IMG/VR virus record: IMGVR_UViG_3300025645_000218
Span: 1 to 34,724 of that record
DNA: 34,724 bases
Source: a virus
Reading direction: 5' to 3' (one strand)
The notes under the pieces are model-generated. The model had not been told where the DNA came from. It searched no databases and worked only from the letters and a program-made list of their open reading frames with translations. Positions within the stretch are counted from its first letter, which is position 1. The number at the start of each line of letters is the position of its first letter. Positions 1-34,724 of this stretch are shown piece by piece. A program made the translations under genes and the position numbers.

Positions 1-139
1 GTTAAGGAGTACCAAAAACAATTTATAAACAATTAAATTTTAATTAAAATGGCACGAGGAGCGCAAAACACACAAAACGGAGGTTTAACCTACCTAAATT
101 TTATGGCGGGTAAATTCGTAGAGAGAGTAGACGAAAACA
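1..139. repeat. Left copy of terminal redundancy
   Basis: These 139 bases recur at 34585-34724. The only difference seen is a run of five A after GTACC here against six A in the right copy. The overlap shows that the molecule was assembled as a circle or as a circularly permuted linear genome. Positions 1-36 are the 3' end of the gene that starts at 34417; with five A it would read ...EYQKQFINN, with six A ...EYQKTIYKQLNFN. One copy probably carries a homopolymer error. Confidence 0.95.
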
Positions 140-693
140 CTACAGGAGCAGTAGAGAGGGAACTAAAAAAAGGGCCTAACGCTGGTAAAGTAGTACATGA
201 GTTAAACTATGACACCTACGAAGGGCAAATTATTGACTTAAAAACAGAGTCCACAGAGTACGGGCAAAAATTAAACATTTTTATGGACGTGTCCACAGTT
301 GAGGAGCCAGATAAAAAAGTAAAAATTAGCTTATCGTTATCAAGCGGACCAGCTAAAGGTTTTCTTTCAAGACTTCCAGTTATTGACTTTGCTAAAGATG
401 TTTGTTTAAAAGGCTTTAGCATCTTAAACAAAGAGAACGGACGGACTAACACGTACCTAGTACCTTACCAGGACGGCGTTAAATTAGAGTCTCAGTTTAC
501 AAAAGACAACCCTAACGGGCTGCCTCAAATGAAAAAAGTAAAAATTAAAGGCCAGGAGGTATGGGACGATACGGACCAATTAGAGTTTTACGAGGCTTTA
601 ATTGCTAAGACTTTTAGCGGGGCGGTAGCGCCAGAGGCAGAGACTAAGCCAGCGCCTAAAGTTGAAGAAGAAACCGAGGACTTACCTTTTTAG
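49..693 (+). CDS. Single-stranded DNA-binding protein-like (acidic C-terminal tip)
   Basis: This 214-residue protein is probably the phage single-stranded DNA-binding protein, coating ssDNA during replication and recombination. The strongest visible sign is the C-terminus: a low-complexity linker rich in A, P, K and E followed by the tip EETEDLPF. This resembles the bacterial SSB tip DDDIPF, which recruits partner proteins. The body (about residues 20-160) alternates short strand-like stretches, as expected for an OB fold, but I see no decisive fold motif. The start follows a purely A/T leader with no Shine-Dalgarno sequence, the usual arrangement in Bacteroidota. A nuclease and helicase follow, so the setting is a replication/recombination module. 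It could instead be another OB-fold annealing protein. Confidence 0.72.
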   Translation: MARGAQNTQNGGLTYLNFMAGKFVERVDENTTGAVERELKKGPNAGKVVHELNYDTYEGQIIDLKTESTEYGQKLNIFMDVSTVEEPDKKVKISLSLSSGPAKGFLSRLPVIDFAKDVCLKGFSILNKENGRTNTYLVPYQDGVKLESQFTKDNPNGLPQMKKVKIKGQEVWDDTDQLEFYEALIAKTFSGAVAPEAETKPAPKVEEETEDLPF

Positions 694-701
694 AGTTACC
701 A

Positions 702-726
702 GGGCGGTAAAGCGCCGCCCTTTTTT
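702..726 (+). terminator. Rho-independent terminator after the SSB-like gene
   Basis: GGGCGG (702-707) pairs perfectly with CCGCCC (715-720), with a seven-base loop, and six T follow immediately. It lies 9 bases after the stop of the SSB-like gene. It may partly uncouple that gene, which the cell needs in bulk, from the nuclease and helicase downstream. Confidence 0.85.
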
Positions 727-747
727 AATCACATTATAAACAAGAAA

Positions 748-1560
748 ATGGAAAAATTAGTAATTAGATGCTCTAGCCTTTTTAAGTTAATGAGCAACCC
801 AACAGGGAAAACAAATTTAGAAAAATACGAGGCTACAGTAGAGGCCCTAGAGTCCGAAAGAGCAAAGTATAAAGAAATTAAAAACAAAGAGACTAAGACG
901 GCAGCAAATAAGGCGGCTAAAATCTCAGAGTTAACCCTACTAGCTATAGAGCAAAAAAAAGTAAAAGACGTAGTTATACTCTCTCAAACGTGTAAAACAT
1001 GGCTAAAAGAGGAGGCTAAAAAATTCTTTTACGGCTACGACTCAGAAATAAAAAGCAAATACTTTGATAAAGGACACCAAAACGAGGACACGGCTATAGA
1101 GTTGCTTAACGATAAATTAGGGACCGACTACGTTAAAAACGAAGTAAGGAAAACAAACGCTTTTCTTACTGGAGAGTGCGACCTTGATAATAAAAAAGAA
1201 AAAACTATAAGAGATATTAAAAACGCCTGGAGCCTGGAAACGTTCCCAGCTTTTACAGAGGACGTAGATAAAAAAGCGGACGAGTCCGGCTACATTTGGC
1301 AGCAAAAAGGATATTTAATACTTTGGAAGTATAAACGCGCTTTTGTAGATTATTGCTTTACAGAAACCCCGGAGCCTTTACTCTCTACATGGGACAATAA
1401 AAGCATACACCAATACAACCCCGAAATTGGAAAAGTAAAGTATATTACTACCTCCTCGGAAATTGTTTTAGAGGACTCAGACGAGGCCGAAATTAAAAAA
1501 CGGCATAAGTACGCGCAAATATACTATAACGAACTTATTAACGAGCTAAAGGCTAAATAA
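748..1560 (+). CDS. PD-(D/E)XK nuclease, RecB/YqaJ-like phage exonuclease
   Basis: This 270-residue protein is a probable exonuclease of the PD-(D/E)XK superfamily, the fold used by phage recombination exonucleases. The core motif is GECDLD at residues 142-147 followed by RDIKNAW at 155-161, giving the metal-binding pair D145 and D156 and the catalytic lysine K158. A Lys/Glu-rich helical segment (about 25-75) precedes it, and a conserved-looking YIWQQKGYL stretch (about 182-192) fits the Q-x-x-x-Y element of this superfamily. It sits between the SSB-like gene and a helicase, so a role in end resection or annealing-type recombination is likely. Its substrate polarity cannot be read from sequence. 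Confidence 0.7.
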   Translation: MEKLVIRCSSLFKLMSNPTGKTNLEKYEATVEALESERAKYKEIKNKETKTAANKAAKISELTLLAIEQKKVKDVVILSQTCKTWLKEEAKKFFYGYDSEIKSKYFDKGHQNEDTAIELLNDKLGTDYVKNEVRKTNAFLTGECDLDNKKEKTIRDIKNAWSLETFPAFTEDVDKKADESGYIWQQKGYLILWKYKRAFVDYCFTETPEPLLSTWDNKSIHQYNPEIGKVKYITTSSEIVLEDSDEAEIKKRHKYAQIYYNELINELKAK

Positions 1561-1839
1561 ATGGCTTTAGGGATAGACAGAGAAAAGTATAACGCTATGG
1601 TTAACTACTTCCGTAATAATATAGGCGGAGTTTTAGCCGTGGACCAGGTAAAGGCTGGCGAAGTGGTCTTAAATTCTATGGGGGTAAAAGTTACCCCCGT
1701 TAGGGCTACAAAAGAAAAAGAGGAACTTTTTATAATGGTAGACCACTATTTAAGAAATTACAACCAATACCCAGACGAGCCTTTAGTTGAGTTTGATAAT
1801 GAGAAGGAATATTTATTTATTAAAAATGGGGTAAAATGA
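1561..1839 (+). CDS. Hypothetical protein between nuclease and helicase
   Basis: I do not recognise this 92-residue protein. Its ATG directly follows the stop codon of the nuclease gene, and its own end overlaps the helicase start by four bases (ATGA), so it is almost certainly co-translated with both. It is soluble and mixed in composition, with no signal peptide, membrane segment or cysteine motif. The N-terminal half (DREKYNAMVNYFRNN) looks helical. Position suggests an accessory to the recombination or replication proteins, but that is inference from context only. Confidence 0.75.
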   Translation: MALGIDREKYNAMVNYFRNNIGGVLAVDQVKAGEVVLNSMGVKVTPVRATKEKEELFIMVDHYLRNYNQYPDEPLVEFDNEKEYLFIKNGVK

Positions 1840-3167
1840 AACTAAGACCATACCAAAAACAAGCAATTCAAAGCCTTAGAGCTAATTTTAAACAAGGTAA
1901 AAAAGCCGTCCTTTTGTGCATACCTACAGGAGGAGGTAAAACCGTAGTTTTTACCACTATAGCGAAAAACGCAATATTAAAAGGGGCTAAAATTATGATA
2001 GTCTGCGACCGTAAAGAGCTAATTAGTCAGGCTAAATACAACCTTAACCTTTTAGGGCTTAGTCCTACTATTATAGCCCCAGGCTACCCACAGGACCCGA
2101 ATAACTGTTATTTAGCTAGTGTAGATACTTTAAGGAGGCGAGGACTCCCAGAGGTAGACATCGTTATAATGGACGAGGCCCACAAACAAACTTTTGACAA
2201 AGTTATTTTTAAGTACCGCGAGGACTTCCAGGACCCCTTTTTTATAGGAGCAACCGCGACGCCAATTAGAACAGGAAAACAGGGCGAACTAGCAGGATAT
2301 TACGACGCAATAGTAGAGCCTACCACTATTAACGCTTTATTATTTGAGGGGTATCTAGTCCCTTGTAGAACTTTCGCCGCTAAAATAGACTTTAGCGACG
2401 TGAAAATGACAGGAGGAGACTACAATAACGGGGACCTTTATAAAGAGTTTAATAAGTCCGCCCTATACGACGGCCTAGTTTCTAACTGGGAAAAGTTCGC
2501 AAAGGATAAAAAAACGCTTATTTTTAATGTAAACGTGGAACACTCTATAAAAACAGTAGAGGCGCTAAAAGCGGCAGGGTACGACGCTAGACACCTAGAC
2601 GGGAAAACACCAGACCGACAGAGAAAACAGCTTTTACAAGACTTTAAAAACGGCGTTTTTAATATTCTATCTAATTGCTCAGTACTTACCACAGGGTACG
2701 ACGAGCCGAGCATTGAGGCAATAATAGTAAATAGAGCTACTAAAAGCCTACCTTTATGGCTGCAAATGTGCGGCAGAGGCTCTCGGACCTTTGAAGGTAA
2801 AAAAGGATTTACAGTAATAGATATGGGGGCTAATTGCTACGAGCATGGGCTATGGGAGGACGCGAGAAATTGGACGCTAGAGAAAAAAAGAAGAAAGTCC
2901 GCAGGAGTGGCCCCGGTTAAAATTTGCGAGGAGTGCGAGGCTATGAACCCGGTAAGCGCTAAACTTTGTAACGAATGTGGCGAGCCTTTTAATATCAAGA
3001 AAAAAGAATTATTAAAAGCCGAATTTACAGAGGTAAAAAGCAATAGAGGCGGGGCGGTTAAATTTGAACCTAGAGGTAAAACTAGAACAGAGTTACACGA
3101 ACACGCAAAAAAAATGGGGTATTCTAACGGGTGGGCTCACGTTCAATATAAATTGTACAACAAATAA
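1836..3167 (+). CDS. SF2 DEAD/DEAH-type helicase with C-terminal zinc ribbon (RadD-like)
   Basis: This is a superfamily 2 DNA helicase of 443 residues. Visible motifs in order are: motif I IPTGGGKT (29-36), motif II DEAH (113-116), motif III GATATP, a helicase C domain with TTGYDEP, and motif VI QMCGRGSR. After the two RecA-like domains comes a four-cysteine zinc ribbon, CEEC (364-367) and CNEC (378-381), and a basic tail. Domain order and zinc ribbon recall bacterial RadD/YejH, which acts in double-strand break repair and recombination. With the adjacent nuclease and SSB-like protein it forms a recombination/replication set. Substrate preference is unknown. The start overlaps the preceding gene by four bases. 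Confidence 0.9.
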   Translation: MKLRPYQKQAIQSLRANFKQGKKAVLLCIPTGGGKTVVFTTIAKNAILKGAKIMIVCDRKELISQAKYNLNLLGLSPTIIAPGYPQDPNNCYLASVDTLRRRGLPEVDIVIMDEAHKQTFDKVIFKYREDFQDPFFIGATATPIRTGKQGELAGYYDAIVEPTTINALLFEGYLVPCRTFAAKIDFSDVKMTGGDYNNGDLYKEFNKSALYDGLVSNWEKFAKDKKTLIFNVNVEHSIKTVEALKAAGYDARHLDGKTPDRQRKQLLQDFKNGVFNILSNCSVLTTGYDEPSIEAIIVNRATKSLPLWLQMCGRGSRTFEGKKGFTVIDMGANCYEHGLWEDARNWTLEKKRRKSAGVAPVKICEECEAMNPVSAKLCNECGEPFNIKKKELLKAEFTEVKSNRGGAVKFEPRGKTRTELHEHAKKMGYSNGWAHVQYKLYNK

Positions 3168-3215
3168 GTTACTTTTTATTTTGTAACAAGTATTAAGTTT
3201 TATACATTGCGGTAA

Positions 3216-3231
3216 ATTAACCAATAAAACA
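3216..3231. repeat. Left copy of 16 bp direct repeat flanking the Cys-repeat gene
   Basis: ATTAACCAATAAAACA occurs here, 8 bases before the ATG of the Cys-repeat gene, and again at 3838-3853 over its last codons. Both copies are followed at slightly different distances by CACAATA. The wider upstream stretch 3205-3237 also resembles the sequence before the methyltransferase gene at 3912-3946 (CAT, then CGG, then ATTAAC or TTATTAAC, then an A-rich leader). This reads as the boundary of an inserted cassette. Confidence 0.75.
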
Positions 3232-3238
3232 CAATAAA

Positions 3239-3856
3239 ATGGAAAAGACAAACAACTATTGGACAGATTTAAACAATAACAAGTGGGATTGCGACATTTA
3301 CACAGAGGAACAAGCGGAGAAGTTAAGCAAAACTTTAATTAATTGTTTTAACTGTATTAATTGCATTGATTGCATTTCTTGCAGTGATTGCCGTTATTGC
3401 AGTTCTTGCCGTTCTTGCCGTTCTTGCAGTGATTGCAGTTCTTGCAGTGATTGCCGTTATTGCAGTTCTTGCCGTTCTTGCCGTTCTTGCAGTGATTGCA
3501 GTTCTTGCAGTTCTTGCAGTGATTGCAGTTATTGCAGTGATTGCAGTGATTGCCGTTATTGCCGTTATTGCCGTTATTGCAGTTCTTGCCGTTCTTGCCG
3601 TTCTTGCAGTGATTGCAGTGATTTTAAAACCAACCCTCAAAGAATAACATCAAATAAAATAGGGTCAAGAGAGAGACAAACAACCTATTATTGGAATGAA
3701 GAAACAGAGCAAATAGTTTGTGGATGTTTTAAAGGAACTTTGAAAGAGTTTAAAGACGCTATAAAAAAAGAACATAACGATAACAAATATTCAAAAGAGT
3801 ATTTTAAATGGATTGAAGCCGTTGAAGTTTATAAAGGATTAACCAATAAAACATAA
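3239..3856 (+). CDS. Cysteine-triplet (C-x-x) repeat protein with CGCFKGTLKEF C-terminal domain
   Basis: This 205-residue protein has three parts. Residues 1-35 are a short N-terminal region (WTDLNNNKW, YTEEQAEKL). Residues 36-128 are 31 uninterrupted triplets that all begin with Cys: first CFN, CIN, CID, CIS, then combinations of CSD, CRY, CSS, CRS and one CSY. Residues about 150-200 form a C-terminal domain with CGCFKGTLKEF and a downstream His, a pattern I recall from C-terminal domains of repeat proteins in phages and mobile DNA. A three-residue period is compatible with a six-residue left-handed beta-helix coil or an extended metal- or disulfide-bridged rod; neither is proven. The gene uses GAT/TGC/AGT codons unlike the flanking phage genes and is bounded by direct repeats, so it looks acquired. 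Function unknown. Confidence 0.8.
   Translation: MEKTNNYWTDLNNNKWDCDIYTEEQAEKLSKTLINCFNCINCIDCISCSDCRYCSSCRSCRSCSDCSSCSDCRYCSSCRSCRSCSDCSSCSSCSDCSYCSDCSDCRYCRYCRYCSSCRSCRSCSDCSDFKTNPQRITSNKIGSRERQTTYYWNEETEQIVCGCFKGTLKEFKDAIKKEHNDNKYSKEYFKWIEAVEVYKGLTNKT
3344..3622 (+). repeat. 9 bp tandem repeat tract, 31 units, with a 63 bp internal duplication
   Basis: The tract consists of 9-mers of the form TGC-(A/C)GT-(T/G)(A/C)T, each encoding Cys-(Ser/Arg)-(Ser/Asp/Tyr), after four more divergent units at the 5' end. Units 5-11 (3380-3442) are repeated exactly as units 12-18 (3443-3505), a seven-unit 63 bp tandem duplication. Every repeat Cys is TGC. Because the period is a multiple of three and contains no stop in most frames, the other frames and the opposite strand are also open; those are by-products of the repeat. 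Confidence 0.95.
3838..3853. repeat. Right copy of 16 bp direct repeat flanking the Cys-repeat gene
   Basis: Second exact copy of ATTAACCAATAAAACA, overlapping the last codons (LTNKT) of the Cys-repeat gene. It runs directly into the 38 bp cassette-end element at 3854. Confidence 0.75.
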
Positions 3857-3891
3857 CACAATAGTAAAAGCCGTTTCAATGGCGTTTTAAT
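3854..3891. repeat. Cassette-end element copy 1 (attC-like or terminator-like)
   Basis: This 38 bp element follows the Cys-repeat gene and is nearly identical to 4640-4676 after the methyltransferase gene: two substitutions and one extra T. Its core is an imperfect palindrome, AAAAGCC (3866-3872) against GGCGTTTT (3881-3888), with one bulged G and a short loop. On the right, CTTATATGTTG (3896-3906) can be loosely aligned with the complement of the left arm TAACACAATAG. Hairpin with a bulged base plus loosely paired outer arms is the layout of integron attC sites. A weak terminator is the simpler alternative. Confidence 0.6.
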
Positions 3892-3946
3892 GTACCTTAT
3901 ATGTTGTTGTGCATAGTACGGATTATTAACAGAAAAACTAAATAGA

Positions 3947-4630
3947 ATGAATAAAATATTTAATGATAATGCTATTGAAATACTTGATAGGATGATAGCA
4001 AAAGAATACAAAGTTGATTTGATAGCAACAGACCCACCATACAAAGTAACTACAAGGGGAGGTTATACTAATGCTGGAGGTATGATGCTTGACGATAAAA
4101 TGAGAAAAGGGAAAGTATTTAAAGAAAACACTTTAACTATTAAAGAATGGTTGCCAAAACTCTATGAGGTTTTAAAAGATACAGGGCATTGTTACATAAT
4201 GTGCAATAATAAAAATCTTTATCCTTTTTTAGATGCTGTGAATGATAGTGATTTCAACTTAGTTAAAACTATGGTATGGGCAAAGGATAATAAAATAATG
4301 AGCCAAGCTTATATGAGCCAATTTGAGTTTGTTTTATTCTTGCGAAAAGGAAAGTTTGTAAGGATAAATAATTGCGGAACAAGTGATTTATTACAATACC
4401 CAAACACAAAAACAAAAGGAGAAGATAGCAAGCCAATACACCCAACAGAGAAGCCTATTGATTTAATGAAAGTATTGATTGAAAATAGCAGTAAAGAAAA
4501 TGAGATAGTTTTAGACCCATTTTTAGGTGTAGGTACTACTGCAATAGCAAGTAAAGAAACAAAAAGACAATACATAGGAATAGAATTAGATGAGCATTAC
4601 TATAATATTGCTAATGAAAGGTTAACGTAG
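3947..4630 (+). CDS. DNA methyltransferase (N6-adenine/N4-cytosine, DPPY type)
   Basis: This 227-residue enzyme probably transfers a methyl group from S-adenosylmethionine to adenine N6 or cytosine N4 in DNA. The catalytic motif IV DPPY is at residues 29-32, HPTEKP at 165-170, and the SAM-binding motif DPFLGVGTT at 190-198. Motif IV preceding motif I is the order of beta-class enzymes. The region between them (about 40-160), which would hold target recognition, is short. No restriction partner is visible, so an orphan enzyme protecting phage DNA is likely. Codon use (GAT, AAT, ATA) differs from the phage core, and a copy of the 37-38 bp element lies on each side, so it appears to be acquired DNA. 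Confidence 0.9.
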   Translation: MNKIFNDNAIEILDRMIAKEYKVDLIATDPPYKVTTRGGYTNAGGMMLDDKMRKGKVFKENTLTIKEWLPKLYEVLKDTGHCYIMCNNKNLYPFLDAVNDSDFNLVKTMVWAKDNKIMSQAYMSQFEFVLFLRKGKFVRINNCGTSDLLQYPNTKTKGEDSKPIHPTEKPIDLMKVLIENSSKENEIVLDPFLGVGTTAIASKETKRQYIGIELDEHYYNIANERLT

Positions 4631-4639
4631 TATTACCAC

Positions 4640-4676
4640 TAACACAACAGTAAAAGCCGTTTTAATGGCGTTTAAT
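4640..4676. repeat. Cassette-end element copy 2
   Basis: This 37 bp copy begins 9 bases after the methyltransferase stop and matches 3854-3891 apart from two C/T changes and one T fewer. The palindromic core is the same: AAAAGCC against GGCGTTT with a bulged G. The flanking right arm (TTAGTTATTG) differs from that of copy 1. Each of the two foreign-looking genes is therefore followed by one copy. Confidence 0.6.
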
Positions 4677-4707
4677 ATTAGTTATTGACTAAATAAGACC
4701 TAAAAAA

Positions 4708-4735
4708 CTTTACACATAAACAGAAACGTGTAAAG
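4708..4735. promoter_or_regulatory. Inverted repeat, possible operator or hairpin
   Basis: CTTTACAC (4708-4715) and GTGTAAAG (4728-4735) are perfect inverted repeats separated by 12 A-rich bases. No T-run follows, so it is not a standard terminator. It lies upstream of the small membrane protein and primase-helicase genes and could be a regulator binding site. This is inference from symmetry only. Confidence 0.4.
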
Positions 4736-4762
4736 AAAATAGAGAAAAGTTAACATTAAAAA

Positions 4763-4822
4763 ATGATTGAAACATTCTACACGTTGGAAATAGTACTAAT
4801 ATTACTAATAACTAAAATATGA
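4763..4822 (+). CDS. Possible 19-residue leader peptide
   Basis: A very short hydrophobic open frame (MIETFYTLEIVLILLITKI) whose TGA overlaps the next ATG in an ATGA junction. The overlap is the only reason to list it. It could be a translationally coupled leader for the small membrane protein or a chance frame. Confidence 0.2.
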   Translation: MIETFYTLEIVLILLITKI

Positions 4823-4980
4823 AAGAAATAAACAAATATCTATTAGGGCCTGGATGCTGCCTAATATTAGCAATTTTTAAAATGGAAGGGTGGGCCGTCC
4901 TTTCGTGGTATATGGTTTTTTTACCTATATGGCTGCCCGCTGCTCTTTTATTATTAGCGCTATTAATTATAAAAAAATAA
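4819..4980 (+). CDS. Small membrane protein, 53 residues
   Basis: A short gene not previously recognised by length-limited gene finding. It starts MKEINKYLLGPGCCLILAI. Two hydrophobic segments (about residues 13-20 plus 26-36, and 38-51) are separated by a short polar stretch KMEGW and followed by the basic end IIKK, so it is probably an inner-membrane protein with one or two passes. Its base composition matches the phage core (GCC, CTA, GGG codons) rather than the foreign insert before it. It lies 30 bases before the primase-helicase. Function unknown; no family recognised. Confidence 0.55.
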   Translation: MKEINKYLLGPGCCLILAIFKMEGWAVLSWYMVFLPIWLPAALLLLALLIIKK

Positions 4981-5010
4981 CTACCTTTAAAACCCTTTAA
5001 AAATCAAACT

Positions 5011-7245
5011 ATGAAAATAAGCTACTTTAATAACATTAAGCAAACAAGCCCGGACTCTGAAACATCTATACTAGAGTTTTTAAACAACGTAAAAGCGGGG
5101 ACCTGGGCAAGGTTAATAGACCCAATTAACAAAGAGACAGACAAGAAAAAAAGAGGAGCTTTAAAAACTAAGACACTACCATATGTTACAATTAGCGGCA
5201 CTTTTAAAAAGCGGTCTAACTCGGAAATAGTAAAACACTCCGGCTTTATTTGCCTAGATATTGACGAAATAGACGACCTAGCCCAGGACTGGAACAAAGT
5301 AATAAACGACCCCCATACCTACGGAGCTTTTAAGTCCGCATCCGGTAGAGGTATAGCCGTGTTAGTTCAAATAGACCCAGCTAAACACTTAGATAATTTT
5401 TTAAGCCTAGAGGCTTACTACATGGAAAAGTATAGCATAAGCCTAGATAAGGCTTGTAAAGACGTAGCGAGGGCTAGATTTGTGTCTAATGACTCCCAGG
5501 CGTTCGTTAATACAAACGCTAAACAATTTAAAATAGTACTTAAAAAAGTTAAAAAAGTACCGGTTAATAAATTGCCGCAAATAATAACCGGAGCCTCAGA
5601 CATAGACTTTTTAATAGAACAGATTAACGACAACAACCTAGACATTACTAAGGGGTCCTACGATATTTGGCTGGAAATAGGCTTTGCCCTCGCCTCAGAA
5701 ATGGGCGAAAGCGGACGGCCTTATTACCACTCTATAAGTAGATATTATGATAAATACAAAGCCGAGGACTGCGATAAACAATATAATAAATGCCTAAAAC
5801 ACGAAGGTAGAGGCATAAATATAGCTACTTTATTTCACTACGCTAAAGAGGCTAACCTTAACCTAGTTAGCCCCAAAACTAAACACATAGTAGCGGCAGC
5901 AAAACAAGCAAAAAGGGGCGGACGGTCCGCGGAGTCAGTAAAAGAACTATTAACTAAAATAGATGGAATAACAGAAAAAGAAAGCGAGGAGCTAATTAAT
6001 AAAGTTTACGACTCCAGCGTAGACCTCAAATTAACTGAGGACCTAACCAACCTAGAAAAACTGGAAATGTTTATAACCAATAACTATAACCTTAAAAGAA
6101 ACGAGATTAATAGGTATATTGAAAACAACGGCAAAGAAGTAGATACCGTGTTTAATAACTCGGTCTACTTCCAGGTGCAAAGAATTGTAAGCGAAAAAAT
6201 AGCATACGACACCGTAGAGCGGTTAATTTCCTCCGACTTTATACCAGAATATAACCCCTTACAAGACTTTTTAGAGGCCCATAGCGGAGACAACCCCACA
6301 GGATTAATAGATAAGTTAGCCGAATGTATAGAGACAGACACGGGGTTAAAAGTGGATGACGTAGACCCTAGTTACAAATTTCTTTTTGTAAAAAAATGGT
6401 TCGTCGGTATTATTGCATCAATATATAAACAACATAGCCCCTTATTATTAGTACTTACAGGAGGGCAGAACACAGGGAAAACCGAATTTTTTAGACGGCT
6501 ATTGCCTAAAGAATTTAAACCGTATTACGCAGAGAGTAAACTAGACGCAGGAAAAGACGATGAAATATTAATGACTCAAAAGCTCCTAATAATGGACGAC
6601 GAGCTGGGCGGTAAGTCTAAGCAAGAGGCTAAAAGACTAAAGGAGTTAACCAGTAAGGACGAATTTACATTAAGGGAGCCTTACGGCCGTAAAAACGTTA
6701 GATTAAAGCGTTTAGCGGTCCTATGCGGGACTTCTAACGATGAACTAGTATTAAACGACCCTACAGGAAATAGACGTATAATACCTATAAACGTGTTAAG
6801 CATTAACCACGACCTTTATAACTCAATAAATAAAAAAGACCTAATAGTAGAGGCTTATAATTTATATAAAGACGGTTATAACTGGCAGCTAACAGGCGAG
6901 GACGTCCAAAAACTTAACAAAAATACTAGAGAATTTGAGCAAATTAGAAGTGAATCCGAATTAATTAGCCAATTTTATAAGACCCCAGAGTATAAAAAAG
7001 GGCCAGACGTAATAGAACAACTAACAGCAACCCAGATTAAAACAAATATAGAGGAGCAGACAGGGCAAAAATTAAGCATTTGGAAAATAGGACAAGAATT
7101 AAAAGCGCTAGGTTTTGACCAAAAAAGCGTTAAAATGTTTGGCAATACTAAGCGAATTTATGAGGTAATTGCTTTAGATGAAAAGAAAAACGCCGAGGAG
7201 CTTTATAATCCAAAAAATGAAGAAAACGAAAATTTTGCGTTCTAG
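5011..7245 (+). CDS. Primase-helicase: BT4734-like primase, PriCT-2-like and VapE/VirE helicase domains
   Basis: This 744-residue protein is the central replication enzyme. The N-terminal domain (about 30-185) carries GFICLDIDEI, with acidic D83 and D85, and SGRG at 111-114, the pattern of BT4734/VirE_N primase-like domains. A PriCT-2-like segment follows (about 205-285; YDIWLEIGFAL, GRGINIATLFHYA). The C-terminal half is an SF3/AAA-like helicase of the VapE family: Walker A GGQNTGKT (484-491), an acidic LLIMDDELGG motif near 530, and REPYGR and GTSND further on. It presumably lays down primers and unwinds the phage origin, and the iteron-rich non-coding region lies immediately downstream. 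Phages with this architecture often have no DNA polymerase, and none is visible here. Confidence 0.88.
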   Translation: MKISYFNNIKQTSPDSETSILEFLNNVKAGTWARLIDPINKETDKKKRGALKTKTLPYVTISGTFKKRSNSEIVKHSGFICLDIDEIDDLAQDWNKVINDPHTYGAFKSASGRGIAVLVQIDPAKHLDNFLSLEAYYMEKYSISLDKACKDVARARFVSNDSQAFVNTNAKQFKIVLKKVKKVPVNKLPQIITGASDIDFLIEQINDNNLDITKGSYDIWLEIGFALASEMGESGRPYYHSISRYYDKYKAEDCDKQYNKCLKHEGRGINIATLFHYAKEANLNLVSPKTKHIVAAAKQAKRGGRSAESVKELLTKIDGITEKESEELINKVYDSSVDLKLTEDLTNLEKLEMFITNNYNLKRNEINRYIENNGKEVDTVFNNSVYFQVQRIVSEKIAYDTVERLISSDFIPEYNPLQDFLEAHSGDNPTGLIDKLAECIETDTGLKVDDVDPSYKFLFVKKWFVGIIASIYKQHSPLLLVLTGGQNTGKTEFFRRLLPKEFKPYYAESKLDAGKDDEILMTQKLLIMDDELGGKSKQEAKRLKELTSKDEFTLREPYGRKNVRLKRLAVLCGTSNDELVLNDPTGNRRIIPINVLSINHDLYNSINKKDLIVEAYNLYKDGYNWQLTGEDVQKLNKNTREFEQIRSESELISQFYKTPEYKKGPDVIEQLTATQIKTNIEEQTGQKLSIWKIGQELKALGFDQKSVKMFGNTKRIYEVIALDEKKNAEELYNPKNEENENFAF

Positions 7246-7273
7246 TTTTACGTCTTTTTTAGTAACTTTTTTT

Positions 7274-7296
7274 AGCCCCTTAAATGGGGCTTTTTT
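7274..7296 (+). terminator. Rho-independent terminator after the primase-helicase gene
   Basis: AGCCCC (7274-7279) pairs perfectly with GGGGCT (7286-7291) around a TTAAAT loop, followed by six T including the last stem base. It closes the replication operon 28 bases after the primase-helicase stop. Confidence 0.85.
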
Positions 7297-7324
7297 GTAA
7301 GTGCCTGATTTTCAAGGATCCCCA

Positions 7325-7613
7325 GTTACAGAGTTACAGAGTGAAAAAGTTTTTTTTTGACTCTGTAACCGTCTGAAAGCCTTTAGCACCAACCAATACA
7401 GTAAAAAAGGTTACAGAGTTACAGAGTTTATAGTATTTACCTAGAGAAAAAGGTTTTCACTATATTTTGCAGTTACACTTTTACACACACATATATATAT
7501 AGGGTTTAAAGATGCTAATTTTTGCCCCACTCTGTAACCGAAGCCCTAAACCCCGTGGTAGTAGGGGTTTCAGCGGTTACAGAGTTCTATTTTCAGGCCT
7601 TTGACTCTGTAAC
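7325..7613. other. Iteron-like region: eight GTTACAGAGT sites, candidate replication origin or operator cluster
   Basis: GTTACAGAGT occurs forward at 7325-7334, 7333-7342, 7410-7419, 7418-7427 and 7576-7585 and in reverse (ACTCTGTAAC) at 7360-7369, 7529-7538 and 7604-7613. The two forward doublets overlap by two bases and form an 8 bp period. Forward/reverse pairs at 7333/7360 and 7576/7604 have spacers of 17 and 18 bases. A T-run (7350-7358), an AT stretch (7490-7501) and a hairpin at 7548-7570 lie among them. Repeats plus AT-rich DNA beside a primase-helicase fit a replication origin. Alternatively they are repressor sites, because one copy lies inside the candidate promoter of the next gene. 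Apart from these elements I see no gene in 7246-7649. Confidence 0.65.
7548..7570. other. Stable hairpin inside the iteron region
   Basis: AAACCCC (7548-7554) pairs perfectly with GGGGTTT (7564-7570) around a nine-base loop GTGGTAGTA, and CT/CAG flanks extend it with a bulge. No T-run follows, so it is not a terminator. It could be a cruciform or a single-strand initiation structure. Confidence 0.5.
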
Positions 7614-7629
7614 CCGAGAATTACCTTAA
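7600..7629 (+). promoter_or_regulatory. Candidate Bacteroidota-type promoter for the packaging operon
   Basis: TTTG at 7600-7603 and TACCTTAA at 7622-7629, separated by 18 bases, approximate the Bacteroidota -33 (TTTG) and -7 (TAnnTTTG) elements. One reverse copy of the iteron (7604-7613) fills the start of the spacer, where a bound protein would block transcription. Confidence 0.4.
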
Positions 7630-7649
7630 AAAAGTATTATATTCACATT

Positions 7650-8006
7650 ATGGAAAAAAGCGAAGCAAAACACCAGGCAGAAGTTGTACTATGGTTTTGG
7701 AATACCTACAAAGAATTTAGAGGACTACTCTACCACAATTTTAGTAACCCCAGAAATAAAGTTAACGGCGCTCAACTTTTAGCTTTAGGACTTGTTAAGG
7801 GCAACCCGGACCTTACCCTAGCCTTACCTCGTGGCGACTTTGGAGCGCTTTATATTGAAATGAAGAAACCAGGCGAAAAGCCGAGAAACTCACAATTAAA
7901 GCAGATGGACCGACTAAAAGCCGCTGGTAATTGCGTAGAATGGGCCGACAATTCGGAACAGGCTATAGAATTAATTAAAAAATACCTATCTTTAATAAAA
8001 ATGTAA
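7650..8006 (+). CDS. VRR-NUC domain nuclease
   Basis: This 118-residue protein is a stand-alone VRR-NUC nuclease, a small PD-(D/E)XK fold found in phages. The family signature is visible as KGNPDLTLALPRGDFGALYIEMKKP in pieces: NPDL with the metal-binding Asp, then IEMKKP with the Glu-x-Lys catalytic pair, then a conserved Gln (SQLKQMDRL) and a closing G-x-x-V-E-W strand. An SEAKHQAEVV helix begins the domain, matching the usual E-x-x-x-Q opening. Such proteins are proposed to act as structure-specific or Holliday-junction nucleases. It is the first gene after the origin-like region and precedes the terminase genes, so processing of replicated concatemers before packaging is plausible but unproven. 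Confidence 0.85.
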   Translation: MEKSEAKHQAEVVLWFWNTYKEFRGLLYHNFSNPRNKVNGAQLLALGLVKGNPDLTLALPRGDFGALYIEMKKPGEKPRNSQLKQMDRLKAAGNCVEWADNSEQAIELIKKYLSLIKM

Positions 8007-8007
8007 A

Positions 8008-8190
8008 ATGCCTATTTTTGACTATTCATGTGATAATTGCGGCGGCGTAAAGCTGGACGAGTTAGTAAGAAACCCGGACGAGGTTATAAGCTGCGAGGAC
8101 TGCGGCGAGGTAATGACTAAAGGGATAGGGGCGCCCGCTTTACTAGGTTTTGATAGTAACGGGACGAGTAAAAGCGTTAGCCGCTCTTAA
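8008..8190 (+). CDS. FmdB-like zinc-ribbon protein
   Basis: This 60-residue protein resembles FmdB-type putative regulatory zinc ribbons: it begins MPIFDYSCDNCG and has a second pair CEDCG, giving a C-x2-C ... C-x2-C metal site. A short glycine-rich end (GIGAPALLGFDSNGTS) follows. It begins one base after the nuclease stop, so the two are probably co-translated. Phages often carry such small zinc ribbons near packaging genes; the partner and role are unknown. Confidence 0.75.
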   Translation: MPIFDYSCDNCGGVKLDELVRNPDEVISCEDCGEVMTKGIGAPALLGFDSNGTSKSVSRS

Positions 8191-8300
8191 ACGTTGTGGC
8201 CTATAGTAATGTCTATGTCTGGGAAATCTTCTAGCATGAGATAAAGATAAAAGTTTTATAGGCGTTAAAAAATGGTTTTAGACATATAAAATTATGACTT

Positions 8301-8693
8301 ATGGCAGATAAAATAAAGTTAACAGATAAGCAAAAGAGATTTTGTCAAGAGTACGTTATAGACTTTAACGGAACGAGGGCGGCAGAGGCGGCTGGATATT
8401 CTAAAAAGACCGCAAGAGCCACGGCTTACGAAACCCTCACAAAACAATACATACAGGACGAAATTAGAAAATTGACTAAGAAAACAACCGATAAATTAGA
8501 GGTTTCGGCCGAGCGGGTTGTTGCTGAATTAGCTAAAATGGGCCTTACCTATAAGGACAAACTAGGAGACTTTACACTAGATAGTAGCCACAAATTAAAG
8601 GCCCTGGAAATGTTAGCGCGTCATACGGGAGCATTTAACAACGACGAAAGCGGCAAAGCTACTATTAAGGTTAAATTTGGAGGTAACAAGTAG
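8301..8693 (+). CDS. terS: Terminase small subunit
   Basis: This 130-residue protein matches the Terminase_2 type of small terminase, which recognises phage DNA and hands it to the large subunit for packaging. The N-terminal helix-turn-helix region LTDKQKRFCQEYVIDFNGTR, AAEAAGYSKKTARATAYETL is highly typical. A coiled helical centre (about 50-80) supports ring formation, and the C-terminal portion (ALEMLARHTGAFNNDE) is also family-like. The large subunit starts directly after the stop codon. The preceding 110 bases hold no gene I can support and may contain the promoter. Confidence 0.92.
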   Translation: MADKIKLTDKQKRFCQEYVIDFNGTRAAEAAGYSKKTARATAYETLTKQYIQDEIRKLTKKTTDKLEVSAERVVAELAKMGLTYKDKLGDFTLDSSHKLKALEMLARHTGAFNNDESGKATIKVKFGGNK

Positions 8694-10157
8694 ATGGCTA
8701 TAGAGGTAGAGTTTCCCGCCTGGTCCGAAATGGTTAACCCTCCTTTTGCTGGTCTACTAGATAATAAGGACCGCTACATTTTGATGTGGGGCGGCAGAGG
8801 GTCCGGTAAGACCGATAGCACACAAAAAAAAATAATTGTTAGGATGCTAACGGCTAATTACTTCAAGGGTATTTTAGTGCGTAAAGTTTACGACACGATT
8901 AAAGAGAGCCAGTACGAAGGGATTAAGAACGAAATATATAGCATGGGCCTAGAGTCTTTGTTTAAGTTTACGGTTAGCCCTTTGTCCATTGCTTGTATAA
9001 ATGGCAACAGAGTTATAGCTAGGGGCCTAGATAAGGCCGAAAAAATAAAAGGAGTTGACAACCCTACTTTTGTCTGGTATGAGGAGGGCAACGATATGAC
9101 AGAGGAGGACTTTAACACCGTTACAACAACGGTAAGGAGTAATAAAGCGGACTATTTACAGGAAATATTTAGCTTTAACCCAGAGGCAGAAACGCCTAAT
9201 TTTAACGATTTTTGGATATACAAAAAGTTTTTTAGCCATACAAACGAGAAAAATTTTCGCTCTACTATATCGGTAGAGGTAGAAATTAAAGGACTTAAAA
9301 AGGTAGTAGACTACTCTTACACGTCAATACATAGCACGTACAAAGATAATCCTCACTTACCCCCGGTAACTAAGGCTACCTACGAAGATTTTAAACGTAC
9401 TAGCCCCTATTACTATAAGGTCTACACATTGGGACTATGGGGTAATAAAGAGGTGGGCAATAGGTTTTATAAAACCTTTGAAATGAGCCACGTAGATAAA
9501 ACGGCTTACTGTTCATGGCTGCCGCTACATATTTCGTTAGATGAAAACGTTAACCCGTATTTAACTATGACAATACACCAGGCCGAGACGCTGGAAGGGG
9601 TAACGGAAATTCGACAAATAGCCGAAATATGTCTACCAAATCCTAGAAATACACTACGAACAACCTGCGAGGAGTTTAGCAAGCAATTCGCAGAGCATAA
9701 GGAGGGGCTTTATATTTACGGCGATAGGACCAGTAAAAAACAGGACACTAAGCTAGAGAAGGGCGAAAACTTCTTTACTTTAGCTAGTAATTACCTTGCT
9801 AAGTTTAGACCTAGCGAGCGGTTACCTACTAGAAACCCAGGAGTAAAAAGCCGGGGCGAGTTTATTAATCAAATATTTGCCGGAAATATTAAGGATGCTA
9901 AAATAGTAATAGGCGAGGATTGCACTAACTCAGTAGCGGACTACTTATATTTAAAAGAGGCGGCGGACGGCTTAAAATTCAAAGAAAAGACGACCGACAA
10001 AGCCAGCAAGGTAAGATTTGAGAAATACGGACATTGCTCCGACGCTAACGACTATCTTTACTGCGAGATATTTCGCCCACAATTTGACCGCTTTATTAGG
10101 GGCGGTATTATAAAAAAGCCTATATTTGGTAGTAGAAAACCTAAAAAGCGCTTTTAA
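8694..10157 (+). CDS. terL: Terminase large subunit
   Basis: This 487-residue protein is the packaging motor and nuclease. The ATPase domain has Walker A GGRGSGKT at 33-40 and a Walker B-like FVWYEEGNDM with the catalytic acidic pair E130/E131. The nuclease domain is C-terminal: IYGDRTSKKQDTK supplies the first metal-binding Asp, and ANDYLYCEIF lies near the end. The fold resembles PBSX/Terminase_3-type enzymes. It powers DNA translocation through the portal encoded just downstream and makes the terminal cut. Whether it cuts headful or at cos cannot be settled from sequence. Confidence 0.95.
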   Translation: MAIEVEFPAWSEMVNPPFAGLLDNKDRYILMWGGRGSGKTDSTQKKIIVRMLTANYFKGILVRKVYDTIKESQYEGIKNEIYSMGLESLFKFTVSPLSIACINGNRVIARGLDKAEKIKGVDNPTFVWYEEGNDMTEEDFNTVTTTVRSNKADYLQEIFSFNPEAETPNFNDFWIYKKFFSHTNEKNFRSTISVEVEIKGLKKVVDYSYTSIHSTYKDNPHLPPVTKATYEDFKRTSPYYYKVYTLGLWGNKEVGNRFYKTFEMSHVDKTAYCSWLPLHISLDENVNPYLTMTIHQAETLEGVTEIRQIAEICLPNPRNTLRTTCEEFSKQFAEHKEGLYIYGDRTSKKQDTKLEKGENFFTLASNYLAKFRPSERLPTRNPGVKSRGEFINQIFAGNIKDAKIVIGEDCTNSVADYLYLKEAADGLKFKEKTTDKASKVRFEKYGHCSDANDYLYCEIFRPQFDRFIRGGIIKKPIFGSRKPKKRF

Positions 10158-10160
10158 AAC

Positions 10161-10580
10161 ATGGCTTTTATTGATAAAACGGACCTTTTAAGGTATATAG
10201 ACGAGTCTACTATTGACCAGTTAACAGACAATAACGACGCGCTAGTAGTTGAAGCAATTAAGGACGCAGAGGAGCGAATTACTGAGAAGATAAGCCAGAG
10301 GGTAGACACGGTTAGCGAACTATCTAAGATAGACCCGGACCGCAATAGGTCCCTTTTAAAACATTGCATTAACTTATCAATATATTACTTATTCGAGCGC
10401 CTTTATACTGACGTACTGCCGGAAGGTAGAGTACAAGGTATGGAGACGGCCGAGAAGTGGCTAGAGGACGTTTACGGGGGCAAAATTAACGTTTCGTTGG
10501 ATAAGAACGACGAAGAAAACCAGCAAGGATGGCCTTTGAGGTGGGGGTCTAATCAAAAAAAAGGCTCACAAAATTACTAA
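10161..10580 (+). CDS. Mu gp36-like protein (DUF1320)
   Basis: This 139-residue protein resembles the DUF1320/gp36 family of Mu-like phages, thought to be a head-tail connector component. The typical layout is present: MAFIDKTDLLRYIDE at the start, a helical AIKDAEERITEKISQR segment, then LLKHCINLSIYYLFERL and a tail with a GWPLRWG-type end. It sits between the large terminase and the portal, a position different from Mu itself, where gp36 follows the capsid gene. Confidence 0.75.
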   Translation: MAFIDKTDLLRYIDESTIDQLTDNNDALVVEAIKDAEERITEKISQRVDTVSELSKIDPDRNRSLLKHCINLSIYYLFERLYTDVLPEGRVQGMETAEKWLEDVYGGKINVSLDKNDEENQQGWPLRWGSNQKKGSQNY

Positions 10581-10583
10581 GCT

Positions 10584-12650
10584 ATGAGTATTTTAGATAA
10601 GATTACAAATATTTTTAAGGACACTAAAGAGCCGGTAAAAAAAGCGCCTAACCTTAAAAAAAAGACGATAAAGCAACAGGTTTACAGGTTTAATCAAGAG
10701 CTGGACAACTGGAAACAGGGGATAGATGCCTTTGAAGACCCTTTTAATAGCACTACAATAGATTTAATACGAGTATATAACGACATCGTAATAGATGCTC
10801 ACTTAACGGCTACTATAGAGGCTAGGATAAGCCGGACCTCCTCTAAAGACTTTAAAGTAATAGACGAAAAGGGCGACGAAATAGAGGACGAAAGTAATAT
10901 ATTTGCCTCTGAGTGGTTTAGGGATTTTATTAAATTGGCTTTAGAGTCTAAGTTTTACGGCTATAGCCTTATAACTTTCGGAGACAGACAAGGTAAATTC
11001 TTTGAAGGCGTAGACGTTTTTAATAGAGAATATGTTTACCCACAAAAGGCAGCGGTTAGAAAATCGCCATACGACACGACGGAACTAATGCCTATTAATA
11101 AAAACCCTTTTTTAGGTTGGTCTATAGGGGTAGGAAAGTCTAACGACATGGGCTTATTAATGAAGGCGGCCCCGTTAATTATCTTTAAAAAGACGGCTTT
11201 AGGCTCCTGGACTGAGTTCGCGGAGCTTTTCGGCACTCCTTTTAGATTTGGAAAGACTAACGTAACAGACGAGACTTTACGTGATAATATGTACGATATG
11301 CTGGACAACATGGGCCGCAACGCTTTTGGAGTCTTTGACGAGGGGGATAGTTTAGAGTTTATTAGGGATAATAAAACCGACTCGCACAACGTTTACAATG
11401 AGTTAATAGAACGAACTAATAGCGAGATAAGCAAATTAATTTTAGGCTCTACTATGACTATGGACGACGGGAGCAGTCGCTCACAGTCTGAGGTTCACGA
11501 AAGAACAAGCGGCGCTATAAATAAAGAGGACGCGTTTTTTATTACGGATTTAGTTAATAATAAACTTATACCATTTTTAAACACTTACCACGATTTTAAT
11601 ATAACGGGAGTTTGGACGTTTGACGACAAAGAGAACACTACAAAAGAGCAGCAGTTTAAAATAGACATAGAGCTAGTAAAAAACGGCTTTAATGTACCTA
11701 AAGAGTATTTTAGCACTACTTACGGCACGCCAATAGACGAACCTATAGAAGTAGAGGAGACAAAAGAACCAGCGGACGTAGAAAACGCATTAAAAAAAAA
11801 ACTCTTTTCACTAGAGAATTACGAGACTTTCACGGGCTTAAATAGCTGCGAGGTATGTAATACTATAGATTTAAGCGACACACCGCCCCAGGAATGGGAC
11901 GACGATTTTATAGACCAGATTATAGCGGGGGTACATACCGGCCTATACACGCTTGAAAAACTACCAAAGGCTTTATATTTAGAAACTGCGGACCGCTTAG
12001 TAAAATCTATGCTAGACGGAATAGCAGAGTCTAAGGTAATACCGGAAATAGCCAACCCCGACTTTATTAGGGCTTTGCGTAATAATGCCTACGTATTTAG
12101 CGGGGCTAAAACCTTCCAGGAGGTAAGAACAATGTCGGACTTTTTAGTAGATGAAAACGGCAACTTTAGGAGCTTTGCAGACTTTAAGAAAAAGGCGGCG
12201 GCTACTTTTGACCAATTCAATAAAAACTGGCTACGTACCGAAATGACACAGGCCCACAATACGGCAGAGGCGGCGGCTAAGTGGCAGCAATTTGAAAAAG
12301 AAAAAGAGGTATTCCCTATGCTGAGGTATGACACGGCAGGAGACGAGCGGGTAAGGTCCTCACACAAAGCACTAGACGGAGTAATTAAACCAGTAGACGA
12401 CCCTTTCTGGAACACTCACGCGGTACCGAATGGCTGGAATTGCCGTTGTGAAATATTGCAAGAGTCTGAGGCGGTAGCTACTCCGGACGGAGACATAACA
12501 CTACCCGACGACATACCGGAGAGTATGCAATTTAACCCAGGAAAGCAAAAGGTTTTGTTTAGTCCTGAGCATTCATACTTCCAAGTCGGCCCACAATTTG
12601 AGGACCTAATGCAGGACAATTTTAATTTACCGGAGCCGCCTAATGCCTAA
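10584..12650 (+). CDS. Portal protein (DUF935, Mu gp29-like) fused to a Mu F-like minor head domain
   Basis: This 688-residue protein combines two functions. Residues 1 to about 390 match the DUF935 portal family: FNSTTIDLIRVYNDIVIDAHL near 55, HLTATIEARISRTSSKDF, and a long helical wing. Residues about 490-640 match Mu gpF/SPP1 gp7 minor head proteins: NWLRTEMTQAHNTAEAAA, then DERVRSSHKALDG and the diagnostic NGWNCRCEI. In Mu these are separate genes (gp29 and gp30). The portal forms the ring through which DNA enters, and the F-like part is a minor head component. A CEVCNTI stretch near 420-425 lies in the linker. No frameshift is visible at the junction, so the fusion looks genuine. Confidence 0.88.
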   Translation: MSILDKITNIFKDTKEPVKKAPNLKKKTIKQQVYRFNQELDNWKQGIDAFEDPFNSTTIDLIRVYNDIVIDAHLTATIEARISRTSSKDFKVIDEKGDEIEDESNIFASEWFRDFIKLALESKFYGYSLITFGDRQGKFFEGVDVFNREYVYPQKAAVRKSPYDTTELMPINKNPFLGWSIGVGKSNDMGLLMKAAPLIIFKKTALGSWTEFAELFGTPFRFGKTNVTDETLRDNMYDMLDNMGRNAFGVFDEGDSLEFIRDNKTDSHNVYNELIERTNSEISKLILGSTMTMDDGSSRSQSEVHERTSGAINKEDAFFITDLVNNKLIPFLNTYHDFNITGVWTFDDKENTTKEQQFKIDIELVKNGFNVPKEYFSTTYGTPIDEPIEVEETKEPADVENALKKKLFSLENYETFTGLNSCEVCNTIDLSDTPPQEWDDDFIDQIIAGVHTGLYTLEKLPKALYLETADRLVKSMLDGIAESKVIPEIANPDFIRALRNNAYVFSGAKTFQEVRTMSDFLVDENGNFRSFADFKKKAAATFDQFNKNWLRTEMTQAHNTAEAAAKWQQFEKEKEVFPMLRYDTAGDERVRSSHKALDGVIKPVDDPFWNTHAVPNGWNCRCEILQESEAVATPDGDITLPDDIPESMQFNPGKQKVLFSPEHSYFQVGPQFEDLMQDNFNLPEPPNA

Positions 12651-13086
12651 AAAAAATAAACTTTCGCCACAATTAGAGGCCGCGCAAAAGAAGTTTAAGG
12701 CTAACGCTAAGATAATACTAGCTCAAGCGGCTAACGAGGCGGTTAACCATTTTAAAGCTAACTTTAAGCTGGGCGGGTTTATGGACAGGAGCCTGGAAAA
12801 GTGGAAGCCTAGAAAAAATAACAAAGATAAGGGCAGGGGTATATTAATAGGTAAAGGCTCCGGGCGTTTAAAGCGTTCTATAAAACGTTCAAGCCTTAGC
12901 GCTACTAGGACCATTATAGGAGTAAGCGGGACGCCTACAAAATACGCAAGCGTCCATAATTTCGGCCTTCGTGCTGGTAGAGGTAAAGGTTTTATTATGC
13001 CTAAGCGTCAATTTATGGGCGAAAGTAAGGTATTAAGTAAAAAAATAAGTAGACTAATAGAGCGGAGGCTAAAAAAAATACTTTAA
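12643..13086 (+). CDS. Virion morphogenesis protein (Mu gpG / P2 gpS-like tail completion)
   Basis: This 147-residue basic protein fits the phage virion morphogenesis family (Mu G, P2 S). Diagnostic features are the central W-KPRKN segment, IGKGSGRLKRSIK, a GVSGTPTKYASVHNFG strand pair, and the C-terminal RQFMGESKVL motif. The family acts in head-tail joining. The start lies inside the end of the portal-fusion gene with an 8-base overlap, so it is translationally coupled. Confidence 0.82.
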   Translation: MPKKNKLSPQLEAAQKKFKANAKIILAQAANEAVNHFKANFKLGGFMDRSLEKWKPRKNNKDKGRGILIGKGSGRLKRSIKRSSLSATRTIIGVSGTPTKYASVHNFGLRAGRGKGFIMPKRQFMGESKVLSKKISRLIERRLKKIL

Positions 13087-13095
13087 TTTTAGGCT

Positions 13096-13644
13096 ATGCA
13101 AAGGGTATTAATAGAGGGAATTTTAGCGAGAATAGCGGCAGAGCTGCCACAATTTAAAACCGTGGACCTATACAACGACCAATTTACAAAGCAGGACACA
13201 GGGGTAATAGATTCTTTTGCATTTCCGGCGCTTTTCATATCGTTTCCAGACGGGGCAGAGTATAAAAATTTTACCGCTGGAGTACAACAAAGCGAAGATG
13301 TAACGGTACGCTTTTACATAGCGGACCAATTAACAAAAAGCCGGCTATCTATAAGCAAAACGGTTTTAGAGGTTTTAGATTTAAAACAAACGGTTTTCTC
13401 TAAGTTTCAAGGCTGGAGCGATACCGGGATTAAAACTTTTAGCCGTATATTTGAGGAGACGGACGAGGACCGAACAAATTACTATGTGTTTGTGCAGGAT
13501 TATAAAGCGGGAGTAATTGACGCTAGTAAATATACAGACCAGGGGACGCCTGTAACGTTAACTTTTAACTTAACGCCAGAGGTAATAATTAACCCTTTAA
13601 CGGACGACGATATAAGGACCGCTAAAGACGTAAACGACAACTAA
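13096..13644 (+). CDS. Probable neck or tail-terminator protein
   Basis: This 182-residue protein is not clearly recognisable. It begins with a helix (MQRVLIEGILARIAAELP), then has several strands (FAFPALFISF, DVTVRFYIAD), a helical segment (KSRLSISKTVLEVLDL) and a strand-rich end. This alpha-beta layout and its place between the gpG-like gene and the baseplate gene fit a tail terminator or gp37-like neck protein. It starts 9 bases after the gpG-like gene. The assignment is by position and rough architecture only. Confidence 0.5.
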   Translation: MQRVLIEGILARIAAELPQFKTVDLYNDQFTKQDTGVIDSFAFPALFISFPDGAEYKNFTAGVQQSEDVTVRFYIADQLTKSRLSISKTVLEVLDLKQTVFSKFQGWSDTGIKTFSRIFEETDEDRTNYYVFVQDYKAGVIDASKYTDQGTPVTLTFNLTPEVIINPLTDDDIRTAKDVNDN

Positions 13645-13648
13645 AAAA

Positions 13649-14518
13649 ATGGCTAGGACTATCCAACAAATACAAAACGAAATTATAGCAGCAGTACAAG
13701 CGGACCCGACTTTAAGCGGGCTTACTAGTATTTCTGCGGTGGCTTTTTGGCGGCTAATCACTAGAGTAGTAGCCGAGGCTATAGAAACAGAGGAGCAGCT
13801 AAACGACTTACTTAGGTTAGAACTAGAGCAAATAGCTAGAGAGGCGGTTCCTGGGACGGCGGACTGGCTACAAAAAAGGGTTTTAGAGTTTCAATATGAC
13901 GCTTTAAGCCCACAAGTAGTGCAAGTAGTAGACGGCAAAGTAACTTATCCGGTAGTAGATGCGTCTTTAAGGATAGTTACCAGAGCGGCAGTAAAAGAAC
14001 AATCTAACGGGCGGGTACTTGTAAAGGCGGCAAAAGACGACGGCTCGGGGGGTATTATACCGTTAACGGCTCCAGAAATAAGCGCCTTAGAGGGGTATTT
14101 ATCCCGTTTAGGTTTTGTAGGTATTCCTATAGATACCTCTAGTTTAAATGCGGACAGAGTGGCTATTTCAGTAGGAGAAATTTATTATTTTAAACAATAT
14201 AACCCGGTAACAGTAAAGGCTAATATAATAACCGCTTTAAATGAGTATTTAAAAAATATTTCAGTTGATAATTTTAGCGGCATAATAGTTAGGGCTGATT
14301 TTATAGACACTATACAAGCAGTTGAGGGGGTAAGCGGTTTAAATTCTCAATTCTTTTTAATTACCTCTAGGAAAGCTACCGAGGCGGTTAATACAAACCC
14401 TATTATACAAGTTCAAAAAGAGGCCGCGGCCGGTTACGCCACAGAGGAGGACACTCCAGGTTTTACTTTTGACGATATTATAGTAATGACACCTAGCGAC
14501 CAAACGCCGAATATATAA
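13649..14518 (+). CDS. Baseplate J-like protein (Mu gp47 / P2 J family)
   Basis: This 289-residue protein matches baseplate J-like proteins, which form the wedges of contractile-tail baseplates. Typical features are the N-terminal helices ending LQKRVLEFQYD, the strand DASLRIVTRAAV, and the family-like VKANIITALNEYLKN, IIVRADFIDTIQAVEGV, VSGLNS series near 195-240. It is shorter than many family members, and the usual central insertion is reduced. It is followed without a gap by the next baseplate gene. Confidence 0.82.
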   Translation: MARTIQQIQNEIIAAVQADPTLSGLTSISAVAFWRLITRVVAEAIETEEQLNDLLRLELEQIAREAVPGTADWLQKRVLEFQYDALSPQVVQVVDGKVTYPVVDASLRIVTRAAVKEQSNGRVLVKAAKDDGSGGIIPLTAPEISALEGYLSRLGFVGIPIDTSSLNADRVAISVGEIYYFKQYNPVTVKANIITALNEYLKNISVDNFSGIIVRADFIDTIQAVEGVSGLNSQFFLITSRKATEAVNTNPIIQVQKEAAAGYATEEDTPGFTFDDIIVMTPSDQTPNI

Positions 14519-14519
14519 G

Positions 14520-15020
14520 ATGAGTATTTATAATATAAATTTCGCGGACTTTGTTATAGATTATTTACCCCCCGACAAAAGGGAGCCGGTAAATAAGTCT
14601 TTTATAACGGCGCTATTAGCTCCCGTTCAAACTTTACATAACGATACTTTTTTTACGTTCAAGCCTTTAATAGAGGAGCAAACTAAGCATAACGGGCAGC
14701 GTATTTTAATGGAGTCTATTTTAAACGACACTTTTGGAGTAACGGCGGCGCCTCTTATTTATATAGATAATTCCGGGGACAATATAACCCCTTTAGATTT
14801 GTTTAATGAGAGCGAAGGTTTCGCGCCTTTATTTCTTTTTAACGAGAGCGAGGCGGAGCCTCCTACTTATTTTTATAACGAGTCGGAGGTTACTAATAAT
14901 AGAGAATTTATAGTTTACGTACCTACGGCGGTTTATGCTGCGGTAGGCGAACCAGCAATTAAAACAGAGGTAGACAGGTTAAGGCCTTACTCTACATTTT
15001 ATACAATAATTCAATACTAA
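14520..15020 (+). CDS. Probable baseplate protein (Mu gp48 position), with internal FNESE repeats
   Basis: This 166-residue protein directly follows the J-like gene, the place of Mu gp48/P2 I. The N-terminal half (INFADFVIDYLPPDKRE, APVQTLHNDTFFTF, NGQRILMESILNDTFGV) resembles baseplate proteins of Bacteroidota phages by general pattern only. The middle holds three spaced copies of (L/Y)FNESE or FYNESE at about 97-122, a small internal repeat. The C-terminal part ends in strands (EFIVYVPTAV, PYSTFYTIIQY). Function is inferred from position. Confidence 0.55.
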   Translation: MSIYNINFADFVIDYLPPDKREPVNKSFITALLAPVQTLHNDTFFTFKPLIEEQTKHNGQRILMESILNDTFGVTAAPLIYIDNSGDNITPLDLFNESEGFAPLFLFNESEAEPPTYFYNESEVTNNREFIVYVPTAVYAAVGEPAIKTEVDRLRPYSTFYTIIQY

Positions 15021-15024
15021 AGTA

Positions 15025-16026
15025 ATGGCAGTAGCAAAACTAAAAACGCCGGTTTTTATCAATAACTCTAACGAGTTAGAAACTGGGGGCGCTCCGATAT
15101 TTGCGGACGATATTTTAAGAGTTCAAGAAAACAATACGGCGGACTATTTAAATTTTTATGATGCGTTTAGGCGCGTACTTCCTTTATTATCGGTCCCTAC
15201 CGGTCCGGCTTTTCAAAGCGCCTTAATATTGGCGGGGTTAGAGTACGACAATACAGACCCAGAAAATCCAATAGTAAGCGAGGGCTATATTTTAAGCGGC
15301 GGCCGTATTTGTTACTTCCCAGGAGGCACTTATAACACCGGAGCGATTAACCCTGGTCTTTTGTATATATTCAAAGGAGCGGACACCGTAACTAACCGAG
15401 TATTTGACGACGGAGGCAGTAAACCTATTTTAGTAGAGCATTTAGCTATAGCAGAACTAGGCGAGATAGTGGGGGGCGTTTTACAGATGCCAGCGGCTAC
15501 AACTATAACAAGTTTTGACGAGGTAGCGGTTTTACAAATTGGATTACCTAACGACTTTAAAGGCGAGGACTACTTTACAGTTAACACGGCTATAGGGGTT
15601 ACCGGTTTAGGCGTTCACTTGACAGAAATTCCTTTTTCGGCGGCGTCTAACTTTTTGGTTAGTGTGTCAGTAGGTACTATTTTACCTTACTTAATAAGTA
15701 GAGTAGATAAAAACGGTTTTACAGAGATGCGAGGGTCTGTAAAAGTTTTAGCAGGAATACAAACTTCTTCACCGCTTCAACTTTTTAGGTTTCCCCAGTC
15801 AAATATTGGGATATTTGGACCTATTCCTATTTTTGCCGAGTTTTCGGACAGTTCCCTAGAAAGACCGTCTTTAACTATAGACAGTAACGGAGACGTATTT
15901 ATGACAGAGCCGTCCGGAGGGTGGCCAGGCGTTGACTTTGAAATAATTTTCAACTCAATCGTATATGGAAGTACTACACCGCCTACTGGATATACTTACA
16001 ATAGGGCTACTTTAGATATTACTTAA
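15025..16026 (+). CDS. Probable tail fibre or baseplate-attached structural protein
   Basis: I do not recognise this 333-residue protein by family. It is rich in Gly, Thr, Ile and aromatic strands, with no membrane segment. The N-terminal region includes FADDILRVQENNTADYLNFYDAF, in which a helical stretch precedes beta-rich segments (GYILSGGRICYFPGG, GGVLQMPAATTITSF). The end (FEIIFNSIVYGSTTPPTGYTYN, in parts) looks like a fibre-type trimer. Its position after two baseplate genes fits a baseplate-proximal fibre or adaptor. Its stop codon overlaps the end of the antisense small gene by four bases. Confidence 0.5.
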   Translation: MAVAKLKTPVFINNSNELETGGAPIFADDILRVQENNTADYLNFYDAFRRVLPLLSVPTGPAFQSALILAGLEYDNTDPENPIVSEGYILSGGRICYFPGGTYNTGAINPGLLYIFKGADTVTNRVFDDGGSKPILVEHLAIAELGEIVGGVLQMPAATTITSFDEVAVLQIGLPNDFKGEDYFTVNTAIGVTGLGVHLTEIPFSAASNFLVSVSVGTILPYLISRVDKNGFTEMRGSVKVLAGIQTSSPLQLFRFPQSNIGIFGPIPIFAEFSDSSLERPSLTIDSNGDVFMTEPSGGWPGVDFEIIFNSIVYGSTTPPTGYTYNRATLDIT

Positions 16027-16181
16027 TTGTCTTTGCAGTCTGGATGGTTAGCAAAATAAAAGTCCATTAACTCCCTAAGTATAGCGGAGTTACTGACGTC
16101 TTTTTTATTTTTCAGTCTTTCAAATAAGATGCGGCGGCGGCCGTGGATTAGTACTTTAACTTCGGTTTTTTTAATAGACAT
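16023..16181 (-). CDS. Ribbon-helix-helix-like small DNA-binding protein, antisense in the structural region
   Basis: A 52-residue reading frame runs on the minus strand between the fibre-like gene and the protease gene. It begins MSIKKTEVKVLIHGRR and continues ILFERLKNKKDVSNSAIL, then RELMDFYFANHPDCKDN. A short strand (TEVKVLI), then two helices separated by a polar turn (KKDVSNS), is the layout of ribbon-helix-helix (Arc/MetJ) proteins. It is the only minus-strand gene inside the late block and converges with the upstream gene, overlapping it by four bases. The 80 bases before its start contain a 16 bp inverted repeat. A small transcriptional regulator of the late region is a reasonable inference. 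Confidence 0.6.
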   Translation of the reverse strand: MSIKKTEVKVLIHGRRRILFERLKNKKDVSNSAILRELMDFYFANHPDCKDN

Positions 16182-16232
16182 ATCTTTTTATTTGGGCTAT
16201 TCTGGTCCAACTATAACCAAAAGAGGGGGGTT

Positions 16233-16248
16233 TTACTTGTAAAAGTAA
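16233..16248. promoter_or_regulatory. Inverted repeat between the ribbon-helix-helix and protease genes
   Basis: TTACTT (16233-16238) and AAGTAA (16243-16248) are perfect inverted repeats around GTAA. The site lies 17 bases before the protease ATG and 51 bases before the divergent regulator start, a natural place for an operator. The A/T-rich sequence makes chance symmetry possible. Confidence 0.35.
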
Positions 16249-16264
16249 CTAATTTAGTCCTAAT

Positions 16265-17425
16265 ATGAATAGTTTTGACTATATAACTAATTTCGCTAGC
16301 GGCGTTAAGTCCGCTAAGGTTTCTATAAGACGCCCTATTTCACAGGACGGCGTTAAGGGAATTAACGGCGACAATTTCGCTAAAGAGCTAGAGTTTTTAG
16401 CGGCTCAAGGAGTTGAGGAGGTTACTATAGATATTAATAGCGTAGGCGGTTCAATTAAAGAGGGTTTTAGCATATTTAGCGCTATAAAAGACGCTCCATT
16501 TAAAACAATAACTAGAGTGATAGGTTTAGCGGCTAGTATGGCCGGTATAATTTCGCAAGCTGGCGACCATAGGGTAATAGTGGACTTTGGCTTATTTCAT
16601 GCTCACGGCCCACAGGTTCCAAAAGGGGCAAAGGTAGACGCTACACTATTAGACAAAATGTTAGGCAGCTTAAAGACTATGATAAGCGCAAAGGCAGAGT
16701 TAAGCGAGGCAAAGGTTAGCGAAATGCTAAGCAAAGAGACGGTTTTAACGGCGGTAGAGGCTACGGAAATGGGCTTTTTTGACGAAATAGAACAGACTAG
16801 AGGCATTAAGCCAGAGTTAATAATATCTAACGACATAGAGGCGTTATTTATGGCAACCAATAAATTTTTAATCAATAACAATAAAATGGATAAATTAGGT
16901 ACACTTTTAGCGATAGAAAACGCTACAGAGGAGCTAGTTATTAGCTCCGTAGAAACTTTACAAGCTGAGGCGGCTAAAGTTGAGGGATTAACTAACGACT
17001 TAGAGGCGGAGGTTTCAAAAGTTGAGGGATTAACTAACGACTTAGAGGCGGTTAAAGCTGAAAAAGAGGCGGAGGTTTCTAAAGTAGCGGAGCTAGAGGC
17101 TAGCTTAACAGAGCTTAAAGGACAAGCGGCTACAGAGTTAATAGAAAACGCGGTAAAATTAGGTAAGATTAAGGCGGACGTTTCCGAGTCATGGATTACG
17201 GCAGCTACTAACGACTTAGAGGGTACTAAGATACTTTTAAGCGGGGTTACTACCTCAGTTAAAGCGCCAGACTTGACAAACGAAATTAATCCAGACGAAA
17301 AGGAAAGCCGTAAAGATTGGGATTTTCAAAAGTGGGGACAAGAGGACCCAAAAGGATTAGAAGAAATGAAAAATAAAACGCCTAAGAAGTTCGACGACTT
17401 GTTAGGGGCTTATTTAGAATCATAA
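16265..17425 (+). CDS. Prohead protease (ClpP/S14-like) with C-terminal scaffold-like domain
   Basis: This 386-residue protein joins a serine protease and a scaffold. Residues 1 to about 195 are a ClpP-like peptidase: GGS oxyanion segment at 61-63, nucleophile Ser91 in GLAASMAG, and LFHAHGP containing the catalytic His (H112 or H114). Residues about 225-290 are a charged coiled coil with a direct repeat KVEGLTNDLEA. The C-terminus (RKDWDFQKWGQEDPKGLEEM) resembles scaffold ends. Codon 208 is an ATG (16886-16888) preceded by A/T-rich bases (ATCAATAACAATAAA), similar to the leader of the capsid gene, so a separate 179-residue scaffold may be made internally, as with lambda C/Nu3. It would cleave scaffold and capsid during head maturation. 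Confidence 0.88.
   Translation: MNSFDYITNFASGVKSAKVSIRRPISQDGVKGINGDNFAKELEFLAAQGVEEVTIDINSVGGSIKEGFSIFSAIKDAPFKTITRVIGLAASMAGIISQAGDHRVIVDFGLFHAHGPQVPKGAKVDATLLDKMLGSLKTMISAKAELSEAKVSEMLSKETVLTAVEATEMGFFDEIEQTRGIKPELIISNDIEALFMATNKFLINNNKMDKLGTLLAIENATEELVISSVETLQAEAAKVEGLTNDLEAEVSKVEGLTNDLEAVKAEKEAEVSKVAELEASLTELKGQAATELIENAVKLGKIKADVSESWITAATNDLEGTKILLSGVTTSVKAPDLTNEINPDEKESRKDWDFQKWGQEDPKGLEEMKNKTPKKFDDLLGAYLES
16976..17050 (+). repeat. 33 bp direct repeat in the scaffold coiled coil
   Basis: An exact 33 bp sequence at 16976-17008 recurs at 17018-17050 with a 42 bp period. It encodes KVEGLTNDLEA twice. A recent in-frame duplication lengthened the coiled coil by two heptads (14 residues). 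Confidence 0.9.
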
Positions 17426-17456
17426 AAATATTTATTAACAACAAACAATTTAAAAA

Positions 17457-18359
17457 ATGGCTGAACAAATAGTACAATTATTTAGCAAAGACTTACAAGA
17501 GAATTTATTCCCAAAGAATGAATTTTATAAGCAATCAAAAGTAGACGGTAATATCGGGGCAAAATTCGGAACTGTAGAAGTACCACAAGCGGGCGCTACT
17601 CCAGGGATTACCTTAAACCCTTCCTCTTTTCCATTGACTCCGGCACAAAGAACGGACGACGTAAAAGTTTACACAGTAAACAACTACGCTACTGACCCTA
17701 TCCATATAGAGGACGTTAACGAAATCGTTACAAACTACTCTAAAAGAATGGACATTTTAAAAGACCACACTAAAGCGCTTAATACAAGAATTGCAGAGGA
17801 AATGGCTTTTTCATGGTCACCTACTTTAGCATCACAAAAGAATTTTACTACAGGAACGGCAGACGCTACGGCACTAGCTCCAGGAGCAACAGGAACGAGA
17901 AACTCTTTAACTAGAGAAGATTTAAGCGACTTAGCTATCAAGTTCGATATTGACGACGTAGCAAGCGACGAAAGAAACATTTTAGTTGACGCGAGACTAT
18001 ACGCTCAACTATTAAAAATCGACTCTTTTATTAACTTTGACTATGTTAATAGAAAGCCAACAGTAGACGGTCAAGTAGGCGAGCTTTTCGGAATGAAAGT
18101 ATTTAAAAGGTCTAGCGCTACTTATTACGATGCGGCAGGAGCTAAAAAAGCGGTAGGAGCTGCAACGGCGGTAACTGATAACTTAGGAATTTTAGCATGG
18201 TCTGACAGCTACGTAAGACGAGCAGAGGGAGCGGTAAAAGTATATGCAGACATGGACAACCCACTTTATTTAGGGTCTATCTTTAATGCTGCGGTAAGAG
18301 CCGGAGGAACTGCGGGTAGAAACGACGAGAAGGGAGTTTACGCTTTAATCCAGGCATAA
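17457..18359 (+). CDS. Major capsid protein
   Basis: This 300-residue protein is the probable HK97-fold major capsid protein. It follows the protease-scaffold gene, has no cysteine-rich or membrane features, and shows family-like elements: VEVPQAG near residue 42, an extended E-loop-like region, a spine-helix-like DHTKALNTRIAEEMAFSW (about 103-120), and ILVDARLYAQLLKIDSF, a P-domain pattern common to capsids of Mu-like and Bacteroidota phages. The leader before the start is A-rich (AACAATTTAAAAA), consistent with strong expression. Codon use is slightly richer in GCT/GAA than its neighbours, also fitting high expression. Confidence 0.85.
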   Translation: MAEQIVQLFSKDLQENLFPKNEFYKQSKVDGNIGAKFGTVEVPQAGATPGITLNPSSFPLTPAQRTDDVKVYTVNNYATDPIHIEDVNEIVTNYSKRMDILKDHTKALNTRIAEEMAFSWSPTLASQKNFTTGTADATALAPGATGTRNSLTREDLSDLAIKFDIDDVASDERNILVDARLYAQLLKIDSFINFDYVNRKPTVDGQVGELFGMKVFKRSSATYYDAAGAKKAVGAATAVTDNLGILAWSDSYVRRAEGAVKVYADMDNPLYLGSIFNAAVRAGGTAGRNDEKGVYALIQA

Positions 18360-18538
18360 TGGACAAGCTAGAGAAAATAGCTAAAAGGTATTTTAACAAG
18401 TCGGAGGTAGTATTTATTACCTCCGACGGGTTAGCCTTTTTGGAATTTCCTTTTGCGGAGCGGCACGCGCATAAAAACGGCCTAACAATTAACGAATTTA
18501 AGAAACCTAAAAAAGCTAAAAGAAATGGCACTAAATAA
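18359..18538 (+). CDS. Small basic protein between capsid and sheath genes
   Basis: A 59-residue gene overlaps the capsid stop by one base and runs 14 bases into the sheath gene, so the three are translationally linked. It reads MDKLEKIAKRYFNKSEVVF, then ITSDGLAFLEFPFAERHAH, and ends in a lysine-rich tail. I recall short proteins with a similar TSDG-x-x-F plus AExHA pattern between capsid and sheath genes of Bacteroidota prophages, but no function is known to me. The overlap on both sides supports it as a real gene. Confidence 0.65.
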   Translation: MDKLEKIAKRYFNKSEVVFITSDGLAFLEFPFAERHAHKNGLTINEFKKPKKAKRNGTK

Positions 18539-19700
18539 GGTTACATTTAATATAAATACCGCCGGACTAGGCACGCCTTTAGCATCTAAGGACCATATTA
18601 GCGGGGTAGTATATTATAACGATACTCTACCGGCTGGCTTTACGGCGTCGGATAGAATTAAAACAGTTTTCTCTTTACAAGCTGCGGAGGCTTTAGGGAT
18701 TATAGAGGGGTCTGTAGACCACGGGACAGAATGGTATCATATTAGAGAATTTTTCGAAAAACAACCGAGCGGCGAGCTTTGGATTGGTTATTTTGACGTA
18801 CCAGTAGGAGCGCCAGACTTTGTAGAGGTAAAAACTTTACAGGACACGGCTTTAGGTACTATAAGACAAGTAGGAGTTTATTTCGTGGAGGCGGTTTTTG
18901 CTACTTCACAGGTTACGGCTTTACAGGCGGTAGCTACTACTTTAAAGAGCGAAAGCAAGCCTTTATCTATCCTTTATGGTCCAGATATTAGTCTTACTAG
19001 TGATTTATCACTATTGCCAGATTTAAGGACTTTAACGTCGCCTAATGTTTCGGTATGTATCGGACAGGACGGAAACGCAAAAGGGGCGGCTCTAGCGGTT
19101 TCTACTGCAAAGTCTGTAACTGATATGGGGGCTAAATTGGGCGCGGTTTCTTCTGCTAACGTTAACGAGTCTATTAGTTATTACGAAAAGTTCCCAATGG
19201 TTACAAACGGGCTAGAGTTCGATGTTGCTCACTTTGCGAACGGCGACGACGTAACCCTGGCGGCTACAGCACTAGTTGAAGCGATAGACGATAAGGGATA
19301 TAATTTTTTAGTTAAAGAAGTTGGTTTTACTAACACTTTTAACAATGACTCTTACACGTCTGCGGCAGTTACTAACGACTTAGCGACAATAGAAAACAAT
19401 AGAACAATAGATAAAGCTACTAGAAATTTAAGAACTTTTATAGTTCCAAAATTAGGCAGTCCTTTAAACGCTAACGCGGACGGGACACTAAGAGAGGACA
19501 CTATTAAGACTTTTAAAGCTCTAGCAGACAGAGCTATTAACTCAATGGCAGCGGACGGCGAGGTTAGCGCTTACGAGGTTATTATTAACGCGGCCCAGGA
19601 CGTAATTAGTACGGGAACGTTAGAAATAACTTTAAAAATCGTTCCGGTAGGAGTTGCTAGAGAGATAGTTATTAACATTGGATTCGTACCGAGTCTATAA
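18525..19700 (+). CDS. Contractile tail sheath protein (DUF2586-like)
   Basis: This 391-residue protein is the likely tail sheath subunit, which contracts around the tube at infection. It shows the DUF2586-type layout of short-sheath phages: an N-terminal domain with a repeated Gly/Ala pattern, a central AVATTLKSESKPLSILYG segment, LVEAIDDKGYNFLVKEVGFTN in two parts, NNRTIDKATRNLR, and a C-terminal strand pair (LEITLKIVPVG, EIVINIGF) typical of sheath C-terminal domains. It precedes the tube gene, the usual sheath-tube order. Its presence is the main evidence for myovirus morphology. Confidence 0.82.
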   Translation: MALNKVTFNINTAGLGTPLASKDHISGVVYYNDTLPAGFTASDRIKTVFSLQAAEALGIIEGSVDHGTEWYHIREFFEKQPSGELWIGYFDVPVGAPDFVEVKTLQDTALGTIRQVGVYFVEAVFATSQVTALQAVATTLKSESKPLSILYGPDISLTSDLSLLPDLRTLTSPNVSVCIGQDGNAKGAALAVSTAKSVTDMGAKLGAVSSANVNESISYYEKFPMVTNGLEFDVAHFANGDDVTLAATALVEAIDDKGYNFLVKEVGFTNTFNNDSYTSAAVTNDLATIENNRTIDKATRNLRTFIVPKLGSPLNANADGTLREDTIKTFKALADRAINSMAADGEVSAYEVIINAAQDVISTGTLEITLKIVPVGVAREIVINIGFVPSL

Positions 19701-19712
19701 AAAATATAAAAA

Positions 19713-20141
19713 ATGCCAAACTTTACACCTTTAGTAAACGGACAAGCATACGCTTATGCAGATATTATAGTAACGGTTTTAGGTTCGCCTCTAGCCGGTA
19801 TTACTGCGATAAATTACTCAGACTCACAGGAGGTAGTGGAAAACTTTGGCGCGGGCCAGTTTCCAACCTCTAGGGGGTTAGGTAAGATAGAGAGCGAGTG
19901 TACTATGTCTATAGACAGAGCCGAGCTTAACGCTTTATTAGCTGCGGCTACAGGGAACAGGCTACAAAATATTAGCGAGTTCGATATTACGGTATCGTAT
20001 TTGCCAGTAGGTAGCCCTCCGGTAACTGATATTATTAAAAACTGCCGTTTTAAGAACACGCCGAGCGGCGGGTCTGAGGGCGACAGTAATATAATTGCAG
20101 AGCTAGAGCTAGCGGTTTCCCATATTCAATGGGCGCAATAA
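19713..20141 (+). CDS. Tail tube protein
   Basis: This 142-residue protein follows the sheath gene and fits a tail tube subunit: mostly beta, beginning MPNFTPLVNGQAYAYADI, with an ESECTMSIDRAELNALL helix in the middle and a strand-rich end (FDITVSYLP, NIIAELELAVSHIQW). This beta-helix-beta layout is typical of tube proteins in Mu-like and related myophages. It is followed by two terminators, which would hold back downstream transcription relative to the abundant capsid, sheath and tube. Confidence 0.75.
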   Translation: MPNFTPLVNGQAYAYADIIVTVLGSPLAGITAINYSDSQEVVENFGAGQFPTSRGLGKIESECTMSIDRAELNALLAAATGNRLQNISEFDITVSYLPVGSPPVTDIIKNCRFKNTPSGGSEGDSNIIAELELAVSHIQWAQ

Positions 20142-20174
20142 AAAAAAACTTTTTACTTTTTCCATGTAAAAAGG

Positions 20175-20204
20175 CCCTAACTTTTGCTAGTTAGGGTTTT
20201 TTTT
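20175..20204 (+). terminator. Strong terminator after the tail tube gene
   Basis: CCCTAACT (20175-20182) pairs perfectly with AGTTAGGG (20189-20196) around a TTTGCT loop, followed by eight T. It is the strongest terminator in the window and closes the protease-to-tube operon. Confidence 0.9.
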
Positions 20205-20262
20205 GCTTATTTTTATATCGCTTACTTCATAATAATGTAGTTTATAATTTGATTTTTAGGGA

Positions 20263-20291
20263 AACCCTGGCTTTTTAGTCGGGGTTTTTTT
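20263..20291 (+). terminator. Second terminator before the tail chaperone
   Basis: AACCCTGGC (20263-20271) pairs with GTCGGGGTT (20278-20286) with two G-U pairs around a TTTTTA loop, followed by T. It comes 59 bases after the first terminator. The A/T-rich DNA between the two hairpins, and the TACCTTTA at 20294-20301, could hold a promoter for the chaperone operon. Confidence 0.7.
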
Positions 20292-20322
20292 ATTACCTTT
20301 ATAGCTCACTAAAATTTATAAC

Positions 20323-20637
20323 ATGGGAAAAATGGAAAAAGTATTTAACGAGTTAAAGGAAAAGCATAGTAAAATTTACTGGCTAGACATTCCGGAAAGC
20401 GACGAGAACGGCGAAAAGACTATTTTTTTACGTAAAATAGACAGGGTTACTTACTCGGCTAGCCAAAAACTATTAGAAAAGGACACTTTGCAAGCTACGG
20501 AAATGATACTCCGCTCGCTTCATGTAGGCGGGGACTCAGTAGAGGACGTAATAAACGACTTTGACCAGTTAAGGGCCGCCTCTGAGTTGTTAGTTGATGT
20601 AATAACAGTAAAAAAGGGAAACGTACGAACGTCGTAG
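20323..20637 (+). CDS. Tail assembly chaperone, zero-frame product (gpG-like)
   Basis: This 104-residue acidic, helical protein lies between the tail tube and tape measure genes, where tail assembly chaperones are always found. Near its end the message contains A AAA AAG (20610-20616) in phase with the codons GTA AAA AAG, the classic slippery heptamer for -1 frameshifting. Most ribosomes would finish at 20637 (ending GNVRTS); a fraction would shift and continue in the frame ending at 20885. A Met-Gly-Lys-Met start offers two adjacent ATGs. Chaperones of this kind bind the tape measure protein while the tube polymerises. No sequence family is claimed. Confidence 0.8.
   Translation: MGKMEKVFNELKEKHSKIYWLDIPESDENGEKTIFLRKIDRVTYSASQKLLEKDTLQATEMILRSLHVGGDSVEDVINDFDQLRAASELLVDVITVKKGNVRTS
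20610..20616 (+). promoter_or_regulatory. -1 ribosomal frameshift site A AAA AAG
   Basis: The heptamer lies in the exact reading phase required for tandem slippage of lysyl-tRNAs (X XXY YYZ). A weak TACG/CGTA hairpin at 20624-20636 begins seven bases downstream and might stimulate it. The frame entered after a -1 shift is open for 89 codons and has no ATG, GTG or TTG of its own. Confidence 0.8.
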
Positions 20638-20885
20638 AGATTTTAGAAAAAGTAAACTTATCTTTAGCTCACAATATAGGAGGTTTTAGAAACGGTAACT
20701 TTTACGACGAACAAATAGCACGTTTTAAGATTGATAAGGACGAAGGGGACCAATGGGACGCCCTTTTAAGGTTTCATTTTAAAATAGACCCGACGGGGTT
20801 AAAAGACGACGATTACTTTAAACTTTGTGCACAATTAGACTGGGTAATAACCCAGGAAAACGAGAAGTATAAAAATAAGGGCTAA
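20616..20885 (+). CDS. Tail assembly chaperone, -1 frame extension (gpGT-like)
   Basis: After a -1 shift at 20610-20616, translation continues as GKRTNVVEILEKVNLSLAHN, through NGNFYDEQIARFKI and DQWDALLRFHFKIDP, to the stop at 20883-20885. It adds 89 residues to the first 98 and gives a fusion of 187. The extension is soluble and helical, with several aromatic and acidic positions (WDALLRF, YFKLCAQLDWVI). The lack of any start codon in this frame argues strongly that it is made only by frameshifting. It corresponds to the T domain that contacts tail tube subunits in lambda gpGT. Confidence 0.78.
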   Translation, partial: GKRTNVVEILEKVNLSLAHNIGGFRNGNFYDEQIARFKIDKDEGDQWDALLRFHFKIDPTGLKDDDYFKLCAQLDWVITQENEKYKNKG

Positions 20886-20909
20886 GGGGGTTTAATAACC
20901 CCCTTTTTT
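20886..20909 (+). terminator. Terminator between chaperone and tape measure genes
   Basis: GGGGGTT (20886-20892) pairs perfectly with AACCCCC (20897-20903) around TAAT, followed by six T. It begins on the base after the frameshift product's stop. The tape measure start lies only 14 bases beyond the T-run, so a promoter overlapping or just after the hairpin is needed, or the hairpin attenuates read-through. Confidence 0.85.
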
Positions 20910-20911
20910 AG

Positions 20912-20919
20912 TACTTTTA
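20912..20919 (+). promoter_or_regulatory. Candidate -7 element directly before the tape measure ATG
   Basis: TACTTTTA resembles the Bacteroidota -7 box TAnnTTTG and ends four bases before the ATG. The same arrangement is seen at 24904-24911 and 34012-34019. If used, the mRNA would be nearly or completely leaderless. Confidence 0.3.
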
Positions 20920-20923
20920 TAAT

Positions 20924-22627
20924 ATGGCAGAAAAGACTACCTACGTAATAGCGCTTAATGACAAGTTAAGCCCTGGCTTAAAAAAGGCAACGGCTAAAGC
21001 TCTGGGCCTCGACAAAGCTATGGGAGGGCTAAACGGCAAAGCTAAAAAAGGCTCTAAAGGTATGTCTATGCTAGGCGGGTCTATTAAAGGTTTAATAGGT
21101 CCTTTAGCTTTAGCGGCTGCGGCTATGAAAGCCTTTCAATTTGCTAGCGAGTCGGTAAAGGTAGCGCGGGACTTTGAGAGCTTAGAAAACGCTATTTCTT
21201 TTGCAAGCGGAGGAGCTGAAAAGGGCGCCGAGAACATGGATTTTTTGCGGCAACGCTCCGAGTTATTAGGTACTGATTTATTAGCAAGTGCGGAGGGTTT
21301 TAAAACTTTGTCCGCCTCAATGCTAGGTACTAAACTAGAGGGACAAGCTACTAACGATGTTTTCGACGGTATTCAAGTAGCGTCCTCTGTAATGGGGTTA
21401 AGCGCGGAGCAGTCTAAGGGTGCATTTTTGGCCCTCGGTCAAATGATGGGTAAGGGAAAAGTACAAGCGGAGGAGCTTAGGGGCCAATTAGGAGAGAGAA
21501 TACCGGGAGCGTTCAATATTGCGGCTAGGGCTATGGGGGTAACTACTCAAGAGCTAGACAAAATGATGGAGCAAGGGCAGTTAATTTCTGACGAGTTCCT
21601 GCCGAAATTTAGCGACGAATTAAAAAAGACATTTGGCCCAGGTTTAGAAAAGTCGGTTAATAGCGCCCAGGCGAATTTTAACCGCTTTAATAACTCTATG
21701 CTAGAGCTAAAGTTAACTTTAGGTAGGGCTTTAATGCCGGCAGTAAATAGAGCCATGGATTTATTCAAAAAGGCTTTTGCTTTTATTAAAGCTAACGCCG
21801 AAATAGTAGCTAAGGCTTTTAAGCCTTTAACTGACGCGTGGAAAGAGATAGGAGCGGCGGCCTCAGACTTTTTTACAGAGTTAACAGGGGGCGCCTCTGT
21901 AATGGACTCTTTGCAGATGGCTTTTAGTATGTTACAAAAAGGTTTAAACTTTTTAAAGCCAGCTTTTGAGGCGGCGGTTACTATATTTAAAAGCGCTTTT
22001 GGGTTTTTATTAAACATAAAAAAAGCGATAGTTTCTTTACTTGAAACGTTCCCAATATTAGTAACCGGAGCTAAAGCTATTGCTTTAGCTTTTAGGGATG
22101 TTTTTGTAAATATAGCTAAAAGCGCGGCGGACATTTTAGGAGGGGTAGGCGATTTAATAGCGGGAATATTTAGCGCGGACCCTAAGCAAATAGAGAAGGG
22201 TTTAGAGGGTTTAAAAGACGCTTTTGTTGAGAAGGATATAAAAGTACAACCTAGATTAATAGGTAGGAATTTAAACAGAGAGCTAAAGCCAGAAAAAGAG
22301 CCGGAAGTAGTTTTGAAATTAAAAGGACTAGCTAAAGAAAGTAAGGCGGTAGGCTTTGACCAGGTTTTAAAACCAGGAGACAGAGGGCTAGGCGGAGCGG
22401 CGGGATTAGCTGGAGCAGCTACAGGCAAAGCGGGGAAAAAATCTAGTTCTAGCGTAGACGGCATTAAGTCCGGGAGGCCTACAAATATTAATATAGACAT
22501 AGGCAAATTAATAGAAACTTTTAATATAACCGCTACGGACCTAAACGACATAAACAACAAAACTAAGGACATGGTAGCGCAGGCGCTTTTAAGCGCGGTT
22601 AATAATGTTAACAATATAGCGAGATAA
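20924..22627 (+). CDS. Tail tape measure protein
   Basis: This 567-residue protein sets tail length. After a basic, glycine-rich start it has a conserved tape measure domain (about 80-270): FESLENAISFASGGAE, ALGQMMGKGKVQAEELRGQL, GERIPGAFNIAARAMGV, EFLPKFSDELKKTFG. This is followed by hydrophobic helices (about 270-420; AFRDVFVNIAKSAADILGGV) and a variable Gly/Ala tail. At roughly 0.15 nm per residue, the general relation for tape measures, a tail of about 85 nm is expected; this is inference. The gene overlaps the next by one base. The long open frame on the opposite strand here is a composition effect. Confidence 0.93.
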   Translation: MAEKTTYVIALNDKLSPGLKKATAKALGLDKAMGGLNGKAKKGSKGMSMLGGSIKGLIGPLALAAAAMKAFQFASESVKVARDFESLENAISFASGGAEKGAENMDFLRQRSELLGTDLLASAEGFKTLSASMLGTKLEGQATNDVFDGIQVASSVMGLSAEQSKGAFLALGQMMGKGKVQAEELRGQLGERIPGAFNIAARAMGVTTQELDKMMEQGQLISDEFLPKFSDELKKTFGPGLEKSVNSAQANFNRFNNSMLELKLTLGRALMPAVNRAMDLFKKAFAFIKANAEIVAKAFKPLTDAWKEIGAAASDFFTELTGGASVMDSLQMAFSMLQKGLNFLKPAFEAAVTIFKSAFGFLLNIKKAIVSLLETFPILVTGAKAIALAFRDVFVNIAKSAADILGGVGDLIAGIFSADPKQIEKGLEGLKDAFVEKDIKVQPRLIGRNLNRELKPEKEPEVVLKLKGLAKESKAVGFDQVLKPGDRGLGGAAGLAGAATGKAGKKSSSSVDGIKSGRPTNINIDIGKLIETFNITATDLNDINNKTKDMVAQALLSAVNNVNNIAR

Positions 22628-23295
22628 TGAAAGGGCAAAAAATAAGCGGCAAATTTGCCCCAGTAGTAGACCCCGAGATAGTGGTTAGGGGTTTCGGTTT
22701 AAAAGCGTTAAGGACAAAGTTTTACGAGTCTAGCTTTAATGTAGACGAGCCAGACCAAAACGACCCTAATATCACTACGTATTTAGGTACTCCGGTATTT
22801 GCTAATCTTATTTTTATACCTGGAAGTTATAAAGATAATAAAGGCAATACGGTTAGTTATGGCAATATTTACGCTAACGATGGACTAGACGAAAACTTTA
22901 TAATAAACACAGTCTTAATTGATGTATCACAACAAAAACAAATAATTAAGACTAATATACAAGGGGTTTCTGGGACCGTTAAAGAGTATATTAGTAAGGG
23001 CGACTACCAAATTACAGTAAGAGGGGCTTTAGTTTCGCCAGGAGCTTTAAAATATCCCGAAATAGAAGTACAACAACTTAGGGAATATTTAGAGGCAGAG
23101 GTAGCGGTAGGAGTTGCTAGTAGGTTTTTAGGCGACATTTTTAGTATTGAAACTATAGTAATAGAGAGCTTTAATTTTCCACAACAAGAGGGGTTTCAGA
23201 ACACTCAATTATTTGAATTTACGGCAGTATCGGACAACCCTATAGAGTTAACAGTTTTAAATAACACCTTTTCAGAGGGTGGGACCGTATTATAA
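22627..23295 (+). CDS. Tail/baseplate protein, DUF6046-like
   Basis: This 222-residue protein directly follows the tape measure gene with a one-base overlap. It has a loosely defined beta-rich architecture: NPVF-type strands (TYLGTPVFANLIFIPGSY), a central TNIQGVSGTVKEYISKGDYQ segment, and VRGALVSPGALKYPEIEVQQL. The KGDYQITVRGALVS stretch recalls the DUF6046 tail proteins of Bacteroidota phages, which take the place of Mu gp43 between the tape measure and the hub. A role in attaching the hub to the tail tube is inferred from position. Confidence 0.65.
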   Translation: MKGQKISGKFAPVVDPEIVVRGFGLKALRTKFYESSFNVDEPDQNDPNITTYLGTPVFANLIFIPGSYKDNKGNTVSYGNIYANDGLDENFIINTVLIDVSQQKQIIKTNIQGVSGTVKEYISKGDYQITVRGALVSPGALKYPEIEVQQLREYLEAEVAVGVASRFLGDIFSIETIVIESFNFPQQEGFQNTQLFEFTAVSDNPIELTVLNNTFSEGGTVL

Positions 23296-24342
23296 ATGGA
23301 CAGACTAGATAGCCGCATAACGTTTGACGACCCGTTCGGGAGCTTTGAAAAGCAAGAGTTTTGTTTTTCTACTGAGGTAAATATAGATTCTAGTTATGAT
23401 AATTTGACGGATAAAGCAAAAGTAATTATCCCTAAAAAAATAAGATACGAGAGAGAGGACGGCACGGCGGTAGATAGTATTACAAGAGGTAAAAACCCGC
23501 TTTTTAAGATAGGCGACAAGGCTACTATAGAGGTAGGCTACAACTCTAAACTAGTACAAGTTTTCCAGGGTTTTATTGCTGGGGTCCGGCAAAAATTCCC
23601 TTTACAGTTTGACTTAGAGGACGAGGTTTTTAAGTTAAAGCAAAACAGCGTAACCCTTAGCTTAAATAACCCTAGTTTAGAGGACCTACTAGGAGAGGTT
23701 TTTAAAGACGTTTCTAATCTATCTTATGAAATAACGGCAGAGCAAAACTTAGGAAAGTTTAGAATAACCAACGCGACACCGGCGGAGGTTTTGGATGAGT
23801 TAAGAAAAAAACACGGGATTTATTCTTTTTTTAGAGACGGCGTTTTATACGTTGGTCTTAGTGTAGTTTCAATACTACAAAAGGTATATTCTTTTGAGTT
23901 TCAAACTACGCAAATAATTAACGGCGACTCTTTAACCTATGTAGACGCCTCAGAGCGAAAAATTAAAGTTGTATGTAAAAGTATAGACAATAATAACACA
24001 ACTTTAGAGGCTACCGCTGGAGACGCTAGCGGCGAAGTTCGTACCTTATACTTTAATAATAAAACTTTAACAGATTTGCAAAACACGGCGGACCGTTTAA
24101 AGGACGAGTTGAAATATAGCGGTTACGATGGTAGCTTTACCACTTTTGCGACTCCTGCAGTTAATCACGGCGACATAGTGGAGTTAATTAATAAAGAGAT
24201 ACCAGAGCAGAGCGGCGGGTATATCGTTACTAGAGTAGTTACTCGCTTTGGCTGGTCCATAGGCGGTAGACAAGATATTTATATTAAGCAAAAAATATAC
24301 GATTTAGACACGGACGGCAACCAGATACCAATTAGCGAATAA
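23296..24342 (+). CDS. Baseplate hub protein (Mu gp44 / P2 gpD-like late control D)
   Basis: This 348-residue protein is the probable hub of the baseplate. It resembles gpD/gp44: an N-terminal strand region with KIGDKATIEVGYNSKLVQVFQGFIAG in pieces, a central LEDLLGEVFKDVSNLSYEI, TPAEVLDELRKKHGIYSFFRDGVLYVG, and a C-terminal HGDIVELINKEIPEQSGGYIVTRVVT region. The order hub, spike, gp25-like is the order of these genes in Mu-like and P2-like phages. It begins on the base after the preceding stop. Confidence 0.85.
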   Translation: MDRLDSRITFDDPFGSFEKQEFCFSTEVNIDSSYDNLTDKAKVIIPKKIRYEREDGTAVDSITRGKNPLFKIGDKATIEVGYNSKLVQVFQGFIAGVRQKFPLQFDLEDEVFKLKQNSVTLSLNNPSLEDLLGEVFKDVSNLSYEITAEQNLGKFRITNATPAEVLDELRKKHGIYSFFRDGVLYVGLSVVSILQKVYSFEFQTTQIINGDSLTYVDASERKIKVVCKSIDNNNTTLEATAGDASGEVRTLYFNNKTLTDLQNTADRLKDELKYSGYDGSFTTFATPAVNHGDIVELINKEIPEQSGGYIVTRVVTRFGWSIGGRQDIYIKQKIYDLDTDGNQIPISE

Positions 24343-24864
24343 ATGGGAGATACTCAAGACATAGGGGACTTAATAAGGGCGTTAGTAAAAAACGAGGAGG
24401 AGGTTTATAGCGTTCCCTGTTCAGTAGTTTCTATAAATGGAAATTTAGCAGAATTAAAGCCTTTAAACGGAGACGCTAATTTATTAGATGTAAAATTAAT
24501 AGCTGGAGACTCTACGACGCCGCTATTAATTACTCCAGTTATTGACTCGGTAGTAATAGCCACTTTTTTAAGTAAAGACACGGCTTTTATTTCGTTATAC
24601 TCAGATATTGAAAGCGTACAAATAAGGGGCGACCAATTCGGGGGGCTTATTAAAATAGAGGAGTTAGTAAGTAAAATTAACCGCTTAGAAGATAAGGTTA
24701 ACGGGCTTGTTAGTAAGTTTAACGGTCACACGCATATAACAACGGCAACAATAGGGTCTTCGCCCTCTCCTGGATTAATAGCGCCGCCAGCAACTACAGA
24801 AACCCCAATAGCTCCGACGACACAAAAGGCGGATTTAGAAAACGAAAACGTTAAGCACGGCTAA
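24343..24864 (+). CDS. Baseplate spike protein (Mu gp45 / P2 gpV-like)
   Basis: This 173-residue protein is the probable membrane-piercing spike. An OB-like N-terminal half (about 15-100; VYSVPCSVVSINGNLAELKP, DSVVIATFLSKDTAFISLYS) is followed by a coiled linker (VSKINRLEDKVNGLVSKFNG) and the hallmark FNGHTHITTA, then a Pro/Ser/Ala-rich end (GSSPSPGLIAPPATTETP). The HTH triad is often a metal-binding site in spike proteins. It is directly after the hub gene. Confidence 0.82.
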   Translation: MGDTQDIGDLIRALVKNEEEVYSVPCSVVSINGNLAELKPLNGDANLLDVKLIAGDSTTPLLITPVIDSVVIATFLSKDTAFISLYSDIESVQIRGDQFGGLIKIEELVSKINRLEDKVNGLVSKFNGHTHITTATIGSSPSPGLIAPPATTETPIAPTTQKADLENENVKHG

Positions 24865-24903
24865 AAGTTGGGCTATTTGGGCTTAACATAGTTTAAAAAT
24901 ATC

Positions 24904-24911
24904 TATTTTTA
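24904..24911 (+). promoter_or_regulatory. Candidate -7 element directly before the gp25-like ATG
   Basis: TATTTTTA lies four bases before the ATG, in the same arrangement as at 20912 and 34012. The 51-base gap before this gene is otherwise empty. Confidence 0.3.
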
Positions 24912-24915
24912 TGCT

Positions 24916-25209
24916 ATGAGTAGGGACTTTAAACTAGAAAACAACGACTTAGCGATAGACGCTAACACCGGGGACTTTTTTTTAACAGACTCAGACACTC
25001 AACACGTTAAAGATATTATTAATTCTTTTGTGGGATGGTATAAAGAATTTCCTACTTTAGGCGTAGGAGTAAAGAGGTATTTAGGGAGGCCTGGAGGTAT
25101 TCAAGTCTTAAAAAGAGAGATAAAGATACATTTAAAAAGCGACGGCTACAGGGCGGACAATATTATAGTACAAGGAAATGATATTTATATAACAGGGGAC
25201 AGGGTATAA
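24916..25209 (+). CDS. Baseplate wedge protein, gp25/Mu gp46-like
   Basis: This 97-residue protein fits the GPW/gp25 family or Mu gp46. It has a short opening DFKLENNDLAIDANTGDFFL, then DTQHVKDIINSFVGWYKEFP, the strongly typical YKEFPTLGVGVKRYLG segment, and LKREIKIHLKSDGYR. The family nucleates sheath polymerisation at the baseplate. It directly follows the spike gene and precedes the LysM-like gene. Confidence 0.82.
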   Translation: MSRDFKLENNDLAIDANTGDFFLTDSDTQHVKDIINSFVGWYKEFPTLGVGVKRYLGRPGGIQVLKREIKIHLKSDGYRADNIIVQGNDIYITGDRV

Positions 25210-25210
25210 A

Positions 25211-25492
25211 ATGGCTACTTATAACACAACAAGCGGGCAAACTTTATTTGATTTGAGCGTACAATTATACGGAAATTCAAGCAATGTAATAAAGTTGTTA
25301 ACTGACAACCCGGCTTTAGCTGGTATCGGTAAATTAGTGCCGGCGGGTAGCGTAGTAGAATATACTCCGCCAGAAGGTTTTACAGTAGCTCAGTTTTTAA
25401 CAGATAAAAAAAGAACGGTTAACACGGGTAATAATAACCCGTTACAAGGCTCCGGCTTTGATTTAGGTTTTACTTTAAATGGATTTGATTAA
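25211..25492 (+). CDS. LysM-like tail protein (gpX-like)
   Basis: This 93-residue protein begins with a LysM-like or tail-X pattern: YNTTSGQTLFDLSVQLYGN, then NVIKLLTDNPALAGIGKLVPAGSVVEY in two parts. Tail X-type proteins with LysM folds are common around the hub and spike. The C-terminus (FTVAQFLTDKKRTVNTGN) is unlike a LysM. It starts one base after the gp25-like stop. Confidence 0.6.
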   Translation: MATYNTTSGQTLFDLSVQLYGNSSNVIKLLTDNPALAGIGKLVPAGSVVEYTPPEGFTVAQFLTDKKRTVNTGNNNPLQGSGFDLGFTLNGFD

Positions 25493-27280
25493 ATGGCAAC
25501 AATAAAAAACACGGCGGATTTACAAGCGCAAGCGGCAGCGGACCAACCGGACAATACAACGCAATTAATTAGCCCGCAAGACGTCCGGGAAATGTCCGAA
25601 AATCTAGCGGTAAGTAATTACAACAAGCTAACGGACGCGCCTTTAGTTGGATTAAAAGAGTTTAACGTAATACCAACTTATGAGAGCGGACAGGGAGCTA
25701 TTAGCGGGGGAAAAATTTACATTTCTAATAAGGTAACGGGGCCGGGGGCTTTTGTTCCTGCGGACTGGGATTTATACGACGAGCTAAGCGCGGCAGACAA
25801 GGCTAAACTAGATTTTATTACGGTTACCGGAGCGGTAGATTTAGACGACGTTAAAACAAAGGTAGACGGATTAGACCAGGCGGTAGTTTTAAAAGGAACA
25901 TGGGACCCGTCAACGGGGACATTTCCCGGAGGAGGAACGGCCCAGGCTGGATGGTCCTATATTTGCGCGGGGACCACGGGGACGGTAGACGGTCAAGAGT
26001 TTACGGTAGACCAAGACAGAATTATATGTATTTTAGACAATGCAAGTACGTCGACTTATTCGGGTAATTGGTATAAGTCGGACGGCTCGGACAAGGTTTT
26101 AAGTGTTAACGGACAAGCGGGAACGGTTGTAATAACTAAAACAGATGTAGGGCTTTCTAACGTACCAAATACAGACTTTACGACAGCGGTAGGCTTAAAC
26201 ACTGCTAAGGTAACAAATGTAACTACAGACCTAGCAGAGGGGGCAACTACAAACACTACAGTGTTAATAACTTCCTCAGACGGAACAGACGCAACTTTAC
26301 AAGCAGCAAGTACAACAAGAGCCGGAGTATTATCTAAAGAGAAGTTTGATGAGATTGTTGCAAATACGGCTAAAACAACAAACGCCAACCACTCTGGAGA
26401 CGCTACAGGAGCTACCGCTTTAACCTTACAACCGGGAGCTATTACAGGCAAAGGAGCGGCGGCAGCTTTAACAGGGGCGGAGACGGTTCTATTAGAGCAA
26501 AGCGGCGGACTAGTTCAAAGTACTACGCAGGATATAGCGGATTTAGGAGGGGGGGACAACTTAGGAAATGCGGACCTAACTTTAACAGGCGCACGAGTTG
26601 TAACAATGGGCGCAAACACTTTAAGTTTTGAAGGTAACACAACTATATTTAAAGGAATTGGAGCAACAAGCGGAACAACTACACTACTTACAAAAAACGG
26701 TTCTGGCACAAACTCTTTTAAAATAGACGATGCTGGTAATTTATTTTCTGGTATTGGAAACTTTGCCTTAGCTGAATTTTCGGGATATATAACAACTAGG
26801 GGAACGGTAGCAACACATTTAAGTTCAAATGTTCACACATTTAGAGCGAGTGGAAGTACGGCAGATAGAGGTATAGCAGTTTTTACAAGTTTAAGCGGTG
26901 TTGTTGGCTTGTCCGTTGGTACTTCGGGGGTAGGCGTTCAAACAGATGCACAAACGGGAGTTTCTTTAAAGGTTAAAGCTAATGCTGCAACGGCACAGTC
27001 AAAAACATGGTTAGGAGTTAATACTTCAAATTCTGTAAGGTCGGCAATTACTGTTGACGGTAAACTCGGTTTAGGGCAATGGGGAACTGATAGGCTGACA
27101 ACTTCTTTTGTTGCTAGTGCTGGATTTGTAAACGTTCCAGCAAGCACAACGGCAGAACCACAGTTATATTTAGAGGCTGGGGTTGACCCTACAGCACCTA
27201 ACAACGGGGCGATTTGGTTTGATGGAACAGATTTAAAAATGCACGTTGGAGGAGTTACAAAAACCTTTACATTAGTATAA
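25493..27280 (+). CDS. Tail fibre protein 1
   Basis: This 595-residue protein is a probable receptor-binding tail fibre. It is repetitive and Gly/Ala/Thr-rich. An N-terminal part (about 1-110) attaches it to the baseplate, then a segment with GTWDPSTGTFPGGGT, the phage-fibre phrase LSVNGQAGTVVITKTDVGLS (about 203-222), and a long beta-rich trimer region. The last residues (NNGAIWFDGTDLKMHVGG, then VTKTFTLV) are a common fibre ending. From about 26580 the codon use changes to GCA/GAT/AAT-rich, suggesting that the receptor-binding half was exchanged. It begins on the base after the LysM-like stop. Confidence 0.8.
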   Translation: MATIKNTADLQAQAAADQPDNTTQLISPQDVREMSENLAVSNYNKLTDAPLVGLKEFNVIPTYESGQGAISGGKIYISNKVTGPGAFVPADWDLYDELSAADKAKLDFITVTGAVDLDDVKTKVDGLDQAVVLKGTWDPSTGTFPGGGTAQAGWSYICAGTTGTVDGQEFTVDQDRIICILDNASTSTYSGNWYKSDGSDKVLSVNGQAGTVVITKTDVGLSNVPNTDFTTAVGLNTAKVTNVTTDLAEGATTNTTVLITSSDGTDATLQAASTTRAGVLSKEKFDEIVANTAKTTNANHSGDATGATALTLQPGAITGKGAAAALTGAETVLLEQSGGLVQSTTQDIADLGGGDNLGNADLTLTGARVVTMGANTLSFEGNTTIFKGIGATSGTTTLLTKNGSGTNSFKIDDAGNLFSGIGNFALAEFSGYITTRGTVATHLSSNVHTFRASGSTADRGIAVFTSLSGVVGLSVGTSGVGVQTDAQTGVSLKVKANAATAQSKTWLGVNTSNSVRSAITVDGKLGLGQWGTDRLTTSFVASAGFVNVPASTTAEPQLYLEAGVDPTAPNNGAIWFDGTDLKMHVGGVTKTFTLV

Positions 27281-27305
27281 ATAATTAATAATTAAAATAA
27301 ACAAA

Positions 27306-27644
27306 ATGATAACAGTAACACCAAACACACAACAAATGTACTTTAAGGGTACAAACGTAACAATATCAAGCGTAATCGCTAGACTTGAATTTACCGCACC
27401 TAAAGACGGTAAAAGTATTCAAGTTGCACCGTCTTACTATGAGGATTTAGCAGCCTATGAAGCTGGGAATAACACCATTTCAATTACAGGAGTTGAAGGA
27501 TTTTTGACCGATGCAAAAACTTATAGCTTATCAAATGGAGACGACCCCGAAACATGGAAGGCGCAAACTATTCAAGTTGCGCACGATGAAGTAAAAGCGG
27601 ATTTGGAGGCTTTAGGATATACGGTTGTAATTTCAGGACTATAA
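27306..27644 (+). CDS. Hypothetical protein in the fibre cluster
   Basis: I do not recognise this 112-residue protein. It is mixed alpha-beta, starts MITVTPNTQQMYFKGTNV and contains SKYY-type aromatic residues, with no membrane segment. Its codon use matches the downstream half of the preceding fibre rather than the phage core, and its leader is A/T-only. It lies between two fibre genes, so a fibre accessory or capping role is possible. Confidence 0.6.
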   Translation: MITVTPNTQQMYFKGTNVTISSVIARLEFTAPKDGKSIQVAPSYYEDLAAYEAGNNTISITGVEGFLTDAKTYSLSNGDDPETWKAQTIQVAHDEVKADLEALGYTVVISGL

Positions 27645-27664
27645 ACAAGTAAAAAATCAATAAC

Positions 27665-27817
27665 ATGGAAAACGTAAAAAAAGAGACTTTAACTTTAGAG
27701 CAAAGAATTGAGCAGCTAAAACAACAACAAGAACAAGCTAAAGAACTTTATATTAAGTGTATTGGGGCGGTAGAAGTTTTAGAGCAGTTAAAAAAAGAAG
27801 ATGCCGAGAGCAAATAG
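27665..27817 (+). CDS. Small coiled-coil protein
   Basis: A 50-residue gene reading MENVKKETLTLEQRIEQLKQ followed by QQEQAKELYIKCIGAVEVLE and ending KKEDAESK. It is almost entirely a charged helix with a heptad pattern, so a coiled coil. Its end overlaps the next gene by 17 bases. It may be a small structural or chaperone peptide; no family recognised. Confidence 0.5.
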   Translation: MENVKKETLTLEQRIEQLKQQQEQAKELYIKCIGAVEVLEQLKKEDAESK

Positions 27818-28163
27818 AGATTTACAGGTTTTTACAAATGACGATATTAGCGGGCCGCTTGTATTTACGTACAAGCTAAACGCTAATTTTGGCTTTTTTT
27901 TGCAGTTTGTATGGACTTCTTTAGTAGGAAACTCTGAGGCTACTATTTGGGGTAGTTATAACGGGGCTAACTGGTCCCAAAGAACGTTAAGAAATAATAA
28001 AGGTAAAATAGTAGACAGTCTACCAATAAGCGGAGCGAACGACAACGGGGCTATAGAGCTTAACCACTTTAGAGGGGATTTTATACAAATAAGAGTAAGC
28101 GCAGCAACCTCGGGAACTATTACCGCTTACATGAATATACAAGAAACTCAAAACACCTATTAA
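27801..28163 (+). CDS. Hypothetical beta-rich protein in the fibre cluster
   Basis: This 120-residue protein is beta-rich with many aromatic residues (LNANFGFFLQFVWTS, IWGSYNGANWSQRTL). Short proteins of this appearance, with strand-loop patterns and IQIRVSAATSGTITAYMNI at the end, occur next to tail fibres, where they can form a carbohydrate-binding or capping domain. Codon use is core-like (GCG, AGC). It is directly followed by the second fibre gene. Confidence 0.55.
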   Translation: MPRANRDLQVFTNDDISGPLVFTYKLNANFGFFLQFVWTSLVGNSEATIWGSYNGANWSQRTLRNNKGKIVDSLPISGANDNGAIELNHFRGDFIQIRVSAATSGTITAYMNIQETQNTY

Positions 28164-29864
28164 ATGGGGTACATTTATAGCGACGGACTAGAGGCAGGCG
28201 GTAGCGGCACAATGGAAAGCGCGGCTAATTTTTCGGCGCTACCTCCTTTTGCAGACCACGCTAACGAAAGTTTTTTTGTAGAGGCGTCTGAGGGTACCCC
28301 GTGGCTACCTGGTAGCTTAGGCGGTAGCTATTACCCTAGAGGGGTTTATTTTTCTAATGGTATAGAGTGGATTTATCAAGAAAACCCAGGACAAGCGACG
28401 CAAAGCGAAGTTAACGCGGGGCTAGTTACGGACAAATTTATAGCGCCTAACACCTTCCAAGGTTCAACAAAAATATTAAATTCGTTTCAAAAGAACGTAG
28501 ACGATACCGACGACATAACCGAGGGCTTAAAAAAGTTTTTACCTGTTTTACCTAATGACGCGCTACAGTTTTTAAACGGGTTAGGAAGTTTTAGCACTCC
28601 GCTAGGCGCTCCGTTATTTCCTCCTAATTTCTTGTATCAAAACGTTAAAGTAATTCAAACTTTAGCAGATTTTCCAGCACCAATAGGAAACGAAATATTT
28701 TTAGAGGATAAAACCTATTTAATTGATGCTATTAAATTAGACGTTGGAAATAAAACTCTAGTATTTGGAAGAAGAACAGCAATAAAAGGTTTTAATCAAA
28801 ATGTAAGTTCATTAAAAAGTACGGTTGCAGGTCATTTATTTTTTAAAGGCGGTGCAAATATGTTCATTAATGAAATAGAGATATTTTGCTCAGCAAATAA
28901 TCAACAGGTTTTTGAGTGCATAAGTGATGGAAGTGTTCCAGATGGTACAAGTTTTGAAATAAATTTATTCGCAGCTTATTGTTTAGATGATAATGATGCG
29001 TTTACAACAGGTTGCAAAATTGGTTTTATAAAAGATATTAGGCAGGGATTTATAGGGACTCAGTTTTATTTTGGCTTTGCTGATGGTTTTGAATTAGCAG
29101 GATATTGGACAGATGGAGGGTGGAGGGTTGAAAACACTTTGTTTAGAGCGTTTGCAATAATGGGGCAAACAGGAAAGGCTTTTTATAGTTCGCCAACCGA
29201 CCCCGTAACTTTTGAGGCTAGATTTGCAAGTAATGCAAATTTACAAATTAACGGTACTAGTGTTGGATATGATTTTCCAGAAACTTCTTTTACTTACGAT
29301 GGACAATATCAATTGCAAGATGGAAATTTAAGCGGTACAGGTACATTTGTTGCAGATTTTGCAAGCGGTTTCCCTGCTTTTAGTACACGTTCTAACTTCG
29401 CTGGTAATACAGGAATACAAAACACTTTTCAGGGTGGAGAATGGATAACAACGGGCGACAATATTACAACAATAACAACCGCTAATGTTTGGTATCAAGC
29501 AAATTTAGTTACAAGTAATAAGTTTTTAACGTGGTTCACAGAGTTAAACGGGGTTTTTACTTATGATGCAGATACACCTTTAGACGTTTCAATACTTGTA
29601 ACAATGACATTAACAGGGAAAGCAAACGACGTAGCACAAGTTAAGATATTAAAAGAAACAGCACTAGGAATACAAACAGATGTATTAATAAGGACTATTA
29701 CCATCGCAGGTTCAACAGTACAAGGAAGGGCTGAAAGTGTGCCTATTATTTCTACAGATATGCTAGAAAGTGGCGACATGATTAAAATATTTATAAGGAA
29801 TACAAGCGGAACGTCAGACATAACAACTTTGAGCAATTCAAATTGCGTAATAAATGCTAAATAA
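28164..29864 (+). CDS. Tail fibre or spike protein 2
   Basis: This 566-residue protein is a second probable receptor-binding protein. The N-terminal part (about 35-110) has fibre-type phrases: TPWLPGSLGGSYYPRGVYFS, and EVNAGLVTDKFIAPNTF. The central part (about 170-400) alternates short strands and Gly/Asn turns as in beta-helical spikes (FFKGGANMFINEIEIFCSAN). The C-terminal region is strand-rich (DPATPLDVSILVTMTL-like). Codon use is core-like up to about 28650 and then becomes GCA/GAT/AAT-rich, suggesting replacement of the receptor-binding part. It overlaps the next gene by one base. Confidence 0.75.
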   Translation: MGYIYSDGLEAGGSGTMESAANFSALPPFADHANESFFVEASEGTPWLPGSLGGSYYPRGVYFSNGIEWIYQENPGQATQSEVNAGLVTDKFIAPNTFQGSTKILNSFQKNVDDTDDITEGLKKFLPVLPNDALQFLNGLGSFSTPLGAPLFPPNFLYQNVKVIQTLADFPAPIGNEIFLEDKTYLIDAIKLDVGNKTLVFGRRTAIKGFNQNVSSLKSTVAGHLFFKGGANMFINEIEIFCSANNQQVFECISDGSVPDGTSFEINLFAAYCLDDNDAFTTGCKIGFIKDIRQGFIGTQFYFGFADGFELAGYWTDGGWRVENTLFRAFAIMGQTGKAFYSSPTDPVTFEARFASNANLQINGTSVGYDFPETSFTYDGQYQLQDGNLSGTGTFVADFASGFPAFSTRSNFAGNTGIQNTFQGGEWITTGDNITTITTANVWYQANLVTSNKFLTWFTELNGVFTYDADTPLDVSILVTMTLTGKANDVAQVKILKETALGIQTDVLIRTITIAGSTVQGRAESVPIISTDMLESGDMIKIFIRNTSGTSDITTLSNSNCVINAK

Positions 29865-30409
29865 TGGTAGTAATAGGATTAATTATAAATGTTAATACAG
29901 ATGCAGAATTAAAAGCGCTAACGGGTTTATTTAATCAAGATTTTGTTTATCATACTGCTTTAGAATCTGTTTTTATGTTTAGAAACAACGTAGCAAATGG
30001 AGACTTTCAAGCGGATAATTTAGAAGGATGGTTTATAAAAGACACTATAAAAGCGTTAAGCCTTGCCGAGTATAAAACCTTTAGGAATAACGAAATAAAC
30101 GAGCGTACGGGCGAATTAATAGAATTGGGATATACTTATGCAAGTATGCAATTTCCTTTGTCTGACAATGCACAAAAAAACCTTTTAGGAATATACGCAA
30201 CAAAAGAACTTTTAACATATCCTATTGAATGGAATAATATTGATGATACAGCTATATATCAAATTACAAGCGAAACGGATTTAAGTAATCTTTTTTTAAC
30301 TGCATTAGGAACTAAAAAATATCATTTAGATTCGGGCACAGCTTTAAAGCATCAAGTTGAAGATGCCGTTGATGATTTAGCAGTTTCGCAAATAATAGAC
30401 AACAGATAA
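29864..30409 (+). CDS. Tail fibre accessory protein, DUF4376-like
   Basis: This 181-residue protein follows the second fibre gene with a one-base overlap. The C-terminal half (about 78-175; RNNEINERTGELIELGYTY, SDNAQKNLLGIYATKEL, WNNIDDTAIYQITSETDL) resembles the DUF4376 type of fibre-associated or fibre-assembly proteins. The N-terminal half (MVVIGLIINVNTDAELKALT) may contact the fibre. Its codon use matches the exchanged half of the fibre, so the two probably moved together as a receptor-binding unit. Confidence 0.65.
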   Translation: MVVIGLIINVNTDAELKALTGLFNQDFVYHTALESVFMFRNNVANGDFQADNLEGWFIKDTIKALSLAEYKTFRNNEINERTGELIELGYTYASMQFPLSDNAQKNLLGIYATKELLTYPIEWNNIDDTAIYQITSETDLSNLFLTALGTKKYHLDSGTALKHQVEDAVDDLAVSQIIDNR

Positions 30410-30411
30410 AA

Positions 30412-30756
30412 ATGAAAACACTATTAAACGGCTTACTTGCTTTAGTTGCTAGAGTATCAATTTCTTTATTAGGAGGGATAGGTTACTTTTTAGGGTTGCT
30501 ACTTTCTAAAGACAAGGCTAAGTATAATTTAAACATAGCTATTTCATACGACCAATTAGGCAACGTTATACTAGGCCCGTTAATGAATATTGTATTAATA
30601 AAAAAAGAGGGCTATTTATTCGGAAACCCAGACGAAACAATTAGCTTTGTTTTAGGGCAAAATAAAGAAAGCGGCCATTTAAAAAAGCTAGGAAAAGATA
30701 TTGCCGACGGTTTAAATAAAGTAGACCCGGACCACGTAGAAAAGGCTAAAAGTTAA
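30412..30756 (+). CDS. Membrane-anchored hypothetical protein
   Basis: This 114-residue protein has one hydrophobic segment (about 5-31; LLALVARVSISLLGGIGYFL) and a soluble tail with the phrase GNPDETISFVLGQNKESGHL, then LNKVDPDHVEKAK. I recall this NPDETIS and DPDHxxKA pattern from small phage proteins near lysis or tail genes, but not a function. It begins the run of membrane and lysis genes. Confidence 0.55.
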   Translation: MKTLLNGLLALVARVSISLLGGIGYFLGLLLSKDKAKYNLNIAISYDQLGNVILGPLMNIVLIKKEGYLFGNPDETISFVLGQNKESGHLKKLGKDIADGLNKVDPDHVEKAKS

Positions 30757-30757
30757 A

Positions 30758-30964
30758 ATGGTATCACAAATAAACTGGGATAAAAACACAATAGTAATAA
30801 CTGCGGTTTTGTCGTTTTTAAGCGTCAATTTAGAGAGCGTTAACCTCTTTTTGTCTATAGTTTTAAAAATAGCTACCTTAGCAAATATTATTATTTATAT
30901 AATTGTTAACTGGAGACGGATAATTATAGCCTGTAAAAGGATTACTAAAAAGCGTAAAAAATGA
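30758..30964 (+). CDS. Small two-segment membrane protein, holin candidate
   Basis: This 68-residue protein has two hydrophobic stretches (about 11-26 IVITAVLSFLSVNLES and 28-49 LFLSIVLKIATLANIIIYII) followed by a strongly basic tail (RRIIIACKRITKKRKK). Two short transmembrane helices with a positive end is the layout of class II holins. It lies immediately before the amidase, overlapping its start by four bases, the typical holin-endolysin order. A second holin candidate follows the amidase. Confidence 0.55.
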   Translation: MVSQINWDKNTIVITAVLSFLSVNLESVNLFLSIVLKIATLANIIIYIIVNWRRIIIACKRITKKRKK

Positions 30965-31704
30965 AAAAGGACACTTTAATAATTTTAGACAACGGACACG
31001 GAGGACTTGATAAGGGTAAATATGTAACCGCTCCTAATAAAATGTATAAATTTGACGACGGTTTTACAATCTACGAGGGGCATTTTAACAGAGAGATAGT
31101 TAAAAAAATAGCTTATAAATTAAAGTCTCTAGGGATTCCTTTTTATAACCTAGTGCCAGGACCACAGGACACGCCTTTAAAAGAGCGGGTAAATAAAGCG
31201 AATGAATTAACGGACAAATGGAACGGCAAAGCGATATATATAAGTATTCACGGTAACGCAGGAGGAGGGACAGGCTTTGAGGTTTACACTAGTAAAGGAC
31301 AAACTAAGAGCGACGCAATAGCGGGCTATTATATGGATGCAATGGCCGAGGAGTTCCCGGATAAAGCGGCGAGAGTTGACCTAACCGACGGAGATAAAGA
31401 CAAAGAGGCTAATTTTTACGTACTTAAAAACACTAAATGCCCCGCAATATTAACAGAGTCTTTTTTTATGGACCGACGAGAGGACGCGGCTTTAATGATG
31501 AGTTACGAGGGTAGCAATAAAATAGTAAATGCACACTTAAAAACAATACAAAGAGCTTTAGAGGAGGAGCCAGTAAAAAAGCCAGCGCCTAAGCCTAAGC
31601 CGGAGCCTAAAGCTGAGGTAAAACCTAAGCCAACGCCTAAGCCGGTAAGTAAGCAGACACCAAAAAAGGGGCCTAACAATAAACGAAAACACCGTAAAAA
31701 ATGA
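30961..31704 (+). CDS. Endolysin: N-acetylmuramoyl-L-alanine amidase (Amidase_3-like) with Lys/Pro-rich tail
   Basis: This 247-residue enzyme should cleave the amide bond between N-acetylmuramic acid and L-alanine in the host wall. Zinc-binding and catalytic residues are visible: H13 in DNGHGG, E39 in YEGHF, H97 in SIHGNA and the catalytic E166 in ILTESFF. The catalytic domain ends near 195. A tail of about 50 residues follows, made of alternating Lys/Pro and Ala (KPAPKPKPEPK..., KPTPKPVSKQTPKKGP), ending KRKHRKK. No signal peptide is seen, so a holin must release it. The basic tail is unusual for Gram-negative phage endolysins. Confidence 0.92.
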   Translation: MKKDTLIILDNGHGGLDKGKYVTAPNKMYKFDDGFTIYEGHFNREIVKKIAYKLKSLGIPFYNLVPGPQDTPLKERVNKANELTDKWNGKAIYISIHGNAGGGTGFEVYTSKGQTKSDAIAGYYMDAMAEEFPDKAARVDLTDGDKDKEANFYVLKNTKCPAILTESFFMDRREDAALMMSYEGSNKIVNAHLKTIQRALEEEPVKKPAPKPKPEPKAEVKPKPTPKPVSKQTPKKGPNNKRKHRKK

Positions 31705-32072
31705 TACAAGAAACTCCTTTTATAGTTGACTCCTGGAATTTACTAATCGTTTTTTTGTCCGCTTTTGTACGTCTATTTTTTGCCTTAAAAAATAAAAGTA
31801 TTTTTTTAGGTAAAAAGTTTAGCCTAGTAAAATACTTTGATACTCGGCACTTAATTAGATGGTTCGGGCATATATTCACGGCCTTAGTATTGTCTTTGTT
31901 CGTTCCTGAGTTCGTAATAGATTACTTAGCCCCTAAATACTTCCCAGAGTTTATAGAGTGGTCCTTTATTGGGGACTTTATTATAGGTTTTTTAGGGTAT
32001 GATTTAATTAAATTAGCTGAAAAAATAACCTCGCCAATAGTAGAAAAATTTACAGGTAAACTTGAAAAATAA
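31701..32072 (+). CDS. Membrane protein, probable holin
   Basis: This 123-residue protein overlaps the amidase end by four bases (ATGA). It has an N-terminal hydrophobic segment (about 12-30), a basic cytoplasmic loop with KKFSLVKYFDTRH, a second segment (about 54-71; FGHIFTALVLSLFVPEFVI), and a third (about 88-102; FIGDFIIGFLGYDLI), then a lysine-rich tail. Three membrane segments plus linkage to the endolysin fit a class I holin. It would form the lesion that releases the amidase. Confidence 0.6.
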   Translation: MIQETPFIVDSWNLLIVFLSAFVRLFFALKNKSIFLGKKFSLVKYFDTRHLIRWFGHIFTALVLSLFVPEFVIDYLAPKYFPEFIEWSFIGDFIIGFLGYDLIKLAEKITSPIVEKFTGKLEK

Positions 32073-32637
32073 AGATTTTATTTTATACGCTATAATAGCC
32101 TCTTTAGCCTTTTTACTTTTAAGGGGGTGCAATAGTGACAAGGTTACACCTGGAGCGGTTACAATAGTTAAAACAGACACTTTAAGAGAGTATTTAAAAG
32201 GCACGTCTGATACGGTTTTTTTTTCAGTTGAGAAAATAGTTTATAAGACTTTGCCCAGTACTCAAATATCAATAAGCCCGGACAGTATTAAGACTTTTAA
32301 AACGTTAATTAAAGACTCTCTAATAGAAGGGGTTATTACCTCAAAACTAAAGGGAAGTCTAAAAAACGTGTCTTTTTCTTACGTGCCTAAATTCCCTAAA
32401 TACATAACCAGAGTAGACACCTTTAAACAGATAGTAACTAACGAAATAATTAAGCCTAGATTTAGCTTGTCGGGTGGAGCCGTTTTAGGAGGTAACGGCG
32501 TTACTTTTAGCGTCGCCCCTTCCGTAATGTTAACCACTCCGAAAGGGACCGCTATAAGTTTAGGCTACGACCTTTTAAATAAGTCTTATTATATTGGGGC
32601 CTTTGTGAAGATTAAACGCCCGTCTTTCCTTCAATAA
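32062..32637 (+). CDS. Lipoprotein-like protein, spanin candidate, TTG start
   Basis: This 191-residue protein starts at TTG (32062-32064) inside the end of the holin-like gene; no ATG is available near the N-terminal signal. The N-terminus KNKDFILYAIIASLAFLLLR is a signal sequence ending in LRGC, a near-match to a lipobox with the lipidated Cys at 23. The middle is a periplasmic segment with repeated Thr/Asp phrases (IVKTDTLREYL, DTVFFSVEKIVY). The C-terminal third is strand-rich (FSVAPSVMLTTPKGTAIS, YDLLNKSYYIGAFVKI) and may form a beta-structure at the outer membrane. Position after the holin fits a spanin-type role. It converges with and overlaps the minus-strand exonuclease by 26 bases. 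Confidence 0.5.
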   Translation: MKNKDFILYAIIASLAFLLLRGCNSDKVTPGAVTIVKTDTLREYLKGTSDTVFFSVEKIVYKTLPSTQISISPDSIKTFKTLIKDSLIEGVITSKLKGSLKNVSFSYVPKFPKYITRVDTFKQIVTNEIIKPRFSLSGGAVLGGNGVTFSVAPSVMLTTPKGTAISLGYDLLNKSYYIGAFVKIKRPSFLQ

Positions 32638-33382
32638 TCATTTTTATAACTCGCTTTGTGTTTTCGCTATGGTCTGAGGCTCTTATTACCCAATCGCAAT
32701 AACTAAGACAGTCCGCTACTAGTTCGCCTTTATGTTTTCCTATTGCGAACACAGGGCCGCGCTCAGATTTTACTACAATTCCTAACACGTCTACATTATC
32801 CTTTTTTTTGCTTAACTCTGCTAGTCCGCTTACGCTATCGTCCTCTATTTCGTGTTCGTGTTCGCCTATTATAGCCTCTAGTACTTCCAGGGTGGCCCTA
32901 GTGTCTGCCTCGGCTTTATGAGGCGTTAAAGTTTTGCCGCAGTACTCCGCGTAAGCATGAGTTAAAGTTCTAGGGTTAAATTTACAATAAAGGTTAAAAA
33001 CGTCTATTAATTTAGCGCCGTCTAAAGCGTCGTAAATTCCGGCCCGCTCAAATTCATGTAATATAAACGGAACGTCAAAACGGTTACTATTATAGCCCGC
33101 TATGTCGCAGTCTTTAATTAACTCCGCTAGCGATTTAGCCACGGCTTTAAAACTAGGGGCGCCTTTTACGTCCTCGTCTTTTATGCCGGTTATTTCGGTT
33201 ATTAACTCCGGTATCTCAATGCCTGGATTAATAAACTTTGTTTTTACTATTTCTTTTTTACGTCCTGGGAACTTTTTTATAATTCCTATTTCTATAATTC
33301 TATCTTTAGCAGGGTTTAGTCCGGTAGTTTCTAGGTCAAAAATTACTAAAGGGCGCTTTAATTTGATTTTTTTATTTTTCAT
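32612..33382 (-). CDS. DEDDh 3'-5' exonuclease (DnaQ/ExoX-like) with C-terminal domain
   Basis: This 256-residue minus-strand protein is a DnaQ-type exonuclease. All catalytic residues are seen: D16 and E18 in IFDLETTG, D103 in NSNRFDVPF, H155 and D160 in HKAEADTRAT. A C-terminal part (about 205-250; FAIGKHKGELVADCLSYCDW) resembles the short GKHKG domain found at the ends of ExoX-like enzymes. It could act in proofreading, nucleotide recycling or degradation of ssDNA. Its start lies in an ATGA overlap with the preceding minus-strand gene. Confidence 0.88.
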   Translation of the reverse strand: MKNKKIKLKRPLVIFDLETTGLNPAKDRIIEIGIIKKFPGRKKEIVKTKFINPGIEIPELITEITGIKDEDVKGAPSFKAVAKSLAELIKDCDIAGYNSNRFDVPFILHEFERAGIYDALDGAKLIDVFNLYCKFNPRTLTHAYAEYCGKTLTPHKAEADTRATLEVLEAIIGEHEHEIEDDSVSGLAELSKKKDNVDVLGIVVKSERGPVFAIGKHKGELVADCLSYCDWVIRASDHSENTKRVIKMIIEGKTGV

Positions 33383-33516
33383 GTGTTTTTATTTATGTGT
33401 TCGTAAATAGCCTGTAGCTTTTCTATTTCTAACTGTTTTAATATTAATAGCTTACCTGACTCCGTCAAGGCTTTAGCCTCCACTAATTCGTTTAAATAAT
33501 CGTTTACCGTTTTCAT
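33379..33516 (-). CDS. Small helical protein in the minus-strand operon
   Basis: A 45-residue gene: MKTVNDYLNELVEAKALTES, then GKLLILKQLEIEKLQAIYEH, ending INKNT. It overlaps its neighbours on both sides with ATGA junctions (33513-33516 and 33379-33382), so the three genes form a tightly coupled operon. It is mostly helical with a heptad tendency, no cysteine and no membrane segment. The overlaps make it likely to be real; the role is unknown. Confidence 0.6.
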   Translation of the reverse strand: MKTVNDYLNELVEAKALTESGKLLILKQLEIEKLQAIYEHINKNT

Positions 33517-33830
33517 AGTTTTTCAAGTTGTTTTTTTCTGTTTTTATTATAATAATATCCTATTACGTCCGGCCCTGGGGGGTTACTGTAGTTAAAAGGT
33601 AAAAACGGCCCTATAAATTTTTGCTTTGCTCGCTTTTTCTTGCCTAGTTCAGAGGTTCTAATTTTATCTACTCTGTAGCCTTTTATCGTTAACGTACCGT
33701 AATTAAAGGCTAGCTTATCGTCCTCCCATTTTTCGTAAACTAACTCCCTAGCATTTGCTAATATAGGAGTTACTAAAAGTAGGTCTTTCCCGTCGTACAC
33801 CTTATAGGTATAATTTAATACTCTTTTCAT
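33513..33830 (-). CDS. Hypothetical protein, first gene of the minus-strand operon
   Basis: This gene is given from the ATG at 33830 (MKRVLNYTYKVYDGKDLLLV, 105 residues) rather than an ATG 54 bases upstream, because the extra residues are basic and atypical (MYCHIIYRRNIYLKKF) while the shorter form begins with a regular strand pattern. The protein is basic, with GYRVDKIRTSELGKKKRAKQ and a family-unknown YSNPPGPDVIGYYYNKN end. No function is recognised. It starts a divergent unit relative to the early genes at 34024. Confidence 0.55.
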   Translation of the reverse strand: MKRVLNYTYKVYDGKDLLLVTPILANARELVYEKWEDDKLAFNYGTLTIKGYRVDKIRTSELGKKKRAKQKFIGPFLPFNYSNPPGPDVIGYYYNKNRKKQLEKL

Positions 33831-33951
33831 TACTCTAAATTTTTTAAGGTAAATATTACGCCTATAAATAATATGGCAGTACAAAAAATGTCTATAATTT
33901 CCATTTGATTATATTTTTAACCCGACAACGGCGCCGAATTTATTCGCAATA

Positions 33952-33967
33952 TACAAACTTATTTGTA
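33952..33967. promoter_or_regulatory. Inverted repeat in the divergent early control region
   Basis: TACAAA (33952-33957) and TTTGTA (33962-33967) are perfect inverted repeats around CTTA. It lies between the minus-strand operon and the first plus-strand early gene, so it may be a shared operator. The 6-4-6 form resembles the inverted repeat at 16233-16248, but the sequence differs. Confidence 0.35.
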
Positions 33968-33988
33968 ATAAAAAAAAATTACTCTTTT

Positions 33989-34019
33989 TTTGGTAGGTAT
34001 AAAAAAAGCATTAACTTAG
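33989..34019 (+). promoter_or_regulatory. Candidate Bacteroidota-type promoter for the early genes
   Basis: TTTG (33989-33992), a 19-base spacer and TAACTTAG (34012-34019) match the -33 and -7 layout TTTG/TAnnTTTG with one mismatch. The ATG of the next gene follows only four bases later, so the message would be leaderless or nearly so. Confidence 0.5.
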
Positions 34020-34023
34020 TGGC

Positions 34024-34212
34024 ATGAAAAAAAGAGAGGTTAAAATAATAGCTACAGGCCAACAGGTAGCAAAACTAAAAAAGGGTAAACTAGTTACTTA
34101 TATTAATCCGGTGGCCCAGGAACGAGCTAAGATAATGAAAAGACACTATAAATATATGCCTATAATAGTAGACGACTATACACTAAAACCAAACACAGTA
34201 ATTAACAATTAA
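34024..34212 (+). CDS. Small early protein
   Basis: This 62-residue basic protein starts MKKREVKIIATGQQVAKLKK. It has an initial strand, a lysine-rich helix, and a more hydrophobic end (YMPIIVDDYTLKPN). No motif or family is recognised. It is the first plus-strand gene after the divergent control region, so it is probably expressed early, and it could modify host functions. That is inference from position. Confidence 0.6.
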   Translation: MKKREVKIIATGQQVAKLKKGKLVTYINPVAQERAKIMKRHYKYMPIIVDDYTLKPNTVINN

Positions 34213-34225
34213 ACAATTTTAAACT

Positions 34226-34420
34226 ATGGACAAAGTAGAATTTATTACAAAACTAGAGGCGGTAAAAGACCGCTTACCCGTGGGAGTGGTCCCTCTTTAT
34301 ATGAAGGCCTACCCAGAGGCTAGCCTATCAAGAGTTAAAAACACAATGAGCGGCAAAATACAGGACCAGAAAATACTTAAAAATTTAGAAGAAATCGCAA
34401 ACACCATTGAAAAACTATGA
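34226..34420 (+). CDS. Small helical, possibly HTH-type, early protein
   Basis: This 64-residue protein begins MDKVEFITKLEAVKDRLPVG and has helix-turn-helix-like spacing in VVPLYMKAYPEASLSRVKNT (polar turn PEAS, then a basic helix with SRVKN). Similar short proteins occur among early genes of Bacteroidota phages, but I cannot name a family with certainty. It may be a small DNA-binding regulator. It overlaps the next gene by four bases (ATGA). Confidence 0.55.
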   Translation: MDKVEFITKLEAVKDRLPVGVVPLYMKAYPEASLSRVKNTMSGKIQDQKILKNLEEIANTIEKL

Positions 34421-34632
34421 GCCGGCTAACGTTTAAAATAGAGGTAAATAACGACGGTAGCCTAGAGGTAGATTTTACCGGGGCGCCTATTGAGTTAGCG
34501 GCGGCTTTAGTTCTAGCGGCTAAAGACAAAAACATAGAGAGAGCCTTATTAATGGCAGTAGACCACATACGAGACGAGTACCGCGTTAAGGAGTACCAAA
34601 AAACAATTTATAAACAATTAAATTTTAATTAA
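34417..34632 (+). CDS. Small early protein before the SSB-like gene
   Basis: This 71-residue protein starts MSRLTFKIEVNNDGSLEVDF, a strand pair, followed by an Ala/Leu-rich helix (ELAAALVLAAKDKNIERALL) and a charged end. It lies immediately before the SSB-like gene of the circular molecule. The 3' end falls in the terminal redundancy, where the two copies disagree by one A, so its true C-terminus is uncertain (YQKTIYKQLNFN here, or YQKQFINN from the other copy). No family recognised. Confidence 0.6.
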   Translation: MSRLTFKIEVNNDGSLEVDFTGAPIELAAALVLAAKDKNIERALLMAVDHIRDEYRVKEYQKTIYKQLNFN

Positions 34633-34724
34633 AATGGCACGAGGAGCGCAAAACACACAAAACGGAGGTTTAACCTACCTAAATTTTATGGCGGGTAAAT
34701 TCGTAGAGAGAGTAGACGAAAACA
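34585..34724. repeat. Right copy of terminal redundancy
   Basis: This stretch of 140 bases repeats positions 1-139 with one extra A in the run at 34598-34603. It contains the start of the SSB-like gene again at 34634. The copy shows that the window is one full turn of a circular map plus 139-140 bases. Confidence 0.95.

Follow-up and report, generated by a model that had tools for sequence, protein, structure and literature searches.

The segment at positions 3169-4681 of the window (the whole stretch of DNA analysed here, a linear virus record of 34.7 kb) is best read as two integron-type gene cassettes forming a CALIN (cluster of attC sites lacking an integrase), located in a phage between its helicase and primase genes and filled in trans by a host integron integrase (IntI), a reading to which we assign a probability of about 80%. 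Each cassette would comprise one gene and one attC-like site. A CALIN was defined as at least two attC sites, each located 3' of a gene and in the same orientation, with no integrase nearby; the record displays two attC-like sites after two genes and no Phage_integrase domain. The cassette interpretation had been proposed in the first-pass annotation of this DNA, and it is sustained by a family of similar sites, a relative with other cassettes, relatives in which the position is empty, and the lack of an integrase.

Regarding the enzyme, neither a Phage_integrase domain nor a tyrosine recombinase was detected in the record, as the first-pass annotation had stated (14/14 control genomes were positive), so that the record carries no intI gene, and no attI site was recognized in it, these two being the marks of a complete integron. 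A host IntI supplied in trans would be the simplest agent: during infection, the host-encoded enzyme would most likely recombine folded single-stranded attC sites, inserting, exchanging or removing whole cassettes at a tolerant spot, and transcription of the phage operon would probably express them. Proteins above the family cut-off of the IntI model TIGR02249 were found in 105 of the 395 Bacteroidota genomes sampled, and attC-like arrays adjoin IntI in some of the sampled genomes; the IntI genes of a few of those 105 contain stop codons.

The phage and its two candidate cassettes

The window phage is contractile-tailed, and its structural genes include portal, head maturation protease, major head protein, tail sheath, tape measure and baseplate, along with an endolysin. 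Among named phages, the nearest have Flavobacterium, Nonlabens and Cellulophaga as hosts; because these relatives infect Flavobacteriaceae, the host is probably a flavobacterium. The insert lies among replication genes, as initially described: on its left is a helicase gene (1836-3167, plus strand; Pfam ResIII/Helicase_C, phrog_16) and on its right a VapE-type primase/helicase gene (5011-7245, plus strand; Pfam VapE-like and PriCT_2). A small membrane-type ORF (4819-4980, plus strand; phrog_1374, 39% identity in L041) separates the last site from the primase gene; it is phage-borne and also present in L030. G+C content is 34% in the first cassette and 30.5% in the second, versus about 40% in core genes. 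The earlier claim that both genes have foreign codon use did not hold, their synonymous-codon scores of 0.083 and 0.154 being within the core-gene range of 0.068-0.201.

The first candidate cassette (3169-3903, plus strand; right limit at 3903 or 3906) consists of a gene for a Cys-repeat protein followed by an attC-like end. The start of a circular integron cassette, on its R' side, pairs with the cassette's own end, on the R'' side. The predicted start, GTTACTTTTTATT (3168-3180, plus strand; G|TT cut after 3168), is complementary to the R'' end of the same cassette: compared with the end at 3857 in reverse complement, 11 of its 13 positions match (p about 0.004, anchored on GTT); over 17 nt the own-end test gave p 0.02, and cross-comparisons were not significant. 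This own-end complementarity puts the beginning of the cassette at 3168/3169, immediately following the stop codon of the helicase gene. Consequently, of the block originally delimited at 3205-4680, the left edge had to be moved, as 3168/3169 fits better than 3205, and the block more likely spans 3169-4681. The second candidate cassette (3904-4681, plus strand; left limit at 3904 or 3907, with the start at 3903/3904 or 3906/3907) consists of a methyltransferase gene and its attC-like end, and its own-end complementarity is weak (11/17, p 0.05).

The own-end signal, clear for the first cassette of the window and weak for the second, was strong over a larger set: when, for each gene in 14 phage cassettes, the best preceding GTT and the best following AAC were chosen automatically, 0 of 100,000 permutations were as good, and a hand-picked set of 12 cassettes gave the same outcome. 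Such start-end complementarity is as expected of segments that would formerly have been circles.

The first gene (3239-3856, plus strand; phrog_15341) encodes a 205-aa protein with a Cys at every third residue. Relatives were found in 30 viral contigs (L203-L232), and weakly in Campylobacter phages as well; in the contigs inspected, the gene is part of an ordinary operon, and no clear attC accompanies it. The family has a conserved C-terminal domain (CGCFKGTL.EF), and the AlphaFold model of the protein was poor (pLDDT 43) and was set aside. At one contig end (positions 1-700), L040, a relative of the window phage, encodes a GSGDGDG/GYGDG-type repeat protein with a C-terminal domain, which may be a counterpart of the Cys-repeat protein. 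The perfect 16-bp repeat described around the first gene was recovered by the repeat finder as exact copies of ATTAACCAATAAAACA on the plus strand, at 3216-3231 and, within the end of the gene, at 3838-3853; the likeness reported between 3205-3237 and 3912-3946 was not recovered by it. The second gene (3947-4630, plus strand) encodes an N6/N4 DNA methyltransferase of 227 aa (PF01555, E 2.6e-40) that is 56% identical to the methyltransferase of a Fusobacterium phage; searching 395 Bacteroidota genomes at 1e-50 yielded no match. The enzyme may shield phage DNA from host restriction.

The helicase-primase interval and the attC-like sites

The interval between the helicase and primase genes is a variable position, so called because related phages are empty or carry other genes there, and both occupied phages end it with the same att-like site. 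The primase relatives were found with a two-sequence alignment, an earlier single-protein scan having given none. The closest comparison is L030 (L041), with amino acid identities to the window of 75% for the helicase, 73% for the primase and 70% for the terminase. Between helicase and primase it carries about six single genes, most with attC-like ends and none related to the two genes of the window. The last sites of both phages are identical in 48/53 bases (91%), versus 71% in flanking genes, and the genes preceding them are unrelated. Conversely, helicase and primase are separated by about 82 nt in L040, L042 and L045 and by about 75 nt in L047, none of which has a cassette there, so that both inserts of the window are missing and the search for relatives lacking them, suggested at the outset, was successful. 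L043 and L044 carry one small gene at this position and no att site. Contigs G003 and G008, considered as another empty-site pair, were ruled out, being the same phage.

These comparisons bear on a variant of the preferred reading, in which a piece of a bacterial array was passively captured once, in a transduction-like event, with no turnover on the phage. Pieces of chromosomal integrons are documented in Vibrio anguillarum prophages (PMC9892861), a precedent for such capture; nonetheless, we consider this variant unlikely, given that the cassettes of L030 at this locus are different ones and its last site is near-identical, and that genes were repeatedly gained or lost at one site in a second phage group (L004, L006, L033 and L170; see below).

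The sites of the window were compared with the attC core-box consensus RYYYAAC ... GTTRRRY, whose boxes are mutually complementary. Site 1 (3851-3912, plus strand) has an R'' box ACATAAC at 3851-3857, a stem at 3867-3872/3881-3887, and an R' box that is either GTTGTTG at 3903-3909 or GTTGTGC at 3906-3912; site 2, the last of the block (4637-4687, plus strand), has R'' CACTAAC at 4637-4643, a stem at 4653-4658/4667-4673, and R' GTTATTG at 4681-4687. Both display AAC and GTT cores, with about 6/7 pairs, and deviate at consensus R/Y positions; in particular, the R' boxes GTTATTG and GTTGTGC deviate from GTTRRRY. The sites are 786 nt apart, each after its own gene, and the spacing of site 2 (TAAC, 9 nt, stem, 7 nt, GTTA) is common to other phage sites. 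The near-identical elements first noticed after both genes were confirmed at 94% identity over 34 nt (3854-3887 versus 4640-4673), as was the bulged palindrome, with AAAGCC against GGC-G-TTT. The core pattern occurs twice in the window, both times at these elements, versus 0.01 occurrences expected.

Models of the sites gave a mixed outcome. With R1, a model of the AAAGCC family trained without site 1, this site scored 51.7 bits. For the proposed covariance-model check, R2 was used, a generic attC model of our own built from seven sites, excluding the AAAGCC family and including those of Polaribacter phage P12002L; its highest-ranking hit in the window was site 1, at a modest 17.5 bits (E 0.14), and it gave no plus-strand match to site 2. 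A family member in another phage (L025) scored 39.6 bits (E 5e-6) under R2. When both sites were folded on both strands, the DNA-fold z-scores (-0.2 to +0.8) were no better than those of shuffled sequences, and folding alone is therefore not diagnostic here. Since R2 is weak on site 1 and misses site 2, and folding is unremarkable, the attC membership of the window sites is probable rather than proven, and their activity is what we infer. A simple arm-plus-hairpin scan was dropped as a site detector, because it failed to distinguish known sites from background.

Beyond the window, members of the AAAGCC core family lie in seven other viral contigs, downstream of single genes that are unrelated; their pattern is TAAC, a spacer of about 9 nt, AAAGCC-GTTTYAAT-GGCNTTT, a spacer of about 7 nt, and GTTA. 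Over the family as a whole, 83% of the arm helix is paired. When viral contigs were scanned with the relaxed pattern AAAGCC-N-TTT-NN-ATGGC-N-TTT, 33 loci were obtained. Arms were scored as TAAC or CAAC at a distance of 8-12 nt ahead of the stem and GTTA at 6-9 nt beyond it; both were present in 8/15 distinct matches with a GTTTYAAT loop and in 0/15 with other loops (Fisher p 0.002), and six of the armed matches have the exact 9 and 7 nt spacing. The exact pattern with both arms fixed had zero matches in viral contigs. Thus, the search suggested initially for the 38-bp element succeeded in part: it recurs in viral contigs after unrelated single genes with its outer arms conserved, and no chromosomal array with the AAAGCC core was found, there being a single exact, terminator-like match in 84,980 genomes, and only weak matches and no array for R1 over 395 Bacteroidota genomes. 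In addition, L005 (IMGVR 3300017613) displays on its minus strand, at about 3300-6400 in locus coordinates, about five single genes between classical attC-like sites of the form CCTAACGGTTACTG...GAGTGTTAGG.

We think it quite improbable that the 37-bp elements are intrinsic terminators carried in with two horizontally acquired genes and involve no site-specific recombination. Both core stems were indeed picked up as terminator-like, the stem stands alone between genes in one Bacteroidota MAG, similar armless stems (AAAGCC..GGCTTTT-like) occur in other phages, and the fold energy is unremarkable. Nevertheless, the T-tracts are poor, and terminators would leave unexplained the TAAC...GTTA arms with their 9/7 nt spacing, the start-end complementarity of the cassettes, and the multi-gene arrays with classical attC-like sites in L005 and at the same spot in L030.

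R''-side junctions in a second phage group

A second phage group, whose members share a sigma-like gene at 98-99% amino acid identity (L004, L033, L170 and L169, the last being the same as L006), carries insertions at an attC-like site. In L169 the junction reads gene0-AAGTAA|C[core0]. Exactly between this TAA and C, L004 has a 308-nt insert with a 77-aa gene, and L170 a 765-nt insert with a GIY-YIG-like gene, a label given by eye (Pfam returned only a weak NUMOD-like match); in L033 there is a 377-nt insert, which deviates by two bases. Flanks are 95-98% identical among L169, L004 and L033, and those of L170 are 77-78% identical on the left and 93-95% on the right. The attC-like site lies upstream of the sigma-like gene; in most of the about 30 relatives at 76% identity (e.g., L183-L196), an ordinary terminator takes its place.

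It is very unlikely that the helicase-primase interval is a mosaic hotspot, where homologous or illegitimate recombination between phages uses attC-like sequences merely as short shared homology: the sites are sufficiently conserved to provide homology, mosaicism is a feature of small phage genomes, and L043/L044 have a small gene at the window locus without an att site, and yet whole genes inserted at TAA|C in 95-98% identical flanks, as well as the own-end complementarity, point to site-specific exchange of circles.

The original core stays on the right flank in every insertion of L004, L033 and L170. We read the exchange as occurring at TAA|C of R'' because the canonical cut at G|TT of R' would not leave the core on that flank. 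In laboratory attC sites, removing or inverting the extrahelical bases shifts exchange to R'' (PMC2727003). It is thus a tentative proposal, which we hold to be possible but short of even odds, that some Bacteroidota phages keep an attC-like site anchored at a fixed position in the genome, at whose R'' a trans-acting integrase adds single genes by the upstream stop codon. The last site would then stay with the phage flank and only the preceding genes would be swapped, the reverse of the canonical polarity. The L004/L006/L170 junctions show what looks like this polarity, and that of L033 nearly so; the conserved last site of the window and L030 would fit it, which is compatibility and not proof. 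The position of the bulged base was dropped as proof of strand polarity, since an active P12002L site with a similar right-arm bulge is reported to be recombined more efficiently through its bottom strand (PMC9892861). If true, R''-side polarity would bear on integrase strand choice outside laboratory systems.

Relation to known integron systems

CALINs in virulent phages have been published, including methyltransferase cassettes in Polaribacter phage P12002L (Qi et al., 2023; PMC9892861), and phage attC sites were recombined by IntI1 (PMC9892861). The window is therefore an additional phage CALIN of a kind already known as such, and for the locus comparison, the core family shared across phages and the R''-side junctions no prior report was found in the literature searched. 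The same locus, empty, with two or with about six genes, provides comparative evidence for cassette turnover on phages. Through cassettes, phages would have a route to gain accessory genes one at a time, DNA methyltransferases among them, and they could transfer cassettes between bacterial integrons.

The chromosomal integrons of Bacteroidota (TIGR02249) resemble the window in the single genes with NNNTAAC/GTTANNN attC-like sites that adjoin IntI in some of the genomes sampled; unlike the window phage, they have IntI, and the AAAGCC core was not found beside IntI in the genomes searched. For the R''-side insertions in the L004/L006/L170 group, the attC mutants of Bouvier et al. (2009; PMC2727003) constitute a precedent; those sites are laboratory mutants of the Vibrio cholerae VCR, whereas strand use in the phages is deduced from the junctions alone. 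Among the published phage CALINs, the closest is that of P12002L, which infects a flavobacterium, as the window phage probably does, and which has no integrase, DNA methyltransferase cassettes and attC sites after genes; its sites score with R2, a model that includes them, and one shares the GTTTTAAT loop. In contrast to P12002L, the window belongs to another phage lineage, has its cassettes at a helicase-primase locus, with a distinct AAAGCC core and a Cys-repeat candidate cassette; for the window, related phages with other cassettes or with none are shown.
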